Assembly (NCBI RefSeq): GCF_004519335.1
Contig: NZ_SOZD01000002.1
Location: 248,001 to 312,000 of the forward strand
Direction of reading: 5' to 3'
Source: Jiella endophytica
GTDB taxonomy: Bacteria > Pseudomonadota > Alphaproteobacteria > Rhizobiales > Rhizobiaceae
Length of the DNA: 64,000 nt
The notes under the pieces: model-generated
Databases searched by the model: none
Told to the model about the DNA's origin: nothing
What the model saw: only the letters and a program-made list of their open reading frames with translations
Part shown: in pieces, positions 1 to 64,000 of the stretch
Position numbering within the stretch: the first letter of the stretch is position 1
Layout: the number at the start of each line of letters is the position of its first letter
Program-made: the position numbers and the translations under genes

Positions 1-184
1 GGGACTGTTCGTCAATTGCGGCTGGGGCACCGGCGGCTTCAAGGCGACCCCCGGCTCCGGCCACGTCTTCGCCCATACGCTGGCGACCGGCGAGCCGCAC
101 AAGATCAACGCGCCCTTCAGCCTCGACCGGTTCCGCACCGGCCGGCTGATCGACGAGGCCGCCGCCGCGGCCGTGGCGCATTGA
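1..184 (+). CDS. soxB: Sarcosine oxidase beta subunit, C-terminal fragment
   Basis: The frame starting at base 2 is open from the window edge and ends with TGA at 182-184. It encodes about 60 residues containing [16 protein letters not shown], which matches the C-terminal FAD-domain signature of the beta subunit of heterotetrameric sarcosine oxidase (the DadA/DAO-like subunit). SoxB holds noncovalent FAD and the covalent FMN shared with SoxA, and oxidises sarcosine to glycine. The assignment is supported by soxD, soxA and soxG directly downstream in the usual order. The start codon and most of the protein lie outside the window. Its reverse-strand and +1 overlaps are shadows. Confidence 0.85.
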
Positions 185-215
185 GGTATTGGCGTGATGA
201 CTGCGCGCGTGGTTA

Positions 216-377
216 CCCCCCTCTGCCCTGCCGGGCATCTCCCCCACAAGGGGGGAGATCGGATCTCGTTTGGGCGCACCGCCCATTCATTGAATGATGA
301 CGCATCGACGCAGGCGCGGACCATCGCGATTATCGATCTCCCCCCTTGTGGGGGAGATGCCGGCAGGCAGAGGGGGG
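216..377. repeat. Two inverted copies of a short palindromic intergenic repeat
   Basis: Copy 1 (216-262) reads CCCCCTCTGCCCTGCCGGGC followed by ATCTCCCCC-ACAA-GGGGGGAGAT. Copy 2 (335-377) is the same unit in the opposite orientation. Each unit contains a strong hairpin, ATCTCCCCC pairing with GGGGGAGAT. Three more copies occur at 9762-9805, 9901-9950 and 10035-10078. They sit only between genes, here in the soxB-soxD gap. Short palindromes of this sort are abundant in Rhizobiales genomes. In an operon they could act as mRNA-stability or attenuation hairpins, but that role is inference. Confidence 0.9.
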
Positions 378-453
378 TGAGCCGAACCCGCCTTCGCCTG
401 ATCGAATCTGCTCAACGCCATTCGAGCCCATTCCCCCTAGCGAGGGCATCGTC

Positions 454-750
454 ATGCTGCTGATCGACTGTCCCTATTGCGGCAAGCGCCCCGAGGTGGA
501 GTTCCACTGCGGCGGGGAGGCGCACATCGCCCGGCCCGAGAGCCCAATCGAGATGGCCGACGCCGACTGGGGCTCGTTCCTCTACTACCGCACCAATCCG
601 AAAGGGCTCCACGCCGAGCGCTGGCTGCACGGCCATGGCTGCGGGCGCTGGTTCAACGCGCTGCGCGATACGGTGAGCGATGCCTTCGTCGCGACCTACG
701 AGATGGGCAAGCCCCGTCCGGAGGTCTCTCCCGCAACCGCCAAAGCCTGA
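454..750 (+). CDS. soxD: Sarcosine oxidase delta subunit
   Basis: A 98-residue protein that begins MLLIDCPYCGKRPEVEFHCG, typical of the small delta subunit of heterotetrameric sarcosine oxidase. SoxD is a structural zinc-binding subunit. The visible candidate ligands are CPYC (residues 6-9), His/Cys near residues 15-25 and the HGHGCGRWFNALRDT segment characteristic of the family. The open frame extends upstream to 346, but that part lies in the palindromic repeat. The ATG at 454 matches family length and start, so it is preferred. soxA follows after 12 bases, consistent with one transcript. Confidence 0.92.
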   Translation: MLLIDCPYCGKRPEVEFHCGGEAHIARPESPIEMADADWGSFLYYRTNPKGLHAERWLHGHGCGRWFNALRDTVSDAFVATYEMGKPRPEVSPATAKA

Positions 751-762
751 GGCGCGCCGATC

Positions 763-3747
763 ATGAGCCAGCCCTTTCGCCTCGCCTCTGGCGGCCGGAT
801 CGACCGCACCCGCCCGCTCTCCGTCACCTTCAACGGCAAGCGGCTGGAAGGCTTTGCCGGCGACACGATCGCCTCGATGCTGATCGCCTCCGGCCAGCAT
901 CTCGCCGGCCGCTCCTTCAAGTATCATCGCCCGCGGGGCATCCTGTCCCACGGTTCGGACGAGCCGAGCGCCCTCCTCTCGGTCGACTGGCGGGCCGATC
1001 GCGGACCGGGCCGCCGAGATCCGAACAACCGCGCCTCGGTGGTCGAGGCGCGCGACGGGCTGGTGGTCGACACCCAGAACCACTGGCCCTCGCTCGAGAC
1101 CGATATCGGCGCGGTCAATGACCTCCTGTCGCCAGTCTTCGTCGCCGGCTTCTACTACAAGACCTTCATGTGGCCCCGGAAGTTCTGGGACAAGGTCTAC
1201 GAGCCGGTGATCCGCAGGGCCGCCGGCCTCGGTGAGGCGCCGAAGGTGCCGGACGCCGACCGCTATTCCAACCGCCACGCCCATTGCGACGTGCTCGTCG
1301 TCGGCGCCGGCCCGGCCGGCCTTGCCGCGGCGCTCGCCGCTTCGGCCGATGGCACGCGGCGGGTGATCCTCGCCGACGAAGGCTGCGAGCCCGGAGGCGC
1401 TCTGCTGAACGACGTGACCTCGTCGGTCGGCGGCACGCCGGCGATGGAGTGGGTCGCGGAGAGCCTCGCCACCCTCGACGCCCGCGAAAACGTCGTCGTC
1501 CTGCCGCGCACCACGGTCTTCGGCTACTACAATCACAACCATGTCTGCATGGTGGAGCGGGTATCCGACCACATCGCCGACGCGCCGGAGGGCATGGCCC
1601 GCGAGCGGCTCTGGCAGGTGCGCGCCGGCGAGGTAGTGCTCGCCACAGGCAGCCACGAGCGGCCGCTCGTGTTCGAGAACAACGACCGGCCGGGCATCAT
1701 GCTGGCCGAGAGCGTCCGTTCCTTCGTCAATCGCTGGGCCGCGCTGCCCGGCAACGACCTCGTCGTCGCCACCTCCTCCGCCTCCGCCTATCGCACCGCC
1801 CTCGACGCCAAGGCGGCGGGCATGAAGGTGTCGATCGTCGACATCCGCCTTGAGACCGATTGCGGGCCGGAGTTCGCCGCCGCGCGCGAGGCCGGCATCG
1901 AGGTCCGCACCGGTCACACGGTGATCCGCGCCCTCGGCAAGAAGCGCGTTTCCGGCCTCGTCGTGGCGAAGATCGGCTCCGGCGGCGGCATCGGCGAGAA
2001 GACGACGCTCACCTGCGACTGCGTGGCGATGTCCGGCGGCTGGACGCCCTCGGTGCACCTGTTCTCGCAGTCCCGGGGCAAGCTCGCCTTCGACCCCGAA
2101 CTCGACGCCTTCCTGCCCGGCACGTCCGTCCAGGCGGAGCGCTCCGCCGGCGCCTGCCGCGGCGTCTACGATCTTGCCGCGGTGGTCGCCGACGGCGCCA
2201 AAGCCGGCGGTGGTTCCGCGGCACCGGAAGCGACCGCCTCCTTCACCGGCTTCCAGCCGGTGCGGGTGCTGCCGACCGACGCCGACGCGTCCAGGGTCAA
2301 GGCCTTCGTCGATTTCCAGAACGACGTCACCGCCAAGGACATCAAGCTCGCCGTGCGCGAGGGCTTCGAGTCGATCGAGCACGTCAAGCGCTACACCACC
2401 ACCGGCATGGCGACCGACCAGGGCAAGACGTCGAACATGAACGCCCTCGGCCTCGTCGCCGGCATTCTCGACCGGCCGCTGCCCGCCGTCGGCACCACCA
2501 CCTTCCGCCCGCCCTATACGCCGGTGACCTTCGGCGCGCTCATCGGCCCGGCGCGGGACGAGCTCTTCGACCCCGTCCGCAAGACGCCGATCGACGGCTG
2601 GGCCGCGAAGAACGGCGCGGTGTTCGAGCCCGTCGCCCTGTGGCGCCGGGCCCGCTACTTCCCGAAAGCCGGCGAGGACATGGCGGCGGCCGTCGCCCGC
2701 GAGACCCGGGCGGTGCGGACCAATGTCGGCATCTTCGACGCCTCGACGCTGGGCAAGATCGAGGTGGTCGGGCCGGATGCCGCCGAGTTCATGAACCGCA
2801 TCTACACCAATGCCTGGCTGAAGCTGAAGACCGGCGGCTGCCGCTACGGCCTGATGCTGCGCGAGGACGGCTTCGTCTACGACGACGGCGTGGTCGCCCG
2901 CCTCGCCGAGGACCGCTTCCACGTGACGACCACCACCGGCGGCGCGCCGCGGGTGCTGCGCCACATGGAGGACTATCTCCAGACCGAGTGGCCCGATCTC
3001 GACGTCTTCCTCACCTCGATCACCGAGCAATGGGCGGTGATCGCCCTGCAGGGGCCGAAGGCGCGGCAGGTTCTGGAGCCCTTCGTCTCGGAGATCGACC
3101 TTTCGGAAGCCGCCTTCCCGCACATGACGGTGAAGACCGGCTATGTCTGCGGCGTTCCCTGCCGGCTGTTCCGCGTCTCCTTCACCGGCGAGCTGGGTTT
3201 CGAGGTCAACGTTCCCGCCGACTACGGCGAGGCGGTCTGGAAGACGCTGTACGAGGAAGGTCAGAAGCACGGCATCACACCCTATGGCACCGAGGCGATG
3301 CACGTGCTGCGCGCCGAGGTCGGCTACATCGTCGTCGGCCAGGAGACGGACGGCACCGTGACGCCCGACGATCTCGGCCTTTCCGGCCTCGTCTCCAAGG
3401 TCAAGCCGGACTTCGTCGGCAAGCGCTCGCTCGCCCGGCCGGATATGGTGGCGGCGGATCGCCGGCAGCTCGTCGGGCTGCTGACGAGGAACCCCGGCGA
3501 AGTGCTCGACGAGGGCGCACAGGTGGTCGACGATCCGAGCCAGCCAATCCCGATGAAGATGGTCGGCCACGTCACCTCCAGCTACGCCTCGTCGAACTGC
3601 GGCCGGTCGATTGCCATGGCGATGATCGACGGCGGCCGGGAGCGGATCGGCGAGACGGTCTTCGTCACGACGCCGGCCGGCTTCACCGAAGCGACGATTT
3701 CGAATGCGGTATTCTACGAGGTGAAGGGAGAGACCGCCGATGCTTGA
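763..3747 (+). CDS. soxA: Sarcosine oxidase alpha subunit
   Basis: 994 residues, the normal size for the alpha subunit. Residues about 10-90 form a ferredoxin-like N-terminal domain (SVTFNGKRLEGFAGDTIASM). Residues about 170-430 are a dinucleotide-binding domain with the GAGPAGLAAALAA glycine motif. Residues about 610-990 are a glycine-cleavage T-protein/aminomethyltransferase-like domain that receives the methyl group and passes it to tetrahydrofolate. The enzyme converts sarcosine to glycine, yielding 5,10-methylene-THF and H2O2. The stop overlaps the start of soxG by 8 bases, which suggests translational coupling. It closes the last demethylation step of the betaine pathway encoded downstream. 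Confidence 0.95.
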   Translation: MSQPFRLASGGRIDRTRPLSVTFNGKRLEGFAGDTIASMLIASGQHLAGRSFKYHRPRGILSHGSDEPSALLSVDWRADRGPGRRDPNNRASVVEARDGLVVDTQNHWPSLETDIGAVNDLLSPVFVAGFYYKTFMWPRKFWDKVYEPVIRRAAGLGEAPKVPDADRYSNRHAHCDVLVVGAGPAGLAAALAASADGTRRVILADEGCEPGGALLNDVTSSVGGTPAMEWVAESLATLDARENVVVLPRTTVFGYYNHNHVCMVERVSDHIADAPEGMARERLWQVRAGEVVLATGSHERPLVFENNDRPGIMLAESVRSFVNRWAALPGNDLVVATSSASAYRTALDAKAAGMKVSIVDIRLETDCGPEFAAAREAGIEVRTGHTVIRALGKKRVSGLVVAKIGSGGGIGEKTTLTCDCVAMSGGWTPSVHLFSQSRGKLAFDPELDAFLPGTSVQAERSAGACRGVYDLAAVVADGAKAGGGSAAPEATASFTGFQPVRVLPTDADASRVKAFVDFQNDVTAKDIKLAVREGFESIEHVKRYTTTGMATDQGKTSNMNALGLVAGILDRPLPAVGTTTFRPPYTPVTFGALIGPARDELFDPVRKTPIDGWAAKNGAVFEPVALWRRARYFPKAGEDMAAAVARETRAVRTNVGIFDASTLGKIEVVGPDAAEFMNRIYTNAWLKLKTGGCRYGLMLREDGFVYDDGVVARLAEDRFHVTTTTGGAPRVLRHMEDYLQTEWPDLDVFLTSITEQWAVIALQGPKARQVLEPFVSEIDLSEAAFPHMTVKTGYVCGVPCRLFRVSFTGELGFEVNVPADYGEAVWKTLYEEGQKHGITPYGTEAMHVLRAEVGYIVVGQETDGTVTPDDLGLSGLVSKVKPDFVGKRSLARPDMVAADRRQLVGLLTRNPGEVLDEGAQVVDDPSQPIPMKMVGHVTSSYASSNCGRSIAMAMIDGGRERIGETVFVTTPAGFTEATISNAVFYEVKGETADA

Positions 3748-4312
3748 GCTCAATCTTGCTCGCCGCGCCCCGGCGCTGTCCCCCGTCGCCTCCGAGGCGG
3801 GGGTGAAGGTGGCGACGCTCGATGCCGTCGGACGCCTCGCCTTGCGCGTCAAGGCTGCCGCGCTCGCGGGCCGCGCATCGGTCGACGGCTTCGACCTTTC
3901 CGGCGCCATCAATTCGCGAAGCGCCAGCGGTGAGAGTGGCGGCGAGCGCGCGGCGCTCAGACTCGGCCCCGACGAATGGATGCTGCTTGTTCCCGCCGAC
4001 GAGACCGACGAGCGGCTCGAAGCGGTGACCGCAGCACTCACCGGCGTCGCCCATTCGCTGGTCGACGTCTCGCATCGCGATGTGACGTTCTCGGTCGAAG
4101 GTCGCGGCGCCGACGCGGTGATCAACGCCGGCTGTCCAATCGACGTCTCGCCGAGTGCGTTTCCGGTCGGCTCGGCGACCCGCACCATTTTCGGCAAGGC
4201 CGAGATCGTGCTCGCCCGTCGCGCCGCGGACCGCTTCACCGTCACCTGCTGGCGCTCCTTCGCGCCTTACGTTCAGGGTTTCCTGATCGAGGCCGCGAAG
4301 GACACCCTCTAG
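3740..4312 (+). CDS. soxG: Sarcosine oxidase gamma subunit
   Basis: 190 residues and in frame-overlap with the end of soxA. The sequence (LRLGPDEWMLLVPADET, followed by VDVSHRDVTFSVEG and a C-terminal ADRFTVTCWRSFAPY) matches the gamma subunit of heterotetrameric sarcosine oxidase, which resembles a degenerate T-protein domain and helps hold the complex together. The initiation ATG at 3740 lies inside the last codons of soxA. It completes soxBDAG. Downstream, 90 bases with no obvious hairpin separate it from gbcA, so read-through transcription is plausible. Confidence 0.9.
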   Translation: MLELNLARRAPALSPVASEAGVKVATLDAVGRLALRVKAAALAGRASVDGFDLSGAINSRSASGESGGERAALRLGPDEWMLLVPADETDERLEAVTAALTGVAHSLVDVSHRDVTFSVEGRGADAVINAGCPIDVSPSAFPVGSATRTIFGKAEIVLARRAADRFTVTCWRSFAPYVQGFLIEAAKDTL

Positions 4313-4402
4313 GCCGCGACCGGCCCGTCAGGGCCGAGACAGCATTTCCGATCAACAGGGGCGAGGCCGGCGCCCGATTTCCCGGCCGAGATAGGGTGCA
4401 GC

Positions 4403-5665
4403 ATGATGAACGACCTCGTTGCCCGCCTGACCCACCGCAAGAAGGGCTACACGCTCGAAGCGCCCTTCTACACGGATCCGGAGATCTTCGCCGCCGACAT
4501 GGAGGTGATCTTCGGCCGCCACTGGCTGTTCGTCGGCGTCGAGCCGGACGTCCCGGAGCCGGGCGACGTCATGGTCGTCGACATCGGCAAGAACTCGGTC
4601 GCCGTGCTGCGCGACGACGACGGCGAGATCCGCGCCTTCCACAATGTCTGCCGCCACCGCGGCGCCCGCCTCGTTCACGAGGAAAAGTCGACCGTCGGCA
4701 ATCTCGTCTGCCGCTATCACTCCTGGGTCTACGACACGACCGGCAAGCTCATCCATGCCGAGCACATGGGCGAGGATTTCGACAAGTCCTGCCACGGGCT
4801 GAAGCCGGTGCATGTGCGCTCGCTGGAGGGTCTGCTCTTCATCTGTCTCGCCGAAAACCCGCCGCAGGATTTCGACGAGCTGGAGCGGGTGATGGCCCCC
4901 TATCTCAAGCCCCACAATCTGCGCGAGACCAAAGTCGCCTACCAGCACGATCTGATCGAGCCGGGCAACTGGAAGCTGACGATGGAGAACAACCGCGAGT
5001 GCTATCACTGCGGGGCGAACCATCCCGAGCTGACCGTGCCGCTGTTTGCCTACGGCTTTGGCTTCGCGCCGGAGGAACTCGACGAGACCGAGCGGGAACA
5101 TGCCGCGCAATATGCCTGCATGCTCAACGACAACCACCGGGACTGGGAGGCCGCGGGCCTGCCCTCGCGCGAGGTCGACCGGCTCGACGACATGGTGACG
5201 GGCTTCCGCACCGAGCGCCTGCCGTTGTCGGGCGATGGCGAGAGCCACACCATCGATACCAAGCGCGCCTGCAACAAGCTGATGGGCAACCTCACCAACG
5301 CCAAGGCGGGCGGCCTGCACTTCTGGACCCAGCCCAATTCCTGGCATCATTTCATGGGCGACCATGCGGTGGTCTTCTCGGTGCTGCCGCTCGGCCCCGA
5401 CCGCTCGCTGCTGCGCACCAAGTGGCTGGTCCACAAGGACGCCGTCGAGGGCGTCGACTACGATCTCGACAATCTGATCGGCGTCTGGATGGCCACCAAC
5501 CAGCAGGATTCCGATCTCGTCGGCTACTGCCAGAGCGGCGTCGAGATGGACGGCTACACGCCGGGCCCCTACTCGCCGCACACCGAGATGCTCGTCGAGA
5601 AATTCATCAACTGGTATGTCGGCCGGATGCTATCGCATCTGGCCGAGACACGCGCCGTCGCCTGA
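4403..5665 (+). CDS. gbcA: Glycine betaine demethylase, Rieske oxygenase subunit
   Basis: 420 residues with the two-domain layout of an aromatic-ring-hydroxylase-type alpha subunit. The Rieske [2Fe-2S] motif CRHRG...CRYHSW lies at residues about 90-112 and the catalytic mononuclear-iron region (NRECYHCGANHPE) at about 195-208. GbcA oxidatively removes one methyl from glycine betaine to give dimethylglycine and formaldehyde, using electrons from GbcB. Stachydrine demethylases (Stc2) are close relatives, so the substrate is inferred from the adjacent dgc and sox genes. Two ATGs are adjacent (4403 and 4406). The first is used, and neither has a strong ribosome site. Confidence 0.9.
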   Translation: MMNDLVARLTHRKKGYTLEAPFYTDPEIFAADMEVIFGRHWLFVGVEPDVPEPGDVMVVDIGKNSVAVLRDDDGEIRAFHNVCRHRGARLVHEEKSTVGNLVCRYHSWVYDTTGKLIHAEHMGEDFDKSCHGLKPVHVRSLEGLLFICLAENPPQDFDELERVMAPYLKPHNLRETKVAYQHDLIEPGNWKLTMENNRECYHCGANHPELTVPLFAYGFGFAPEELDETEREHAAQYACMLNDNHRDWEAAGLPSREVDRLDDMVTGFRTERLPLSGDGESHTIDTKRACNKLMGNLTNAKAGGLHFWTQPNSWHHFMGDHAVVFSVLPLGPDRSLLRTKWLVHKDAVEGVDYDLDNLIGVWMATNQQDSDLVGYCQSGVEMDGYTPGPYSPHTEMLVEKFINWYVGRMLSHLAETRAVA

Positions 5666-5678
5666 AGGGCCCGCCGCC

Positions 5679-6788
5679 ATGGATGCACCCGTGCAGAACC
5701 CCGCCGGGCCGGTTCCCACCGGCTATTTCCGATGGGAGCCGGAGGAAGACGACGTCCTGATCTGCCGCGCCGTGCGCGAAGAGACCCATGACGTCAAGAC
5801 CTTCGTCTTCGCGCCGCGGCACAAGCGCCAGTTCGAGTTCGTCTCCGGCCAGTTCCTGACCTTCGAATTCGACATCGACGGCGAGACGATCCACCGCTGC
5901 TACACCATCTCCTCGCCGCCGACCCGGCCGGACACGGTGTCAATCACGGTCAAGCGCGTGCCCGGCGGCCCGGTCTCGAACTGGCTGCACGACCAGTTCC
6001 AGCCGGGCATGATGCTGAAGGCGACGGTGCCGATGGGAGTCTTCTCCTGGGCCGGCATGCAGGCGACGAAATATCTCTTCATCTCCGGCGGCTCGGGCAT
6101 CACGCCGATGATGTCGATGACCCGGGCTTCCTTCGACCTCGCGCTGATCTCCGATATCGCCTTCGTCCACGCCGCACGCTCGCCGGCCGACATCGTCTTC
6201 CACGACGAGCTCGACTATATGAGCCGGCGCAACCGCTCGATCCGGCCGACCTTCATCGTCGAGGACGACGCGCCGCGCGAGAGCTGGGGCGGCTATCGCG
6301 GCCGCTTTGACGGTGCCAAGCTGGCGATGATCTGCCCGGACTTCCGGGAGCGCGTGGTCTTCGTCTGCGGCCCTGCGCCCTTCATGAAGGCGGTGAAGAC
6401 GACGCTCGAGGCAGCCGGCTTCGACATGGGCCGCTACCATCAGGAAAGCTTCAACTTCGACGACTTCACCGAGGAGGCGCAGGAACAGATCTCGGAGGCG
6501 ACGGAGGAGATCGATTCCGGCGTGAAGGTGTTCCAGCTGGAATTCACCAAGACCGGCCGGACCATCGAATGCCCGGAAGGGCTGACGGTACTGGAGGCGG
6601 CCCGCCGCGCCGGCATGCGCCTGCCCTCCTCCTGTTCGAAGGGCCTCTGCGGCACCTGCAAGTCGAGGCTGACCTCCGGCTCCGTCGACATGAAGCATGG
6701 CGGCGGCATCCGCCAGCGCGAGATCGACGCCGGCATGGCGCTGCTCTGCTGCTCGCGGCCGAAGACGGATCTGGTGATCGAGCGGTGA
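5679..6788 (+). CDS. gbcB: Glycine betaine demethylase reductase subunit
   Basis: 369 residues: a flavodoxin-reductase-like FAD domain (RCYTISSPPTRPD at about residue 75), an NAD-binding domain (FISGGSGITPMMSM, then VVFVCGPAPFMKAVK) and a C-terminal plant-type ferredoxin (SCSKGLCGTCKSR, with a final CC pair near the end). It transfers electrons from NAD(P)H to the Rieske centre of GbcA. The start at 5679 is preferred over the upstream in-frame ATG at 5616, which lies within gbcA. The gap to gbcA is 13 bases. A repeat element begins about 60 bases after its stop. Confidence 0.92.
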   Translation: MDAPVQNPAGPVPTGYFRWEPEEDDVLICRAVREETHDVKTFVFAPRHKRQFEFVSGQFLTFEFDIDGETIHRCYTISSPPTRPDTVSITVKRVPGGPVSNWLHDQFQPGMMLKATVPMGVFSWAGMQATKYLFISGGSGITPMMSMTRASFDLALISDIAFVHAARSPADIVFHDELDYMSRRNRSIRPTFIVEDDAPRESWGGYRGRFDGAKLAMICPDFRERVVFVCGPAPFMKAVKTTLEAAGFDMGRYHQESFNFDDFTEEAQEQISEATEEIDSGVKVFQLEFTKTGRTIECPEGLTVLEAARRAGMRLPSSCSKGLCGTCKSRLTSGSVDMKHGGGIRQREIDAGMALLCCSRPKTDLVIER

Positions 6789-6849
6789 GAGGGACGTTTT
6801 CATGATGGGCCTGGCTGGAACGGGAGGCGGGCGTCGTCGCTCCACGATC

Positions 6850-6997
6850 CCCTGGATTCTCGGGACGGGGCCCGAGAATGACGACCGGGATGGGAGGATC
6901 TGCGCCTTTTCCGGCACCGAGGCTGCCGCGGACGTTGCAGAATGGGCGCTGCCACCAAAGCTTCGTCATTCTCGGGCCCCGTCCCGAGAATCCAGGG
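6850..6997. repeat. MITE-like element, copy A, with perfect terminal inverted repeats
   Basis: A 148-bp unit whose first 35 bases (6850-6884) are the exact reverse complement of its last 35 (6963-6997). Each terminus is itself a near-palindrome, ATTCTCGGG-ACGGGG-CCCGAGAAT. The core contains CGCCTTTTCCGGCA. No open frame in it resembles a protein. It is homologous end-to-end to copy B at 7409-7559, in direct orientation. No clear target-site duplication is seen. This looks like a small non-autonomous repeat, and the termini would fold into very stable hairpins downstream of gbcB. Confidence 0.9.
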
Positions 6998-7056
6998 CGG
7001 CCTCACCGACCTGTCAACGCGAGCATCGCCATCGCTGGCCAAAGGCGTAAGACACC

Positions 7057-7440
7057 ATGGGCGGCTGGGTCTACATCATGGCATCGCAGCGCAACGGAAC
7101 GCTCTATGTCGGCGTGACTTCCGACCTGCATCGCCGCGTCTTGGAACACCGCGAAGGCGACGTGAAAGGCTTCACCGCCCGCTACGGCTGCAGGACACTC
7201 GTCTGGCATGAACGCCACGACGACATAGAGATCGCCATCCAGCGCGAGACGTCGATCAAGCGCTATCGGCGGGCGTGGAAACTGAGGCTGATCGAGGATC
7301 TGAACCCGCAATGGCTGGACTTGTTCGAGCGGTTTTCGGACGAGGACAACCCTTACAGGCCGTCGTTCGACGGAGCGCTCGACGATCTTCCGCCGGAGCC
7401 CGACGCTCCCCTGGATTCTCGGGACGGGGCCCGAGAATGA
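7057..7440 (+). CDS. GIY-YIG family endonuclease-like protein
   Basis: 127 residues. The VYIMASQRNGTLYVGVT segment (residues 5-21) is the GIY-YIG core in its VYI/YVG form. It is followed by DLHRRVLEH (catalytic Arg region), a basic AIQRETSIKRYRR stretch (metal-binding Glu) and the PQWLDLF close typical of the short UvrC-N/YhbQ-like family. Such proteins are predicted single-domain nucleases with no proven role in most alphaproteobacteria. It sits between two copies of an inverted-repeat element. The last ten codons and the TGA stop fall inside copy B, so the native C terminus was probably replaced when the repeat arrived. The core domain appears intact. Confidence 0.88.
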   Translation: MGGWVYIMASQRNGTLYVGVTSDLHRRVLEHREGDVKGFTARYGCRTLVWHERHDDIEIAIQRETSIKRYRRAWKLRLIEDLNPQWLDLFERFSDEDNPYRPSFDGALDDLPPEPDAPLDSRDGARE

Positions 7441-7559
7441 CGACCGGGATGGGAAGACGAGCGCCTTTTCCGGCAACGCCGAGACTGCCGCAGTTGCTTC
7501 AGGACGGGCGAAATCACCAACGCTTCGTCATTCTTGGGCTCCGTCCCGAGAATCCAGGG
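7409..7559. repeat. MITE-like element, copy B
   Basis: A 151-bp unit homologous to copy A and in the same orientation. The left terminus (7409-7443) is identical to that of copy A. The right terminus (7525-7559) differs from the perfect inverted repeat by two C-to-T changes, so copy B has diverged slightly. The core shares CGCCTTTTCCGGCA and scattered identity with copy A, with small indels. The left terminus provides the last codons and the stop of the GIY-YIG gene. Together copies A and B bracket that gene like the ends of a composite unit. Confidence 0.9.
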
Positions 7560-7681
7560 GCGGCCGCGCGCAATCGGTGCAACCGCGTCCCTTCGTGCAC
7601 GACGCGCCATCCGTCCATGCCGGCACCGAACGCCAAAGCCGCGAGCCATCTCACCGCCATCACCCACGAGAGCCACCACCC

Positions 7682-9736
7682 ATGATCGCCAATGCCGAAG
7701 CTCTCCTGAAGCCCCTCACCATCAAGGGCCTCACCATCCGCAACCGGGTGATGTCGACGAGCCATGCGCCGTCCTACGGCAAGGACGGCAAGCCGCAGCA
7801 GCGCTATCAGCTCTATCATGAGGAAAAGGCCAAGGGCGGCATCGGGCTGACGATGTTCGGCGGCTCGTCCTCGGTGTCGGTGGACAGTCCGGCCGCCCCG
7901 TGGAACCAGATCTCCGTCGCCGACGACAGCGTCGTGCCGTTCTTCACCGAATTCTCCGAGCGGATCCACAGGCACGGCGCAAAGCTGATGATCCAGCTGA
8001 CCCATATGGGCCGGCGGACGAAGTGGGACACCGAGCACTGGATCCCGGTCAAATCCGCCTCCCCGACCCGCGAGCCGGCATCCCGGGCGATCGCCAAGGA
8101 ACTGGAGCAGGAGGAGATCGACCGCATCGTCGCCGATTTCGCCGCGGCTGCGCGGCGTTGCAGGGAGGGCGGGCTCGACGGCTGCGAGATCTCCGCCGCC
8201 CACGGCCATCTCGTCGACCAGTTCTGGTCGCCGAACTCCAACCACCGCACCGACCAATATGGCGGCTCGCTGGAAAACCGCATGCGCTTCGGCATCGAGG
8301 TGCTCTCGGCGATGCGCGAGGCCGTCGGTGACGACTATATCATCGGCATGCGCATGTCGGGCGACGAGATGCTGAAGGGCGGGCTCAGCCACGAGGACTG
8401 CGTCTCGATCGCCGCCGAATACACCTCGCGCGGCCTCGTCGACTTCCTCAACATCATCGGCGGCCAGGCGCGCGACCACATTGCCCACGCGATCTCGCTG
8501 CCCAACATGTCCTTCCCCGTCGCGCCCTTCTTGTCCCTCCCCTCGGCGATCAAGCGCGAGGTGGACGTGCCGATCTTCCACGCCCAGCGGGTGACCGATC
8601 TCGCCACCGGCGCGCGGGCCGTCGCCGAAGGCCATGTCGACATGATCGCGATGACGCGGGCGCACATCGCCGATCCGCATCTCGTCAAGAAGCTCTCCGA
8701 AGGCCGCGCCGACGACATTCGCCAGTGTGTGGGCGCCGGCTACTGCATCGACCGCATCTATGTCGGCGGCGACGCGCTGTGCATCCAGAACGCTGCGACC
8801 GGCCGCGAGGCGACGATGCCCCACGTCATCGAAAAGGCGGCCGCGGCGAAGAAGGCCGTGGTGATCGGCGGCGGCGTCGGCGGGCTGGAGGCGGCCCGCG
8901 TGCTCGCCGAACGCGGCCATCAGGTGACGCTGTTCGAGAAGTCCGACCGTCTCGGCGGCCAGATCAATGTCGCTGCGAAGGCGACGTGGCGCGAGGCGCT
9001 GTCAGGGATCCCACGCTGGCTGGTCTCCCAGGTGCAGAAGCTCGGCGTCGACATCCGCCTCGGCACCGAGGCCGGGGAAGCCGAGATTGCGGCGCTTTCC
9101 CCTGACATCGTCATCGTCGCCACCGGCGGCCTTCCCTCCAGGGGCGAGGCGAAAGGCCACGAGCATGCGGTGACCACCTGGGATGTGCTGGAAGGCCGTT
9201 CGGAGCCTTCGGGAACGGTGCTCCTCTATGACGAGATTGGCGGACACAACGCCGCCTCGACCGCCGAGGTCCTCGCCAAGAAGGGCTGCCTCGTCGAGAT
9301 CGTCACCCACGACCGGATGATCGGCGAGGAGATCGGCCCGACCAACCAGCCGGTTCACCTGCGCGAACTCTACAAGCTCGGCGTGCTGATGACGCCGAAT
9401 TCCGAGCTGATCGAGATCTATCCGGAGGGCAACCGGATGATCGCCGCGATCCGCAACACCATGACCGACGCGGAAGAGGAGCGCGTCGTCGATTCGGTGG
9501 TGGTGGACTACGGCACGCTGCCGGTGGATGCGGTGCATTTCGCGCTGAAGGACGGGGCGAAGAACAAGGGGTTCACCGATCTTCAGGCGCTGATCGCCGG
9601 CGCGCCGCAACCGTTCGAGATCAACGGCGCCGCCTCGGACGGCGGCTACACTCTCTACCGCATCGGCGATGCCGTCGCCGGCCGCAACATCCACGCCGCC
9701 ATCTACGACGCACTCCGCCTCTGCAAGGATCTTTGA
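7682..9736 (+). CDS. dgcA: Dimethylglycine demethylase, OYE-like flavoprotein subunit
   Basis: 684 residues. Residues about 1-370 are an Old Yellow Enzyme-type FMN barrel (IRNRVMSTSHAPSYG, then SAAHGHLVDQFWSPNSNHRTDQYGGS). It is followed by a cysteine cluster (CVGAGYC...LC) and an FAD/NAD(P)-type domain from about 395 (VVIGGGVGGLEAARVLAERG). This is the trimethylamine-dehydrogenase/2,4-dienoyl-CoA-reductase layout. The cluster has CVGAGYC rather than CxxCxxxC, so one usual Fe-S cysteine is not in the standard place. DgcA demethylates dimethylglycine to sarcosine, passing electrons to DgcB and Etf. The ATG at 7682 is chosen because the upstream extension to 7577 has no family similarity. Confidence 0.88.
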   Translation: MIANAEALLKPLTIKGLTIRNRVMSTSHAPSYGKDGKPQQRYQLYHEEKAKGGIGLTMFGGSSSVSVDSPAAPWNQISVADDSVVPFFTEFSERIHRHGAKLMIQLTHMGRRTKWDTEHWIPVKSASPTREPASRAIAKELEQEEIDRIVADFAAAARRCREGGLDGCEISAAHGHLVDQFWSPNSNHRTDQYGGSLENRMRFGIEVLSAMREAVGDDYIIGMRMSGDEMLKGGLSHEDCVSIAAEYTSRGLVDFLNIIGGQARDHIAHAISLPNMSFPVAPFLSLPSAIKREVDVPIFHAQRVTDLATGARAVAEGHVDMIAMTRAHIADPHLVKKLSEGRADDIRQCVGAGYCIDRIYVGGDALCIQNAATGREATMPHVIEKAAAAKKAVVIGGGVGGLEAARVLAERGHQVTLFEKSDRLGGQINVAAKATWREALSGIPRWLVSQVQKLGVDIRLGTEAGEAEIAALSPDIVIVATGGLPSRGEAKGHEHAVTTWDVLEGRSEPSGTVLLYDEIGGHNAASTAEVLAKKGCLVEIVTHDRMIGEEIGPTNQPVHLRELYKLGVLMTPNSELIEIYPEGNRMIAAIRNTMTDAEEERVVDSVVVDYGTLPVDAVHFALKDGAKNKGFTDLQALIAGAPQPFEINGAASDGGYTLYRIGDAVAGRNIHAAIYDALRLCKDL

Positions 9737-9761
9737 GGATGGGCGGCGCGAAGACGTCGCT

Positions 9762-10078
9762 GATCTCCCCCCTTGAGGGGGAGATGCCGGCAGGCAGAGG
9801 GGGGGTCCCAGTCGCGACCCGTCCGGTGGTTGCGTCCGGCCCGACGCATGGCGGTCGTGACCGGGCGGCCCTGGACAGGACGGGGCCGAGCGTTGCCGTT
9901 ACCCCCCCCCTCTGCCCTGCCGGGCATCTCCCCCTCAAGGGGGGAGATCGATCTCGCGCGAACACTCGCTCTCACCCTCCAAAGCTTCGTTCTGGCTCAG
10001 CCGCCGAAAGAAAAGCGGCAACGCCGAAACCGCCAATCTCCCCCCTTGCGGGGGAGATGCCGGCAGGCAGAGGGGGGT
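9762..10078. repeat. Three copies of the short palindromic repeat in the dgcA-dgcB gap
   Basis: Copies at 9762-9805 (forward), 9901-9950 (inverted) and 10035-10078 (forward) of the unit seen at 216-377. Each holds the hairpin ATCTCCCCC/GGGGGAGAT, with the loop-side bases varying (TTGA, TCAA, TTGC) in ways that keep partial symmetry. They fill most of the 373-base gap between dgcA and dgcB (9737-10109). No gene was found in that gap. Copies 3 and 4, and 4 and 5, can also pair with each other, making large alternative stems in the transcript. Confidence 0.9.
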
Positions 10079-10109
10079 TCCCGGCCGCGCCCCGTCCGGT
10101 GATGTCTTC

Positions 10110-12050
10110 ATGACCGCGGCGGCGTTCCTTCCCTGGCTGATCGTCGCGATGGTCGTCGTCGCGGCAGTCCAGATCGCCCGGCGGGTCATTCTGTGGCGCA
10201 GCGGCAGACCGGCACGCGTCGACTGGCTTGCCGGGCTGAAGGCGCTGCCGAGACGCTATCTCGTCGACGTCCATCACGTCGTCGACCGCGACCGATCCGC
10301 CTCGCGCATGCATGTTCCGACCGCCGGCGGTCTGGTCCTCGCCTGCGCGCTTCTCGTCGTCGGGCTCGTCCCGGCAATCGCCGCTTCGCGCCTTTATTTC
10401 GGTCTCGTCGCGCTCGCCTTCCTCGTCATGACGGCCGGCGTCGTGCTCGAAGTGCGTCGACGCTACCCGCGTCCCCTGCCCCGCCTCTCTCTCGGCCAGT
10501 GGCAGAAGCTGCCGATCCCTCTCGGCGTCTTCGCTTTAGGCGGCTTCGTCACCGCGTTTCTCGCAAGCCTCGGCGACCCGCTGCCGGCCGTCTCGATCCT
10601 CACGCTGCTTCTGACCACGGCCGCGGGTCTCGGCCTTGCCGGCATGGCCGGCCACGGGCCGATGCGCCACGCCCTTGCCGGCGCCGCCCACCTCGCCGCC
10701 CATCCCCGGCCCGAGCGTTTCGGCGGCGGTCGCTCGACGGAGCTGCGGCCGATCGATCTCGACGCACCCGGGACGGGCAAGCTCGGCGCGGAAACGCCGG
10801 CGGATTTTGCCTGGAACCGGCTGCTCGCCTTCGACGCCTGCGTCCAATGCGGGCGCTGCGAGGCGGCCTGCCCCGCTTTCGCGGCAGGCCAGCCGCTCTC
10901 CCCGAAGCATCTCATCGTCGATCTCGCCGCAGCGGCCGGCGGCGGCTACGCCCAGCCCTACGCCGGCAACGCCTACCCCAATGCGAGGCCGGTCGGCGGC
11001 GCGGCCGGGCTTCATGCGCCGATCGTCTCGCCGGAAGGCCTCGTCCATCCCGATACGCTGTGGTCCTGCACCACCTGCCGGGCTTGCGTCGAGGAATGCC
11101 CGATGATGATCGAGCATGTCGACGCGATCGTCGATCTCCGCCGTTTCCAGACGCTGGAGCGCGGCGCCGTGCCGCTCAAGGCCGAGGAGCCGCTCGCCAA
11201 TTTCCGCGGCGCCGACGAGCCGAATGGCCGGGCGCTCGCCGAGCGCACCGATTTTGCCGCCGATCTGCGGCTGAAAGTGATGAAGGACGGAGCCACTGCT
11301 GAAATCCTGCTGTGGCTCGGTGGAGCGGCCTTCGACCTGCGCGGCCAGCGCACGCTCCGTGCGCTGATCCTGGCCCTCAACGCCGCCGGCGTGGAGTTCG
11401 CCGTGCTCGGCGAGGAAGAGCGCGACTGCGGCGACCTCGCCCGCCGGCTCGGCGACGAGGCAACCTTCCAGCGGCTCGCCAAAGCCAATGTCGCGACGCT
11501 CTCGCAATATCGCTTCTCCCGCATCCTCACCGCCGATCCCCATGCGCTGCACGTCCTGCGCAACGAATATCCGGCCTTCGGCGGCAGCTTCGATGTGGTT
11601 CATCACACCGCCTTCCTGGCGGAGATGGTCGCCGCCGGTCGCCTCGCGCCGGCTGCGCTCACGGGCAAGGCGGTGACCTATCACGACCCCTGCTATCTCG
11701 GCCGCTACAATGGCGAGATCGAAGCGCCGAGGGCGCTGATCGACGCTCTCGGCCTCGAGCGCCGCGAAATGGCGCGCTCGGGCAGGCGCTCGATGTGCTG
11801 CGGCGGTGGCGGCGGCGCGCCGGTGACCGACATTCCCGGCGACACCCGCATCCCCGACATCCGCATGGGCCAGGCAAGCGACACCGGCGCCAGGATCGTC
11901 GCCGTCGCCTGCCCGCAATGCACGGCGATGCTCGAAGGCGTCACCGGCGAGCGGCCCGAGGTCAGGGACGTCGCCGAGCTGCTCTGGGAGGCCGTGCAGG
12001 CCGGCGGCCGGAACGAGGCCGCAGCCGTCAAGGCAGGGGAGCCCGCATGA
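10110..12050 (+). CDS. dgcB: Dimethylglycine demethylase, membrane-linked iron-sulfur subunit
   Basis: 646 residues. The N-terminal 190 residues have several hydrophobic helices (AAFLPWLIVAMVVVAAVQIA; LVLACALLVVGLVPAIAA). Two [4Fe-4S] ferredoxin motifs follow (CVQCGRCEAACP at about 246 and CTTCRACVEECP at about 320), then a C-terminal pair of CCG domains (CYLGRYNGE; CCGGGGGAP; CPQCTAML). This is the heterodisulfide-reductase-D/GlpC-like layout of DgcB, which carries electrons from DgcA toward Etf or the quinone pool at the membrane. The stop overlaps the etfA start (ATGA). No strong ribosome site precedes the ATG at 10110, which lies 32 bases after a hairpin repeat. Confidence 0.85.
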   Translation: MTAAAFLPWLIVAMVVVAAVQIARRVILWRSGRPARVDWLAGLKALPRRYLVDVHHVVDRDRSASRMHVPTAGGLVLACALLVVGLVPAIAASRLYFGLVALAFLVMTAGVVLEVRRRYPRPLPRLSLGQWQKLPIPLGVFALGGFVTAFLASLGDPLPAVSILTLLLTTAAGLGLAGMAGHGPMRHALAGAAHLAAHPRPERFGGGRSTELRPIDLDAPGTGKLGAETPADFAWNRLLAFDACVQCGRCEAACPAFAAGQPLSPKHLIVDLAAAAGGGYAQPYAGNAYPNARPVGGAAGLHAPIVSPEGLVHPDTLWSCTTCRACVEECPMMIEHVDAIVDLRRFQTLERGAVPLKAEEPLANFRGADEPNGRALAERTDFAADLRLKVMKDGATAEILLWLGGAAFDLRGQRTLRALILALNAAGVEFAVLGEEERDCGDLARRLGDEATFQRLAKANVATLSQYRFSRILTADPHALHVLRNEYPAFGGSFDVVHHTAFLAEMVAAGRLAPAALTGKAVTYHDPCYLGRYNGEIEAPRALIDALGLERREMARSGRRSMCCGGGGGAPVTDIPGDTRIPDIRMGQASDTGARIVAVACPQCTAMLEGVTGERPEVRDVAELLWEAVQAGGRNEAAAVKAGEPA

Positions 12051-13273
12051 GCCGCCAGCGCAGGGACCCGCGCGCCGAGCGCGGCATCAGGACGGTGGAA
12101 AGCCGCGCCCGTCCACGCCTCGACGTCGCCCGCCGTGAAAGCCCCGCCGCCTCCGGCAGGCTGCGCCGCGACCCCTGGCGGGAATGGGCGGCGAGCCTCG
12201 TCGACGAGACTTATCGCAAGCGCTACGACCGCTCGCAGCGGCAGATGAGCCGGGAGGACGCCGCGCGTTTCCTCGCCGCCCGCTCCGACATCGAGGCGAC
12301 AGCGATCAGCCCCGGCCAGCCGGCGCTGCATGTCGTCGAGGAACCGGCCTTTCTGATCTTTGCCGTGATCGAGGCGACCGGCGGACGGCTGTCGCGCTTC
12401 GACCGGCAGGTGTTCGGCGCGGCGCGCCTCCTGGCCGATGCCGATGCCGGTGGCGGCGCCGTCGTCGCGATTACTACAGGGGAGATCGACGGGCTCGGCG
12501 AGGCCGGGGCGGACCGGATGCTCGCCCTTCCGTCCGCAAACGGCGGGCAGGCCCGCGCCGCGGCACTGCGCCATGCGGTCGAGACCCTCCTTCCCCGTCA
12601 CGTGATCTTCGCCGAGGACGGCGACAGCGCCGACCTCGCCCGGCGGCTCTCGGTGGCGCTCGGCGACGATCTGATGTCCGGCGTCGAACATCTGACCGCC
12701 CGCCAGGCGGTGCGGCCGATCCGCAATGGCGCCCGCGAGATCGGCCTCGCGCCGCCGCGGCTGATGACCATCGGCGAAGACCGGGTGAAGCCCTATGCCG
12801 CCGCGCCCTGCGAGGCGCGCCCGATTGACGCTTCTGACTTCGAGGCCGGCGCCGACCCGGCAATCCTGTCGTCCGAGATCATTCCGGGCGACCCGGCGAG
12901 CCTCGCTCTATCGGAAACGGATTTCGTCGTCTCGGCCGGCAACGGCGTCAGCGACATCGCCGCCTTCCGAGAACTCGCAGCGGCGATGAAAGGCACGCCC
13001 GGCGCCAGCCGAGTCGTCTGCGATGCCGGGCTGATGCCACGCTCGGCGCAGGTCGGCGCCTCGGGCACGGTGCTTGCCGCCGACTGCTATTTCGCCCTCG
13101 GCATCTCCGGCGCCCCGCAGCATCTGCAGGGGATCGCCGGCTGCGAACACGTCATCGCCGTCAACACCGACCTCCATGCCGCGATGATCGAGCGGGCGGG
13201 GCTCGCGATCGTCCAGGACGCCCAGCTGGTGATGCCGGCACTGCTGGCGTTGTTGAGGGAGCGCGGCGCATGA
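12047..13273 (+). CDS. etfA: Electron transfer flavoprotein alpha subunit (dgc-linked)
   Basis: 408 residues, starting in the ATGA overlap with dgcB. The C-terminal FAD-binding half is recognisable (QVGASGTVLAADCYFALGIS, then GAPQHLQGI and AVNTDL). The N-terminal about 90 residues are an Arg-rich extension beyond the usual EtfA of about 310-330 residues (RRDPRAERGIRTVESR). EtfA with EtfB accepts electrons from dehydrogenases such as DgcAB and passes them to ETF-ubiquinone oxidoreductase, which is not seen here. This divergent Etf is probably dedicated to dimethylglycine oxidation, inferred from the operon position. The next gene, etfB, overlaps its stop by four bases. Confidence 0.85.
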   Translation: MSRQRRDPRAERGIRTVESRARPRLDVARRESPAASGRLRRDPWREWAASLVDETYRKRYDRSQRQMSREDAARFLAARSDIEATAISPGQPALHVVEEPAFLIFAVIEATGGRLSRFDRQVFGAARLLADADAGGGAVVAITTGEIDGLGEAGADRMLALPSANGGQARAAALRHAVETLLPRHVIFAEDGDSADLARRLSVALGDDLMSGVEHLTARQAVRPIRNGAREIGLAPPRLMTIGEDRVKPYAAAPCEARPIDASDFEAGADPAILSSEIIPGDPASLALSETDFVVSAGNGVSDIAAFRELAAAMKGTPGASRVVCDAGLMPRSAQVGASGTVLAADCYFALGISGAPQHLQGIAGCEHVIAVNTDLHAAMIERAGLAIVQDAQLVMPALLALLRERGA

Positions 13274-14106
13274 GGACGCTCGTTCTCCTCTCCGATGCCC
13301 GCCACCCGGTTTCCGGCCGGCCGCATCTGTCGCGGCTCGAGACCCAGGCGATCGGGCTTGCGGCCTCGCTAGATCCTGCAGCGCGCGGCCTCCATGCCGG
13401 GTCAGGCGAAGATGCAGTCAGGGCAGGCCTCGGCCATGGGCTGGCTGGTCTCGACGTGATCGAAACAACGGGTGAGGCAGATCCGCTGCCGGCCCTCGTC
13501 GGCTTTCTGGCCGATGCGCTGGGCGGCGCCGACGCGCCGGAGCTGATCCTGGCCGGGCGGCGCGGCGAAGGCGGGTTCGAGACCGGGCTCGTCCCCTATC
13601 TCGTCGCCGAGCGCCTCGGCCTGCCGATCGTCGCCGACGCCGTGGCGATCCGCGCGGGAGAGATGCCGGGAACCCTCGTCGTCGACCAGGCGATGGCGAA
13701 AGGCGCCCGGCGCCGCGTGACGGTCCGGCTGCCGGCGGTGGTCACAGTGCATCCGCTGAGCCCGCTGCCGCGGCCCTTCGCCTACGGGCCGATGCGGCGG
13801 GGCAGGATCAGGCGCCATTCGCCTGCCGCCGAACAGGCCGACCTGCCGGCGGTAGCCAAGATGGCGGGCCACGGGACGGTGGCGGGGAGAGCGGAGGATA
13901 CGGGGGGGACGACCGTCGGGCCGGTAGACGTGGTTCCAGCCGACGAGCGGCCGCATCGCGCCCGGCCGAAACTGATGCGCACCAGCGGCACCGCCGCCGG
14001 CGGCGCCAACCTCCATGTCGGCCCGGACCCCACCGAGGCTGCCCGGCTGATCCTCGACTATCTCGAAGCCAACGGCATCCGCCGCTACGGCAAGGCTCCG
14101 GAGTGA
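13270..14106 (+). CDS. etfB: Electron transfer flavoprotein beta subunit (dgc-linked)
   Basis: 278 residues, starting in an ATGA overlap with etfA. It shows the Etf beta-type adenine-nucleotide domain, for example ELILAGRRGEGGFETGLVPY, LVAERLGLPIVADAV and VRLPAVVTVHPLSPLPR. It forms the heterodimer with EtfA. The protein is somewhat diverged from the housekeeping EtfB (no clear N-terminal AVKRV), as in other dgc clusters. It is the last gene of the plus-strand betaine block. The 207-base gap to the convergent dadA (14107-14313) contains no gene and no clear terminator. Confidence 0.85.
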   Translation: MRTLVLLSDARHPVSGRPHLSRLETQAIGLAASLDPAARGLHAGSGEDAVRAGLGHGLAGLDVIETTGEADPLPALVGFLADALGGADAPELILAGRRGEGGFETGLVPYLVAERLGLPIVADAVAIRAGEMPGTLVVDQAMAKGARRRVTVRLPAVVTVHPLSPLPRPFAYGPMRRGRIRRHSPAAEQADLPAVAKMAGHGTVAGRAEDTGGTTVGPVDVVPADERPHRARPKLMRTSGTAAGGANLHVGPDPTEAARLILDYLEANGIRRYGKAPE

Positions 14107-14313
14107 GCGGCGGGCGTACGACCGGATCGGCTGGCGGTGCCTACCGAGTAGTGGTGATACGCCGTCGGCAGTGGGCCTTGCGAAGCGCCACGGACCCGTC
14201 AGTCCCGCGTCTGCTCCGATCCGCCTCGCGCCACGAAAGCCACGAGGCTCGTCTTGCCGCGAGTCGGCGCGGCGCGAAGCGTCTTCACCAGAAGCCCGCG
14301 GGGCCCCCTCGCC

Positions 14314-15606
14314 TCACACGCCATGGGCGGCGAAGTGGCCCTGCGGCTCGGCGCTGGCTGCCTGACGCCCGCGGCGGGACTGGGCGACCGCCACCTCGCC
14401 GGAGATCATCTCGGCGGTGATCGCCGAAAGCGTCCAGCCGAGATGACCGTGGCCGGTGTTGTAGAAAACGTTCTCCCGCCGCCCACGGCCGACCTTCGGC
14501 ATCATGTTGGGCATCATCGGCCTCAGCCCCGCCCAGGGCACCACCGAGGCGGTGGAAGCGCCGGGGAAGCGGGTGCGGCACCACTCGACCAGCGGGCGGA
14601 TGCGCGAATCCTTGATGTCGCGGTTCTCGCCGGAAAATTCCGCCGTCCCGGCGATACGCAGCCGGTCCTCGCCGAGCCGCGAGGTGACGATCTTGGCGTG
14701 ATCGTCGAGAATGCTGACCCGCGGCGCGGCGTCCTGGCTCTCTGCGTCCGTGAGGTTGACCGTGATCGAGTATCCCTTGACCGGATAGACATTGACCCGG
14801 TCGCCGAGTTGGGCGGCGAAGCGGCGGCTGGCGACGCCCGCGCAGACGACGACGGCGTCGAAGTGCTCCGACCTAGGAGCTTCCTGCGACCCCGCGCTCC
14901 GCGAAAAGACGATGACGCCGTTGTCGCCTTCGGATTTCAGCCGTGTGACGTCGGCGGCGAAATTGAGCCTTGCCCCATGGCGCCGGCAGGCGTCTGCGAG
15001 GTTGCGGGTGTATTTGTGGATGTCGCCGGTAAAGTCGGATTCGGTGAAATAGCCGCCGACGAAATTGCCGCGGATGGCCGGCTCGATCGCGGCGATCTCC
15101 TCCGGGCTGACGGCGACGCGCTTCAGCCCGCCCTTTTCGAGCAGCCGGTTGACCTTCGTCGCATGGGCGAATTCGCGGTTCTCCTCATAGACATGCAGGA
15201 TGCCGCGCTTTTCGGCGTCGAAGGAGAAGCCCTCGCGCTCGGCCATGCCGAGGAGATGCTCGCGGGCGGCGATGGCGAGCCGCGTCGTTGCGATGGTGTT
15301 CGCCTCGTAGCTGCGCGCCGCGAGCACAAATTCCGCCATCCAGGACAGCTTGTGCCAGGAGGGCTTCGGATTGACCAGAAGCGGCGCGTCCTTGGTGAGC
15401 ATCCACTTGATGCCCTTCAGAAAGGTCGACGGCTGGTTCCAGACCTCGGCATTCGATGCGGAAAGCTGCCCGCCATTGGCAAAGGAGGTCTCCATCGCGG
15501 CATAGGGCTGACGGTCGAAGACGGTGACGTCGAAGCCGCGGGCGATGAGCTTGTAGGCGGTGGTGATGCCGGTGATGCCGGCGCCGATGACGGCGATGGA
15601 GGTCAT
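14314..15606 (-). CDS. dadA: DadA-family D-amino acid dehydrogenase-like flavoprotein
   Basis: 430 residues beginning MTSIAVIGAGITGITTAYKL, a Rossmann GxGxxG FAD motif. The protein shows the DAO fold (SFANGGQLSASNAEVW; FTGDIHKYTRNLADACRRHG) and closes with NTGHGHLGWTLSAITAEMI, all typical of the DadA small subunit. DadA oxidises D-amino acids to 2-oxo acids plus ammonia at the membrane, and related flavoproteins act on glycine, sarcosine or proline. The substrate cannot be read from sequence. A tandem glycine riboswitch in its leader suggests that glycine induces the gene, so glycine or a similar small amino acid is a candidate substrate. A modest AAGAAAGG ribosome site precedes the ATG. Confidence 0.88.
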   Translation of the reverse strand: MTSIAVIGAGITGITTAYKLIARGFDVTVFDRQPYAAMETSFANGGQLSASNAEVWNQPSTFLKGIKWMLTKDAPLLVNPKPSWHKLSWMAEFVLAARSYEANTIATTRLAIAAREHLLGMAEREGFSFDAEKRGILHVYEENREFAHATKVNRLLEKGGLKRVAVSPEEIAAIEPAIRGNFVGGYFTESDFTGDIHKYTRNLADACRRHGARLNFAADVTRLKSEGDNGVIVFSRSAGSQEAPRSEHFDAVVVCAGVASRRFAAQLGDRVNVYPVKGYSITVNLTDAESQDAAPRVSILDDHAKIVTSRLGEDRLRIAGTAEFSGENRDIKDSRIRPLVEWCRTRFPGASTASVVPWAGLRPMMPNMMPKVGRGRRENVFYNTGHGHLGWTLSAITAEMISGEVAVAQSRRGRQAASAEPQGHFAAHGV

Positions 15607-15644
15607 GACGAGCCTTTCTTTCCGCTTCTCGCGGAGATCCGTGC

Positions 15645-15836
15645 TGCCCCTCCCGTCATGAGCCTGAGAGCTTCACCGCGGCGCGGGATCATTCCCGGCG
15701 CGGCTTTCTCCTTCGGCGGACGACCCCGTGCGGGCCGCCACTCTTCGGAATTTTCTGACGAAACGGTCCTTTTGCCTGAGAGTTTCCGGGGCGGTTGCTC
15801 CTTCGGCGCCGACCTTTCCGGCCGGTCTCTCCCGTA
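15645..15836 (-). promoter_or_regulatory. Tandem glycine riboswitch upstream of dadA
   Basis: On the minus strand two aptamers occur in series. Aptamer 1 (about 15836-15763) contains GGGAGAGACC, GCCGAAGGAGCAA and ACTCTCAGGCAAAAGGACC. Aptamer 2 (about 15749-15645) contains GAGTGGC, GCCGAAGGAGAAAG and GCTCTCAGGCTCATGACGG. These are the conserved pieces of the gcvT/glycine riboswitch in the expected order, twice. The leader ends 38 bases before the dadA ATG. No U-tract terminator is visible after it, so a translational mechanism is more likely. Glycine riboswitches usually activate expression on binding glycine. Confidence 0.93.
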
Positions 15837-15850
15837 TTCGTCGATCCCTG

Positions 15851-15879
15851 ACTCTAACCCCATGAAGCTTGCCCGACAA
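15851..15879 (-). promoter_or_regulatory. Putative sigma-70 promoter for the riboswitch-dadA transcript
   Basis: On the minus strand, TTGTCG (15879-15874) and TAGAGT (15856-15851) are separated by 17 bases and resemble -35 and -10 boxes. Transcription would start about 8 bases further on, just before the first conserved bases of the glycine riboswitch. The match and spacing are good, but the call is visual only. Confidence 0.6.
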
Positions 15880-16116
15880 TGACGGCAAAACTTCGATTTT
15901 TCGCATGGCTGCCATGCAGGATCGCGGCACCCGGCACATGAGCTCCGCTCCGGCACGCCCTCCGGGCGGATGGCAAGCGTCAGTCCATCCTCCCGGCGTA
16001 AAGCTCACCGAAGGCTGCATGAGACGCGAGGCGCTCCAGGCGATCATCCGGCCGGCAGGACACGACAGCGCAAGTCGCGGGCATTCGCGACCCGAAAACA
16101 AGAGAACGTGGGACGC

Positions 16117-18612
16117 GTGGGCATCAGAGGCAGGATCTTCGTCGCATTCTTGCCGGTCGCCGTTCTGGCGGTCGCGCTGGGTCTCGTTGCCGAGCTGACG
16201 ATGGAAACCGCGCCGCAGGGCGCCCTGCCGCAGCCTGCTCTCACACGGCATGCCCTGCCGAAGCCAGCCGAAACGCCGCGCGAGGCCGCGCCGCAGATAA
16301 CCCGGCCGGCGATGCTGCTTCCCGATCCGAACGCCGATCTGCGCGCCTTCGCCGATCGCGCGGCCAGCGAGCTCGAAACGATCCGGCTCGCCGCGGTCGA
16401 CTATATCGAGGACGGCACGAAGGACAGCTACGACCGGTTCCAGAGCGCTGCCGGCGACCTCGCCGATCTCTCGCCGCAGGACCGCGCGATCATCGACCAG
16501 AATCCGGCGACCGCCGCGGCCTGGCAACGGGTCGAGACCGGCATCGCCTCCTGGCAGAGCGCGGTGGACGAACTTTCCGGCCTGAAGAACGGCGAGGCCA
16601 AGGCCACCTCGGCGGTCGCCGAGGCCGGGCCCCTCGCCGTCTCGGCGATGTCCGACGTCATCAAGCTCGCCTGGCGCGCCTTCGACATCGAGGCGCTCTA
16701 CCACGCGACGGCGACCTTCGAATCGCTGAACACCAGCCTCGTCTCGGCGGAGCGTTTTCTGCGGCTCGGCGAGCGCGCCGCCTTCGATGTCGCCCAGTCG
16801 AAGCTCAACGAGGCGATCGGCCGGCATGCCGCGATGGTCAAGCTGATGACCGACCCGGCGCAGCTGGAGCGGGCCCGCGAGGCGCTGTCGCGGATGAAGG
16901 ATTACGGTGGCAAGCTGGAGGCGACGAAGGACTTCGCCGCCCGGCTCCACGATCTGCGGGCCGGCATGCTGCTCACCGCCCCCCGCGCGGTGGCTGAAAG
17001 CGTCGCAGCGCTGCGCCCGGCAGCCAACGCCGCGCCGGCGATGACGGTCGGCGCCGTTTCGGTGCCGACCGAGAGCGAAGCGGTTTCGGCCGGAAGCAGA
17101 GCTGAATCGGACGGCGAGGCAGGCGAGCCGGCATCGGCCGACGAGAGCGGCATCGCAGCCGAGGCCCCTGCAGCGACGTTCCTCACGCCCGGCCGTCAGG
17201 CGCTGGCCGGCGGCGTCCTGATCGCTGTCGTGGCGCTGTTGAGCGGCCTCGTCGCGGCCCGCAACACGGCGGCGCCCCTTGCCCGTTTCACCGAGCGCCT
17301 CAAGCTGCGCGGCGAGGCGGAGACCGACGAACCGCTCGAAGAGACGGGGCGCGGCGATGCGATCGGCGACCTCGCCAGAGCCGTCCTCGCCATCGAGAAG
17401 CGCAGCCGCAATGACGAGGCGGCGGCCGCTGCCGCCGACGAGATGCGGCTTTCCGAGGAGCGCCGGAAGATCGAGCGGGACGCCGCCGCGCTGAAGGCCG
17501 AGCGGGCAGAGATCGACGCCGACTTCGAGCGCATCGCCGCCGGTCTTGACTGCCTCGCCGACGGCGAACTGACCAAGCGGCTCGGCGACAGCCTCGAAAC
17601 CGCCCATCACGTCGGCCAGCGTTTCGACCGGCTCGCCGTCAATCTCGAACAGACCTTCTCCTCGCTCCACATCGCCAATGCCTCGCTGTCCATCGGCCTT
17701 CGCGAGATCTTCGAGGCGACCGACGATCTCGCCCGCCGCACCGAGCAGCAGGCCGCCAATCTCGAGCAGACCGTCGCGGCGCTGGGCGACGTCTCCACCG
17801 CCGTCGCCGAGACCGCCGAAGGCGCCCGCCGCGCCGAACAGGCGGCCTCGACGGCGAGAGACACCGCCGGCGAAGGCGGCGATATCGTCGGCAAGGCGAT
17901 CAACGCGATGTCGGCGATCGAGCAGTCGTCGCAGAAGATCGTCAAGATCATCGGGGTGATCGACGAGATTGCCTTCCAGACCAATCTCCTGGCGCTGAAT
18001 GCCGGGGTCGAGGCGGCGCGGGCCGGTGAGGCTGGACGGGGCTTTGCCGTCGTCGCACAGGAGGTCCGCGGCCTTGCCCAGCGCTCGGCCGACGCCGCGA
18101 AGGAAATCAAGCAGCTGATCAACGCGTCGAACGGCCAGGTGAAGGAGGGCGTCGGCCTCGTCACCGCCTCCGGGCGTTCGCTCGACGAGATCGTCAGCAA
18201 GGTCGCCGAGGTCAGCCAGCTCGTCGCCGAAATCTCCAAGCGCGCCCAGGACCAGGCGGCGAATCTGAATGAAGTTTCGAGCGCCGCCGACCAGATGGAC
18301 AAGGCGACCCAGCAGAATGCCGCCATGGTGGAGGAGACCACCGCCGCCGCCCAGGGCCTCAGGGCCGAGAACGAGACGCTGGCGGTGCTGATCGGCAGCT
18401 ATGCCGGCTCGAAGCGCGGCCTCTCCCCCGAAGCCGCGAAGCCCGCCCAGCGGCGGGCCGAGAGCCGCGCCGCCGCACCCGAGGAGGAGGACGACGACGT
18501 CACCTTCTGGAACGCTCCGCCGCGCCGGCCCGCGGCGCGGCCCGCCGCCGCCCCCGCCGCCGCGGCGCAGGCTCTGGCGACACAGGAAATCGACGGGTGG
18601 GAGGAGTTCTGA
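16117..18612 (+). CDS. Methyl-accepting chemotaxis protein
   Basis: About 831 residues from the GTG at 16117. A GTG at 16108 is an alternative, and the frame extends to an unlikely ATG at 15970. A membrane anchor lies at residues about 8-26. A long helical periplasmic region of about 330 residues has no recognised ligand fold, and a second membrane segment ([18 protein letters not shown]) lies near 360-380. A HAMP-like and coiled-coil linker and the signalling hairpin follow ([20 protein letters not shown], then [17 protein letters not shown]). The protein ends ..GWEEF, resembling the xWxxF tether that recruits CheR/CheB. The ligand is unknown. It is divergent from dadA and convergent with the cobalamin genes. 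Confidence 0.93.
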
Positions 18613-18633
18613 CCGTCCTGCCGAGCTGACCGG

Positions 18634-20442
18634 CTATGCGTCTTTGGCGATCCCGGTCCCGGCCTTGCGGGCATAGCCGCGCGGCGTATAGGCCCAGCTT
18701 CTGCCGTCGCCCGTGGTGACCACGCGACTGTTCGACGAGCCGACGATCACCACCGTCAGCATGTCCACCTCGTCGACATCGAGATCGGCGAGAGGCACGA
18801 TGCGCACCGTCTCGCCGTCGCGGCCGAGATTGGTGGCGAGGATCACCGGCGTATCGGCCGGCCGGTGCCTCAGGAGTTCATCGCGGGCAAAGGCCAGCTG
18901 GGTGCGCCGCTTCTTCGACACCGGATTGTAGAAGGCGATGACGAAGTCGCCCTGCCCTGCCGCCTTCACCCGGCGCTGGATATCCTCCCAGGGCGTCAGG
19001 AGATCCGACAGCGAAATGGTGCAGAAGTCGTGGCCGAGCGGCGCGCCGGCGCGCGCTGCCGCACCCTGCAGCGCCGAGATGCCGGGCGAGTTGACAACCT
19101 CGATGCGGCGGGCGGCATCAGAGACGTCGCCCTTGTCGAGCAGCTCGAAGACCAGCGTCGCCATCGCATAGATGCCGGCATCGCCGGAACAGACGAGCGC
19201 CACGCGGCGCCCCTCGCCCGCCAATTCCATCGCATGGCGCACCCGCGCCTCTTCCCGGCCAAGGTCGAAATCGTGGCAGGCCTTGCCCTCGCTCAGCGGC
19301 CCAAGCAGGTCGAGATAGAGCGAATAGCCAACGAGATCGCTCGCCTGGCCGATCATTCGGCTGACCTCGGGAGAGCGCCAGGCCGGCTGCCCCGGCCCGA
19401 TGCCGACGACGAACAGGCAGCCCCGCGCCCGGCCGATCGTTTCGGGATCGACGGGCCCCGGCGCCTCGCCGAGCGCCGCGGTCACCCGCCGCGACTTGCG
19501 CTTGGCGAGCCGCAGCGCGCCGCCCGGGCCGACAGCTGCCAGCGCCGCACCTTCGGCAACGCCGTGGCAGCCGACCTCGGCAAAGACGACGTCCGACGGG
19601 TTCTCGAGCCGCGGCGCCTCTTCCTCCAGCCGCGCGGCGGAGAAGAACCGCGCCGGTACGCCGAAGTGGCTAGCGACGGCATGGACGGCGGCCTCGTCGG
19701 CCTTGACGTCGAGGCTGGCGACGGCGGCGAGCGCCAGCGGGCTCACGCCGGCTTCCTCGAGCACGGCTTCGGCGAGGGCGATCGCCTCTTCGGCCGGCGC
19801 GCCGCGCTCGGCGCCGATGCCGAGGACAAGGGTCGCGGGGCGGTAGAGAAGCTCCTGCGGCTCCGGCCTGCGGCGTGCCACGGAGACTGTGAGGCGCACA
19901 GCGCCGTCTTCGGCGACAGGGACACGCGCGGCCTCGAGCCAGGGTGCCCGGCCGTCGAGCCGTGCCGTTGCGCCGTCGAGAAGCATGGCCATCAGCGCCT
20001 TGGCGGCTTCGGGGTTTTCGAGGCGATAGCCTTGCGGGGGAGCGTCGAGGGCGACGCCGAACTTCACGTCGCCAGCCGTCGTCACCGCCGCAAAGCCGCC
20101 GGTCGCAACGGCGATCGTCCGGGCAAGATCGTTGGCGCCGTGATGGCCGCCGATCAGCGGGACGACCGACGAGCCGTCCTCGGCGACGGCGATCACCGGC
20201 GGCTCGGCCATCTTGTCGGCAATCAGCGGCGCGAGAATGCGGATCAGCGCGCCGCTCGCCATGATCGCGACGATCGGCTGGCCTGCGACGAAGCACTCCC
20301 GCAACCTCTCGGCGATGGGAGCGCCGCCCGAGCGGGCGCCGATCGCCTCAGCCGTGCCGCCGATCGCGGCCGCGATCGTCTCGGCGAGTTCGCGGGTTCC
20401 CCCGGTGAGATGAAGGACGGCGGGTCTTTGCTCAGCGCTCAC
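18634..20442 (-). CDS. cobJ: CbiG-CobJ fusion: cobalt-precorrin-5A hydrolase and precorrin-3B C17-methyltransferase
   Basis: 602 residues from the GTG at 20442, which overlaps the cobI stop (GTGA). Residues 1 to about 340 are CbiG-like: ASGALIRILAPLIADKM and VPLIGGHHGANDLAR belong to the N-terminal domain, and VFAEVGCHGVAEGAA to the C-terminal domain. Residues about 340-602 are a CobJ/CbiH SAM methyltransferase (VVGIGPGQPAWRSPEV; LVCSGDAGIYAMA; VIAFYNPVSKKR; VGSSNSRV). The first activity opens the delta-lactone ring and the second methylates C17 with ring contraction. Fusion of these consecutive steps suggests channelling. The frame upstream of 20442 overlaps cobI and is an artefact. Confidence 0.9.
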   Translation of the reverse strand: MSAEQRPAVLHLTGGTRELAETIAAAIGGTAEAIGARSGGAPIAERLRECFVAGQPIVAIMASGALIRILAPLIADKMAEPPVIAVAEDGSSVVPLIGGHHGANDLARTIAVATGGFAAVTTAGDVKFGVALDAPPQGYRLENPEAAKALMAMLLDGATARLDGRAPWLEAARVPVAEDGAVRLTVSVARRRPEPQELLYRPATLVLGIGAERGAPAEEAIALAEAVLEEAGVSPLALAAVASLDVKADEAAVHAVASHFGVPARFFSAARLEEEAPRLENPSDVVFAEVGCHGVAEGAALAAVGPGGALRLAKRKSRRVTAALGEAPGPVDPETIGRARGCLFVVGIGPGQPAWRSPEVSRMIGQASDLVGYSLYLDLLGPLSEGKACHDFDLGREEARVRHAMELAGEGRRVALVCSGDAGIYAMATLVFELLDKGDVSDAARRIEVVNSPGISALQGAAARAGAPLGHDFCTISLSDLLTPWEDIQRRVKAAGQGDFVIAFYNPVSKKRRTQLAFARDELLRHRPADTPVILATNLGRDGETVRIVPLADLDVDEVDMLTVVIVGSSNSRVVTTGDGRSWAYTPRGYARKAGTGIAKDA

Positions 20443-21197
20443 GCCGGGCCTTTCCTGTCTGTCGGTTCCGAGCGCCGGGCAGACGCCTGGCGGTACCGGC
20501 CGGCGATCGCCGGCTCGTCGCCGCGATAGCCGAGGATCATCGAGAAATACGGTGCCACGCCGGAGACCTCTGCCAGCGGCAGCACCCGCTCCTCGCCGAG
20601 GGTCACCCGCTCGCAATAGATGGCGCGGTCGAGAAGCCCGAGGCGCTCGATCAGCGCGCGGACGCGGTCGAAATGCCGGCCGAGCTTCATGATGACGAAG
20701 GCGCCTGTGAGTTTCGCCGCCAGCGCTTCGTCGTCGAGCGGGCCGGGAATGACGGTGAGGACGTCGTTGCGGCTGGCAAGCGGCGTCAGTGCCCTGGCGG
20801 CGGCGGCCATGGGCGAGGCGACGCCGGGGACGATCTCGCTCGGGTAGCGGTCCGCCAGACGCTCGAACAGATACATGAAGGAGCCGTAGAAGAACGGATC
20901 GCCCTCGCAGAGGACGGCGACGTCGCGGCCCTCGTCGAGCCGTGCGGCGATCGCCTCCGCCGCCCGGTCGTAGACCTCCGCCGCCGGAAAGCGCTCGACG
21001 CGCATCGGCACGACGATCGGGATCTCCTCCTGGCGGGGACTGAGAAAGCCGGCGACGATCGAGCGGGCGAAACTCGCGCCGTGATCGGGCGCCGGATAGG
21101 CGACGACCGGCGCGGATGTCAGAATACGATGGGCCTTCAGCGTCAGGAGTTCCGGATCGCCCGGACCGACGCCGAGGCCGTAGAGCGTGCCGGTCAT
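20439..21197 (-). CDS. cobI: Precorrin-2 C20-methyltransferase
   Basis: 252 residues, starting MTGTLYGLGVGPGDPELLTL, a diagnostic opening for CobI/CbiL. Other family features are ALCEGDPFFYGSFMYLFERL-like text (VLCEGDPFFYGSFMYLFE), EIVPGVASPMAAAARA and VIMKLGRHFDRVRALIERLG. It methylates C20 of precorrin-2 (or cobalt-precorrin-2) with SAM. The open frame runs upstream to 22181 but that part overlaps cobL. The ATG at 21197 overlaps the cobL stop by four bases, and the stop overlaps the cobJ start, so the genes are coupled. Confidence 0.95.
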   Translation of the reverse strand: MTGTLYGLGVGPGDPELLTLKAHRILTSAPVVAYPAPDHGASFARSIVAGFLSPRQEEIPIVVPMRVERFPAAEVYDRAAEAIAARLDEGRDVAVLCEGDPFFYGSFMYLFERLADRYPSEIVPGVASPMAAAARALTPLASRNDVLTVIPGPLDDEALAAKLTGAFVIMKLGRHFDRVRALIERLGLLDRAIYCERVTLGEERVLPLAEVSGVAPYFSMILGYRGDEPAIAGRYRQASARRSEPTDRKGPA

Positions 21198-22495
21198 CCG
21201 GCCTGCCCCGGCTTCGGATGCGGCTTGGTCAGATGCCAGTGGACCACGGGCATGGCCGGCTTGAAGCCCCGGAACGGGCCGACCGTCTCGGCCCGGTCGA
21301 TGGCGATGCGCATCAGTTCGCCGCCGAGCCTGCCGTGGAGATCGATCAGGATCGCCTCGGATTCCAGCGTTACGGCATGGGCGACCATCCGCCCGCCGGG
21401 CTTCAGCGCCTGCCAGGCGGCGTCGAAGACGCCGTCGGAGAGGCCGCCGCCGATGAAGACCGCGTCGGGCCGGTCGAGCCCTGCCAGCGCTTCCGGCGCG
21501 CGCGCCTCGACGATCAGGAGTTCCGGCACGCCGAGGGTGGACGCGTTCTCGGCGATCATCGCGCAGCGCTCGGCCAGTGGCTCGATGGCGATGGCACGGC
21601 TGCGGGGCGCTCCGCGCAGCCACTCGACGGCAATCGAGCCGGCGCCGGCCCCGACGTCCCAGAGGAGCGCGCCCGGCATAGGTTCGAGCGCCGCGATTGC
21701 CAGCGCCCGAAGCGTCCGCTTGGTCATCTTGCCGTCGTGGACGAAGGCATCGTCGGGCAGGCCGGCAACGACCGGCCGCGGCGTCGCGGCGCGGCCGGCG
21801 ACGCATTCGATGGCAACAAGGTTGAGATCGGCGCCGTCCTCGAGATCGTAACCCGCCGCACCGGCTGCGAGGATCCGCTCCTGCTCGCCACCGAGATGCT
21901 CCATGACGACGAGCCGGCTCTGGCCGAAGCCGCGGCTGGTCAAGAGCCGGGCGATCTCCCGCGGCGAGCCGGCGTCTTCGGAGAGCACGAGCAAGCGCTC
22001 GCCCGGGAAGAGATGTCGCGACAGCTGGTCGACGGGCCGGCCATGCACCGTCAGGCAGGCGGTATCCTGCAGCGGCCAGCCCAGCCTTGCGGCAGCCAGC
22101 GAGAAGGCCGAGGGCGCCGAAAACACCCGCATGTCTTCGGGCGGCACGTGCCGGGCGAGCGTCGCGCCGATGCCGAACCACATCGGATCGCCGGTGGCGA
22201 GGACGACGGTCGGCGTTCCGGCGCGGGCGAGCAGCGCTTCGAGGCCGTCGGAGAACGGCCTGCCCCAGAGGATCGTCTCGGCGTCACTGACGCCCAGCAT
22301 CGCGAGGTGTCGCTCGCCGCCGAAGATCGTCGCGGCCCGGTCGAGTGCGTCGAGGGCCTCGCTGGTCAACGAGGCGAGGCCGGCATCGCCGATCCCGATG
22401 ACTGTAAGCCATGGGCCGTCCGCATCGGCCTCGGGCCGGTCGTCGTCCAGCGTGGCAGCCTTGCCGGAAAGCCAGGGGCGGACGGGATCGCTCAC
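21194..22495 (-). CDS. cobL: Precorrin-6Y C5,15-methyltransferase (decarboxylating)
   Basis: 433 residues from a GTG at 22495 that overlaps the cobH stop. The N-terminal half is a CbiE-type methyltransferase (LTVIGIGDAGLASLTSEALD; VLATGDPMWFGIGATLAR). The C-terminal half, from about residue 245, is CbiT-like (DDAFVHDGKMTKRTLRALAI; LLWDVGAGAGSIAVEWL; VFIGGGLSDGVFDAAW). Together they methylate C5 and C15 and decarboxylate the ring C acetate. The length is normal for CobL. The upstream extension of the frame to 22765 lies over cobH and is not coding. Confidence 0.95.
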   Translation of the reverse strand: MSDPVRPWLSGKAATLDDDRPEADADGPWLTVIGIGDAGLASLTSEALDALDRAATIFGGERHLAMLGVSDAETILWGRPFSDGLEALLARAGTPTVVLATGDPMWFGIGATLARHVPPEDMRVFSAPSAFSLAAARLGWPLQDTACLTVHGRPVDQLSRHLFPGERLLVLSEDAGSPREIARLLTSRGFGQSRLVVMEHLGGEQERILAAGAAGYDLEDGADLNLVAIECVAGRAATPRPVVAGLPDDAFVHDGKMTKRTLRALAIAALEPMPGALLWDVGAGAGSIAVEWLRGAPRSRAIAIEPLAERCAMIAENASTLGVPELLIVEARAPEALAGLDRPDAVFIGGGLSDGVFDAAWQALKPGGRMVAHAVTLESEAILIDLHGRLGGELMRIAIDRAETVGPFRGFKPAMPVVHWHLTKPHPKPGQAG

Positions 22496-24072
22496 TGCCC
22501 CTCCGTGCCGATGGCGAGGGCGTTGACGGCGCTGGCCGCGAGCGCCGAACCGCCGCGCCGGCCGGAAAGGGTGACGAAGGGTACGCCGCGGGAATCGGCA
22601 AGAAGCGCCGCCTTGGATTCGGCGGCACCGACGAAGCCGACCGGCATGCCGATGATCAGCGCCGGGCGCGGTGCGCCCTCGTCGAGCCGTTCGAGCAGCC
22701 GGAACAGCGCCGTCGGCGCATTGCCGATGGCGACGATGGCGCCTTCCAGGAGATCGTCGGTCCACAGATCGACCTGGGCGGCCGAGCGGGTGGTGGCGTT
22801 CTTCTCGGCGATGCGGCGGGTGCGCGGATCGGTGATCCGGCAGACGATCTTGTTCTGCTGCTTCAGCCTGGCGGAAATGATGCCGTGGGAGACCATCTCG
22901 CTATCGCAAAGGATCGGCGCCCCCGCCTCCAGCGCCGCAACGCCCGCAGCGACGGCACCTTCGGAGATCGCGAGGTCGGCGACGATGTCGGTCATGCCGC
23001 AGGCGTGGATCATCCTGACGGCCAGCGCCTCGGCTTCCGGCGGCACGGCGGAGAGATCGGCCTCCTCGCGGATGATCCGGAAGCTTTCGGCATAGATCGC
23101 CGCCGGATCCTTCAGATAGGCGTCTGCGGAGGCGCCGTTGGCGAAATCCTCGATGCCGCCGCTGTCGGCAGCTGCGAGATTGGCCTCCTTCAGCTGGTCG
23201 AGACCGACGATCCAGCCCTCCTCGGAGAGCACTGCAGCGAGTTCGTCCTCCGCAAGGTCGCGCGGAACGTCGAGCAGCGGACCGAACCGGTCGGCGGCAT
23301 CGAGCCGGGCGAAGAGCTCGGCGAGCGTCTCGACCTGCGCCTCGTCGAGGCAGGACTTTTCGCCCTTCTCGATATCGACGAGGCCCGGATAGATCTCCGC
23401 CAGCACGACCGGTGCGGCGATCGCCTCGGCGAACCGCGTCTCGAACGGCCAGACGGCGATCTTGCCGGCAAATTCGGGATCGCTGCGCAGCTGCTGGAGG
23501 CGGGCGATGCCGGTGATCGCCTGGCTGCCGACCGAGCCGGTGAAATTCAGCTTCCAGACCGGCTGCGCCTTGCCGGTACGAGCTTCGCCGAGGCGCTTTT
23601 CCGGCAGCGCCGTCGGATAGGGATCGGGCTTGGTGACAGACAGGCCCGGCACTTCCTGGTGCATCGGCCGGCCCCAATACATCGGGGCGAAGGCGAGACG
23701 CTCGCGATTGAGCCGTCCGGTCACCTCGAAGCGGTTGGAGAAGTTGTCGTCGCGGTCCTGCAGCGCCTCGGCGAAATAGGCCCAGAGCGCCTGCCAGCCG
23801 CCTTCGCCGGAGACGGCGGCCGCACCGCCCTTCGGATAGCCGAAGGGGAAGTCGAAGCCGCAGAACACCGTCTTGTCCTCGGCGAGGGCGTCGCGCAGGA
23901 ACTGGCGCAGCCGGGCCATGGCCGCCGAGCGGGTCGGCGGGTTCGACGTCTCGGTGAGACGAACTCCGCCGCCGTCGCGCTCGGCAAGGGCGATCCAGAT
24001 CGAATCCTTGCCGGTGGTCGGCGTGTTGGCGGCCGACCAGTCGATGATCGCGTAGCGGTCGAAAAGAGGCAT
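22492..24072 (-). CDS. cobH: Precorrin-8X methylmutase with an N-terminal DUF429-like domain
   Basis: 526 residues, whereas CobH is usually about 210. Residues about 315-526 are CobH: RMIHACGMTDIVADLAISEG with the catalytic His, then APILCDSEMVSHGI, GNAPTALFRLLE and GMPVGFVGAAESK. This part moves the C11 methyl to C12 to form hydrogenobyrinate or cobyrinate. Residues 1 to about 300 have IDWSAAN near the start, FCGFDFPFGYP at about 90 and AVWPFETRF...AEIYPG at about 215-235, resembling the RNase H-like DUF429 pattern. The N-terminal role is unknown. There is one uninterrupted frame from the ATG at 24072, so it is a true fusion in this sequence. Confidence 0.88.
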   Translation of the reverse strand: MPLFDRYAIIDWSAANTPTTGKDSIWIALAERDGGGVRLTETSNPPTRSAAMARLRQFLRDALAEDKTVFCGFDFPFGYPKGGAAAVSGEGGWQALWAYFAEALQDRDDNFSNRFEVTGRLNRERLAFAPMYWGRPMHQEVPGLSVTKPDPYPTALPEKRLGEARTGKAQPVWKLNFTGSVGSQAITGIARLQQLRSDPEFAGKIAVWPFETRFAEAIAAPVVLAEIYPGLVDIEKGEKSCLDEAQVETLAELFARLDAADRFGPLLDVPRDLAEDELAAVLSEEGWIVGLDQLKEANLAAADSGGIEDFANGASADAYLKDPAAIYAESFRIIREEADLSAVPPEAEALAVRMIHACGMTDIVADLAISEGAVAAGVAALEAGAPILCDSEMVSHGIISARLKQQNKIVCRITDPRTRRIAEKNATTRSAAQVDLWTDDLLEGAIVAIGNAPTALFRLLERLDEGAPRPALIIGMPVGFVGAAESKAALLADSRGVPFVTLSGRRGGSALAASAVNALAIGTEGQ

Positions 24073-24128
24073 GCGGTCGTCTCGTCTCCTGGCGCCGGGG
24101 CGCCGCTGTCATCCTGTCGCGATGCAAT

Positions 24129-25226
24129 CTAGCGCATCGACCGCGGGCCGAGAGGATGGTCGGCATGCGGATAGGGATGGTGGTGATGGGCATTTGCATG
24201 GCCATGAGCATGGGAATGCCCGTGATCATGGGCATGATCATGGCCGTTGCCGCCATCGCCGTGGTGGTGATGGCCGTGGTCGTGGTGATGACCATCATGG
24301 TCGTGATCGTGGTGATGATGGGCATGCCCGCCATCATGGCCATGCTCCGCCGGCCCGGTGCCGATCCCCTCGACATGGTGGTGATGACTCTCCTGGGCGA
24401 GCCCCACCTCGGCCTCGAAGCCCAGCACCTTCTCGCGATACTTGCAGAGCTGGCAGTTCATGTTGTTGGTGCCTTCGAGGATCTCGTTGAGGCGATCGAC
24501 GAAGGTTTCCACCACGAGGTCGTGGTCGCCGAGATAGCCGGCCTTGAGGAACTTGATCTGAGGGTTGGCGGCGGCGACCTTGTCGGTCTCGTCGTAGATC
24601 CGGCGCACCAGGATGCCGGTGAAGAGGAAATAGGGAAAGACGACGATCCGCTTGTAGCCGAGCCGCGCGGCATGGCCGAGGCCCGGCCCGACGAGCGGAA
24701 AGGTGACGCCGGAATAGCAGGTCTCGCCCCAGCCGAAGCCGAGCCCTTCCCAGAGCATCCGCATGACCTTGGCCACATTGGAATTGGCGTCCGGGTCGGA
24801 GGCGCCGCGGCCGACGACCACCAGCATCGTGTCGTGCAGCGGCTCGCCCTCGCGCCAGCCATCGGCGATCAGGCATTCCTTGATCCGTTCGCCGGCGGCG
24901 CGCAGCATCTTCAGGTCGATGCCGAGCTCGCGGCCATAGGTGATCGTCACGCCATTGGCGGCGGCGTAGGTGTTCAGCACCGAGGGGATGTCGTTCTTGG
25001 CGTGGCCGGCGGCAAACAACATGCCCGGCAGCGCCATGATCTCGCGGGCGCCGCTCTCGCGAAGCCGGTCGAGGCCATCCCGGATGATCGGCGTTGCGAA
25101 TTCCAGATAGCCGTAGTCGGTGTTCCAGTCCGGCAGCCGGCTCTTCAGCTTGTCGGCAAGCCCGGCAAATTCGCGCACCGCGCCCTCGTCACGGCTGCCA
25201 TGGCCGCACAGCATCAAGGCTTTCAT
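24129..25226 (-). CDS. cbiX: Sirohydrochlorin cobaltochelatase with His-rich C-terminal tail
   Basis: 365 residues. Two related chelatase halves are visible: MKALMLCGHGSRDEGAVREF at the N terminus and LVVVGRGASDPDANSNVAKV at about 135-155, with conserved VVFPYFLFTGILVRRI-like text. An MNCQLC motif (MxCxxC) lies at residues 256-261 and a tail with dozens of His from about residue 280 to the end. Bacillus megaterium CbiX has the same combination of MxCxxC, shown to bind an Fe-S cluster, and a His-rich tail. It inserts cobalt into sirohydrochlorin early in the pathway, and the tail probably stores or delivers metal. It is the first gene of the minus-strand corrin cluster, 56 bases before cobH. 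Confidence 0.93.
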   Translation of the reverse strand: MKALMLCGHGSRDEGAVREFAGLADKLKSRLPDWNTDYGYLEFATPIIRDGLDRLRESGAREIMALPGMLFAAGHAKNDIPSVLNTYAAANGVTITYGRELGIDLKMLRAAGERIKECLIADGWREGEPLHDTMLVVVGRGASDPDANSNVAKVMRMLWEGLGFGWGETCYSGVTFPLVGPGLGHAARLGYKRIVVFPYFLFTGILVRRIYDETDKVAAANPQIKFLKAGYLGDHDLVVETFVDRLNEILEGTNNMNCQLCKYREKVLGFEAEVGLAQESHHHHVEGIGTGPAEHGHDGGHAHHHHDHDHDGHHHDHGHHHHGDGGNGHDHAHDHGHSHAHGHANAHHHHPYPHADHPLGPRSMR

Positions 25227-25559
25227 TCCGATCCTCCATCAGCACGATGCCGAAGGGCCGCCGGCCCTCCGCCAGACATCATGCGTCCAAACAAAGACGC
25301 GCGGCGGGTGCCCTGCGTCCGTTCACGACGCCGGAGGATCCGCTGCCCCGCCTCTGCGGGACCGGCGAATCGATCCGACAGCTCCGTCTAGGCCCCCTGC
25401 TTGGGTCGGCCGCACCGGAATTGCTTTCAGCCCCTTCGAGAGGGGCACCGTCGTCTTGACGACTATCGCGTAGAGGGGATTGGCGGCCGGGTCAAACGGC
25501 TCGTCGCCGACAGGGCCTTCCGCCATGTCGTGCGGCCCGGCGTGGGGTGATCTCGGGGA
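25227..25559 (-). other. Intergenic region upstream of cbiX; possible leader, no confirmed riboswitch
   Basis: 333 bases between the GGDEF-EAL gene stop and the cbiX start. On the minus strand, 25449-25412 reads GGTGCCCC-TCTCGAAG-GGGCTGAAAG and then TTCCGGTGCGG, which resembles the 5' core of a cobalamin riboswitch (GGTGCC, GGCTGAAA, CCGGTG). GGAGCTGTC follows about 30 bases on. The conserved B12-box that should close the structure was not found. A 67-codon frame (25526-25323) shows no recognised family. A degenerate or variant element is possible but unproven. Confidence 0.3.
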
Positions 25560-27569
25560 TCATGCTTCGCTCTGGCGTTCCGTGGACCCGGCACAATCCG
25601 GCCAGGCGGCGGCAGTCTGAGCCCTGGTCGGCCCTGAGGCCAGACGTGTTTCGGCGGCCGCCTCCCGCGCGGCCAGCCATTCTTCCAGCGCTTCGAAAGG
25701 CATCGGCCTTGCGTAGTGGTAGCCCTGGAAGAACTCGTATCCGAGCTGGCGGAGGATCGAGACCTGGGAGTCGGTCTCCACCCCTTCCGCAATGCAGACG
25801 ATCTCCATCGAGGTGCAGAGGGCGCGCACCGAGCGAAGCAGATTGCGCCCCGTCTCGCTGTTGCAGCCCGGCATGAAGCTGCGATCGATCTTCACCCGGT
25901 CGATCGGCAGGCGGTGAAGATGGCTGAGGCTCGAATAGCCGGTGCCGAAATCGTCAAGCGCGACATGGCAGCCCAGCGAGCGCAAGAGCCGGATCGAATG
26001 CTCGGCGGCGTTGAAGTCGCGGATCACTGCGGTCTCGGTCACCTCGAAGATCAGGCGCGTCGCGTCGACGCCGGAGCGCTGCACCATGGCGACGATGGCC
26101 AGCATCGTCGGCGGGCTGGTGATGTCGTGGGCCGAAAGATTGAAGGAGAGCTTGATCTCGCCGGGCAGCCGCGCGGCGATCCCCAGTGCCTTCTTCAACA
26201 GGACGAGGGTGAGATCGTGCATCAGGCCCGAGCGCTCGGCGACGGCGATGAAGCTGTCAGGCGGCACGTTGCCGAGGATCGGGCTCGTCCATCGCGCCAG
26301 CGCCTCGACCGCGGCGACGGTGCCGTGCCTGCCATTGACGATCGGCTGCAGGCTGAGATGCATCTCGGCGTCGAGATCGGCCGCGCGCAACGTCGCCTCC
26401 AGCGCCTTGGCGGACATGATCTTGGTCTCGTGGTCCGCCGAATAGACGGTGACGCCGCCGCGATTCGAGGCTTTCGACGTGTAGAGGACGTAGTCGGCCC
26501 GGTCGAACATCGCATGCGGATCGACCACGCCTTCGGTCAGGCTGGCGATACCGCAGGAGGCGCCGATCACCAGTGTCAGATTGTCGATCCGGAAGGGCTC
26601 GGCCATCAGCGCGCAGGTTCGCCTGGCAAGATCGAGGGCCTCGCCGGTGTCGCAGTCGACGAGGAAGGCGAATTCGTCGCCGCCGAGGCGCGCCATCAGG
26701 AGATTGGGACCGGAGACCTCGCGCAGCCGCTCGGCCACCGCCTCCAGCAACCGGTCGCCCACCACATGGCCGTAGGTGTCGTTGACCGGCTTGAAATGGT
26801 CGAGATCGATGACGCCGAGGGCAAGCGGCGAAGCGCTCTTCACGGCCTCGTCGAAGCGCTCGTTCAGCCCGTCGAAGAAGGAGCGCCGGTTCGGCAGGCC
26901 GGTCAGCGCGTCCGTATGGGCCATGCGCAGATTGTCCCGGCTGAGACGTTCGGTGATCCCCTTGGAGGTCACCAGCTGTCTGAAACCGGCGAAGTTGTTG
27001 AGCATCACCTGGATCATCACCGCGGTGACCAGCAGCATGTTCAGGCCGACGGCCTTGAACACCAGATTGCCGGTCCAGAGGTAGTAGATCAGATAGGGCG
27101 TGGTGACGACGACCGTGACCGAGAGCGCCGCCTGCGGAAGGTTGGTGAGGCAGAGAATGCAGCCGATGACGGTGATCGCGATGAAGATCGCCACATGGGC
27201 GTGTTCGTCCGGCCCGCCATAGGAATTGAGCGACAGCGCCCAGCTGACATAGCCGATCGAAAGCAGCGCGGCGAGGAGATGGGTCTTGCGCAGTTCGGCG
27301 CGCGCCGCAGTGGCGTCCCAGACCTTGTGCCGGCGGACGATCCAGACGCCGAGCCGCACCAGCGACGCGGCGACGAGTGCGGAGGGAACGAGGACCGTCA
27401 TCCAGAACGGTGCGAAGCCGTGATGGGTATAGGCCACGGCGAGCGAGTTGACGGCAAGCAGAGCGTAAAGAAGCGGGACCTGTCGATGCAATTCCGCAAA
27501 CTGGGCCAGTACGAGTTCCGGCGCGGCCTCGCGCAGCCCGAACCAGTCGACAAGTTCCCTGGGCTTCAT
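25560..27569 (-). CDS. Membrane GGDEF-EAL cyclic-di-GMP protein
   Basis: 669 residues from the ATG at 27569; the upstream frame to 27638 has no ribosome site or similarity. The N-terminal about 190 residues contain about six membrane helices (LLYALLAVNSLAVAYTHHGF; VLVPSALVAASLVRLGVWIV; ALSVTVVVTTPYLIYYLW). A GGDEF domain follows with an intact RLGGDEF near residue 293, then an EAL domain with AVEALARW near 420 and DDFGTGYSSLSHLHRLPID near 535. Both catalytic signatures are present, so it could make and degrade c-di-GMP. The membrane part probably senses a signal of unknown nature. It stands alone, between cbiX and a divergent TSUP gene. Confidence 0.92.
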   Translation of the reverse strand: MKPRELVDWFGLREAAPELVLAQFAELHRQVPLLYALLAVNSLAVAYTHHGFAPFWMTVLVPSALVAASLVRLGVWIVRRHKVWDATAARAELRKTHLLAALLSIGYVSWALSLNSYGGPDEHAHVAIFIAITVIGCILCLTNLPQAALSVTVVVTTPYLIYYLWTGNLVFKAVGLNMLLVTAVMIQVMLNNFAGFRQLVTSKGITERLSRDNLRMAHTDALTGLPNRRSFFDGLNERFDEAVKSASPLALGVIDLDHFKPVNDTYGHVVGDRLLEAVAERLREVSGPNLLMARLGGDEFAFLVDCDTGEALDLARRTCALMAEPFRIDNLTLVIGASCGIASLTEGVVDPHAMFDRADYVLYTSKASNRGGVTVYSADHETKIMSAKALEATLRAADLDAEMHLSLQPIVNGRHGTVAAVEALARWTSPILGNVPPDSFIAVAERSGLMHDLTLVLLKKALGIAARLPGEIKLSFNLSAHDITSPPTMLAIVAMVQRSGVDATRLIFEVTETAVIRDFNAAEHSIRLLRSLGCHVALDDFGTGYSSLSHLHRLPIDRVKIDRSFMPGCNSETGRNLLRSVRALCTSMEIVCIAEGVETDSQVSILRQLGYEFFQGYHYARPMPFEALEEWLAAREAAAETRLASGPTRAQTAAAWPDCAGSTERQSEA

Positions 27570-27782
27570 CGCTCGCCTCGATACGTCGATCCTAGCCCCC
27601 AGCCATGACACGAAGGAATTAATTTCACGTAGCCGCATGAAAACCAGAAAATATATTCTTCACTTACCTTTAGCTGAGGGTGCAGCCGAAACACCGGCAT
27701 CGCAACGGCCCCGCCGAAGGAGGCTGTTCCGCTCCGAACAAATCGCGTAGAGCGCCAGCGTTTCTCCTCTCGCAGACGGCCC

Positions 27783-28526
27783 ATGACCCTCGACATCGTT
27801 CTCTTTCTCGTCGCCGCGGCCTTCGTCGCCGGCTATGTCGACGCCGTTGCGGGCGGCGGCGGGCTGATCACCATCCCTGCCTTGCTTCTTGCCGGCGTCG
27901 ACCCGCTGACCGCGCTCGGCACCAACAAGGTGCAGTCGCTCTTCGGCTCCGGCTCGGCGACGATTGCCTATGCGGCCAAGGGACATATGAACCTGAAGGA
28001 GCAGGCGCCGGTGGCGGTCCTCTCCTTCCTCGGCGCCGCGCTCGGCGCGCTCGCCGCCCGCATCCTGCCGACGGCGATCCTCGAAAACGGCCTGCCCTTC
28101 CTTCTAATCGCCGTCGCGCTGTTCTTCGCCTTCAAGCCGGGCCTTTCCGACACCGATGCCGAACGGCGCATCTCGCCGGCGGTCTTCGCCTTCACCCTGG
28201 TGCCGCTGATCGGCGCCTATGACGGCCTGTTCGGCCCCGGAACCGGGTCGTTCTTCATGCTCGCCTTCGTGGCGCTGGCTGGATACGGCGTCCTCAAGGC
28301 GACGGCCCACACCAAGCTCCTCAATTTTGCCTCCAACCTCGGCGGCTTCGCGGTGTTCGCCCTTGCCGGCTCGGTGATCTGGAAGATCGGCCTCGCCATG
28401 GGCGTCGCGCAGTTTATCGGCGCGCGGCTCGGCGCGATGACGGCGATGCGCTTCGGCGCGAAGTTCATCCGCCCGCTGCTCGTCGTCGTCTGCCTCGCCC
28501 TCGCCATCAAGCTGCTCTGGCAGTAG
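27783..28526 (+). CDS. TSUP (TauE/SafE) family membrane permease
   Basis: 247 residues with eight or so hydrophobic segments. The opening LFLVAAAFVAGYVDAVAGGG is the hallmark of the TSUP family. GTNKVQSLFGSGSATIAYA and a second repeat, GAYDGLFGPGTGSFFMLAFV, give the internal duplication. Family members move sulfite, sulfonates or other organic anions, and the substrate here is unknown. The position directly before cobQ (30-base gap) could mean co-transcription with cobalamin synthesis, but a role in cobalt or precursor movement would be speculation. The ribosome site before the ATG is weak. Confidence 0.88.
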   Translation: MTLDIVLFLVAAAFVAGYVDAVAGGGGLITIPALLLAGVDPLTALGTNKVQSLFGSGSATIAYAAKGHMNLKEQAPVAVLSFLGAALGALAARILPTAILENGLPFLLIAVALFFAFKPGLSDTDAERRISPAVFAFTLVPLIGAYDGLFGPGTGSFFMLAFVALAGYGVLKATAHTKLLNFASNLGGFAVFALAGSVIWKIGLAMGVAQFIGARLGAMTAMRFGAKFIRPLLVVVCLALAIKLLWQ

Positions 28527-28556
28527 ACCGTACGGGTCGAGACGCGGGGACGGACG

Positions 28557-30041
28557 ATGGCGCGAAAGCCGGCGATCATGCTGCAGGGCACCGGCTCGGA
28601 CGTCGGCAAGTCGGTGCTTGCCGCCGGGCTCTGCCGGCTGATGGCCAATCGCGGCCTCAAGGTGCGGCCCTTCAAGCCGCAGAACATGTCGAACAATGCC
28701 GCCGTCGCGGCGATCCCCGGCACCGGCGAATACGGCGAGATCGGCAGGGCCCAGTGGCTGCAGGCGCTGGCCTGCCGCGTTGCCCCCACCACCGACATGA
28801 ACCCGGTGCTCTTGAAGCCGCAGTCCGACACCGGCAGCCAGATCGTCCTGTCCGGCCGGGTGGCAGGGGCCGCCAAGGGGCGCGAATACCAGGCGCTGAA
28901 GGCGCGGTTTCTCGATACCGTACTTGAGAGCTTCGAGCGGCTGTCGAACGGGGCCGACATCATCGTCGTCGAAGGCGCCGGCTCGGCCGCCGAGATCAAT
29001 CTGCGCCGCAACGACATCGCCAATATGGGCTTTGCGACGGCCGCCCACGTGCCGGTGATCCTCGTCGGCGACATCGATCGCGGCGGCGTCATCGCCTCGA
29101 TCGTCGGCACCCATGCGATCCTGCCGGAGGGCGACCGGGCGATGGTCGCCGGCTATCTGATCAACCGCTTCCGCGGCGATGTCTCGCTGTTCGACGACGG
29201 GCTGGAGGCGATCACCCGCTTCACCGGCTGGGAAAGCCTCGGTGTCGTGCCGCATCTTGCGGCCGCGTCGCGACTGCCGGCGGAGGATTCCGTCGCGCTG
29301 GAGCGGCCCGTTTTGCCCGGGTCAAAGCCGGCGAAGCTCACGGTCGCGGTGCCGATCATCGGCCGGATCGCCAATTTCGACGATCTCGATCCGTTGAAGT
29401 CGGAGCCGGAGGTGGCGGTCGTCTTCGTCAGGCCGGGCGAGAGCATTCCCGCGGCCGCCGGATTGATCGTCCTTCCCGGTTCGAAGTCGACGATCGGCGA
29501 TCTCGGCGTCCTGCGACAGAACGGCTGGGACCGCGACATCGCGGCCCATGTCGCCCGCGGCGGCCATGTCGTCGGGCTTTGCGGCGGCTACCAGATGCTC
29601 GGGCGCGTCGTCCGCGATCCGCTCGGCATCGAGGGCGAGGAGCGCGAGGCGGCGGGCCTCGGCCTGCTCGACGTCGAGACCGTCATGGCGCCGCAAAAGA
29701 CCGTCCGGCCGAGCCGGGCCGAGACGCCGGCCGGGCTGCCTCTCGAAGGCTACGAGATCCATCTCGGCAGGACGGGCGGGCCGGACTGCGCGCGCCCGGT
29801 GGCGTTGCTAGACGGCGAGCCGGACGGAGCGACCTCGCCGGACGGGCGCGTGTCAGGCACCTATCTCCACGGCCTCTTCGGCGCCGACGTGTTTCGCCGG
29901 TCGTTCCTGGAGCGTTTCGGGATTTCAGGAGGGGGAACCGTCTATGCCCGGTCGGTCGATGCGGCGCTCGACGAGATCGCCGCTGCGCTGGAAGAGGTCG
30001 TCGACGTCGCGAGGCTTCTGGCGATCGCCAGGGGACGATGA
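28557..30041 (+). CDS. cobQ: Cobyric acid synthase
   Basis: 494 residues. The N-terminal ATP-binding domain opens with [20 protein letters not shown] and has [12 protein letters not shown] and [18 protein letters not shown]. The C-terminal class-I glutamine amidotransferase-like domain has [12 protein letters not shown] with the nucleophile Cys, and [11 protein letters not shown]-like text ([20 protein letters not shown]). CobQ amidates four carboxylates of adenosylcobyrinate diamide at positions b, d, e and g using glutamine and ATP. It lies on the opposite strand from the other corrin genes, behind the TSUP permease. It converges on the DUF1465 gene with a 24-base gap. Confidence 0.96.
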
Positions 30042-30065
30042 GCCCGCCCCGGCGGTCTTCTCACG

Positions 30066-30599
30066 TCAGCCGTGGAAGGCGGTCTTCAACAGGTCGATCT
30101 GCTGGCCGACCGGGTTCTTGGTCTCGGTGGACTCCTCGGGGACGGTCGCCGAGCCGTAGATCTCGCGGTCGAGCATGGCGATGCGCCGCTCGAGCTTGAT
30201 CGCCCGCTCGACGAGGTCGCGGAAACGCTCGGGCAGATCCAGATATTGCGGCGAGTCCTTGGCGGTGCCGAGGCCTTCGAGCCTCACCTTCACCTTCTCG
30301 GCCTCAACCTGGCTGCGCGACATGTCGCCCTGGTTGGCGGCGCGCTGCAACAGCAGCCACGAGGCGACCTGCATCAGCCGGGTGGTGAGGCGCATCGATT
30401 CGGCGGCATAGAGCGTCGCGCCCGAGCGGGTCAGCCGCTTGGCCTCTCCCCGCCCCTCGCCGTCGAGATAGGCCGCGGTCTCGTCGACCATCGCCATTCC
30501 CTCGTTGAACAGCGGCTGAAACGAACGGGAGAAAGCCAGGTGCTCGGCGAGCTTGACGGTCCGGTCCTCGTCACGGGAATCTGTCGTCTGGGTAACCAT
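30066..30599 (-). CDS. rcdA: DUF1465 family protein, probable RcdA orthologue
   Basis: 177 residues, almost entirely helical by composition. Core segments such as AEHLAFSRSFQPLFNEGMAM, RLTTRLMQVASWLLLQRAAN and YLDLPERFRDLVERAIKLER mark the DUF1465 family. Caulobacter RcdA, a three-helix adaptor that helps ClpXP degrade CtrA, belongs to this family, to my knowledge. A cell-cycle adaptor role is therefore likely but not proven for this organism. The C terminus (EESTETKNPVGQQIDLLKTA) is a short variable tail, as in RcdA. The ATG at 30599 is the only sensible start. It is monocistronic and convergent with cobQ. Confidence 0.72.
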   Translation of the reverse strand: MVTQTTDSRDEDRTVKLAEHLAFSRSFQPLFNEGMAMVDETAAYLDGEGRGEAKRLTRSGATLYAAESMRLTTRLMQVASWLLLQRAANQGDMSRSQVEAEKVKVRLEGLGTAKDSPQYLDLPERFRDLVERAIKLERRIAMLDREIYGSATVPEESTETKNPVGQQIDLLKTAFHG

Positions 30600-30761
30600 C
30601 GTCGAGCACCAACTCCTGACTGCCTGTCCGAAGAATCACAACGAACGCAAGCTCGTAGCGCCGTCGCCGATGGCAAAGTGCGGCGACTTCGCCGCCAAAG
30701 CAAGCCGGGCCGGTTGCTTTTTCTTAACCTCGGTTAATAGCGCGAAAGGCTGACTAGGGGC

Positions 30762-30789
30762 AAAAAAAAGAGCCGGTGTGAGCGGCTCT
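30762..30789 (-). terminator. Rho-independent terminator on the minus strand
   Basis: Read on the minus strand, AGAGCCG-CTCACAC-CGGCTCT (30789-30769) is a perfect 7-bp stem with a 7-base loop, followed by U residues at 30769-30762. It is the clearest intrinsic terminator in the window. It points away from the plus-strand gene at 30984, and the DUF1465 gene starts beyond it. It therefore belongs to a transcript made within 30790-30980, or it shields the DUF1465 gene from read-through. Confidence 0.85.
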
Positions 30790-30930
30790 CAGGAGTTTCA
30801 ACAGGGAGGCGTCAAACGGTACGGAGAGCCGCGCCGTCTATCCAGCGAACTGGACTGAATTCATTGATACACAAGAAACCTTACCCGGATCTTAACGGGA
30901 GGTTTCCATCGCAAGATTCCCTCTACCTTT
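30762..30930 (-). ncRNA. Candidate small RNA ending in a strong terminator
   Basis: The minus strand between the quinone oxidoreductase start and the DUF1465 gene ends in a perfect 7-bp hairpin followed by eight U residues, with no protein gene upstream to be terminated. Upstream on that strand are two CCTCCC stretches (near 30902 and 30808) and CUCCUGAG just before the hairpin, so single-stranded anti-Shine-Dalgarno segments are possible, as in AbcR-type alphaproteobacterial sRNAs. The 5' end is unknown, and the right boundary given here is an estimate. No sRNA family can be named. Confidence 0.4.
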
Positions 30931-30983
30931 GCCACGGTGGTCCCGGAACTGGACCAGATGATTCGTCAAGGACGGGGAGTGGC

Positions 30984-31991
30984 ATGGTGGCGGAAACGGA
31001 TATGCGCGTGGTGGAGATCGCATCGCCCGGCGGGCCGGAGGCGCTGCGGATCGCCTCGCGGCCGGTGCCGCAGCCGGGCCCGGCCGAGATCCTGATCGAG
31101 GTGGCCGCCGCCGGCGTGAACCGGCCTGACGTAATGCAGCGCCAGGGCCTCTATCCACCGCCGCCCGGCGCGCCGGAATGGCCGGGCCTCGAAGTCGCGG
31201 GCACGGTGGCGGCGCTCGGCGAAGGTGCGACGCAGTTCTCTGTCGGCGACCGGGTCATGGCGCTCGTCGCGGGCGGCGGCTACGCCGACTTCGTCACCGT
31301 CCACGAGGACAATGCCGTGATGGTGCCGCGGGCGCTGAGCCTCGTCGAGGCGGCGGGCTTTCCCGAGACCTTCTTTACCGTCTGGCACAACGTTTTCCAG
31401 CGCGGCGGCCTGACAGCCGGCGAGAACTTCCTCGTCCATGGCGGCACCTCGGGTATCGGCACCACGGCGATCCAGCTCGCCAGCGCTTTCGGCGCGCGGG
31501 CTTTCGCAACGGCCGGCAGCGACGACAAGTGCCGTGCCGCGGAAAAGCTCGGCGCCGACGCCTGCATCAACTACAAGGAGGCGGATTTCGTCGCGGCGCT
31601 GAAGGAGGCGACCGGCGGCCGCGGCATCGACCTGACGCTCGACATGATCGGCGGCGACTATGGGGCCCGCAATGTCGACGTCGCGGCAGAGGACGGGCGG
31701 ATCGTCCAGATCGCCGTGCAGCGGGGCGCCAAGGCCGAATTCAACCTTTTCACCATCATGCGCAAGCGCCTGACGCTCACCGGCTCGACGCTGCGCAACC
31801 GGCCGGTCGCCTTCAAGAAGACGATCGCCGACGAGCTCTCCGCAAAAGTCCTGCCGCTGGTCGAGAACGGTAAGGTCAAGCCGCTGATCGACAGGACCTA
31901 CCCGCTCGACCAGGCGGCCGACGCGCACCGGCACATGGACGATGACCATATCGGCAAGATCGTGCTGGTGACGGGCCGCGGCGAAGGCTGA
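30984..31991 (+). CDS. NAD(P)H quinone oxidoreductase, PIG3/QOR type
   Basis: 335 residues of the zinc-independent medium-chain dehydrogenase family: ILIEVAAAGVNRPDVMQRQG, YPPPPGAPEWPGLEVAGTV, then FLVHGGTSGIGTTAIQLAS as the nucleotide-binding motif and LTGSTLRNRPVAFK near the C terminus, typical of the p53-inducible (PIG3)-like branch. It reduces quinones or similar electrophiles with NADPH. The first in-frame ATG is at 30864, but GGGGAGTGGC lies 4-10 bases before 30984, so that start is used. It is probably monocistronic. The 238 bases after it belong to the trcR promoter region. Confidence 0.9.
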   Translation: MVAETDMRVVEIASPGGPEALRIASRPVPQPGPAEILIEVAAAGVNRPDVMQRQGLYPPPPGAPEWPGLEVAGTVAALGEGATQFSVGDRVMALVAGGGYADFVTVHEDNAVMVPRALSLVEAAGFPETFFTVWHNVFQRGGLTAGENFLVHGGTSGIGTTAIQLASAFGARAFATAGSDDKCRAAEKLGADACINYKEADFVAALKEATGGRGIDLTLDMIGGDYGARNVDVAAEDGRIVQIAVQRGAKAEFNLFTIMRKRLTLTGSTLRNRPVAFKKTIADELSAKVLPLVENGKVKPLIDRTYPLDQAADAHRHMDDDHIGKIVLVTGRGEG

Positions 31992-32125
31992 GCCCCGGAG
32001 CCCGTTGCGTTTTGCACCGCGGCGCCGCATTCGGCGCTGCGGACCGGCCGACCTCCTCGGCAGAGGCTCCGCTCGCAACGGCGAGGAAACCACCGCGTTC
32101 GTCTCAGGGTAGAGCCGGCTTTTCC

Positions 32126-32154
32126 TTGCGCTCGCCGGCCGGACGATTTATATC
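32126..32154 (+). promoter_or_regulatory. Putative promoter of trcR
   Basis: TTGCGC (32126-32131) and TATATC (32149-32154) are spaced by 17 bases, a good sigma-70-type arrangement. They lie about 75 bases before the trcR ATG, which has a strong AGGAGG ribosome site at 32215-32220. Confidence 0.55.
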
Positions 32155-32229
32155 GACCGCAATTCCCGGACATCCTGCGATGATCCACGGCCTCCCCGAG
32201 AGGGGCAGGCGAACAGGAGGATTTTATTC

Positions 32230-32937
32230 ATGGCCCAGCAATTGTTGATGCCCAAGGCGACTGCCGTCTGGCTCGTCGACAACACCTCGCTTTCCTTCGA
32301 GCAGATCGCCGACTTCTGCACGCTGCATCCGCTCGAGGTGAAGGCGATCGCCGACGGCGAATCGGCGCAGGGCATCAAGGGCCTCGATCCGATCATGACC
32401 GGCCAGCTCTCCCGCGACGAGATCGAGCGCGGCGAGAAGGACGAGAAGCACCGGCTGAAGCTCGCGCCGCCGAAGGTCCGCGTGCCGGAATCAAAGCGCA
32501 AGGGCCCGCGCTACACGCCCGTCTCCAAGCGACAGGACCGGCCGAACGCCATCCTCTGGCTGGTGCGCAACCATCCGGAGATGAAGGACGCGCAGATCTC
32601 GCGCCTCGTCGGCACGACCAAGAACACCATCGAGCAGATCCGCGAGCGCACCCACTGGAACTCGGCCAATCTCCAGCCGATGGACCCGGTGACCCTCGGC
32701 CTCTGCTCGCAGATCGACCTCGACCTCGAGGTTGAGAAGGCGACGCGCGGCATGCCGAAGCCCGAGGAACTCGCCGAGGAAGAGCGCCTTCTGTCGGCCG
32801 CGCAGACCCAGAACTGGGCGCCGGCGTCCTCCTCCAGCGCCAGCGAAGAGGACGAGATCGACGAGGCTGCGGTCTTCGCCAAGCTCTCCTCGATGCGCCG
32901 CGAGGAGCCGGAAGAGGACGAAGACGACCGCGGCTGA
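32230..32937 (+). CDS. trcR: DUF1013 family protein, cell-cycle transcriptional regulator TrcR-like
   Basis: 235 residues. The N-terminal about 150 residues are highly characteristic: MAQQLLMPKATAVWLVDNTS, LSFEQIADFCTLHPLEVKAI and ISRLVGTTKNTIEQIRERTH, the last a helix-turn-helix-like segment. The C-terminal tail is acidic and low in complexity (EEDEIDEAA; EEPEEDEDD). Family members are annotated as TrcR cell-cycle regulators in Alphaproteobacteria. DNA binding follows from the family and the predicted motif. It has a strong ribosome site and its own promoter. An RcdA-like gene lies 1.6 kb upstream, which may be coincidence. Confidence 0.88.
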   Translation: MAQQLLMPKATAVWLVDNTSLSFEQIADFCTLHPLEVKAIADGESAQGIKGLDPIMTGQLSRDEIERGEKDEKHRLKLAPPKVRVPESKRKGPRYTPVSKRQDRPNAILWLVRNHPEMKDAQISRLVGTTKNTIEQIRERTHWNSANLQPMDPVTLGLCSQIDLDLEVEKATRGMPKPEELAEEERLLSAAQTQNWAPASSSSASEEDEIDEAAVFAKLSSMRREEPEEDEDDRG

Positions 32938-33004
32938 CGCCGGTCGCTACCCCCCGCAATGGTGCCGGACGCCTAAACATCGTCCGGGCCGGCGCCAGAC
33001 CGGC

Positions 33005-33652
33005 TCAGCCGCCGAACATTCCGTCCCAGGCGGCGACGGCCTTTTCGGCCCGGGCTTTCACCGTCGCGGCATCGTCGCCCGGCCTGAACAGCGACGAGCC
33101 GAGGCCGAAGTGGCGGATCCCCGCCTCGCCATAGGCTGAAAAATCCCGCTCGGAGACGCCGCCCACCGCCCCGACGGGCAGGTCCGGCGGCAGCACGGCG
33201 CAGATCGCTTTGATCCCAGAGGGCCCGAGCACGCTCGCCGGAAAGAACTTCAGCGCCGTCGCGCCGAGGGCGGCCGCCTGCAGCGCCTCGGTGGCGGTGA
33301 AGACGCCGGGCATGGTGACGAGGCTCTGGGCATGGGCCCGGGCGAGCACCGCCGCATCGACATTCGGGCTCACCAGCAGTTCCCCGCCGACATCGGCAAG
33401 ACGGTCCACCGAGGCGACATCGAGAACGGTGCCGGCGCCGATCAACACGTCGTCGGGTGACAGGAGCGCCGCGATCTCGATGGAGCGGAAGGCGTTGGGC
33501 GAATTCAGCGGGATCTCGATCGCCTCGAACCCCGCCTCGATCAGCGCCGAGACGATGGCCTCGCAGTCGTCCGGCACGAGGCCGCGCAGGATGGCGACGA
33601 GGTCGCGCTTCAGTTTCGGCCAGGGACGGCGCGAGAGTGCGTTTTGGCTCAT
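33005..33652 (-). CDS. dgoA: 2-dehydro-3-deoxy-6-phosphogalactonate (KDPGal) aldolase
   Basis: 215 residues of the KDPG/KDPGal aldolase family, a small TIM barrel. LVAILRGLVPDDCEAIVSAL starts the barrel, FEAIEIPLNSPNAF carries the catalytic Glu, LIGAGTVLDVASVDRLADVG the phosphate-side strand, and GATALKFFPASVLGPSGIKA the Schiff-base Lys. IPLNSP rather than the ITLRT of KDPG aldolase favours DgoA. It splits KDPGal into pyruvate and glyceraldehyde-3-phosphate, the last step of the De Ley-Doudoroff galactose route. It is the final gene of the chvE operon. dgoK and dgoD are not in the window. Confidence 0.88.
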   Translation of the reverse strand: MSQNALSRRPWPKLKRDLVAILRGLVPDDCEAIVSALIEAGFEAIEIPLNSPNAFRSIEIAALLSPDDVLIGAGTVLDVASVDRLADVGGELLVSPNVDAAVLARAHAQSLVTMPGVFTATEALQAAALGATALKFFPASVLGPSGIKAICAVLPPDLPVGAVGGVSERDFSAYGEAGIRHFGLGSSLFRPGDDAATVKARAEKAVAAWDGMFGG

Positions 33653-33714
33653 CGTCAGGATTTCCGTGCTGCAGCTGATGCCTTCGTAGCCTCAAGACCA
33701 GGCGGGCGGAAGAC

Positions 33715-34659
33715 TCACGCGCCAGCCGGCGGATCGAAGAAGAACGGCTCGGTGACCTGCCGCCTGCCGAGCAGGAAGGCATCGGCGACATGGCGGAGCG
33801 GCGCCAGATCGACCTCGGAGCCGCCTGCCGCGATCAGCGCGGCGAAGCGGGCATAGAGGCCGTCATATTCGGCTTCGGGCGGCATCGCCTGTTCCTCGCC
33901 GTCGATCCGGAGCACCGCGCCGCCCATCGACAGCTTGAGGACGCCCTGGTCGGTCTCGACGATGATGTCCCAGGTCTGCGGACCGATCTGGCGGAAGTCG
34001 AACGTCGCTTCGACCGAGACATCCTCGGGGCCGGCGAAAACGAGGTCGGCGGCGATCGGCGCCTGGCGGTTTTCCGGGAAGGTCAGCGAGGCGTCCGTCA
34101 GCCAGATCGGGAAAGGCAGGATCTTCGTGACGATCGACAGCGCGTTGATCCCCGGGTCGAAGACGCCGAGACCACCGGCCTCGAAGATCCAGTCCTGTCC
34201 CGGATGCCAGTGACGCACGTCCTCCTTCCAGGTCACCGTCATCTTGCGGATGCGCTTGCCGGCCAGCCAGTCCCGCGCCGGTTCGACACCCGGGGCATGG
34301 CGCGAATGCCAGGTGGCAAACAGCGAGACGCCGTTCGACGCTGCCAGTCCCGCCAGATGCTCGACCTCTGACAGCGTTGCGCCGGGCGGCTTTTCCAGCA
34401 TCACGTGCCTGCCCCTGGCCAGCGCCTCGGCAGCCACCCGGTGCCGGGCCTGCGGCGGCATGCAGAGGGAGACGGCTTCGATCTCCGGCATCGCATCAAG
34501 CATCTCGCCCGTCGAAGCAAAGCTCGCGACGCCCTCCACCCCGGCATTGCGGCTCGCCGCCGCGACGAGGTCGAAGTCGGCCGAGCGGGACAGCGACGGC
34601 AGATGCTGGTCGCGGGCGATCTTGCCGATGCCGACGAGGCCGAGCTTGACGGGTGCCAT
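33715..34659 (-). CDS. Gfo/Idh/MocA family dehydrogenase, probable D-galactose 1-dehydrogenase
   Basis: 314 residues. The N-terminal Rossmann domain begins VKLGLVGIGKIARDQHLPSL. AEALARGRHVMLEKPPGATL carries the EKP motif of the family. The substrate domain contains WKEDVRHWHPGQDWIFEAGG and GVFDPGINALSIVTKILPF, close to bacterial D-galactose/L-arabinose 1-dehydrogenases. It would oxidise galactose to galactonolactone with NAD(P). The assignment rests on that resemblance and on dgoA next door (62-base gap). L-arabinose or fucose remain alternatives. The ATG at 34659 is used, 11 bases after the gguB stop. The upstream in-frame ATG at 34674 overlaps gguB. Confidence 0.78.
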   Translation of the reverse strand: MAPVKLGLVGIGKIARDQHLPSLSRSADFDLVAAASRNAGVEGVASFASTGEMLDAMPEIEAVSLCMPPQARHRVAAEALARGRHVMLEKPPGATLSEVEHLAGLAASNGVSLFATWHSRHAPGVEPARDWLAGKRIRKMTVTWKEDVRHWHPGQDWIFEAGGLGVFDPGINALSIVTKILPFPIWLTDASLTFPENRQAPIAADLVFAGPEDVSVEATFDFRQIGPQTWDIIVETDQGVLKLSMGGAVLRIDGEEQAMPPEAEYDGLYARFAALIAAGGSEVDLAPLRHVADAFLLGRRQVTEPFFFDPPAGA

Positions 34660-34670
34660 GCCTTTGGTCC

Positions 34671-35888
34671 TCACGCCCGGTTCTTGTTGTAGACGTCGAA
34701 AATGACGGCGACGAGGAGGACGAGACCCTTGATCACCTGCTGGTAGTCGATGCCGATGCCGAGGATCGACATGCCGTTGTTCATCACGCCCATGATGAAA
34801 GCGCCGATCACCGCGCCGACGATCGTGCCGACGCCGCCGGCCATCGACGCGCCGCCGATGAAGACGGCGGCAATAACGTCGAGCTCGAAGCCGAGGCCGG
34901 CCTTCGGCGTCGCGGTATTGAGGCGGGCGGCGAAGACTAGGCCGGCGAGCGCCGCCAGCATGCCCATATTGGCGAAGGTCAGGAACACCAGCCGCTCGGT
35001 GTTGATGCCCGACAGCCGCGTCGCCTTTTCGTTGCCGCCGACGGCGTAGATGCGCCGGCCGATGGTCGTGCGTGTGGTGATGAAGGAATAGACGGCGATG
35101 AGCAGGGCCATCACCACGAGGACGTTCGGAAAGCCCCGGAAGGTTGACAGCGCCCAGGTGATGTAGACGATCGCCGCGGCGAGGATGAAGTTGCGGCCGA
35201 AGAAGAACAGCGCCGGCTCGTCGTCATGGCTGGAGGCGCGGTTGCGGAAGCGCGATCTGAGGCCGAAGAACAGCATCACCGCGACGACGGCGAGGCCGAG
35301 CAGCATCGACAGGAGGTTGAAGCCCTTGATGCCGAAGACGTCCGGCAGGAAGCCCGAGGCGATCAGCTGGAAGCCGCGCGGGAACGGGCCGACGGACTGG
35401 CCCTCCAGAACCCAGAGGGACAGCCCCTTGAAGACCAGCATGCCGGCGAGCGTCACGATGAAGGACGGGATCTTCCAGTAGGCGATCCAGTAGCCCTGGA
35501 TCGCGCCGATCATCGCGCCAACGGCGAGGCAGATGACTCCCGCGAGAATGTAGTTCATGTCCCACTGGACGATCATCACCGCCGCCAGCGCGCCGACGAA
35601 GCCGAGCACCGAGCCGACCGACAGGTCGATATGGCCGGAGACGATGACCAGCAGCATCCCCAGCGCCATGATGATCACGTAGCTGTTCTGGAGGATGAGG
35701 TTGGTCAGGTTGATCGGCTTCAGAAGGATGCCGTTGGTGACGATCTGGAAGAACGCCATGATGACGATCAGCGCCAGCAGGATGCCGTATTCGCGCATGT
35801 GCTTGCGGATGAAGCCGCCGGAAGCGGCGGCCGCACCGCCGAGACCGGGCTTTGCCACCTGCGGCTGATGGATGGCCTCTTCAGACAT
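34671..35888 (-). CDS. gguB: Sugar ABC transporter permease, GguB/MmsB type
   Basis: 405 residues with about ten hydrophobic segments (YGILLALIVIMAFFQIVTNG; LILQNSYVIIMALGMLLVIV; GHIDLSVGSVLGFVGALAAV), the last being the conserved SGxIDLSVG motif of CUT2 permeases. An extended soluble loop (FGLRSRFRNRASSHDDEPAL) is typical of the GguB/XylH-like long form. It forms the membrane channel for ChvE-delivered monosaccharides such as galactose, arabinose, xylose or glucose. It starts 10 bases after gguA, so the two are coupled. The cytoplasmic N terminus is Gly/Ala-rich. Confidence 0.92.
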   Translation of the reverse strand: MSEEAIHQPQVAKPGLGGAAAASGGFIRKHMREYGILLALIVIMAFFQIVTNGILLKPINLTNLILQNSYVIIMALGMLLVIVSGHIDLSVGSVLGFVGALAAVMIVQWDMNYILAGVICLAVGAMIGAIQGYWIAYWKIPSFIVTLAGMLVFKGLSLWVLEGQSVGPFPRGFQLIASGFLPDVFGIKGFNLLSMLLGLAVVAVMLFFGLRSRFRNRASSHDDEPALFFFGRNFILAAAIVYITWALSTFRGFPNVLVVMALLIAVYSFITTRTTIGRRIYAVGGNEKATRLSGINTERLVFLTFANMGMLAALAGLVFAARLNTATPKAGLGFELDVIAAVFIGGASMAGGVGTIVGAVIGAFIMGVMNNGMSILGIGIDYQQVIKGLVLLVAVIFDVYNKNRA

Positions 35889-35898
35889 CGTTTAATCC

Positions 35899-37431
35899 TC
35901 AGTTCCTGTGGCCGGAGCGGATGATCAGCGACATGATCTTCTCCTGTGAAGCTTCGCCGGTCGGCATTTCGCCGACGAAGCGGCCTTCGTTCATCACGTA
36001 GATTCGGTCGGTGACGCCGAGCAGCTCGGGCATCTCCGACGAGATCACGACGATCGCCTTGCCGCTCCGAGCGAGCTCGGCGATGATCGCGTAGATCTCG
36101 TATTTCGCGCCGACATCGATGCCCCGGGTGGGCTCGTCGAGGATCAGCACCTCGGGGCCGGCGAACAGCCATTTCGCCAGCACCACCTTCTGCTGGTTGC
36201 CGCCGGAAAGGTTGACCACCTCCTGCGCTGTCGAGGAGCACTTGATGCGGATCTTCTCGCGATAGTCCCGGGCGACGTCGAGTTCGCGGTGCTCGTCGAC
36301 GACGATGCCGTTGGCGATGCCGTCGAGATGAGCGAGCGGGATGTTGCGGCGGATGGTGTCGTCGAGGACGAGGCCGTAGGTCTTGCGGTCCTCGGTGGCG
36401 TAGCAGATGCCGGCCGAGATCGCCCGCTGCACGGTCGAGACATCAACCTTGCGCCCGTGCATCTTCACCTCGCCGGAGATGCCGACGCCGTAGGACTTGC
36501 CGAACAGGCTCATGGCGAGCTCGGTGCGCCCGGCGCCCATCAGCCCGGCGATGCCGACCACCTCCCCTGCCCTGACATGGAAGCTGACGTCGTCGACGAT
36601 CTTGCGCTCGGCGTGCTGAGGATGGTGGGCGGTCCAGTGCGACACCTCGAAGATCGTCTCGCCGATCTTCGGTTCGCGTGGCGGGAAGCGGTCGGTGAGG
36701 CTGCGGCCGACCATGTCGCGGATGATGTCCGCCTCGCTCACATGGCTGCCGCCGGCGTCGAGGGTCGAGACGGCCGCGCCGTCGCGCAGCACGGTGATGG
36801 TGTCGGCGACCTTGGAGATCTCGTTCAGCTTGTGGGAGATCAGGATTGACGAGATGCCTGCCGCCTTGAATTCGAGGAGCAGCTTCAGCAGCGCTTCGGA
36901 ATCGGTCTCGTTGAGGCTCGATGTCGGCTCGTCGAGGATCAGCAGCTTGACCTCCTTCGACAGCGCCTTGGCGATCTCGACGAGCTGCTGCTTGCCGAGG
37001 CCGAGATCGGTGACGCGCGTCTGCGGCGATTCCTTCAAGCCCACCTTGGCGAGCAGCGCGCGGGTGCGCGAAAACGTCTCGTGCCAGTCGATGATGCCGC
37101 CATTGGCCCGCTCGTTGCCGAGGAAGATGTTCTCGGCGATCGACAGAAGCGGCACCAGCGCCAGCTCCTGGTGGATGATGATGATGCCGCGCTTCTCGCT
37201 GTCGGCGATGCCGGAAAAGCGGCATTCCTCGCCCCGAAATTCGATGATCCCCTCGTAGGAGCCGTGCGGATAGACCCCGGAGAGGACCTTCATCAGGGTC
37301 GACTTGCCGGCGCCGTTCTCGCCGACGAGGGCGTGGATCTCGCCCTCCTCGACCTTCAGATTGACGCTGTCGAGCGCCATCACCCCCGGAAAGGTCTTGG
37401 TGATGCCCTGCATTTCGAGAATGGTGGTCAT
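35899..37431 (-). CDS. gguA: Sugar ABC transporter ATPase, GguA/MmsA type
   Basis: 510 residues with two ABC cassettes, as expected for CUT2. The first has Walker [10 protein letters not shown] near residue 37, the signature-like [15 protein letters not shown] and Walker [12 protein letters not shown]. The second has a degenerate Walker A (GLMGAGRTE), the signature [15 protein letters not shown] and [13 protein letters not shown]. The distinctive gapped loop [13 protein letters not shown] is found in XylG/GguA proteins. It powers uptake of ChvE-bound sugars. It lies 157 bases after chvE, and the gap contains a perfect hairpin. Confidence 0.95.
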
Positions 37432-37497
37432 GACGGATCGTCTCGGAGCGTCGAAGCGGCCGCGGGGCGGCGCCGGAACGGAAAGATTGCCATCTCC

Positions 37498-37515
37498 GAC
37501 GGGGCCTGCCCCGTC
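37498..37515 (-). repeat. Perfect hairpin between chvE and gguA
   Basis: GACGGGGC-CT-GCCCCGTC is an uninterrupted 8-bp stem with a two-base loop, about 75 bases after the chvE stop in the direction of transcription. Another GC stem (CGGCGGATAGCCGG) is adjacent. There is no U-tract, so it is more likely a 3' stabilising or attenuating hairpin that raises binding-protein mRNA above that of the ATPase and permease, a common arrangement in ABC operons. The functional reading is inference. Confidence 0.6.
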
Positions 37516-37588
37516 GGTACGGCGCGCCGGCGGATAGCCGGCACGCCGCGCGGGTCGGTTTCTCCCACCGCCGGCGGGAGGGCGCAGA

Positions 37589-38662
37589 TCACTTGATCTG
37601 GTCTTCCTTGTAGTAGCCGCTCTCGACCAGGACCTTCTCCCAGTTGTCCTTGGTGACCAGAACCGGCTTGAGCAGATAGGACGGCACGACCTTGACGCCG
37701 TTGTCGTAGGTCTTGGTGTCGTTGACCTCCGGTTCCTTCTCCTGCAGCACCGCGTCGACCATCTGGACGGTCACCTTGGCGAGTTCGCGGGTGTCCTTGA
37801 AGATCGTCGAATACTGGTCGCCGCGCAGGATCGCCTTGACCGAGGGGACCTCGGCGTCCTGGCCGGTGATGATCGGCATGTCGAGGTCGCCGGAGCCGTA
37901 GCCGACGCCCTTCAGCGAGGAGATGATGCCGATCGACAGGCCGTCATAGGGCGACAGGACGCCATTGACCTTCTGGTCGCCGGTGTAGTTGGCGGACAGA
38001 AGGTTATCCATGCGGGCCTGGGCGACCGAGCCGTCCCAGCGCAGCGTGCCGACCTTGTCCATGCCCATCTGGCCAGAGGGGATCTTGATCTTGCCCTCGT
38101 CGATCAGCGGCTGCAGCACGCTCATCGCTCCATTGTAGAAGAAGTAGGCGTTGTTGTCGTCCGGAGAGCCGCCGAACAGTTCGACGTTCCAGCTGTCCTG
38201 GTCGGGGAAGCGTTCCTTCAGCCCGTCGACCAGCGACTCCGCCTGCTGCACGCCGACCTGGAAGTTGTCGAAGGTCGCGTAGTAGTCGACATCGCCGCTG
38301 TCGCGGATCAGCCGGTCATAGGCGATGACCGGAATGCCGGCGGCGGCGGCGTTGGCGAGGGTGTTCGACAGGGTCGTGCCGTCGATCGCGGCGATCACCA
38401 GCGCCTTGACGCCTGTGGTGATCATGTTCTCGACCTGGTTGACCTGGTTCGGGATGTCGTCCTCGGCATATTGCAGATTGGCGCCGTAGCCGGCCGCCTC
38501 GAACTGCTTGACCATGTTGTCGCCGTCGGCAATCCAGCGGGCCGACGACTTGGTCGGCATGGCGATGCCGATGGTGCCCTTGTCCTGGGCGCTCGCCGCG
38601 AGCGGGCTCGAAAGCGCCACGACCGTGGCGGCAAGCCCGGCCAGTATTGTCCTCATCTTCAT
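37589..38662 (-). CDS. chvE: Periplasmic multiple-sugar-binding protein ChvE
   Basis: 357 residues with an N-terminal signal peptide ([21 protein letters not shown]). The mature protein has the ChvE opening [60 protein letters not shown] and [20 protein letters not shown], all close to Agrobacterium ChvE. It binds galactose, glucose, arabinose and xylose, and in plant-associated bacteria can also relay sugar signals. The ATG at 38662 follows GGAGGAG at optimal distance. The in-frame GTG at 38668 and ATG at 38656 are less favoured. It lies 51 bases after gntR, probably in one operon. Confidence 0.95.
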
Positions 38663-38713
38663 GGTCACGTCTCCTCCCTGACCGTTCGGGCGCTTACCGG
38701 CGCCCCTCGAATG

Positions 38714-39511
38714 TCAAGCCTCGCCCGACGGGCGCGGCTCGCTACTCCCCCGACCGGCCCCAATGCCGGCGGATCGCGTTTCGCCCTCGCCATTGGCGTA
38801 GAGGGCGTGAATGACGTCGTCGAAGGCGCTCTCGATGAGCCTTCGCATGAACAGTTCGGCCGCCTCGCCGTCGCCGCCGAGGATCGCCTGCATCACCCGC
38901 TCATGCTGGCGCACGGTCTCGTCCTGGGGGTTCTGCCGCCAGGACAGCGAGAAGGAGATCGACAGGCTGCGCTCGATCAGCGAACCGAGCGAGATCAGAA
39001 GCGGATTGCCGGTCGCCTCGAGGACGATGCGATGGAAGTCGAGATCGGCGACGATCAGCTCCGGCGAGCCGCGGGGATTGTCCCGCATGCCGGCGAGCGC
39101 GGCGGTCAGCCGCCGACCCTGCGCCTCGTCGATCCGCTGCGAGGCGAGCTTCGCAGCGCTCGGCTCGTTGATCAGCCGCATCTCGTAGAGCGCCTCGATG
39201 AAGGGCCGGCGGACCGGCGCCATCAGGTGCCAGGCCATGACGTCGACGTCGAGCATGTTCCAGGCGATGCGCGGGCGCACCCTTGTACCGACCTTCGGGC
39301 CGACGCTGACCAGCCCCTTGGCGGCGAGGTGACGGACCGCCTCGCGCACGACGGTGCGCGACACGCCGTGCCGGGACTGGATTTCCTTTTCGGTGGGGAG
39401 GGTCTCGCCGCTCGGCAGTTCGCCCGAGGTGATCATCCGGCCGAACGTGGCGGCGAGCGCGACGGTCCTGTTCGACCTATCACCGTCGATTGACGAACGC
39501 TCGTACCCCAT
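38714..39511 (-). CDS. GntR-family (FadR subfamily) transcriptional regulator
   Basis: 265 residues. The N-terminal winged helix has LPSGETLPTEKEIQSRHGVS and RTVVREAVRHLAAKGLVSVG, followed by PKVGTRVRPR. The C-terminal FCD domain is helical (ALYEMRLINEPSAAKLASQR; DLDFHRIVLEATGNPLLISL) with conserved Asp and His metal ligands. It probably represses the downstream chvE-gguAB-gal-dgoA genes and is released by a sugar acid such as galactonate or KDPGal, as for DgoR-type regulators. The effector is inference. Candidate binding boxes lie 26-105 bases upstream. The ATG at 39511 matches family length. Confidence 0.9.
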   Translation of the reverse strand: MGYERSSIDGDRSNRTVALAATFGRMITSGELPSGETLPTEKEIQSRHGVSRTVVREAVRHLAAKGLVSVGPKVGTRVRPRIAWNMLDVDVMAWHLMAPVRRPFIEALYEMRLINEPSAAKLASQRIDEAQGRRLTAALAGMRDNPRGSPELIVADLDFHRIVLEATGNPLLISLGSLIERSLSISFSLSWRQNPQDETVRQHERVMQAILGGDGEAAELFMRRLIESAFDDVIHALYANGEGETRSAGIGAGRGSSEPRPSGEA

Positions 39512-39536
39512 GGAACCCGCCGGACCTCCCAATCCG

Positions 39537-39616
39537 CAATGATCGTACCATTGCGCCGGAAAACGCCGTCATGCAAGCCCCCGATAGCCGTAGATCAGAC
39601 GAAGGTCGTATCATTG
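39537..39616 (-). promoter_or_regulatory. Paired candidate operator boxes of the GntR regulator
   Basis: CAATGATCGTACCATTG (39537-39553) is itself a dyad, with CAATG/CATTG arms. GGTCGTATCATTG (39604-39616) is a second related half-dyad. On the minus strand the boxes read CAATGGTACGATCATTG and CAATGATACGACC. They fit loosely the FadR-type TnGTnnnACnA pattern. The spacing of 67 bases centre to centre could allow looping across the gntR promoter. Because chvE has only 51 bases upstream, this region may control the entire operon. Confidence 0.55.
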
Positions 39617-39694
39617 GCCTGCAACTGGCCGGAAAAAAGCGGTCGCGCGAAACCGATCCGCAGGCGACCGCTTGGATTTTGCAGGTAGCGGCAA

Positions 39695-42600
39695 TCAGGC
39701 CGGCGCCGGCTTGCCGTCGGCTCCGCCGCTCTCCTTCGTCGAGGGACCTTTGCTTTCGGGCTCGGTCGCCGATCCCCCCGCCCCGTGGCCGGCTGGCACG
39801 TGGTCGTTCGGCGGAAGATCTTCCTCCTTCGGCGGGCGGACGCGGAAGACGACGAGATAGAGCGCCGGGATGAACAGGAGGGTGATCAGCGTGCCGGCGA
39901 TGATGCCACCCATCATCGCATAGGCCATCGGCCCCCAGAACACCTCCCGCGAGATCGGGATCAGCGCCAGGCTGGCGGCGGCCGCGGTGAGCAGGATCGG
40001 CCGCGCCCGCATCTCGCTCGCCTCGAACACCGCCATCCAGGGATGCACCCCCTCGTCCCTGAGGACGTCGATCTGGTGGACGAGGATGATCGAGTTGCGG
40101 ATCAGGATGCCGACAAGGGCGAGCACGCCGAGGATCGCCACGAAGCCAAGCGGCGCACCGGACGGCACCAGCGCCGCGACGACGCCAATGAGGCCGAGGG
40201 GCGCGGCGCAGAGCACCACGAACAACGCCCGGAAGCTCTGCATCTGAACCATGATGAGCGTCAGCATGGTCATCAGCATGATCGGCACGACGGCGGCGAT
40301 CGGCCCCTGGCTTTCCTCGCTTGATTCCACCGCGCCGCCCACCTCGACACGATAGTCCGGCGACAGCGTCTGCTGGAACTTGGCGACCTTCTGCTCGAGC
40401 TGCTTGACGATGGTCGCCGGCTGCGTCGCGCCGAGCACGGCGCCCTTGATGGTCACTGTCGGGACCCGTGAGCGCGAATAGAGGATCGGATCCTCATAGG
40501 TGTAGTGGTAGCTGACGAGGCTGGCAAGCGGGATCGCGTCGCCGTTGGAGTTGGTCAGCTGCAGATTCTCGATCGCCTCGATGGAGTCGCGGTCGGATTT
40601 CGAGCCGCGGGCGATCACCGGCACCAGATAGATGCTGTCGCGAATGTCGGTGATCGTCGTGCCGTCGAGCACCGAGTTCAGCCGCGAGGCGATTTCCTGT
40701 GAGGTGATCCCGAGCTGCCGGGCCTTGTCCTGCAGGATATCCACCTTGAGGACGCGGGCCGGCTCGTTCCAGTCCATGACGATCGATGTCAGCCGATTGT
40801 CCGTCGCCATCAGCCCGGCGAGCTCGCGCGCCTTGTCGCGCACCACCTCGATGTTCGGGCCGCCCAGCCGGTACTGCACCGGCCGCCCGACCGGCGGGCC
40901 GAGCTCGAGATATTTCACGTAGACGTCGGTGCCGACGAAGTTTTCGCGGGCGAACTTCTGCAGCCCCGCCTTCACCCTTTCGCGGGCTTCGAGGCTCTTG
41001 TTGAGGATCACCACCTGGCCGAAGAACGGATTGTTGGGCTGGACGTCATAGGCGAGGATGAAGCGTTCCGCCGAGCGGCCGACATAGGAGCTCCAGTGAT
41101 CGATGTCGTCGTCGCCGGCGAGCGTCGTCTCCAGCTTGTCCATCTGGGCGCGGGTTTCCTCGATCGTCGCATTGTGCCGCAGGGTGAAGTCGACGACGAG
41201 TTCCGGCCGATCGGAGGTCGGGAAGAACTGCTGCTGGACGAACTTCATCCCATAGATCGAAGCGGCGAACAAAAGCACCGTGACGATGATGGTGATCCAG
41301 CGAAGGCGCATTGCGCCCCTGAGCACGGTCGAGAAGGCCCGCCGCACGAAGCCCGGCTTGGCATCGTGGCGGTGCATCGACTTCGGCAAAATCAGGACGC
41401 CGATCAGCGGGGTGAACAGGACGGCGACGATCCAGGACAACGACAGCGACATCGCGATGACGACGAAGAGCGAGAAGGTGTATTCGCCGGCATTGGAGTT
41501 GTTGAAGCCGATCGGCAGGAAGCCTGCGACCGTCACCAGCGTGCCGGAGAGCATCGGAAAGGCGATCGACGTCCAGGCGAAGCTCGCGGCCTTTTCGCGC
41601 GTCTCACCCATTTCGAGCCGCGAGACCATCGTCTCGATGGCGATCATGGCGTCGTCGACCAGCAGGCCGAGCGCGATGATCAGCGCGCCGAGCGAGATGC
41701 GCTGCAGCGTCAGCCCGGCATATTCCATGCCGATGAAGGTCATGGCGAGAACCAGCGGGATCGACAGCGTCACCACGAAGCCGGCCCTGAAGCCGAGGCT
41801 GACGAAGCTGACGACAAGCACAATCGCGACCGCCTCGAACAGCGCCTGGGTGAAGCCGCCGACGGATTCCTCGACGACGGCGCCCTGATCGGCAACCTGA
41901 TAGACCCCGACACCGATCGGAAGCTCGGTGATGATCCGCGCCATCTCCGACTTCAGGGCATCGCTGAAGTCGACGATGTTGCCGCCAGTGCGCATGCCGA
42001 TGGCAAGGCCGATCGCCTCCTGGCCCTTGTAGCGGAACAGCGTCGAGGGCGGATCCTCGTAGGAGCGATGGATGGTGGCGACGTCGCTCAGCCGGAAGAA
42101 CCGGTCGTTGACCCGAAGATTGACCGCCTGGAGGCTGTCCTCGGAGGTGTACTGGCCGGAGACGCGGACGATGATGCGCTCCGGGCCGGACTGGATGACG
42201 CCCGAGGGCGCGATGGCGTTCTGCGCCTGCAGCGTGTCGATGATGGTCTGCTGGTCGAGGCCGAGGCCGGCGATCTTGCGCAGCGAGAACTCCAGATAGA
42301 TCGCCTCGTCCTGCTCGCCGACGAGCTCGATCTTGCCGGCGTCCGGCAGCTGCAGGATCTGCGTGCGGACGCTCTCGACATAGTCACGCAGCTGCCGCTT
42401 GGTGATGCCGTCGGCGGTGAAGGCATAGATGTTGCCGAAGACGTCGCCGAACTCGTCGTTGAAGGAATAGCCCTTAAACTCGTCGGGAAAATCGGCCCGG
42501 ATGTCCGACATCTTGTCCCGGACCTTCTTCCAGATGTCCGGAACCGCCCTGGCCTTGGTCGTCGGCAGAAGGTTGACGAAAACCGTGGTCTGGCCGGGCG

Positions 42601-42862
42601 TGGTGATCGAGCGGGTATAGTCGAGGCTGTCGAGCTCCTGCAGCTTCTTCTCGATCCGGTCGGTGACCTGCTCGGACATCTCCTTGACCGTGGCGCCGGG
42701 CATCGAGGCCGCGACGACCATCGTCTTGATGGTGAAGTTCGGGTCTTCCTCGCGTCCGAGGCTGAGATAGGACAACGTGCCGGCGAAACAGGCCACCAGC
42801 ATGAAGAACCAGATCATCGAGCGGTGATGCAGCGCCCAGTCTGACAGATTGAAGGACTTCAC
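39695..42862 (-). CDS. RND family efflux transporter permease
   Basis: 1055 residues with the RND layout of two six-helix halves and two large periplasmic loops. The N terminus (MKSFNLSDWALHHRSMIWFF) and VVASMPGATVKEMSEQVTDR start porter domain 1. ALGLLVDDAMIAIETMVSRL in helix 4 carries the proton-relay Asp pair, and LVALVGILIRNSIILVHQID-like text lies in helix 11. The C terminus is a Pro/Gly/Glu-rich tail. It pumps drugs, dyes, solvents or metals, and the substrate cannot be read. It overlaps the upstream adaptor gene by four bases. An outer-membrane TolC partner is not encoded nearby. Confidence 0.93.
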   Translation of the reverse strand: MKSFNLSDWALHHRSMIWFFMLVACFAGTLSYLSLGREEDPNFTIKTMVVAASMPGATVKEMSEQVTDRIEKKLQELDSLDYTRSITTPGQTTVFVNLLPTTKARAVPDIWKKVRDKMSDIRADFPDEFKGYSFNDEFGDVFGNIYAFTADGITKRQLRDYVESVRTQILQLPDAGKIELVGEQDEAIYLEFSLRKIAGLGLDQQTIIDTLQAQNAIAPSGVIQSGPERIIVRVSGQYTSEDSLQAVNLRVNDRFFRLSDVATIHRSYEDPPSTLFRYKGQEAIGLAIGMRTGGNIVDFSDALKSEMARIITELPIGVGVYQVADQGAVVEESVGGFTQALFEAVAIVLVVSFVSLGFRAGFVVTLSIPLVLAMTFIGMEYAGLTLQRISLGALIIALGLLVDDAMIAIETMVSRLEMGETREKAASFAWTSIAFPMLSGTLVTVAGFLPIGFNNSNAGEYTFSLFVVIAMSLSLSWIVAVLFTPLIGVLILPKSMHRHDAKPGFVRRAFSTVLRGAMRLRWITIIVTVLLFAASIYGMKFVQQQFFPTSDRPELVVDFTLRHNATIEETRAQMDKLETTLAGDDDIDHWSSYVGRSAERFILAYDVQPNNPFFGQVVILNKSLEARERVKAGLQKFARENFVGTDVYVKYLELGPPVGRPVQYRLGGPNIEVVRDKARELAGLMATDNRLTSIVMDWNEPARVLKVDILQDKARQLGITSQEIASRLNSVLDGTTITDIRDSIYLVPVIARGSKSDRDSIEAIENLQLTNSNGDAIPLASLVSYHYTYEDPILYSRSRVPTVTIKGAVLGATQPATIVKQLEQKVAKFQQTLSPDYRVEVGGAVESSEESQGPIAAVVPIMLMTMLTLIMVQMQSFRALFVVLCAAPLGLIGVVAALVPSGAPLGFVAILGVLALVGILIRNSIILVHQIDVLRDEGVHPWMAVFEASEMRARPILLTAAAASLALIPISREVFWGPMAYAMMGGIIAGTLITLLFIPALYLVVFRVRPPKEEDLPPNDHVPAGHGAGGSATEPESKGPSTKESGGADGKPAPA

Positions 42863-43953
42863 GACGAGATACCCTGGGAAACCGACACTTTCTGGCCTTC
42901 CTTCAGGTCGTGCACGCCGGCGGTCACGAGGATCGCCCCCGGCTCGATCCCGGAGACCAGCATGATACGCCCACTGCCGTCCTTCTCGACCTTCACCTCC
43001 TGCCGGTGAACGACCGCCTCGTCGGCGTCGACCGTCCAGACATAGGACTTGCCGTCCTCCTCGAAGACCGACGTCGGCGGCAGGAGCAGGATCTGCTTGT
43101 CGGCCCGCTCGGCCTGGATCGCGGTGACCAGTGCGCCGAGCCTGAAGGGTTCGGGCGGATTGTCGAGAAGGATGCGGACCCGGACGGTGCGGGTCAGAGC
43201 GTCGGCCTGCGGGGCGATCTCGCGCACCTTGCCCTTGGCCTCGATCGAGGGAGCGATCTGCAGCACCACCTCGAAGGGCGAGCCGACCTTCAGGCCGCCC
43301 ATCTCGGCGCCGGGAATGTCGACGACGGCCTCGCGCAGATCGGTGCGGGCGAGCTTCATCACCGTCTCGCCGGCCGAGACCACCTGCCCGACATCGGCGT
43401 CGCGCTCGGTGATCACGCCGTCATAGGGGGCGGTGAGGTTGGCGTAGGACAATGCGTTCTCGGCCTTGGCGAGCTGCGCCCTGGCGCTGATCAGATCGGC
43501 CTCGGCGGCGCTGCGGCTCTGCCTGGCATTGTCGAGATCGGACTGCGACACGGTCTTCTGCTTGAACAGCGCCTCGAGCCGCTGGGCGCTGTCGCTGGTG
43601 GTGCGGGCCTGCATCTCGGCATTGGCGACCTGCGCCTTTGCCGAGCGCACGTCGGCATTCAGCGTCTCGGCGTCGATCGTCGCCAGCGTCTCGCCGGCCT
43701 TGACGCTGTTGCCGACATCGACCTGGCGCGAGACGATCCGCCCGAGAGTCCGGAAGGCGAGCGTCGTCTCGAAGCGCGGCTCGATGGTGCCGCTGTAGCC
43801 GAGCACCTTCGGATCGGTCGGCCTCAGCACCGTGTGCAGCACCGGCCGCGGCGCCACCGGCTGGGGATCGCCTTCGCCCTCTTCGGTGTCGCTGCAGCCG
43901 GCAAGAAGGGCGGCGGCAAGGAGCCCCGCCACGAGCATTCGCGGCGCGGTCAT
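42859..43953 (-). CDS. RND efflux adaptor lipoprotein (second of two)
   Basis: 364 residues from the ATG at 43953. A lipoprotein signal (LVAGLLAAALLAGCSDTEEG; lipobox LAGC) is followed by an HlyD-like adaptor: TLGRIVSRQVDVGNSVKAGE, a coiled-coil hairpin (VANAEMQARTTSDSAQRLEA), LSYANLTAPYDGVITERDAD and a beta-barrel domain. It bridges the inner-membrane pump and an outer-membrane channel. The start overlaps the stop of the preceding adaptor (ATGA), and the stop overlaps the pump start. The two adaptors are clearly different proteins, so this is not a simple recent duplication. Confidence 0.92.
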   Translation of the reverse strand: MTAPRMLVAGLLAAALLAGCSDTEEGEGDPQPVAPRPVLHTVLRPTDPKVLGYSGTIEPRFETTLAFRTLGRIVSRQVDVGNSVKAGETLATIDAETLNADVRSAKAQVANAEMQARTTSDSAQRLEALFKQKTVSQSDLDNARQSRSAAEADLISARAQLAKAENALSYANLTAPYDGVITERDADVGQVVSAGETVMKLARTDLREAVVDIPGAEMGGLKVGSPFEVVLQIAPSIEAKGKVREIAPQADALTRTVRVRILLDNPPEPFRLGALVTAIQAERADKQILLLPPTSVFEEDGKSYVWTVDADEAVVHRQEVKVEKDGSGRIMLVSGIEPGAILVTAGVHDLKEGQKVSVSQGISS

Positions 43954-45083
43954 CGGCGTTCTCCACCCTCGCTGGATGCCTGAACGAGGTCCAGCGCGGC
44001 GCCCGGGAGCACCAGCTGCGAGCCGGCGGTGACCACACGCTCCCCCGCCTCGACGCCGCCGGCGACGAGGATCGTCCCGGTCTGGTAGGCGGCGACCTCG
44101 ATGGGCGTCAGCTTGGCGCTGCCGGCCTCGTCGACCACCCACACCGCGGGCTTGCCGCCCTTCACCATCAGCGCCTCCCACGGCAGGCTGACCGCCTGGC
44201 GGCTGGTCTCGCCGGTCTCGTGGCCGACCACCGCCGAGCCGAGCGTCATTTCCGGCGGCGGATTGTCGATGCCGATCTTCACTTCGACGGTTCCGGTCGA
44301 GCTGTCGATCAGCGGCGAGACCTCGCGGATGTAGCCCCTCGCCTTCACCGACGGGTCGCTGACCAGCGACACCTCGATCGAGTCCGGCTTCTTGTTGCCG
44401 ATGAGAAGCTGTTCCTGGATCTGGAAGATTGCGTCCTCGGCGCCGCTGCGGGCAAAGCCGAAAGCCGCCTGGGCGGCGCTCACCACCTGGCCGGGATCGA
44501 CCTCGCGGCTGGTGATCACCCCGGCGGCATCGGCCCTGAGGACGGTGTTCGAAAGGTCCTTTTCGGCATTGGTCAGATCCGCCTTGGCGCTGTCGAGGGT
44601 GCTCTGCGCCGAGGTCTGCTGCGCTGCGGCGGAATCATAGTCGCTGCGGGTGGTGAAGCCGCTGGACAGCAGCTGCTTTTGCCGGTTGAACGAGGCGGTG
44701 GCGTTTTCGAGCTGCGCCTCGGCCGACTGGACCGCCGCCTTGGCGGCGGCAACGCCCGCCTGCTGGTCGGTCGGATCGATCTTGGCGAGCACGGTGCCGG
44801 ACGCGACCTGATCGCCGACGTCGACGAAGACATCGGTGACCCGGCCACCGGTCTCGAAGGAGTAGGTGGAGGAATTGCGCGCCGCGATCTCGCCGGTGAG
44901 CGAGACCGTCTGGGAGATCGCCCTGGTCTCGGCCGTCACATAGGCGACGGGCTGGGGCTCCGCCGTGGCGGTCTCCTTCTCGCCGCAGCCGGAGAGCGCC
45001 AGGCACACCGGCACCCCCGCCAGCAGCCAGCTGCGATGCAATGCCCGTCGGCACGGACGCCAAGCCGGCAACAAAAATCTCAT
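43950..45083 (-). CDS. RND efflux adaptor lipoprotein (first of two)
   Basis: 377 residues. A lipoprotein signal, LLAGVPVCLALSGCGEKETA, has lipobox LSGC. The adaptor core follows: TYSFETGGRVTDVFVDVGDQ, a helical hairpin with Ala/Gln-rich heptads (GVAAAKAAVQSAEAQLENAT) and LSNTVLRADAAGVITSREVD, then the barrel and membrane-proximal domains. It may form a mixed hexamer with the second adaptor, as in pumps with paired adaptors such as TriAB. It is the first gene of the pump operon, starting 58 bases from the divergent marR. Confidence 0.92.
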   Translation of the reverse strand: MRFLLPAWRPCRRALHRSWLLAGVPVCLALSGCGEKETATAEPQPVAYVTAETRAISQTVSLTGEIAARNSSTYSFETGGRVTDVFVDVGDQVASGTVLAKIDPTDQQAGVAAAKAAVQSAEAQLENATASFNRQKQLLSSGFTTRSDYDSAAAQQTSAQSTLDSAKADLTNAEKDLSNTVLRADAAGVITSREVDPGQVVSAAQAAFGFARSGAEDAIFQIQEQLLIGNKKPDSIEVSLVSDPSVKARGYIREVSPLIDSSTGTVEVKIGIDNPPPEMTLGSAVVGHETGETSRQAVSLPWEALMVKGGKPAVWVVDEAGSAKLTPIEVAAYQTGTILVAGGVEAGERVVTAGSQLVLPGAALDLVQASSEGGERR

Positions 45084-45141
45084 CTTGCTTACCGATCGAG
45101 TTACTTTATGATCGAGATATACTGATATGGAGAAACCGTCA
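45084..45141. promoter_or_regulatory. Divergent promoter/operator region of the efflux operon and marR
   Basis: A 58-base AT-richer gap between the adaptor and marR starts. CGATCGAGTTA (45094-45104) and TGATCGAGATA (45109-45119) form imperfect direct repeats sharing GATCGAG, and TTACTTTATGATCG looks promoter-like. Control of both directions by the MarR protein from this site is the usual arrangement for such pairs. The exact operator is inferred. Confidence 0.5.
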
Positions 45142-45612
45142 ATGTGCGGCGAGCCCGCCCCTGCCAGGAACCCATGCGGCGACGCCGATTTTCAGGCTTT
45201 CGCGAAGCTCTTCAAGCAGGTGATCCACGGGGCTGTCGCCGTCGACCGGGAGTTCGCCGCCAGCCACGGCCTCGCCCTCACCGACATCATGTGCCTCGCC
45301 TTCTTGACCGAGCACGACGGCCCGGTCAGCGCCAAGATGCTGGCCGAGCACGTCAACCTTTCGACGGGAGCGACCACCGCGCTGATCGACCGGCTGGAGC
45401 GGGACGGCTTCGTCGAGCGCCGGCCAAACCCGTCCGACCGCCGCGGCGTGATAATCGTTCCGGTGGAGGAGCGGGCAAAGCCCGTGCTCGCCACCGGCGA
45501 GCGGCTGCGCCACAGGTTGAGATGGGCCTATGGCTGCCTGTCGAAGGAGGAGGTGGGCGCCGTCGCGCGGTTCTTCAACGCCCTTCTCGCCGGCACCGGC
45601 CCGACGGAGTAA
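45142..45612 (+). CDS. MarR-family transcriptional regulator
   Basis: 156 residues from the ATG at 45142, which has GGAGA 8 bases upstream. The in-frame ATG at 45127 lacks a ribosome site. The winged helix is clear: LTDIMCLAFLTEHDGPVSAK, then MLAEHVNLSTGATTALIDRL and VERRPNPSDRRGVIIVPVEE, the last with the conserved DxRxxxV-like wing. MarR dimers usually repress a neighbouring efflux gene until a small phenolic or drug-like ligand binds. It is divergent from the two-adaptor RND operon, its probable target. The short acidic N-terminal segment with two Cys is not typical and could sense oxidants. Confidence 0.9.
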   Translation: MCGEPAPARNPCGDADFQAFAKLFKQVIHGAVAVDREFAASHGLALTDIMCLAFLTEHDGPVSAKMLAEHVNLSTGATTALIDRLERDGFVERRPNPSDRRGVIIVPVEERAKPVLATGERLRHRLRWAYGCLSKEEVGAVARFFNALLAGTGPTE

Positions 45613-45618
45613 GGTCCG

Positions 45619-46383
45619 TCAGATCGAGCCGGCCTCGACCATATAGTTGTTGGCGGTGCACATGGCGGCATCGTCGGAGGCGAGGAACAGCACCATCCGG
45701 GCGACATAGACCGGGTCGATCAGGTCCTTCAGGCATTGGCGGTCGCGATGCTTCTCGATCGCTTCCTCGCTGACCCAAAGCTCCTTCTGGCGTTCGGTCA
45801 TGATCCAGCCGGGCACCACGGTGTTCACACGGATGCGGTGCGGCCCGAGATCGCGGGCGAAGGACCGGGTCATGCCGTGCACCGCCGCCTTCGCCGTGGT
45901 GTAGGCGGGCATGCCGCCGCCGGCCTCCCACCAGGAATTGGAGCCCATGTTGACGATCGACCCACCACCGCTGGCGATCATGCCGGGTGCCACCGCCTGG
46001 GTGACGAAGAACATGTGCTTCAGATTGGTGGCGATGCGTTCATCGAAATAGTCGGGCGTCACGCTTTCCCAGCCGTGCCGGTCGTCGCGCGCGGCGTTGT
46101 TCACGAGGACCGTGGCCGGGCCGTTGCGGCCGGCGAGCTTGCCGAGGGCGACCGTCGTCGCGGCGATGTCGCGCAGGTCGCAATGTTCGAACGCCACCTC
46201 GGCGCCGTCTGCCAGAAGCTCGTCGCAAAGCGCCTGCGAGGCCTTCGCGTCGAGATCGAGGAAGCCGACCTTCGCCCCTTGAGCGGCGAAGGCGCGGACG
46301 ATCTCGGCGCCGATGCCTGAGCCGCCGCCGGTGACGACGACGCTCTTGCCCGCAAGGCTCGGATAGATGGCGAAGTCTGGCAT
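45619..46383 (-). CDS. SDR family aldose 1-dehydrogenase, XylB-like
   Basis: 254 residues. IYPSLAGKSVVVTGGGSGIG gives the TGxxxGxG cofactor motif, VLVNNAARDDRHGW the NNA element, and AYTTAKAAVHGMTR the Tyr-x3-Lys catalytic pair, preceded by MGSNSWWEAGG with the Ser. FVTQAVAPGM, the QCLK segment and VLFLASDDAAMCTANNYMVE resemble Caulobacter D-xylose 1-dehydrogenase. It probably oxidises a pentose or related aldose to the lactone. The start at 46383 is preferred, since the longer frame has no similarity. It converges on marR with 6 bases between stops. Confidence 0.85.
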   Translation of the reverse strand: MPDFAIYPSLAGKSVVVTGGGSGIGAEIVRAFAAQGAKVGFLDLDAKASQALCDELLADGAEVAFEHCDLRDIAATTVALGKLAGRNGPATVLVNNAARDDRHGWESVTPDYFDERIATNLKHMFFVTQAVAPGMIASGGGSIVNMGSNSWWEAGGGMPAYTTAKAAVHGMTRSFARDLGPHRIRVNTVVPGWIMTERQKELWVSEEAIEKHRDRQCLKDLIDPVYVARMVLFLASDDAAMCTANNYMVEAGSI

Positions 46384-46487
46384 CGGTGCGGTTCCCCCAA
46401 AGGCTGCCGGCCCGTGTCGGCCGCCGCGTGTGTGCGCCGGACCGGGGCTCCGGGTCAACCACTGGGCAGCCGCGGGTCAGGCGCCTC

Positions 46488-46973
46488 TCAGCCGCCCACA
46501 GTCGCCGGACGGAACGCGCCGGGATTGCGCCGCCAGACCGAGAAGTTGAGGCAGGCGGCCGCGGTGACCCAGAGGAGATAGGGGATCAAAAGCAGCCCCG
46601 CGACGGCATCGATCGGGTAGAACACCAGCGCGTTGACCGCGACGGCGACCCACAGTGCCAGGACGTCGGCAAAAGCGAGACCCGGCCGCCGCATTCCGAA
46701 GAACAGCGCCGACCAGGCGGCGTTCAGGACGAGCTGCAGGCCGTAGGCGGCAAAGGGCAGCGGGACGAGGCCCGCGCTCTCGTAGACCCGCCAGCCGGAG
46801 ACTGCGATCATCACGTAGAGCGCCGACCAGACCACCGGGAACGCCCATTTTGGCGGGTTCCAGCTCGGCTTGTCGAGAGTGTCGTACCAGGGCCCCGGCT
46901 TGAACACGGCGCCGCTCGACGCGACCGTGAGGACGAGGGCGAAAAACACCACGAAACTCAAAATCGAAGACAT
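46488..46973 (-). CDS. tspO: TspO/MBR family protein
   Basis: 161 residues with five hydrophobic helices. WYDTLDKPSWNPPKWAFPVV is the diagnostic W-x2-L-x-KP-x-W-x-PP-x3-FP-x-V motif, and LQLVLNAAWSALFFGMRRPG is the fourth-helix signature. Bacterial TspO binds porphyrins and cholesterol-like ligands and in some alphaproteobacteria regulates tetrapyrrole or stress gene expression. The ATG at 46973 is selected because the extension to 47027 crosses the divergent promoter region. A link to the corrin cluster 16 kb away is not implied. Confidence 0.93.
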   Translation of the reverse strand: MSSILSFVVFFALVLTVASSGAVFKPGPWYDTLDKPSWNPPKWAFPVVWSALYVMIAVSGWRVYESAGLVPLPFAAYGLQLVLNAAWSALFFGMRRPGLAFADVLALWVAVAVNALVFYPIDAVAGLLLIPYLLWVTAAACLNFSVWRRNPGAFRPATVGG

Positions 46974-47057
46974 CGCCGCCTTTCGGGAAATTTCGATTGC
47001 CGCCGGGAAAATTCCATTCACTATCAACGCAGTCGAACGCCAAAAGAGACCGCCCTG

Positions 47058-47558
47058 ATGAGAAAATTCGTCTCGATCCTAGTCCCTCTGCTCGTCCTTG
47101 CCCAGCCGGCGGGCGCCGCCGGCCCTGCCGTCGCCGCCGATGTCGACGCACTGAAAGCCTGCATCACCACGGCGGGAGACAACCCGGAAGACTGCATCGA
47201 GACGGTCGTCGACCCTTGCATCGACGGGCTCTCCGCGGAGAGCGAAGAGGGCGTCAACGGCTGCTACGACCGCGAGGCGGAGGCCTGGGACGCGATCCTC
47301 AATGAGACCTACAAGATGGCTCTGAAGGATGCGGCGTCCTTCGACGAGGAAATCTCGGCCAATGGCGGCGAGGCGGAGGCGGCGGGCAGCCTGAAGAAGG
47401 CGCAGCGCGCCTGGATCGCCTTTCGCGACGCCGAATGCGACCGGCTCTACAACCGCAACATCGACGGCACGATCCGATTCACCGCCTACGCCTCCTGCCA
47501 GAACCGGCTGACCGCCGAGCGCGCTATCGCCCTTGGCAAGTCCGACGAGCCGATGTGA
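47058..47558 (+). CDS. Secreted DUF1311/LprI-like protein
   Basis: 166 residues. A signal peptide (MRKFVSILVPLLVLAQPAGA) precedes a domain with CITTAGDNPEDCIETVVDPC, GCYDREAEAWDAILNETYKM and AWIAFRDAECDRL...YASCQNRLTAERA. This is the DUF1311 pattern, found in LprI-type lysozyme-inhibitor-like proteins, with several conserved Cys that likely form disulfides. It would be periplasmic. The function is unproven outside mycobacterial LprI. It is divergent from tspO and convergent with the DUF3429 gene. Confidence 0.85.
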   Translation: MRKFVSILVPLLVLAQPAGAAGPAVAADVDALKACITTAGDNPEDCIETVVDPCIDGLSAESEEGVNGCYDREAEAWDAILNETYKMALKDAASFDEEISANGGEAEAAGSLKKAQRAWIAFRDAECDRLYNRNIDGTIRFTAYASCQNRLTAERAIALGKSDEPM

Positions 47559-47610
47559 CGAGACCATCCGCCGGGAAATATCGGCGCGGGATCAACCGCA
47601 GCATCGCGGC

Positions 47611-48117
47611 TCAGCCGAACAGCGGGCTCTGCCAGACATAGGCACCGAGGGCGACCAGCGCCGCGATCGGGATCGCCATCTGGATGGGGCGGAGCGAGGC
47701 AAAGAACAACGGCGCCTCGCCATTCCGCGCGGCAATCGGATCGAGAACCGCGAGGCTGAGGAAACCGACGATCTCCAGCGCCGTCGCCGTCAGCGTATAG
47801 GCCCAGACCGTCTCGACGATCGCCGCAAAGCCGAGGCCGAAGAGCCAGAGCATGGCGACCAGCTGGGACAGCGTCGGCCCGCCGGGCTGGCGGAAGCTCA
47901 CCCCGCGCCTGACGCCGGCAAGGAAGGCGAGGATCGCCGCGCCCCAGAGCAGCGTCAGATTGACCGAGAGAAACGCCTGTGCCTCGCCGCCGAGCCAGAG
48001 ATAGATCGCCCCGGCGGCGATCGGCAGCATCGCCGCGAAAGCGAGAAGCGCGCCGACCGGCGGCGGCTCGGCGGGCTCGGCGGCGGTGATCGTCCGGCTG
48101 TGATCCTGGCTTGCCAT
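47611..48117 (-). CDS. DUF3429 family membrane protein
   Basis: 168 residues with about five membrane helices: VGALLAFAAMLPIAAGAIYL, LLWGAAILAFLAGVRRGVSF, QLVAMLWLFGLGFAAIVETV and MAIPIAALVALGAYVWQSPL. FLAGVRRG followed by GPTLSQ resembles the DUF3429 family of small inner-membrane proteins of unknown function. The frame extends upstream to 48513 over the kinase gene in another frame, and that part is a shadow. The ATG at 48117 is used, 136 bases after the kinase stop. Confidence 0.75.
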   Translation of the reverse strand: MASQDHSRTITAAEPAEPPPVGALLAFAAMLPIAAGAIYLWLGGEAQAFLSVNLTLLWGAAILAFLAGVRRGVSFRQPGGPTLSQLVAMLWLFGLGFAAIVETVWAYTLTATALEIVGFLSLAVLDPIAARNGEAPLFFASLRPIQMAIPIAALVALGAYVWQSPLFG

Positions 48118-48253
48118 GCTTTTTCCGGTCTCTCGCAGTTCTCGTCGAGCGGCTCGCGCTTCGGCGCCGGCCCTCCCTGCCGTTTCGCCGGAAAGGCCGA
48201 AAACGTTCCGTCCCCAAAAGCGGCTGCGGCGCCAGTCGCTGATATGGCGGTTT

Positions 48254-49897
48254 CTACGGCTTCGAATAGGGGCGCATGATCGCCCTGGTTTGCCGCTCGG
48301 TCTGCTGCAGCAGCCGGTAGGCTTCATATTTCGCGGCGTGAAAATCGGCGACCGCGCCGGTCTGCGGCGCGAGGACATCGCCGGCCCGGCACATGTTTGC
48401 CGCCGCGCCCCGGAGATCCGCAAAGGCTTTTCCGGCGACGGCGCCGACCATGGCGCTGCCGAGAAGCACCGGCTCCGGCGTTTCGGGCAGCGCGACCGAG
48501 AGGCCCGTCGCATCGGCGAGGAGGCGCCTCAGCAGCGCCGAATGGGCGGCCCCGCCGGAAGCGACGATCGTCCCGAGCCTCAGGCCCTTCGCCCGGTTGG
48601 CCTCGACGATCTGCCGGGTGCCGTAGCAAAGCCCGCAGAGCGTCGCGACGAAGAGGCGCACGAGACTCTCCTCGCTTGAGGCTAGCGTCAGCCCGGCGAT
48701 GGCACCGCGGGCATGGGGATCGGCCTCCGGCGAACGGTTGCCGAGAAACTCCGGCACGACGGTGAGATCGGCACCGAGAAACGCCGCTGCCTCCAGCGAA
48801 CCGGCCATCTCCAGCGCCCGCTGCTCGAGATGATCGAGGACCGAGCGTCCCGCCATCTCCGCTGCGCGCTCGGCCGCAGGATAGGCCGGATGCAGCGCGA
48901 TCAGATAGTCGAGCGCAGCCCCATAGGCCGACTGGCCGCCTTCGAGCAGCCAGTAGCCGGGGATCATCGCGCCGAGATAGGGGCCCCAGACGCCGTCGAC
49001 GAAGGTCGGCTCGCGGGTCAGCGTCATCGTGCAGGAAGAGGTGCCCATGATGAAGGCGAGTTCCGCCGTCGGATCGGCGGTCTCGCCGCTCGCCGAAGCG
49101 CCCCCCGCCGTGCCGACGCCGCCGGCATGGGCGTCGATCAGCGAGGCGCCGACAGGCGTCCCCGGCGCAAGGCCGAGTTCGTCGGCCGCCTGGCTCGTCA
49201 GGCCGTGCCCCAGTGGCGTCGCGATGTCGACGACCTCGGTGCCGATCCGTGCGAAACCTTCCTCGGCGAGATCATCGAGGCCGACGGCGCGAAAATAGTC
49301 GGCGTCGAAACGCCGCTCATGGGCGAGATAGGTCCATTTGCAGGTGAGCGTGCAGACCGAGCGCGAGACGCTTCCGGTCGCCCGGAACGACAGGAAATCG
49401 GCAAGGTCGAAGAAATGGCCCGCCCGGCGATAGGTTTCGGGCAGTTTCTCCTTCAGCCAGAGAAGTTTCGGCGTCTCCATCTCCGGCGAGATCCGCCCGC
49501 CGACATAGCGCAGCACCTTGTGGCCGGTGGCGTTGATCCGCGCCGTCTGGTCGAGGGCCCGGTGGTCCATCCAGACAATGACGTTGCGGGTGTGGTCGCC
49601 GGACCGGCTGACGGTCAGCGGCCGGGCGTTAGCGTCGAGGACGACCATCGAGCAGGTCGCGTCGAAACCGAGGCCCTTCACCTCGTCGAGCCTCAGCCCG
49701 GCCTTCGCGACCACCTCGCGGACGCTTTCGCAGATCGCCCGCCAGATGTCGTCGGAGGACTGCTCGAAGATGTTGGGATCTTCGCGCCACAGCCTGATCG
49801 GGCGCTTGGCGGCGGCGAGCAGCTGGCCGGCGCGGTCGAACAGCCCGGCCCGGGCACTGCCGGTGCCGACGTCGATGCCGAGATACGCCTCAGCCAT
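48254..49897 (-). CDS. FGGY-family pentulose kinase, probable D-ribulokinase
   Basis: 547 residues. The N-terminal ATP/sugar domain starts AEAYLGIDVGTGSARAGLFD. VKGLGFDATCSMVVLDANAR, then VIVWMDHRALDQTARINATG and GGRISPEMETPKLLWLKEKL, are characteristic of the FGGY ribulose/pentulose kinase branch. C-terminal PEFLGNRSPEADPHARGAIA and IVASGGAAHSALLRRLLADA complete the second domain. It phosphorylates D-ribulose or another ketopentose. Its neighbour mtlK and the Smo importer suggest polyol catabolism (ribitol or arabitol to ribulose), although the gene is separated from them by three unrelated genes. The ATG at 49897 is chosen. Confidence 0.88.
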   Translation of the reverse strand: MAEAYLGIDVGTGSARAGLFDRAGQLLAAAKRPIRLWREDPNIFEQSSDDIWRAICESVREVVAKAGLRLDEVKGLGFDATCSMVVLDANARPLTVSRSGDHTRNVIVWMDHRALDQTARINATGHKVLRYVGGRISPEMETPKLLWLKEKLPETYRRAGHFFDLADFLSFRATGSVSRSVCTLTCKWTYLAHERRFDADYFRAVGLDDLAEEGFARIGTEVVDIATPLGHGLTSQAADELGLAPGTPVGASLIDAHAGGVGTAGGASASGETADPTAELAFIMGTSSCTMTLTREPTFVDGVWGPYLGAMIPGYWLLEGGQSAYGAALDYLIALHPAYPAAERAAEMAGRSVLDHLEQRALEMAGSLEAAAFLGADLTVVPEFLGNRSPEADPHARGAIAGLTLASSEESLVRLFVATLCGLCYGTRQIVEANRAKGLRLGTIVASGGAAHSALLRRLLADATGLSVALPETPEPVLLGSAMVGAVAGKAFADLRGAAANMCRAGDVLAPQTGAVADFHAAKYEAYRLLQQTERQTRAIMRPYSKP

Positions 49898-50044
49898 GCC
49901 GCCTCCCATATTGTCTTTGGAAGCGACCTAGCCGGATTTTGGCCGGATTGAAAAGAGGCCGCGGCGGCCGTCCTGATCCGGGGACGGACCGGCGAGACGG
50001 AAAGCGCGGGGCAGGTCCTGCCAGCGTGCGGGGCAGGGGCGCCG

Positions 50045-50935
50045 TCAGAGGCGCCGGATCGATATCGTCGCGACGGTCGAATCCGCCGGCGTGTAGCTGT
50101 CGCACTCGACCCTGCTGCCGCCGGCATCGATGGCCACCGCGCCTTTGACGAGACAGGCATCGGCGAAGGACGCCGGTACGCCGAAGGCCGCCAGCGCGTC
50201 GTAGAGCCTTTGGCGATAGGCTTCATGATCGCCGTCGCGATGGGCGATCTCGGCGCGGATCGCGAATTCCTGGTTGCGGCGGTCGTAGCGCGCGAGGATC
50301 GAATTGAGATCGGAGCCCTGCCGCTCGCCGAGACGGCAGGAGACGTCGCCCTCGCCGCGCCGGCACTCGGCCTCGCCCGGCATGATGTATTTCAGGAAAG
50401 CCGCCTGCCTGTCGGCATCGCCCGCCGCATCCCGTGGCGAGTTGCCAGCAGCCCTCTGCACCTCGCGGAGGGCAACCGTCGTGAACGGGCAGGCTTCGAC
50501 CGTGCGCTCGACCAGCCGCTCGTCGTCGCGAAGATCCATCCGCGGGTCGCCCCAGCCTTCGATCGCCATTGTCCGGCCGTCCCGGACGTTTGCCAAAAGC
50601 TGCCGGTCCATCGGCCAGAAGATGACGCGCTTGTCGGAGAGATATTCGCCGGCTTCGACTGGCAATGACGAGGCTGCGCCGTCGATGTCGATGTCGAAGC
50701 GGACCTCGCGCTGCATCTCGCTCGGGCTCACCGCCTGGAACTGCGTCGACCAGATGCCGAATTTTGGCTTCTGTCCGGCCTTGCAGGAGACCGCGACGCA
50801 GGTCGCTTCGCCGGCGTCGCAGGCATAGGCAGCACGCCAGTCCCCCGCCCTGCTCTCCTTCCATCCGGCAAAGGCGGAGCCGAGCGGGAGCAGCAGAAAG
50901 GCCAGCCCGAAGACCGCAAATGTCCAAAACCGCAT
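50045..50935 (-). CDS. Secreted protein of unknown function
   Basis: 296 residues, not recognised. A clear signal peptide (FWTFAVFGLAFLLLPLGSAF) is followed by a Cys-rich start (AYACDAGEATCVAVSCKAGQ), then FGIWSTQFQAVSPSEMQREV and RVIFWPMDRQLLANVRDGRT, like the invasion-associated or DUF1176-type beta proteins. A helical C-terminal half follows (ILARYDRRNQEFAIRAEIAH) with three more Cys. It would be periplasmic. The upstream frame to 51118 covers vapC and the intergenic gap and is rejected. It stands alone, with no operon hint. Confidence 0.7.
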   Translation of the reverse strand: MRFWTFAVFGLAFLLLPLGSAFAGWKESRAGDWRAAYACDAGEATCVAVSCKAGQKPKFGIWSTQFQAVSPSEMQREVRFDIDIDGAASSLPVEAGEYLSDKRVIFWPMDRQLLANVRDGRTMAIEGWGDPRMDLRDDERLVERTVEACPFTTVALREVQRAAGNSPRDAAGDADRQAAFLKYIMPGEAECRRGEGDVSCRLGERQGSDLNSILARYDRRNQEFAIRAEIAHRDGDHEAYRQRLYDALAAFGVPASFADACLVKGAVAIDAGGSRVECDSYTPADSTVATISIRRL

Positions 50936-51080
50936 CGCCGTTACCTCCCGCCGTGGTCTGGCGAAGATGTAGCAGGATAGCGTTGCGACAGGCTTAAAGC
51001 GCAGTGCCTGGGATGGTGCGGGTGACGACGCGCCAAGCTGCTGGCGAGAGGCGGATCGTGCCCAGCAGCGCTCGGCGTGG

Positions 51081-51512
51081 TCAGCACGCAATGACGTCGA
51101 GATAGCCGGGAGACGCAAGACCCAACAGGACCGCGTCTCGGGTGACGATCGAGAGCCTTCGCACTCGCGCGGTGGCGACCAGGTAGCAGTCGCCGGGATC
51201 CTTGTGTCCGGTCTCTTCGACGACCATCGCGGCTTCGCAGGCGATCCGCTGCCTGATCGGAATCACCTTCGCGGCTGTGGCGGCCAAGGCGTGCGAGAAC
51301 CAAATCGCCGGTGCCTTCCCGCCAAGGTCTACTGGGTTCTTGTGAGCCGGCTTCTGCGCTGCAAGCGCAAGTTCCCATGCCGAAATGGGTGAAACGTAGA
51401 GCGTCCCGCCCGCCTTGTGTTCGGAAATCAGAAGGATTGCTTCGTCAGAGAGCGGCTCGCTCGCCGCCGTCAACCAGTAGAGCGCATGCGTGTCGAGCAG
51501 CGCTCCTGCCAA
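51081..51512 (-). CDS. PIN-domain toxin-like RNase, VapC type
   Basis: 143 residues with the PIN layout: LLDTHALYWLTAASEPLSDE carries the first Asp, SPISAWELALAAQ the conserved Glu, and HKDPGDCYLVATARVRRLSI the DPxD cluster (an alphaproteobacterial VapC variant), then VTRDAVLLGL. PIN toxins are Mg-dependent RNases that cleave tRNA or mRNA. The gene follows a small basic protein gene with a 3-base gap, which is the usual antitoxin-toxin order. Acidic active-site residues appear intact. Confidence 0.88.
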   Translation of the reverse strand: MAGALLDTHALYWLTAASEPLSDEAILLISEHKAGGTLYVSPISAWELALAAQKPAHKNPVDLGGKAPAIWFSHALAATAAKVIPIRQRIACEAAMVVEETGHKDPGDCYLVATARVRRLSIVTRDAVLLGLASPGYLDVIAC

Positions 51513-51515
51513 CTC

Positions 51516-51737
51516 TCAGCCTTTCCGAATACGCTTTCGGCTGGTCTTACGACTTTGCCGCATCTCGAGCTCCAAAACCTGCTCGAAGATCGGCTTCGTC
51601 AGGTCGATCTCTTCATTCAAAAGAAGCGGCGTCGATTTCATCGCTCCATAGCCAGGCACTTCCAGCCACCGACCCGTCTTCGGATCATGGACCATCCATT
51701 TGCCGTCCGGTTGCTGTTTCATCTGCGCTTTGGCCAT
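51516..51737 (-). CDS. Small protein preceding the PIN toxin, putative antitoxin
   Basis: 73 residues. The sequence shows MKQQPDGKWMVHDPKTGRWL, a WLEVPGYGAMKSTPLLLNEE middle and a basic end (RQSRKTSRKRIRKG). It lacks the AbrB, RHH or Phd motifs of known VapB antitoxins, so the family is not recognised. The tight coupling with the PIN gene makes an antitoxin role likely. The basic C terminus could bind nucleic acid while the middle part occludes the toxin, but that is inference. It starts 40 bases after the mtlK stop, on the same strand. Confidence 0.6.
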   Translation of the reverse strand: MAKAQMKQQPDGKWMVHDPKTGRWLEVPGYGAMKSTPLLLNEEIDLTKPIFEQVLELEMRQSRKTSRKRIRKG

Positions 51738-51777
51738 GGAGGCAATATAGCGCGATTTGAGAGGTCCGGCGAGGCCC

Positions 51778-53250
51778 TCACCCCTCGCCGAGATAGGTCT
51801 TCAGCGTTTCGGCCGTGCCCTTCTGCGCCAGCATCGTCAGCCAGTCGGCAAAGGGCGTGGCGAAGCGCGGCTCGTCCTTCAGCGATCCATAGACCTCGGT
51901 CATCGAGAGCCAGGCCGACGGATCGGTCTCGGCGGCCTTCGCCCGCTCGGTCAGCTTGTCCCAGTTGGGATCGTTCGGCTCGATCACCGCTCCCGAATCC
52001 GTCACGCCGCGGCAATAGCGGCACCAGAGCGCGCTCTCGAGAGCGAGACCGACGGGATCGCGGCCGGCCTTCAGATTGTCGAGGATCGACAGGACGATGA
52101 ATTTCGGCTGGCGGTTCGAGCCGTCGAGGCAGAGCCGGCGCACCGTGTCGCCGATCTTCGGATTGGCGAAGCGGCGCTTGATCAGGGCGTAGTAGTCGGC
52201 AAGGTCGGTGTCCGGTACCGGCGGCACCACGGGAATGATCTCGTCGGTCTCGACCTTTTCGAGGAACTTCGCGACGAGGTCGTTCTCCATCGCCTCGTGA
52301 ACGAAATGGACGTCCATCAGCCCGGCCGGATAGGCGATGATTGCGTGGCCGCCGTTGAGGATGCGGATCTTCATCGTCTCATAGGGGGAAACGTCCGGCA
52401 CGAACTGGACGCCGACCTTTTCCAGCGCCGGGCGGCCGGAGGGAAAATCGTCCTCCAGCACCCACTGCTTGAATTCCTCGCAATAGACCGGCCAGGCGTC
52501 CTCGATGCCAAAAGTCTCGCGGCAATGATCGATCTCGCGCTGGCTGGTCGCCGGGGTGATGCGGTCGACCATGCCGTTCGGAAAGGCGACGCTCGCGTCG
52601 ATCCAGTCGGCAAAGGCCGGGTCGGACAGGCGCATGGTGCCGACGACCGCGGCGCGGCAGACCTTGCCGTTGTGGGGAATGTTGTCGCAGGACATCACGG
52701 TGAAGGGGGCAATGCCGCGCTCGCCCCTGAGCTTCAGCCCGGCACCGATGAGGCCGAAGACGGTCTTCGGCTCGTCGGGATTTTTCCCGTCGGCGGCGAT
52801 CGCCGGGTGGGAGGGGTCGAAGACGCCGTCGGAATCGATGAAATAGCCGCCCTCGGTCACGGTGAGGGAAACGATGCGGATCGCCGCATCGGCGAGCTTC
52901 TCGATGATCGCCGGAGTGTCGCCGACGGGCAGCATTTCCACCATCGGCCCGGTGACGCGGGCGCTGGTGCGGGCGTTGTCCTGCTCGACGACGGTGGTGA
53001 GATAGTCCTGCGAGGCGAGCTTCTCGCGCATCGCCGCATCGGAGGGCATGACGCCGGCGCCGACGATGGCGAAGTCGTGGCCCTCGCCGGTCTCGAACAG
53101 CTCGTCGAGATAGACCGCCTGATGGGCGCGATGAAAGTTGCCGACGCCGAAATGCAGGATGCCGGGGGTCAGCGCCGAGCGGTCGTAGCCGGGGACGGCG
53201 GCCTTGGCGGCGATGTCCGAGAGGGTTTTTGCGGAAAGCCTTACGCTCAT
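51778..53250 (-). CDS. mtlK: Mannitol 2-dehydrogenase, long-chain polyol type
   Basis: 490 residues of the polyol-specific long-chain dehydrogenase family: ILHFGVGNFHRAHQAVYLDE at the N terminus, TVVEQDNARTSARVTGPMVE and DRITPATSQREIDHCRETFG. KIRILNGGHAIIAYPAG holds the K-x5-N-x2-H catalytic motif. It oxidises mannitol or D-arabitol to fructose or xylulose with NAD. It follows smoK with a 145-base gap. In the Sinorhizobium smo operon a sorbitol dehydrogenase gene (smoS) normally sits in this gap, but none is here. It is probably part of the Smo operon. Confidence 0.93.
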   Translation of the reverse strand: MSVRLSAKTLSDIAAKAAVPGYDRSALTPGILHFGVGNFHRAHQAVYLDELFETGEGHDFAIVGAGVMPSDAAMREKLASQDYLTTVVEQDNARTSARVTGPMVEMLPVGDTPAIIEKLADAAIRIVSLTVTEGGYFIDSDGVFDPSHPAIAADGKNPDEPKTVFGLIGAGLKLRGERGIAPFTVMSCDNIPHNGKVCRAAVVGTMRLSDPAFADWIDASVAFPNGMVDRITPATSQREIDHCRETFGIEDAWPVYCEEFKQWVLEDDFPSGRPALEKVGVQFVPDVSPYETMKIRILNGGHAIIAYPAGLMDVHFVHEAMENDLVAKFLEKVETDEIIPVVPPVPDTDLADYYALIKRRFANPKIGDTVRRLCLDGSNRQPKFIVLSILDNLKAGRDPVGLALESALWCRYCRGVTDSGAVIEPNDPNWDKLTERAKAAETDPSAWLSMTEVYGSLKDEPRFATPFADWLTMLAQKGTAETLKTYLGEG

Positions 53251-53395
53251 GGCAGGTCTCCTGGAGGTGTCCGTTGCCTGGCGGCGGCGCCAGCCGCCAG
53301 ATGATTGACGAGAATGCCGCGGACCCGGGTCGCCGGTCGTCCGCAGCGGCAGGACGGTTCGCCGCCGGCCCCTCCCGAGCCGGTGGCAGCCGCCG

Positions 53396-54400
<1,005 letters not shown>

Positions 54401-54410
54401 GACGATTTCC

Positions 54411-55241
54411 TTACTTGACGGCGCCGAAGGTCAGGCCGCGCACGAGCTGCTTCTGCGAGAACCATCCGACGATCAGGATCGGGGCGATGGCGAGCATCGA
54501 TGCGGCCGAGAGCTTGGCGTAGAAATTGCCCTGGGGGCTCGAGAAGGACGCGATGAAGGCGGTGAGCGGAGCGGCGTTGGAGGTCGTCAGATTGAGCGTC
54601 CAGAACGCCTCGTTCCACGACAGGATGACATTGAGGAGGATCGTCGAGGCGATGCCCGGCACGGCCATCGGCGCCAGCACCTGAGTGATCTCCTTGGCGA
54701 GCCCCGCCCCGTCCATGCGCGCCGCCTCGAGGATCTCGCCGGGTATCTCCTTGAAGTAGGTGTAGAGCATCCAGACGATGATCGGCAGGTTGATCAGGAA
54801 CAGGACGACGATCAGGCCGAGCCGGGAATCGAGGAGGCCGAAGCGCACGAACAGGAGGTAGATCGGGATCAGCACGCCGACGGCCGGCAGCATCTTGGTC
54901 GAGAGCATCCAGAGCAGGACGTCCTTCGTGCGCTTGGTCGGCGAGAAGGCCATCGCCCAGGCGGCGGGAATGGCGAAGATCAGCCCGAGCGCCGTCGAAC
55001 CCAGCGACAGATAGACCGAGTTCAGCATGAAATGCAGGTAGTTCGACTGGCTCTGGATGGTCCGATAGTTCTCCAGCGTCCAGTCGAAGGCGACGAAGAC
55101 CGGCGGGATCGAGATCGCCTGCAGCTCGGTCTTGAACGAGGTGAGGAAGGTCCAGAGGATCGGGAAGAAAATCACCAGCCCGACGAACCAGGCGAGGACG
55201 GTGGTGACGATCTTGCGGCCCTTGGTGACGCGGCGTGCCAT
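54411..55241 (-). CDS. smoG: Polyol ABC transporter permease
   Basis: 276 residues with six hydrophobic helices. Near the N terminus [20 protein letters not shown] is helix 1. The EAA loop, [20 protein letters not shown], follows the usual EAA-x3-G pattern, and the C-terminal helix is [20 protein letters not shown]. This is the MalG-type subunit of the CUT1 family. It pairs with SmoF. It lies 13 bases after smoF, and smoK follows 10 bases on. Confidence 0.95.
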
Positions 55242-55254
55242 GGTCTGTGCTCCC

Positions 55255-56127
55255 TCACGCGTCCAGGTTCTTGCCGATGAGGCGAACGAGGAAGATCGCG
55301 ACGATATTGGCGAGGATCACCGCGACGATGCCGCCGGCCGAAGCCGCGCCGATATCGCCATAGGAGGTCGCCTGCTGCGCCACGAGATAGGTGATGTTGG
55401 TCGACTGCGAGCCCGGCCCGCCCTGGGTGGTCACCAGGATCTCGGCATAGATCGACAGAAGGAAGATGGTCTGAATCAGGATCACTACGGTGATCGCCCG
55501 GCTCATATGCGGCAGGGTGATGTACCAGAAGATCGACAGCGCCCCTGCCCCGTCCATCTCGGCAGCTTCCTTCTGGTCCTCAGACAGCGACTGCAGCGCC
55601 GTGAGCAGGATCAGCGTTGCGAAGGGCAGCCACTGCCAGGCGACGATGATGATGATCGAAAGGAGCGGCAGTTCGGTCATCCAGTCGATCGGGGCGAGGC
55701 CGATCGCCTGGAGGAACTGGCCGATGACGCCGTAGACCGGGTTCATCATCATGTTCTTCCAGACCAGAGCCGCCACGGTCGGCATGACGAAGAACGGCGC
55801 GATGACGAGGAGCCGGACGATGTTGACGCCGTAAAACTCCTGGTCGAGCAAAAGCGCGATCAGGATGCCGCCGATCACCGTGATCGCGAGGACGCCGAGA
55901 ACCAGAATCAGCGTGTTGGCGAGCGCCGCCAGAAAGGTCGGGTCCTGGAGAAAGTAGGTGTAGTTCTCGAAGCCGATGAAGGGCGTCGAGAACGGGTTGT
56001 AGAGCGTGTAGTTCAGCGTCGAGAAATACAGCGTCATCGCCAGCGGCACGATCATCCAGATCAGGAGGACGATCACCGCCGGCGCCATCATCGCGCGCGC
56101 TGCGCTCTTGGTGTGCAAGGTGGCCAT
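55255..56127 (-). CDS. smoF: Polyol ABC transporter permease
   Basis: 290 residues of MalF type. It begins MATLHTKSAARAMMAPAVIV with helix 1 (VIVLLIWMIVPLAMTLYFST). KEAAEMDGAGALSIFWYITL carries the EAA-x3-G coupling motif, and NIVAIFLVRLIGKNLDA is the C-terminal helix. It pairs with SmoG to form the channel for polyols. The 278-base gap between smoE and smoF contains a GC hairpin near the end of smoE, which may tune the ratio of binding protein to permeases. Confidence 0.95.
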   Translation of the reverse strand: MATLHTKSAARAMMAPAVIVLLIWMIVPLAMTLYFSTLNYTLYNPFSTPFIGFENYTYFLQDPTFLAALANTLILVLGVLAITVIGGILIALLLDQEFYGVNIVRLLVIAPFFVMPTVAALVWKNMMMNPVYGVIGQFLQAIGLAPIDWMTELPLLSIIIIVAWQWLPFATLILLTALQSLSEDQKEAAEMDGAGALSIFWYITLPHMSRAITVVILIQTIFLLSIYAEILVTTQGGPGSQSTNITYLVAQQATSYGDIGAASAGGIVAVILANIVAIFLVRLIGKNLDA

Positions 56128-56360
56128 GGCATTTGCCCGTGTTGCCGCCGCGCGATTGGCGTGATGGCGCTGAAACTCGAACCGACCGCCGCGTCGTTGC
56201 GGCGCCGCTCATCCGTCTGCGTCCGGAGCGCGGGCACGGCGGCTAAGACGCTGCTGCCCGGGGGACGCCATTCATTCGGGAAAAAAGACGGTAACGAGCC
56301 CGGCAGCCGCCCTTTGAGGGCAGCGGTTCGAAACTCGGACTTCCTCCCGAGGGGTCGGGC

Positions 56361-56386
56361 CGGGCGGCTCGTTCGTCGGCCGCCCG
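56361..56386 (-). repeat. Hairpin after smoE
   Basis: CGGGCGGC-(10 bases)-GCCGCCCG is a perfect 8-bp stem placed at the end of the smoE-smoF gap nearest the smoF-distal side, overlapping the 3' untranslated region before smoF. There is no U-tract. It could stabilise the smoE message or partly terminate transcription, parallel to the hairpin after chvE. Confidence 0.45.
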
Positions 56387-56405
56387 TATCCCTGATCAGC
56401 CGAGC

Positions 56406-57725
56406 TTACTTGATGTAGCCGCCGCGTGTCATCTCGCGGGTGGCGATCGCCTGGCTCTGCTTCAGCGCCTGGTCGACCGTCGCCGAACCGGAGAGCGCCG
56501 CAGCCATCTGCTGGCCGACCGCCGTGCCGAGCCCCTGAAACTCGGGGATCGCCGCGAACTGCAGGCCGTAATAGGGCTTGTCGTCGGTCGGCGAAGGATC
56601 GGCATGCTTGATGGCGTTCAGCGTCGCCTCGGCGAAGGGTGCCGCCTCGGTGTATTTCGAATTCTCATACAGCGAGGTGCGGGTGCCCGGAGGAACGTTC
56701 GCCCAGCCTTCCTTCTCGGCGACGAGGTCGAGATATTCCTTCGACGTCGCCCAGGAGATGAAGGTCTGCGCCGCTTCGGCGTTCTTCGAGGAGTTCGGGA
56801 TCGCCAGCGACCACGCCCACAGCCAGTTGAAGCCGTCGTTCGGGCAATTGTCGGTGCCGCAGGGCGCCGCCGCGAAGCCGACCTGATCCGGCACCTGGCT
56901 CTGCTTGGGGTCGGTCACGAAGGAGGCCGCGACCGAGGCGTCCATCCACATGCCGCACTTGCCCTGGCCGAACAGCGAGAGGTTCTCGTTGAAACCGTTG
57001 GAAGCAGCGCCCGGAGGGCCGTATTTGGTCATCAGGTCGACATAGAGGCTAACCGCCTTCTTCCAGCCGTCCGACTCGAACTGCGGCTTCCAGTCGGCGT
57101 CGAAGTAGTTGGCACCGAACTCGCGGGCCATGTTGCCGAGGAAGGCCATGTTCTCGCCCCAGCCCGGCTTGCCGCGGAGGCAGATGCCGTAGACGCCGGC
57201 GTCCTTGTCGGTGATCTTCTCGGCCGCCTCGGCGATGAAGTCCCAGGTCGGCTTTTCGGGCATTTCCAGCCCGGCCTTCTCGAACAGGTCCTTGCGGTAG
57301 AGCGTCAGCACGCTCTCGGCATAGAACGGCGCGGCATAGAGCTTGTCGTCGTTGGACAGGGCACTGCGGATCGCCGGGATGAGGTCGTCGACGTCATAGT
57401 CGTCGCTGAGGCCGTCGAGCGGCTTCAGCCATTCCTGCTTGGCCCAGATCGGCACCTCGTAGGTGCCGATGGTCATGATGTCGAACTGGCCGCCGCCGGT
57501 GGCGATGTCGGTGGTGACGCGCTGGCGAAGGATGTTCTCCTCCAGCGTGACCCAGTTCACCTTGATGTCCGGATGGGCCTTCTCGAACTCCGGCGTCAGA
57601 CCCTGCATGCGGATCATGTCGGAGTTGTTGACGGTGCCGATGGTCAGCGTCGTCTGCGCGGACGCGGCCGTCGTCGCGACGGCGAGGAGCGCGGCAGCGC
57701 TCACCGTCATCATCGAAAATCTCAT
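56406..57725 (-). CDS. smoE: Polyol-binding periplasmic protein
   Basis: 439 residues with a signal peptide (MTVSAAALLAVATTAASAQT). The mature protein is a family-1 extracellular solute-binding protein: TIGTVNNSDMIRMQGLTPEF, NWVTLEENILRQRVTTDIAT, FAAAPCGTDNCPNDGFNWLW and ATSKEYLDLVAEKEGWANVP are close to SmoE/MtlE sorbitol/mannitol-binding proteins. The ATG at 57725 follows GGGAGG by 5 bases and replaces the upstream ATG at 57761. Just upstream is a TGAGCAATTGTTCA palindrome, a likely SmoC operator. Confidence 0.95.
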   Translation of the reverse strand: MRFSMMTVSAAALLAVATTAASAQTTLTIGTVNNSDMIRMQGLTPEFEKAHPDIKVNWVTLEENILRQRVTTDIATGGGQFDIMTIGTYEVPIWAKQEWLKPLDGLSDDYDVDDLIPAIRSALSNDDKLYAAPFYAESVLTLYRKDLFEKAGLEMPEKPTWDFIAEAAEKITDKDAGVYGICLRGKPGWGENMAFLGNMAREFGANYFDADWKPQFESDGWKKAVSLYVDLMTKYGPPGAASNGFNENLSLFGQGKCGMWMDASVAASFVTDPKQSQVPDQVGFAAAPCGTDNCPNDGFNWLWAWSLAIPNSSKNAEAAQTFISWATSKEYLDLVAEKEGWANVPPGTRTSLYENSKYTEAAPFAEATLNAIKHADPSPTDDKPYYGLQFAAIPEFQGLGTAVGQQMAAALSGSATVDQALKQSQAIATREMTRGGYIK

Positions 57726-57746
57726 TGAAGCCTCCCAGCTCGCATG

Positions 57747-57760
57747 TGAGCAATTGTTCA
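57747..57760. promoter_or_regulatory. Candidate SmoC operator upstream of smoE
   Basis: TGAGCAATTGTTCA is an almost perfect 14-bp palindrome (one mismatch per arm) centred about 28 bases before the smoE ATG. SorC/DeoR-type sugar regulators often bind TGAnnAATTnnTCA-like sites. It lies within the leader and would be expected to block or control the smoE promoter. Confidence 0.55.
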
Positions 57761-58008
57761 ATAGCGGGGCAAAACTTCACTGCCGGCGCGGCAATGTCAA
57801 CCGAATTCCATGCGGCAGTGCAGCAGCAAGCCCCGGATTTCCTTGGCCGGTGGAGGGAAGCAAAAGCCGCGGTCACATGCAATCCTGCAGCGTGGATTCG
57901 CCGCACACCCATCGAACCGGGCAGACGCCGGTCTGCCGCAATCGGGCTGCGGTGACCTTGCGGCCCGAATGAAAGGCGAGACGCCCCGCCGCCGGCGCTA
58001 CGAGCCGG

Positions 58009-58962
58009 CTAACCCAGCAGCCGATCGGCGGTCGCCTCGTCGGTGATCAGGCCGCTGATCAGCCCGCCGGTCGCCGCCGCCTTGATTGCCGGCGTCTTGG
58101 CCGGCCCCATCGCCGCGGCGATCACCTCGCCCCGCGCGGTCGAGGGGATCGGCGCGCTCGCGACGCGCTCGTTGAAGCGGCAGTCGATCAGCCTGCCTTC
58201 GCTGTCGAACACCCAGCCGACGATCTCGCCGGCCGCCCCCTGACGGATCAGATCCTCCTGCTCACTGGCGGTGATGAAGCCGTCGACCACCAGCGGCGCG
58301 GTGGCGGAGATCTCGCCGACGCCGACGAAGGTCACTTCGGCTTTGGCCGCCAGCTGCAGCGTCATCTCGACGACCTTCTGCTGGTGCAGCAGATGGCGCT
58401 CCTGCGGTGTCGAGACGACCACCGGCAGCGGCATCGGATAATGCGGCGCCTTCACCTGGTCGGCCATCGAATAGATCACGTTGTAGACCGAGGCGGAGCC
58501 GTCCGGCGCGATGTTGCCCGTCAGCGAGACGATCCGGTGCTGGGTGCAGCTCATCGGCGGCAGATGCTCCACCGCCGCCCTGAGGGTGCGCCCGGTGCCG
58601 ACGGCGAGGATCGTCGGCGCCTCTCGCCGCAGATGGCGCTCCATCTCCACCGCGCAGGCCTCGGCGACGCCAAGGGTCGTCGACGCGGAGGCCGGATCGG
58701 ACGGGACCACTTCGCAGTAGCTGAGGCCGAAGCGCGACTTCAGGCTCTCGGCCCGCTCGAGGCAGCCGGCGATCGGATGGTCGATCCGCACCCGCACAAG
58801 CCCGGCAGAGACCGAGTGGGAGACGAGGCGCTGGGCGGCCTGACGGGAGATTCCAAGCTTTGCCGCGATCTGGTCCTGGGTATTGCCGGCGACGTAGTAA
58901 AGCCAGCCGGCCCGGGCAGCGTCATCCAGTCGTGTCGTCTCGTCGTCGCGCGTTTTCGCCAT
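58009..58962 (-). CDS. smoC: SorC/DeoR-family transcriptional regulator of polyol use
   Basis: 317 residues from the ATG at 58962. An N-terminal helix-turn-helix (DQIAAKLGISRQAAQRLVSH) is followed by the SorC sugar-binding domain: LAVGTGRTLRAAVEHLPPMS, HRIVSLTGNIAPDGSASVYN and VVDGFITASEQEDLIRQGAA are close to SmoC. The regulator responds to a polyol or its phosphate and controls smoEFGK-mtlK transcribed in the same direction. The upstream frame to 59145 has no similarity. Between its stop and smoE are 283 bases containing the operator and no gene. Confidence 0.92.
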   Translation of the reverse strand: MAKTRDDETTRLDDAARAGWLYYVAGNTQDQIAAKLGISRQAAQRLVSHSVSAGLVRVRIDHPIAGCLERAESLKSRFGLSYCEVVPSDPASASTTLGVAEACAVEMERHLRREAPTILAVGTGRTLRAAVEHLPPMSCTQHRIVSLTGNIAPDGSASVYNVIYSMADQVKAPHYPMPLPVVVSTPQERHLLHQQKVVEMTLQLAAKAEVTFVGVGEISATAPLVVDGFITASEQEDLIRQGAAGEIVGWVFDSEGRLIDCRFNERVASAPIPSTARGEVIAAAMGPAKTPAIKAAATGGLISGLITDEATADRLLG

Positions 58963-59359
58963 CGTCAGCCCGTCGCCCGGTGGCCCGCAGCGCCGCCATC
59001 CGCACCCCGCCCGAGCTGGCGAAAGCGAAGGCGACCCAAAGGCCCACCGGCACACTCCTCCCTGCGGCAGACGCATCGGCCCGCCCGCGACCCCGGCATC
59101 TTGCCGGTGCGGGCCGACCGATCCGCTCCGCCGGTACCCCGCCAATGTTTAATGGCGGATGCCGCCGGCTTGCAAACGACGCATGGGGTCGGGGCCGTGC
59201 CGGCCCGGCGCGGCGGGCCTGCCTTCGCCGGGAGCAACGCTAGGTCAATCGGCGTGACAAACTGCACAAATTCCGGGCAATATCATTCAAAATCGCTAGC
59301 TGACTTGATTTTCTTGCCGGCGGCTTTCTCTTTAATTGCGAGCGTGACGGAGAGTGCCG
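58963..59359. other. Divergent intergenic region with a palindrome
   Basis: 397 bases separating the smoC start from the ATP-grasp gene. A CCGCCA-ATGTTTAA-TGGCGG palindrome lies at 59139-59158 and could be a regulator site, centred about 186 bases upstream of smoC. AT-rich segments near 59260-59345 (for example CTTGATTTTCTTGCC) may hold the plus-strand promoter. I see no gene, RNA or repeat family in it. Confidence 0.45.
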
Positions 59360-60772
59360 GTGAAACCATTTGACGAGATGCTGATATCGGGCGACGAGGT
59401 CCGCGAACCCTATGCCCGGTTCCACGAGTGGTTCCGAGAGCAGGACGCGGAGGCGCTGGGCGAGAAGGCGAGCGAGGCCGAGGCCTTCTTCCGGCGCACA
59501 GGCATCACCTTCAACGTCTACGGGCAGGAGGAAGCCGCCGAGCGGCTGATCCCCTTCGATCTCGTCCCGCGCATCATGGCGAAGTCGGAATGGGACAATC
59601 TCGCCGACGGCATCGAGCAGCGGGTGACGGCGCTCAACGCCTTTCTCGACGACCTCTACCACGATCAGGAAATCATCAAGGCCGGCATCGTGCCGGAGCG
59701 GCTGATCGCCGGCAACGAGGCATTCCTCGAAGAGATGCGCGGCTTCCGCCCGCCCGGCGGGGTCTATACCCACATCATCGGCACCGACATCGTCCGCTGC
59801 GGCGAGAACGAGTTCTACGTCCTCGAGGACAACGCCCGCACCCCCTCCGGCGTCTCCTACATGATAGAGAACCGCGAGACGATGATGCAGATGTTCCCGG
59901 AGCTGTTCGCGCAGAACCGGGTGCGCCCTGTCGAGACCTACCCGCATCATCTGCGCCGCTCGCTCGCCGCCGTCGCGCCGCCGGCCTGCGAGGGCACGCC
60001 GACCATCGCGGTTCTCACCCCCGGCATCTACAACTCGGCCTTCTTCGAACACGCCTTCCTCGCCGACCAGATGGGCGTCGAGCTGATCGAGGGCTCCGAC
60101 GTCGCCGAGATCGACGGGCGCATCCAGATGCGCACCACCGAGGGCTACAAACCGATCGACGTGATCTATCGCCGGGTCGACGACGCTTTCCTCGATCCGA
60201 AGGTGTTCAACCCGACCTCGATGCTCGGCATTCCCGGCATCATGGACGTCTACCGCAACGGCGGCATCACCATCGCCAACGCACCGGGAACCGGCATCTC
60301 GGACGACAAGGCGATCTATTCCTACATGCCGGAGATCGTCGAATTCTATACGGGCGCGAAGGCCAAGCTGCAGAACGTGCCGACCTGGCGCTGCGCCGAG
60401 GAGGATAGCCTCAAATACGTCCTCGAGCATCTGGACGAGCTGGTGGTCAAGGAAGTCCACGGCTCCGGCGGCTACGGCATGCTGGTTGGCCCGACCTCGA
60501 CGAAGGAGGAGCAGGAGATCTTCGCCGACAAGCTGAAGAAGAAGCCGACCAACTACATCGCCCAGCCGACGCTGGCGCTCTCGACCGTGCCGATCCTCGT
60601 CGATGGCGGTCTCGCCCCGCGCCACGTCGACCTCAGACCCTTCGTCCTCGTTTCCGACAAGGTCCGCATCATTCCCGGTGGCCTGACCCGCGTCGCCCTC
60701 AAGGAGGGCTCCCTGGTGGTCAATTCCAGCCAGGGCGGCGGCACCAAGGACACCTGGGTTTTGAGGGACTGA
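59360..60772 (+). CDS. Circularly permuted ATP-grasp (type 2) protein
   Basis: 470 residues of the DUF404/DUF407 circularly permuted ATP-grasp family. FNVYGQEEAAERLIPFDLVP, NEFYVLEDNARTPSGVSYMI and GSGGYGMLVGPTSTKEEQEI are typical, as are IYRRVDDAFLDPKVFNPTSM and QGGGTKDTWVL at the C-terminal end. Such proteins are predicted peptide-bond or amide-forming ligases paired with alpha-E proteins, but the product is unknown. The GTG at 59360 is preferred because GGAGA lies 6 bases upstream. The GTG at 59354 is too near. The alpha-E gene follows after 3 bases. Confidence 0.9.
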   Translation: MKPFDEMLISGDEVREPYARFHEWFREQDAEALGEKASEAEAFFRRTGITFNVYGQEEAAERLIPFDLVPRIMAKSEWDNLADGIEQRVTALNAFLDDLYHDQEIIKAGIVPERLIAGNEAFLEEMRGFRPPGGVYTHIIGTDIVRCGENEFYVLEDNARTPSGVSYMIENRETMMQMFPELFAQNRVRPVETYPHHLRRSLAAVAPPACEGTPTIAVLTPGIYNSAFFEHAFLADQMGVELIEGSDVAEIDGRIQMRTTEGYKPIDVIYRRVDDAFLDPKVFNPTSMLGIPGIMDVYRNGGITIANAPGTGISDDKAIYSYMPEIVEFYTGAKAKLQNVPTWRCAEEDSLKYVLEHLDELVVKEVHGSGGYGMLVGPTSTKEEQEIFADKLKKKPTNYIAQPTLALSTVPILVDGGLAPRHVDLRPFVLVSDKVRIIPGGLTRVALKEGSLVVNSSQGGGTKDTWVLRD

Positions 60773-60775
60773 TCG

Positions 60776-61729
60776 ATGGCACTTCTCGGACGCACCGCAA
60801 ACGGCCTGTTCTGGATGTTCCGCTACATCGAGCGGGCCGAAAACACCGCAAGACTGCTCGATGCCGGCCAGCGCATCTCATTGACCAACCTCTCCTCGGA
60901 GCCCGACGAGTGGCAGTCGGTGCTCGTCTCGGCCGGGGTCGAGGCGGCCTACAACGCCAAATACGATAATCACGACCCCGACAATGTCGTCCATTTCATG
61001 CTCTGCGACCGGGACAACCCCTCCTCCGTCCGCGCGTCGCTGGAGACCGCCCGCACCAACGGGCGGATGGTGCGCACGGCGCTGACCCGCGAATTATGGG
61101 AGGCCGTCAACGAGAGCTGGCTGGTGGTGCAGCGGCGCCTCGCCGGCAAGGTCAGCGCCCATGAACTGCCGGCCGTCATCGATCTCGTGAAACGTCAGGG
61201 TGCGCTGATCCGCGGCACCTTCCAGACGACGATGCTGCGCAACGAAATCTTCGACTTCGCCAATCTCGGCGCCTTCATCGAGCGGGCCGACAACACGGCC
61301 CGCATTCTCGACGTCAAATACTGGCTGCTGTTGCCCGAGCACAGCCAGGTCGGCTCGGCGCTCGACAATTTCCAGTGGCGCTCGATCCTCAGGTCGGTCT
61401 CGGCCCACCGCTCCTATGCCTGGGAATATGACGGCGAGTACCGGGCGGTGAACATCATCGACTTCCTGATGCTCAACAAGCGCATGCCGCGCTCGCTCGC
61501 CTATTGCTACACGGTGATCGAGGACAGCCTGAAATTCCTCGACCGCAACTACGAGGTCCGCCATCCCTGCTTCGAGACGGCGGCCTCGCTGAGCGAACGT
61601 CTTTCCGGCTCGAGCGTCAGGCAGATCATCGACAACGGTCTACACGAGTTCCTCGAGGCCTTCATCCGCGACAACAACCGCCTCGCCCAGGAAATCGGCC
61701 AGAACTACCGGTTCTACCCCGAGGTGTAA
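60776..61729 (+). CDS. Alpha-E domain protein (DUF403)
   Basis: 317 residues, helical. LLGRTANGLFWMFRYIERAE, NTARLLDAGQ, then FANLGAFIERADNTARILDV and LPRSLAYCYTVIEDSLKFL-like text (MPRSLAYCYTVIEDSLKFLD) are typical of the alpha-E family. These proteins are always found beside circularly permuted ATP-grasp proteins and often with transglutaminase-like and proteasome-related proteases, and together may make or modify a peptide. Only the two-gene core is present here. A stem-loop at 61744-61774 follows. Confidence 0.92.
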   Translation: MALLGRTANGLFWMFRYIERAENTARLLDAGQRISLTNLSSEPDEWQSVLVSAGVEAAYNAKYDNHDPDNVVHFMLCDRDNPSSVRASLETARTNGRMVRTALTRELWEAVNESWLVVQRRLAGKVSAHELPAVIDLVKRQGALIRGTFQTTMLRNEIFDFANLGAFIERADNTARILDVKYWLLLPEHSQVGSALDNFQWRSILRSVSAHRSYAWEYDGEYRAVNIIDFLMLNKRMPRSLAYCYTVIEDSLKFLDRNYEVRHPCFETAASLSERLSGSSVRQIIDNGLHEFLEAFIRDNNRLAQEIGQNYRFYPEV

Positions 61730-61743
61730 CCGCTCCCTGCCCT

Positions 61744-61774
61744 CCCCGATACGGCGCATTCTCGCCGGTCGGGG
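61744..61774 (+). terminator. Hairpin after the alpha-E gene, possible terminator
   Basis: CCCCGA-TA-CGGCG, a short loop and CGCCG-G-TCGGGG (61744-61774) form a strong imperfect stem 15 bases after the stop. No U-tract follows, so it may be a weak terminator or mRNA 3'-end stabiliser. The remaining about 280 bases before the pilus gene contain an AT-rich tract (about 61930-61970) likely to hold a promoter. Confidence 0.5.
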
Positions 61775-62056
61775 CGGCGCTTCGGGGATGAGGCGGAACG
61801 TCGCACATAGCTCACTTACATGCAGCAATGATCTCCGCATGGAGCCGCATCTGCGCGGCTGCGCCAGCTCAAACCAGAAATTGTACGTAGGTATTTGTAC
61901 GAGGTTTCGATGGTCCCCGTGACCGTCGCAAAAGCAATTGTTTTTCTTGCCATTTTTTCTTTACGCCTCATCAACCAAGGGACGTAAGGCTCTCTGGCGA
62001 GGGTGAGATTGTGCAGCCAGACTGCCGGTCACTCGCGGATACGGGAGAGCAAGAAA

Positions 62057-62530
62057 ATGCATAACAATCAACGCAAAACGCCGAACCCGGGTTGGCATGA
62101 CCTCACACTCCCGAATCTCCTTCGGTCCCCACGTCATCTCGCCAAGAATACCTGCGGCAGCAACGCCGTCGAATTCGCCCTGATCCTTCCGGTCTTTCTC
62201 GTCCTGCTCTTCGCCTCGATCGCCGTCGGCTGGTATCTCGGGATCGCCCATTCCCTCGAGCAGATCTCGGCCGATGTCGGGCGCTATGCCATGGTCGGTC
62301 TGACGGCGGAGGAGCGGCAGGCGCTGATCGAGCGCCGCATCGAGGCGGACGCCGGCTCCTACGTCCTGATCCGCCCCGAAAAGCTGGTGGCGGCGGGCCG
62401 TGAGGACGCCGGTTCGCTGACCGTCACCGTCAGATACGACGCGTCCTACATCCCCGTCCCGCTGCTTCTCGCGGACATGGTCGGTTCGATGTCCTCGATC
62501 GAGCGCTCGGCGACGGTGATGCTGCCATGA
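62057..62530 (+). CDS. TadE-like pilus assembly/pseudopilin protein
   Basis: 157 residues. After about 45 basic N-terminal residues comes NAVEFALILPVFLVLLFASI, the TadE signature (conserved Glu within the first transmembrane helix, a prepilin-like feature). The C-terminal part is extracytoplasmic. It helps assemble Flp/Tad type IVc pili. The ATG at 62057 has GGGAG 9 bases upstream and is preferred over 62003. It overlaps the next gene by four bases (ATGA). Flp, tadA and the rest of the locus are not in view. Confidence 0.86.
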   Translation: MHNNQRKTPNPGWHDLTLPNLLRSPRHLAKNTCGSNAVEFALILPVFLVLLFASIAVGWYLGIAHSLEQISADVGRYAMVGLTAEERQALIERRIEADAGSYVLIRPEKLVAAGREDAGSLTVTVRYDASYIPVPLLLADMVGSMSSIERSATVMLP

Positions 62531-64000
62531 GCGCTCCCCTCGCCTCCCTTCGTCGCCTCCGCCGCGCCGAGGCCGGCTCGATCGTCGTCACCTTCGCCCT
62601 CAGCCTCCCGATCGTTCTCGGCTGTGCCGCCTTCGCGCTGGATCTCGGCGCCGCCTATCTGGAAAGGCGATCGCTGCAGGCGGCAACCGACGCTGCGGCC
62701 CTTGCCGCCGCCAGCCGCCCGGCCGATGCGGACAACGTCATCGACGCCGTTCTCGCAGCCAACGGCTTTGCCGAGGCGCGGCACACGCTCGTCTACGGCA
62801 TCTATCGTGACGATCCGAATATCGACAGGGACGCGCGTTTCCTGCCCGCCGGCAGCGGAAACGCCATCCGCGTCAGGGCGGAGACGACATGGCCGTTCGT
62901 CTTCGGCCGCGTTCTCGGCTTGCAGGACCTTGCGATCTCCTCGCGCTCCGAGGCGGCGTTGCTTCCCTCCGTAAGTCTCTCGGCCGGCAGCCGGCTCGCC
63001 TCCCTCGATCCGAAACTCATCAATGCCTTCCTCGATCCTCTGCTGGGCCTCAACGTCAATCTCACCGCCGCCGACTATCAGTGGCTCGCCCGTGCGCAGA
63101 TCGGGCTCGGCGCGTTGGGCCGGCGCCTCGCCGACACGCTGTCTGAAATACCCGACGCGTCTGCCGCCGTCGTCCTGCAGCACGACTTCCCGCTCTCCAC
63201 GGTGACCACCGCAATGTCGCAAGAACTGACGGTGACGGGCAACTATCTCGGCGCCTCGATCCTGCAGAAGGCGAGCTACTCGCCGCTCGCGGTCGCCACC
63301 ACCGTCAGGCTCGCCGACATCGTCGATCTCGACGAGCGGCAGGAGCGGCTCGCGGCGAACTATCCGGCCTCGGCGCTGACCGCGCGGCTGAACGTCCTCG
63401 ATATCGCCGGCGCCGCCATCCGCCCGAACGGCATCGGCAATGCGGTCTCCGCCGAGATCGACCTTGCGCCCGCCGGCTCGGTGCAGGCGGACGTCCTCCT
63501 CGCCGAAGCCATGCAGTCGGCGCGTTCGATTGCAGCCGGGGGCGTCGGGACTCGGGTGACCACCGACCAGCTCCGCATGCGGCTCGTCGCCTCCACCTTT
63601 GTCGATCTTGCCGGAGCGAAGGCGCTCCAACTGCCGGTAGAGGTGGTGGCCGCGGGCGGAACGGCTGAGGTGATCGCCGCGACCTGCGGTGCGAGCCTTG
63701 CCGACCGCGAAGTGCGCGTCGCCGTCACCCCGGGGCTGGTGCGGGCCTCGATCGGACAATTCGCCAAGCCGCTCGCCGCTGCCGCCGTCGGCGACAGCCT
63801 CGCCGAAGCGACGATCGTCGACGTCCTGCTGGCCCGGATCTCGGCCCGCGCCAACGTCGCCGTCGAGCAGACGACGCCGATCGTCCTGACCTTCCGCGGC
63901 AGCGAGATCGGCAACGGCACCGTCAAGACCGCGCGCACGCAGACGCTGGCATCGAGCCTGATCAGGCGCCTGATCGAGGAGACCGACGTCTCGGTCGACT
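62527..64000 (+). CDS. TadG-like pilus assembly protein, partial
   Basis: At least 491 residues, open at the right edge, beginning MSAPLASLRRLRRAEAGSIV. GSIVVTFALSLPIVLGCAAF is the TadG/TadE-like membrane anchor, followed by LDLGAAYLERRSLQAATDAA and LAAA, the usual Ala-rich helix of TadG. The rest is a large periplasmic region with repeated ISARANVAVEQTTPIVL-like beta segments and few Cys. Its start overlaps the TadE stop, so the two are coupled. The C terminus lies beyond the window. Confidence 0.85.
   Translation, partial: MSAPLASLRRLRRAEAGSIVVTFALSLPIVLGCAAFALDLGAAYLERRSLQAATDAAALAAASRPADADNVIDAVLAANGFAEARHTLVYGIYRDDPNIDRDARFLPAGSGNAIRVRAETTWPFVFGRVLGLQDLAISSRSEAALLPSVSLSAGSRLASLDPKLINAFLDPLLGLNVNLTAADYQWLARAQIGLGALGRRLADTLSEIPDASAAVVLQHDFPLSTVTTAMSQELTVTGNYLGASILQKASYSPLAVATTVRLADIVDLDERQERLAANYPASALTARLNVLDIAGAAIRPNGIGNAVSAEIDLAPAGSVQADVLLAEAMQSARSIAAGGVGTRVTTDQLRMRLVASTFVDLAGAKALQLPVEVVAAGGTAEVIAATCGASLADREVRVAVTPGLVRASIGQFAKPLAAAAVGDSLAEATIVDVLLARISARANVAVEQTTPIVLTFRGSEIGNGTVKTARTQTLASSLIRRLIEETDVSVD

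Follow-up and report, generated by a model that had tools for sequence, protein, structure and literature searches.

In the RAYT/REPIN system one enzyme gene stands beside its cognate REPs, and inverted pairs of these REPs are the likely non-autonomous form. A second pairing of enzyme and repeat comes from work of Chenal et al. in 2025, in which GIY-YIG nucleases called Ssn reportedly cut their cognate repeats in single-stranded DNA and, in Neisseria (the Ssn/NTS pair), are said to modulate transformation. The CGTC REPs, a super-family with an unpaired CGTC tag, a stem of 8-9 bp starting with AT and a CCA tail, are apparently without a dedicated transposase according to the survey by Di Nocera et al. 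(2013), where their mobilisation by RAYTs or by other transposases was left open (PMC3733652). The survey records these repeats in every order of Alphaproteobacteria and in 5 phyla, places the dRS3 repeat of Neisseria in the class, gives a loop of 4-5 nt for families 1-4, and does not contain the term "GIY-YIG" (PMC3733652).

The locus considered here lies in a window of Jiella endophytica (by "window" we mean the whole 64-kb stretch of DNA that was analysed, G000:C21:248001-312000, from a genome of 5.25 Mb). As in the Ssn system described above, we find a stand-alone GIY-YIG gene and a cognate multi-copy repeat, the protein being small and having many homologues that go with different repeats; most likely the window gene codes for an Ssn-like nuclease, and the adjoining repeat is cognate to it. 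Given the Ssn work, a nuclease-repeat pairing is not new, and the statement of the original prediction that no established mechanism links such an enzyme to its flanking repeat now appears out of date. Set beside Ssn, what we see in addition is that several paralogues in one genome are each matched by a private REP family, and that a bounded unit of gene and inner REPs occurs at unrelated sites, together with deleted derivatives. In the titles and the beginnings of abstracts that were searched, we found no literature linking GIY-YIG genes to REPs, and none on such a bounded unit, on its deleted derivatives or on paralogues with private REP families.

The likeness to RAYT/REPIN consists in an enzyme gene adjoining its cognate REPs and in dispersed inverted REP pairs, but the enzyme here is a GIY-YIG protein and not an HUH tyrosine transposase, which places the locus outside that system as defined by its Y1/HUH enzyme. 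As for the CGTC REPs, the window repeats share with them the CGTC tag, the 9-bp stem from AT, the CCA tail, the arrangement in dimers and the occurrence mostly in Alphaproteobacteria, and belong to the super-family by tag, stem and tail; their loop of 6 nt, however, differs from that of families 1-4 in the survey (PMC3733652), and the repeats are therefore filed only under the super-family. A repeat class without an assigned mover would in this way gain a possible one, namely a GIY-YIG nuclease.

The nuclease gene and its repeats

Table 1. Features of the Jiella endophytica locus, in positions of the window
Feature	Position	Strand	Remarks
Ferredoxin reductase-type (GbcB-like) neighbour, upstream	5616..6788	+	Pfam FAD_binding_6, NAD_binding_1, Fer2; left flank mark at empty sites
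Outer upstream REP	6850..6884	+	Partner of 6963-6997 in a tags-in dimer
Inner upstream CGTC-tagged REP	6963..6997	-	Tag away from gene; same type in clade-B relatives
Hypothetical core unit, tag-REP-gene-REP-tag	6963..7443	+	Analogous to 365-386 bp units found in other Alphaproteobacteria
Stand-alone GIY-YIG nuclease gene, 127 aa	7057..7440	+	PF01541, E 1.5e-13
Inner downstream CGTC-tagged REP	7409..7443	+	Tag away from gene; covers the gene's 3' end with its stop codon
Outer downstream REP	7525..7559	-	Two mismatches
Oxidored_FMN/Pyr_redox_2 (DgcA-like) neighbour, downstream	7682..9736	+	Pfam; right flank mark at empty sites

A GIY-YIG nuclease gene had been predicted between two repeat elements, and this is indeed what is found (Table 1). 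In an alignment of 23 sequences, Y6, Y17, R27, H31, E64 and N83, which we take to be the catalytic residues of GIY-YIG enzymes, are invariant. The AlphaFold2 model of the protein (mean pLDDT 75, with a C-terminal tail of low confidence) has its best Foldseek match in the UPF0213 structure 1zg2 (E 1.4e-4), followed by Slx1-Slx4, and the UPF0213 chains 1zg2 and 1ywl are also the only solved chains that the nuclease sequence matches at E up to 0.1, so that the likeness to UPF0213 consists of both a sequence match and the best fold match. The protein thus belongs to the GIY-YIG superfamily by a PF01541 match above the cut-off, by the motif tyrosines, arginine and glutamate (Y6, Y17, R27, E64) and by its fold, in line with the tyrosine, Arg and Glu criteria given in PMC1564403. 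The betaine operon named in the original prediction as the setting of the gene agrees with what lies around it: the neighbours in Table 1, together with the sarcosine-oxidase-type and Rieske-type genes that are also close to the nuclease gene, fit a putative betaine/dimethylglycine operon.

The upstream repeat had been described as a 148-bp element (6850-6997) with exact 35-bp terminal inverted repeats, and its two arms, of 35 nt each, are 100% complementary. The second copy (7409-7559) has the predicted place and direct orientation (the two inverted-repeat elements are direct repeats of each other, with ~81% identity), but not the exact 35-bp match, its arms 7408-7443 and 7525-7560 (36 nt) being 94% complementary. 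When up to 3 mismatches are tolerated, the window contains 4 matches to the 29-nt terminus, vs 0 in 100 shuffles. The termini are palindromes, as proposed: every arm folds into a 9-bp stem with a 6-nt loop, in the layout TCGTC-ATTCTCGGG-loop-CCCGAGAAT-CCAGGG (one arm has two changes in the stem), with the unpaired CGTC tag on one side of the hairpin and the CCAGGG tail on the other; nearly all shuffles fold less well than three of the arms, and the arm 7525-7559 stands out only weakly (z -1.25). A search of 6500-7800 with Rfam at gathering score gave no match to known RNA families. The final codons of the nuclease gene (LDSRDGARE-stop) lie inside the arm 7409-7443, and this overlap between the 3' end of the gene and the downstream REP recurs in several clade-B relatives.

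Association and cognate pairing across genomes

PF01541 was listed at 99 places in 41 genomes, and the association tests used 58 small places (open frame <350 aa) and 38 long-frame places as uvrC-type controls, leaving out the weak small place G032:C44 and the long-frame places G027:C3 and G037:C271. Tagged hairpins reach 1.50/kb (85 hairpins) up to 500 bp from the small GIY-YIG genes, vs 0.02-0.09/kb at 0.5-9 kb and 0.05/kb up to 500 bp from uvrC-type genes. When the tag is disregarded, recurrent hairpins are present within 800 bp at 41 of the 58 small loci vs 3 of the 38 uvrC-type loci and 24 of 282 mock positions, and an exact word of at least 14 nt is common to both flanks at 39/58 vs 1/38. 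Counted per genome, at least one such locus occurs in 21 of the 29 genomes holding small loci. The 17/58 small loci where recurrent hairpins are absent include distant GIY-YIG types and an RCADGSYYTG group, and some carry another palindrome type. Under a looser hairpin rule, which has a high background, hairpins stand on both sides within 600 bp in 29 of 40 named relatives of the window protein, and these relatives give only 2.64/kb near the gene (600 bp) vs 1.02/kb far from it. The original prediction had expected an association between GIY-YIG genes and the repeat across genomes, and as a statistical and cognate association the link between these genes and flanking REP-like repeats is strongly supported. 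REPs are, of course, common in these genomes, and one could imagine that they insert widely and come to lie near small GIY-YIG genes by accident or at a hotspot; we find this hardly credible, for it is already contradicted by the enrichment over uvrC-type genes and mock positions and by the covariation of gene and repeat.

Indeed, the repeat sequence tracks the protein clade. Protein and repeat distances correlate with r 0.51 over 75 loci and 0.47 over 39 non-redundant loci (<70% identity), and 0 of 5000 permutations were as high as observed. Within the genus, the nearest repeat distance averages 0.34 between same-genome paralogues (22 pairs) vs 0.22 between cross-genome orthologues (46 pairs), and the fact that the repeats of paralogues are less alike than those of orthologues argues against mere host background. 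In the J. endophytica genome, where PF01541 is found at 5 places (four of them small genes and the fifth an open frame of 885 aa, presumed to be uvrC), all four small GIY-YIG genes are near inverted palindromes, of four different families, one of the genes (L001/L095) having tagged REPs on one side only. Such paired paralogues make up a set of naturally matched nuclease-hairpin specificities, and if every REP family has a GIY-YIG nuclease cognate to it, the question of the missing transposase becomes directly testable.

The parallel with RAYTs drawn in the original prediction therefore holds for association and cognate pairing, in a genome with no match to the Y1 (RAYT-type) transposase family PF01797; that the enzyme acts on the repeats is what we infer. 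RAYT was tried as the mover and set aside, PF01797 being unmatched in the J. endophytica genome and matched in 7 of the 41 genomes only. Could a RAYT-type tyrosine transposase, or another transposase, nevertheless move the repeats in trans, with the GIY-YIG gene as a passenger? The 2013 survey (PMC3733652) left this mobilisation of CGTC REPs open, and two genomes of the genus with type-B repeats, G005 and G007, are among the seven with PF01797 matches; however, PF01797, the one family searched, is absent in G000, G002, G003, G004, G006 and G008, all of which have type-B repeats, and we regard the passenger hypothesis as very unlikely.

A second group of small GIY-YIG genes (L109, L108, L082-L084 and L075, with the RCADGSYYTG motif or nearly so) has a different flanking palindrome, of the CCTCATCCTGAGG...TCGAAGG type, perhaps a parallel pairing. 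Elsewhere, an exact 321-bp direct duplication lies on either side of the GIY-YIG gene of L116 (G020), and at L104 (G014) the nuclease gene is duplicated head-to-tail, with ~90% identity and a REP-like palindrome between the copies.

A bounded unit and its deleted copies

Tagged hairpins flank the gene on either side at 60 loci (a set that includes three duplicate loci and some possibly chance hairpins); the nearest tags both point outward in 37 of these and do not in 23, the orientation varying between clades. At 12 loci with the ATCCCAGC repeat in other Alphaproteobacteria, mostly Erythrobacteraceae and other Sphingomonadales, the units measure 365-386 bp (about 370 bp). Homology stops no more than 5 bp from both tags in 53 of the 65 non-syntenic pairs of these loci, and runs >15 bp past a tag in 4; exact REPs at either end were the criterion by which the 12 loci were picked, and this choice accounts in part for the conservation as far as the tag, but not for the abrupt outer end. 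In a wider comparison (25 loci, 117 pairs), for which tags were placed more crudely and syntenic pairs were kept, the left end of homology is no more than 6 bp from the tag in 57 pairs and the right end in 61, most other ends falling inside the unit. Homology of flanking proteins within ~2.8 kb is absent in 225 of 231 pairs of 22 loci, and among the 12 unit loci it is confined to L180-L191 (syntenic) and, weakly, L169-L176. Two copies with different flanks even stand on one contig of Erythrobacteraceae bacterium E2-1; they are 95% identical from the left tag, and on the right side identity continues 50 bp beyond the tag.

Because homology between unrelated sites stops at the tags, the tag-REP-gene-REP-tag segment behaves as a mobile unit, and because the flanking genes are unrelated, the unit has changed place. 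This pattern of sequence conservation suggests that the gene and its two end repeats form a tiny jumping element, although the sharp ends of homology could come in part from selection on REPs as target sites. The original prediction had instead regarded the two outer dimers as MITE-like elements; the likely unit is the gene with the two inner repeats. For the window, the boundaries of the hypothetical core unit (Table 1) are taken from other Alphaproteobacteria and not from the genus Jiella itself.

Among 96 loci scanned, two showed internally deleted copies. In a record of Sinorhizobium meliloti Ak57 a complete unit is accompanied by a copy with both REPs and, of the gene, only ~80 nt from its 3' end, and a copy in G039 has short 5' and 3' pieces of the gene between REPs that read GAGC instead of GACG. 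Both copies look like the remnants that internal deletion in an autonomous element would be expected to leave. (The record CP090106.1, L246, is labelled plasmid pSymB; it measures 3.7 Mb, with gltA and lpxB present, and we would suggest that it is the chromosome rather than pSymB.)

We think it rather probable that the Ssn-type nuclease targets its own REPs and that unit and gene-less dimers are copied by its cutting. The window gene would then encode a small Ssn-type GIY-YIG enzyme directed at the hairpin of the CGTC-tagged REP family that belongs to it, and the gene with the inner REP pair, tags outward, would be the minimal mobile unit, of ~0.4 kb. The nuclease would cut the REP hairpins or the adjacent tag when the DNA is single-stranded (on the lagging strand or in incoming DNA), and this cutting would lead to the copying of the unit and of its gene-less derivatives, the tags-out REP dimers, to new sites. 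The substrate specificity, the cutting and the mobilising role of the nuclease are, in this scheme, what we infer. If the nuclease does move the unit, then the unit would rank as a very small autonomous mobile element, and a fold known from homing, repair and restriction would have a role in transposition.

A more modest role would be that of an Ssn-like regulator, which cuts the repeats in incoming single-stranded DNA and so tunes transformation or recombination, the repeats spreading otherwise and the gene being kept for the linkage. This is the function reported for the Neisseria Ssn/NTS pair, and the active site of the window protein is conserved. The Neisseria dRS3 repeat, moreover, falls in the same CGTC REP class (PMC3733652). 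Regulation alone, however, would explain neither a sharply bounded unit at unrelated sites nor the internally deleted copies, and we hold it to be rather unlikely. More tentatively than the copying by nuclease cutting favoured above, but as a serious possibility, we put forward that the unit is an autonomous transposable element with a GIY-YIG transposase of ~100 residues, and that the CGTC REP dimers derive from it by internal deletion and are mobilised in trans; if this were true, the missing mobilising enzyme would be supplied for a REP class recorded from 5 phyla (PMC3733652).

Empty sites and the repeat family in the genus

The window site was compared in 8 related genomes: the gene is present in G002, G004 and G007 (3/8), one dimer without the gene in G006, neither gene nor REP in G001, G005 and G008, and in G003 (L202) an unrelated insert of ~0.8 kb lies between the gbcB-like and dgcA-like genes. 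In J. pelagia (L161) the gene is accompanied by the downstream dimer only, the whole upstream dimer being absent. As regards the dispersed dimers, L020 is shared by G007 and G008 and missing from the other 6 of the 8, and the flank of L023 matches many places. At a junction of SDR-like and guaB-like genes (named by eye), the unit is found in Aurantiacibacter sediminis and A. odishensis, and none in A. luteus. The comparison of sites with and without the element, as proposed in the original prediction, has thus yielded empty sites and a gene-less dimer but no clean target duplication, none being definable at the sites compared, which are too diverged; by eye, the two sides of the L020 site resemble a rough ~20-nt duplication.

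These sites bear on a further scenario, homing, in which the nuclease cuts existing REP pairs and the gene is copied in by recombination between REPs that another agent had moved. Homing enzymes do occur in the GIY-YIG class (PMC1564403), homology ending at the REPs would be expected, and the orthologous site in G006 has a dimer but no gene. We nevertheless consider homing unlikely, because orthologous sites lack both gene and REP in G001, G005 and G008, and likewise at the SDR-guaB site of A. luteus, and because REPs as short as these would seem poor for recombination.

Allowing up to 2 mismatches, we count 243 occurrences of a 14-nt piece of the terminus in the J. endophytica genome vs 21 of the reversed pattern; a stricter 28-nt pattern occurs there 38 times and is found in 8 of the 41 genomes, all of one genus. 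Close repeat pairs in this genome are tags-out in 12 cases (9 of them 101-102 nt from start to start) and tags-in in 4, two of which flank the nuclease gene, the other two falling between adjacent members of a tandem array; in G002 there are 10 tags-out and 2 tags-in pairs, both tags-in pairs at the gene, and G007 has at least one tags-in pair away from the gene (C5:137 and 247). From the orientation counts in the first two genomes it follows that the dispersed form is mainly tags-out, and the 148-bp tags-in dimer described in the original prediction is not the form in which the repeat is usually dispersed. By eye, the inner sequences of the tags-out dimers of Jiella look too different for us to claim that these dimers derive from the gene-bearing unit.

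Type-B repeats are present without a clade-B gene in G003 (15), G005 (3), G006 (51) and G008 (16), and in G011, with 71 type-C repeats, no stand-alone GIY-YIG gene was detected, so that resident repeats need no resident cognate gene now, with the reservation that small genes are often near contig ends and some may have been missed. These five genomes tell against our favoured reading, as do the 17/58 small loci lacking recurrent hairpins, the 23 two-sided loci with other tag orientations, the one-sided REPs of L001/L095 and the tags-in pair of G007 that lies apart from the gene. Repeat abundance was accordingly discarded as an indicator strictly tied to the cognate gene, for it fails in these five genomes. 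For G006, the gene-less dimer at the orthologous site suggests gene loss, which is one explanation for the repeat-holding genomes, G011 not being covered by it. Among the matches listed for G011, most type-C REPs are identical to the pattern. Finally, in the J. endophytica genome itself, copies of several REP families are clustered at C26:17000-19400, and at L007/L033 (C2:67194-68005) type-B tags-out REP dimers stand in tandem with a period of ~260 bp.
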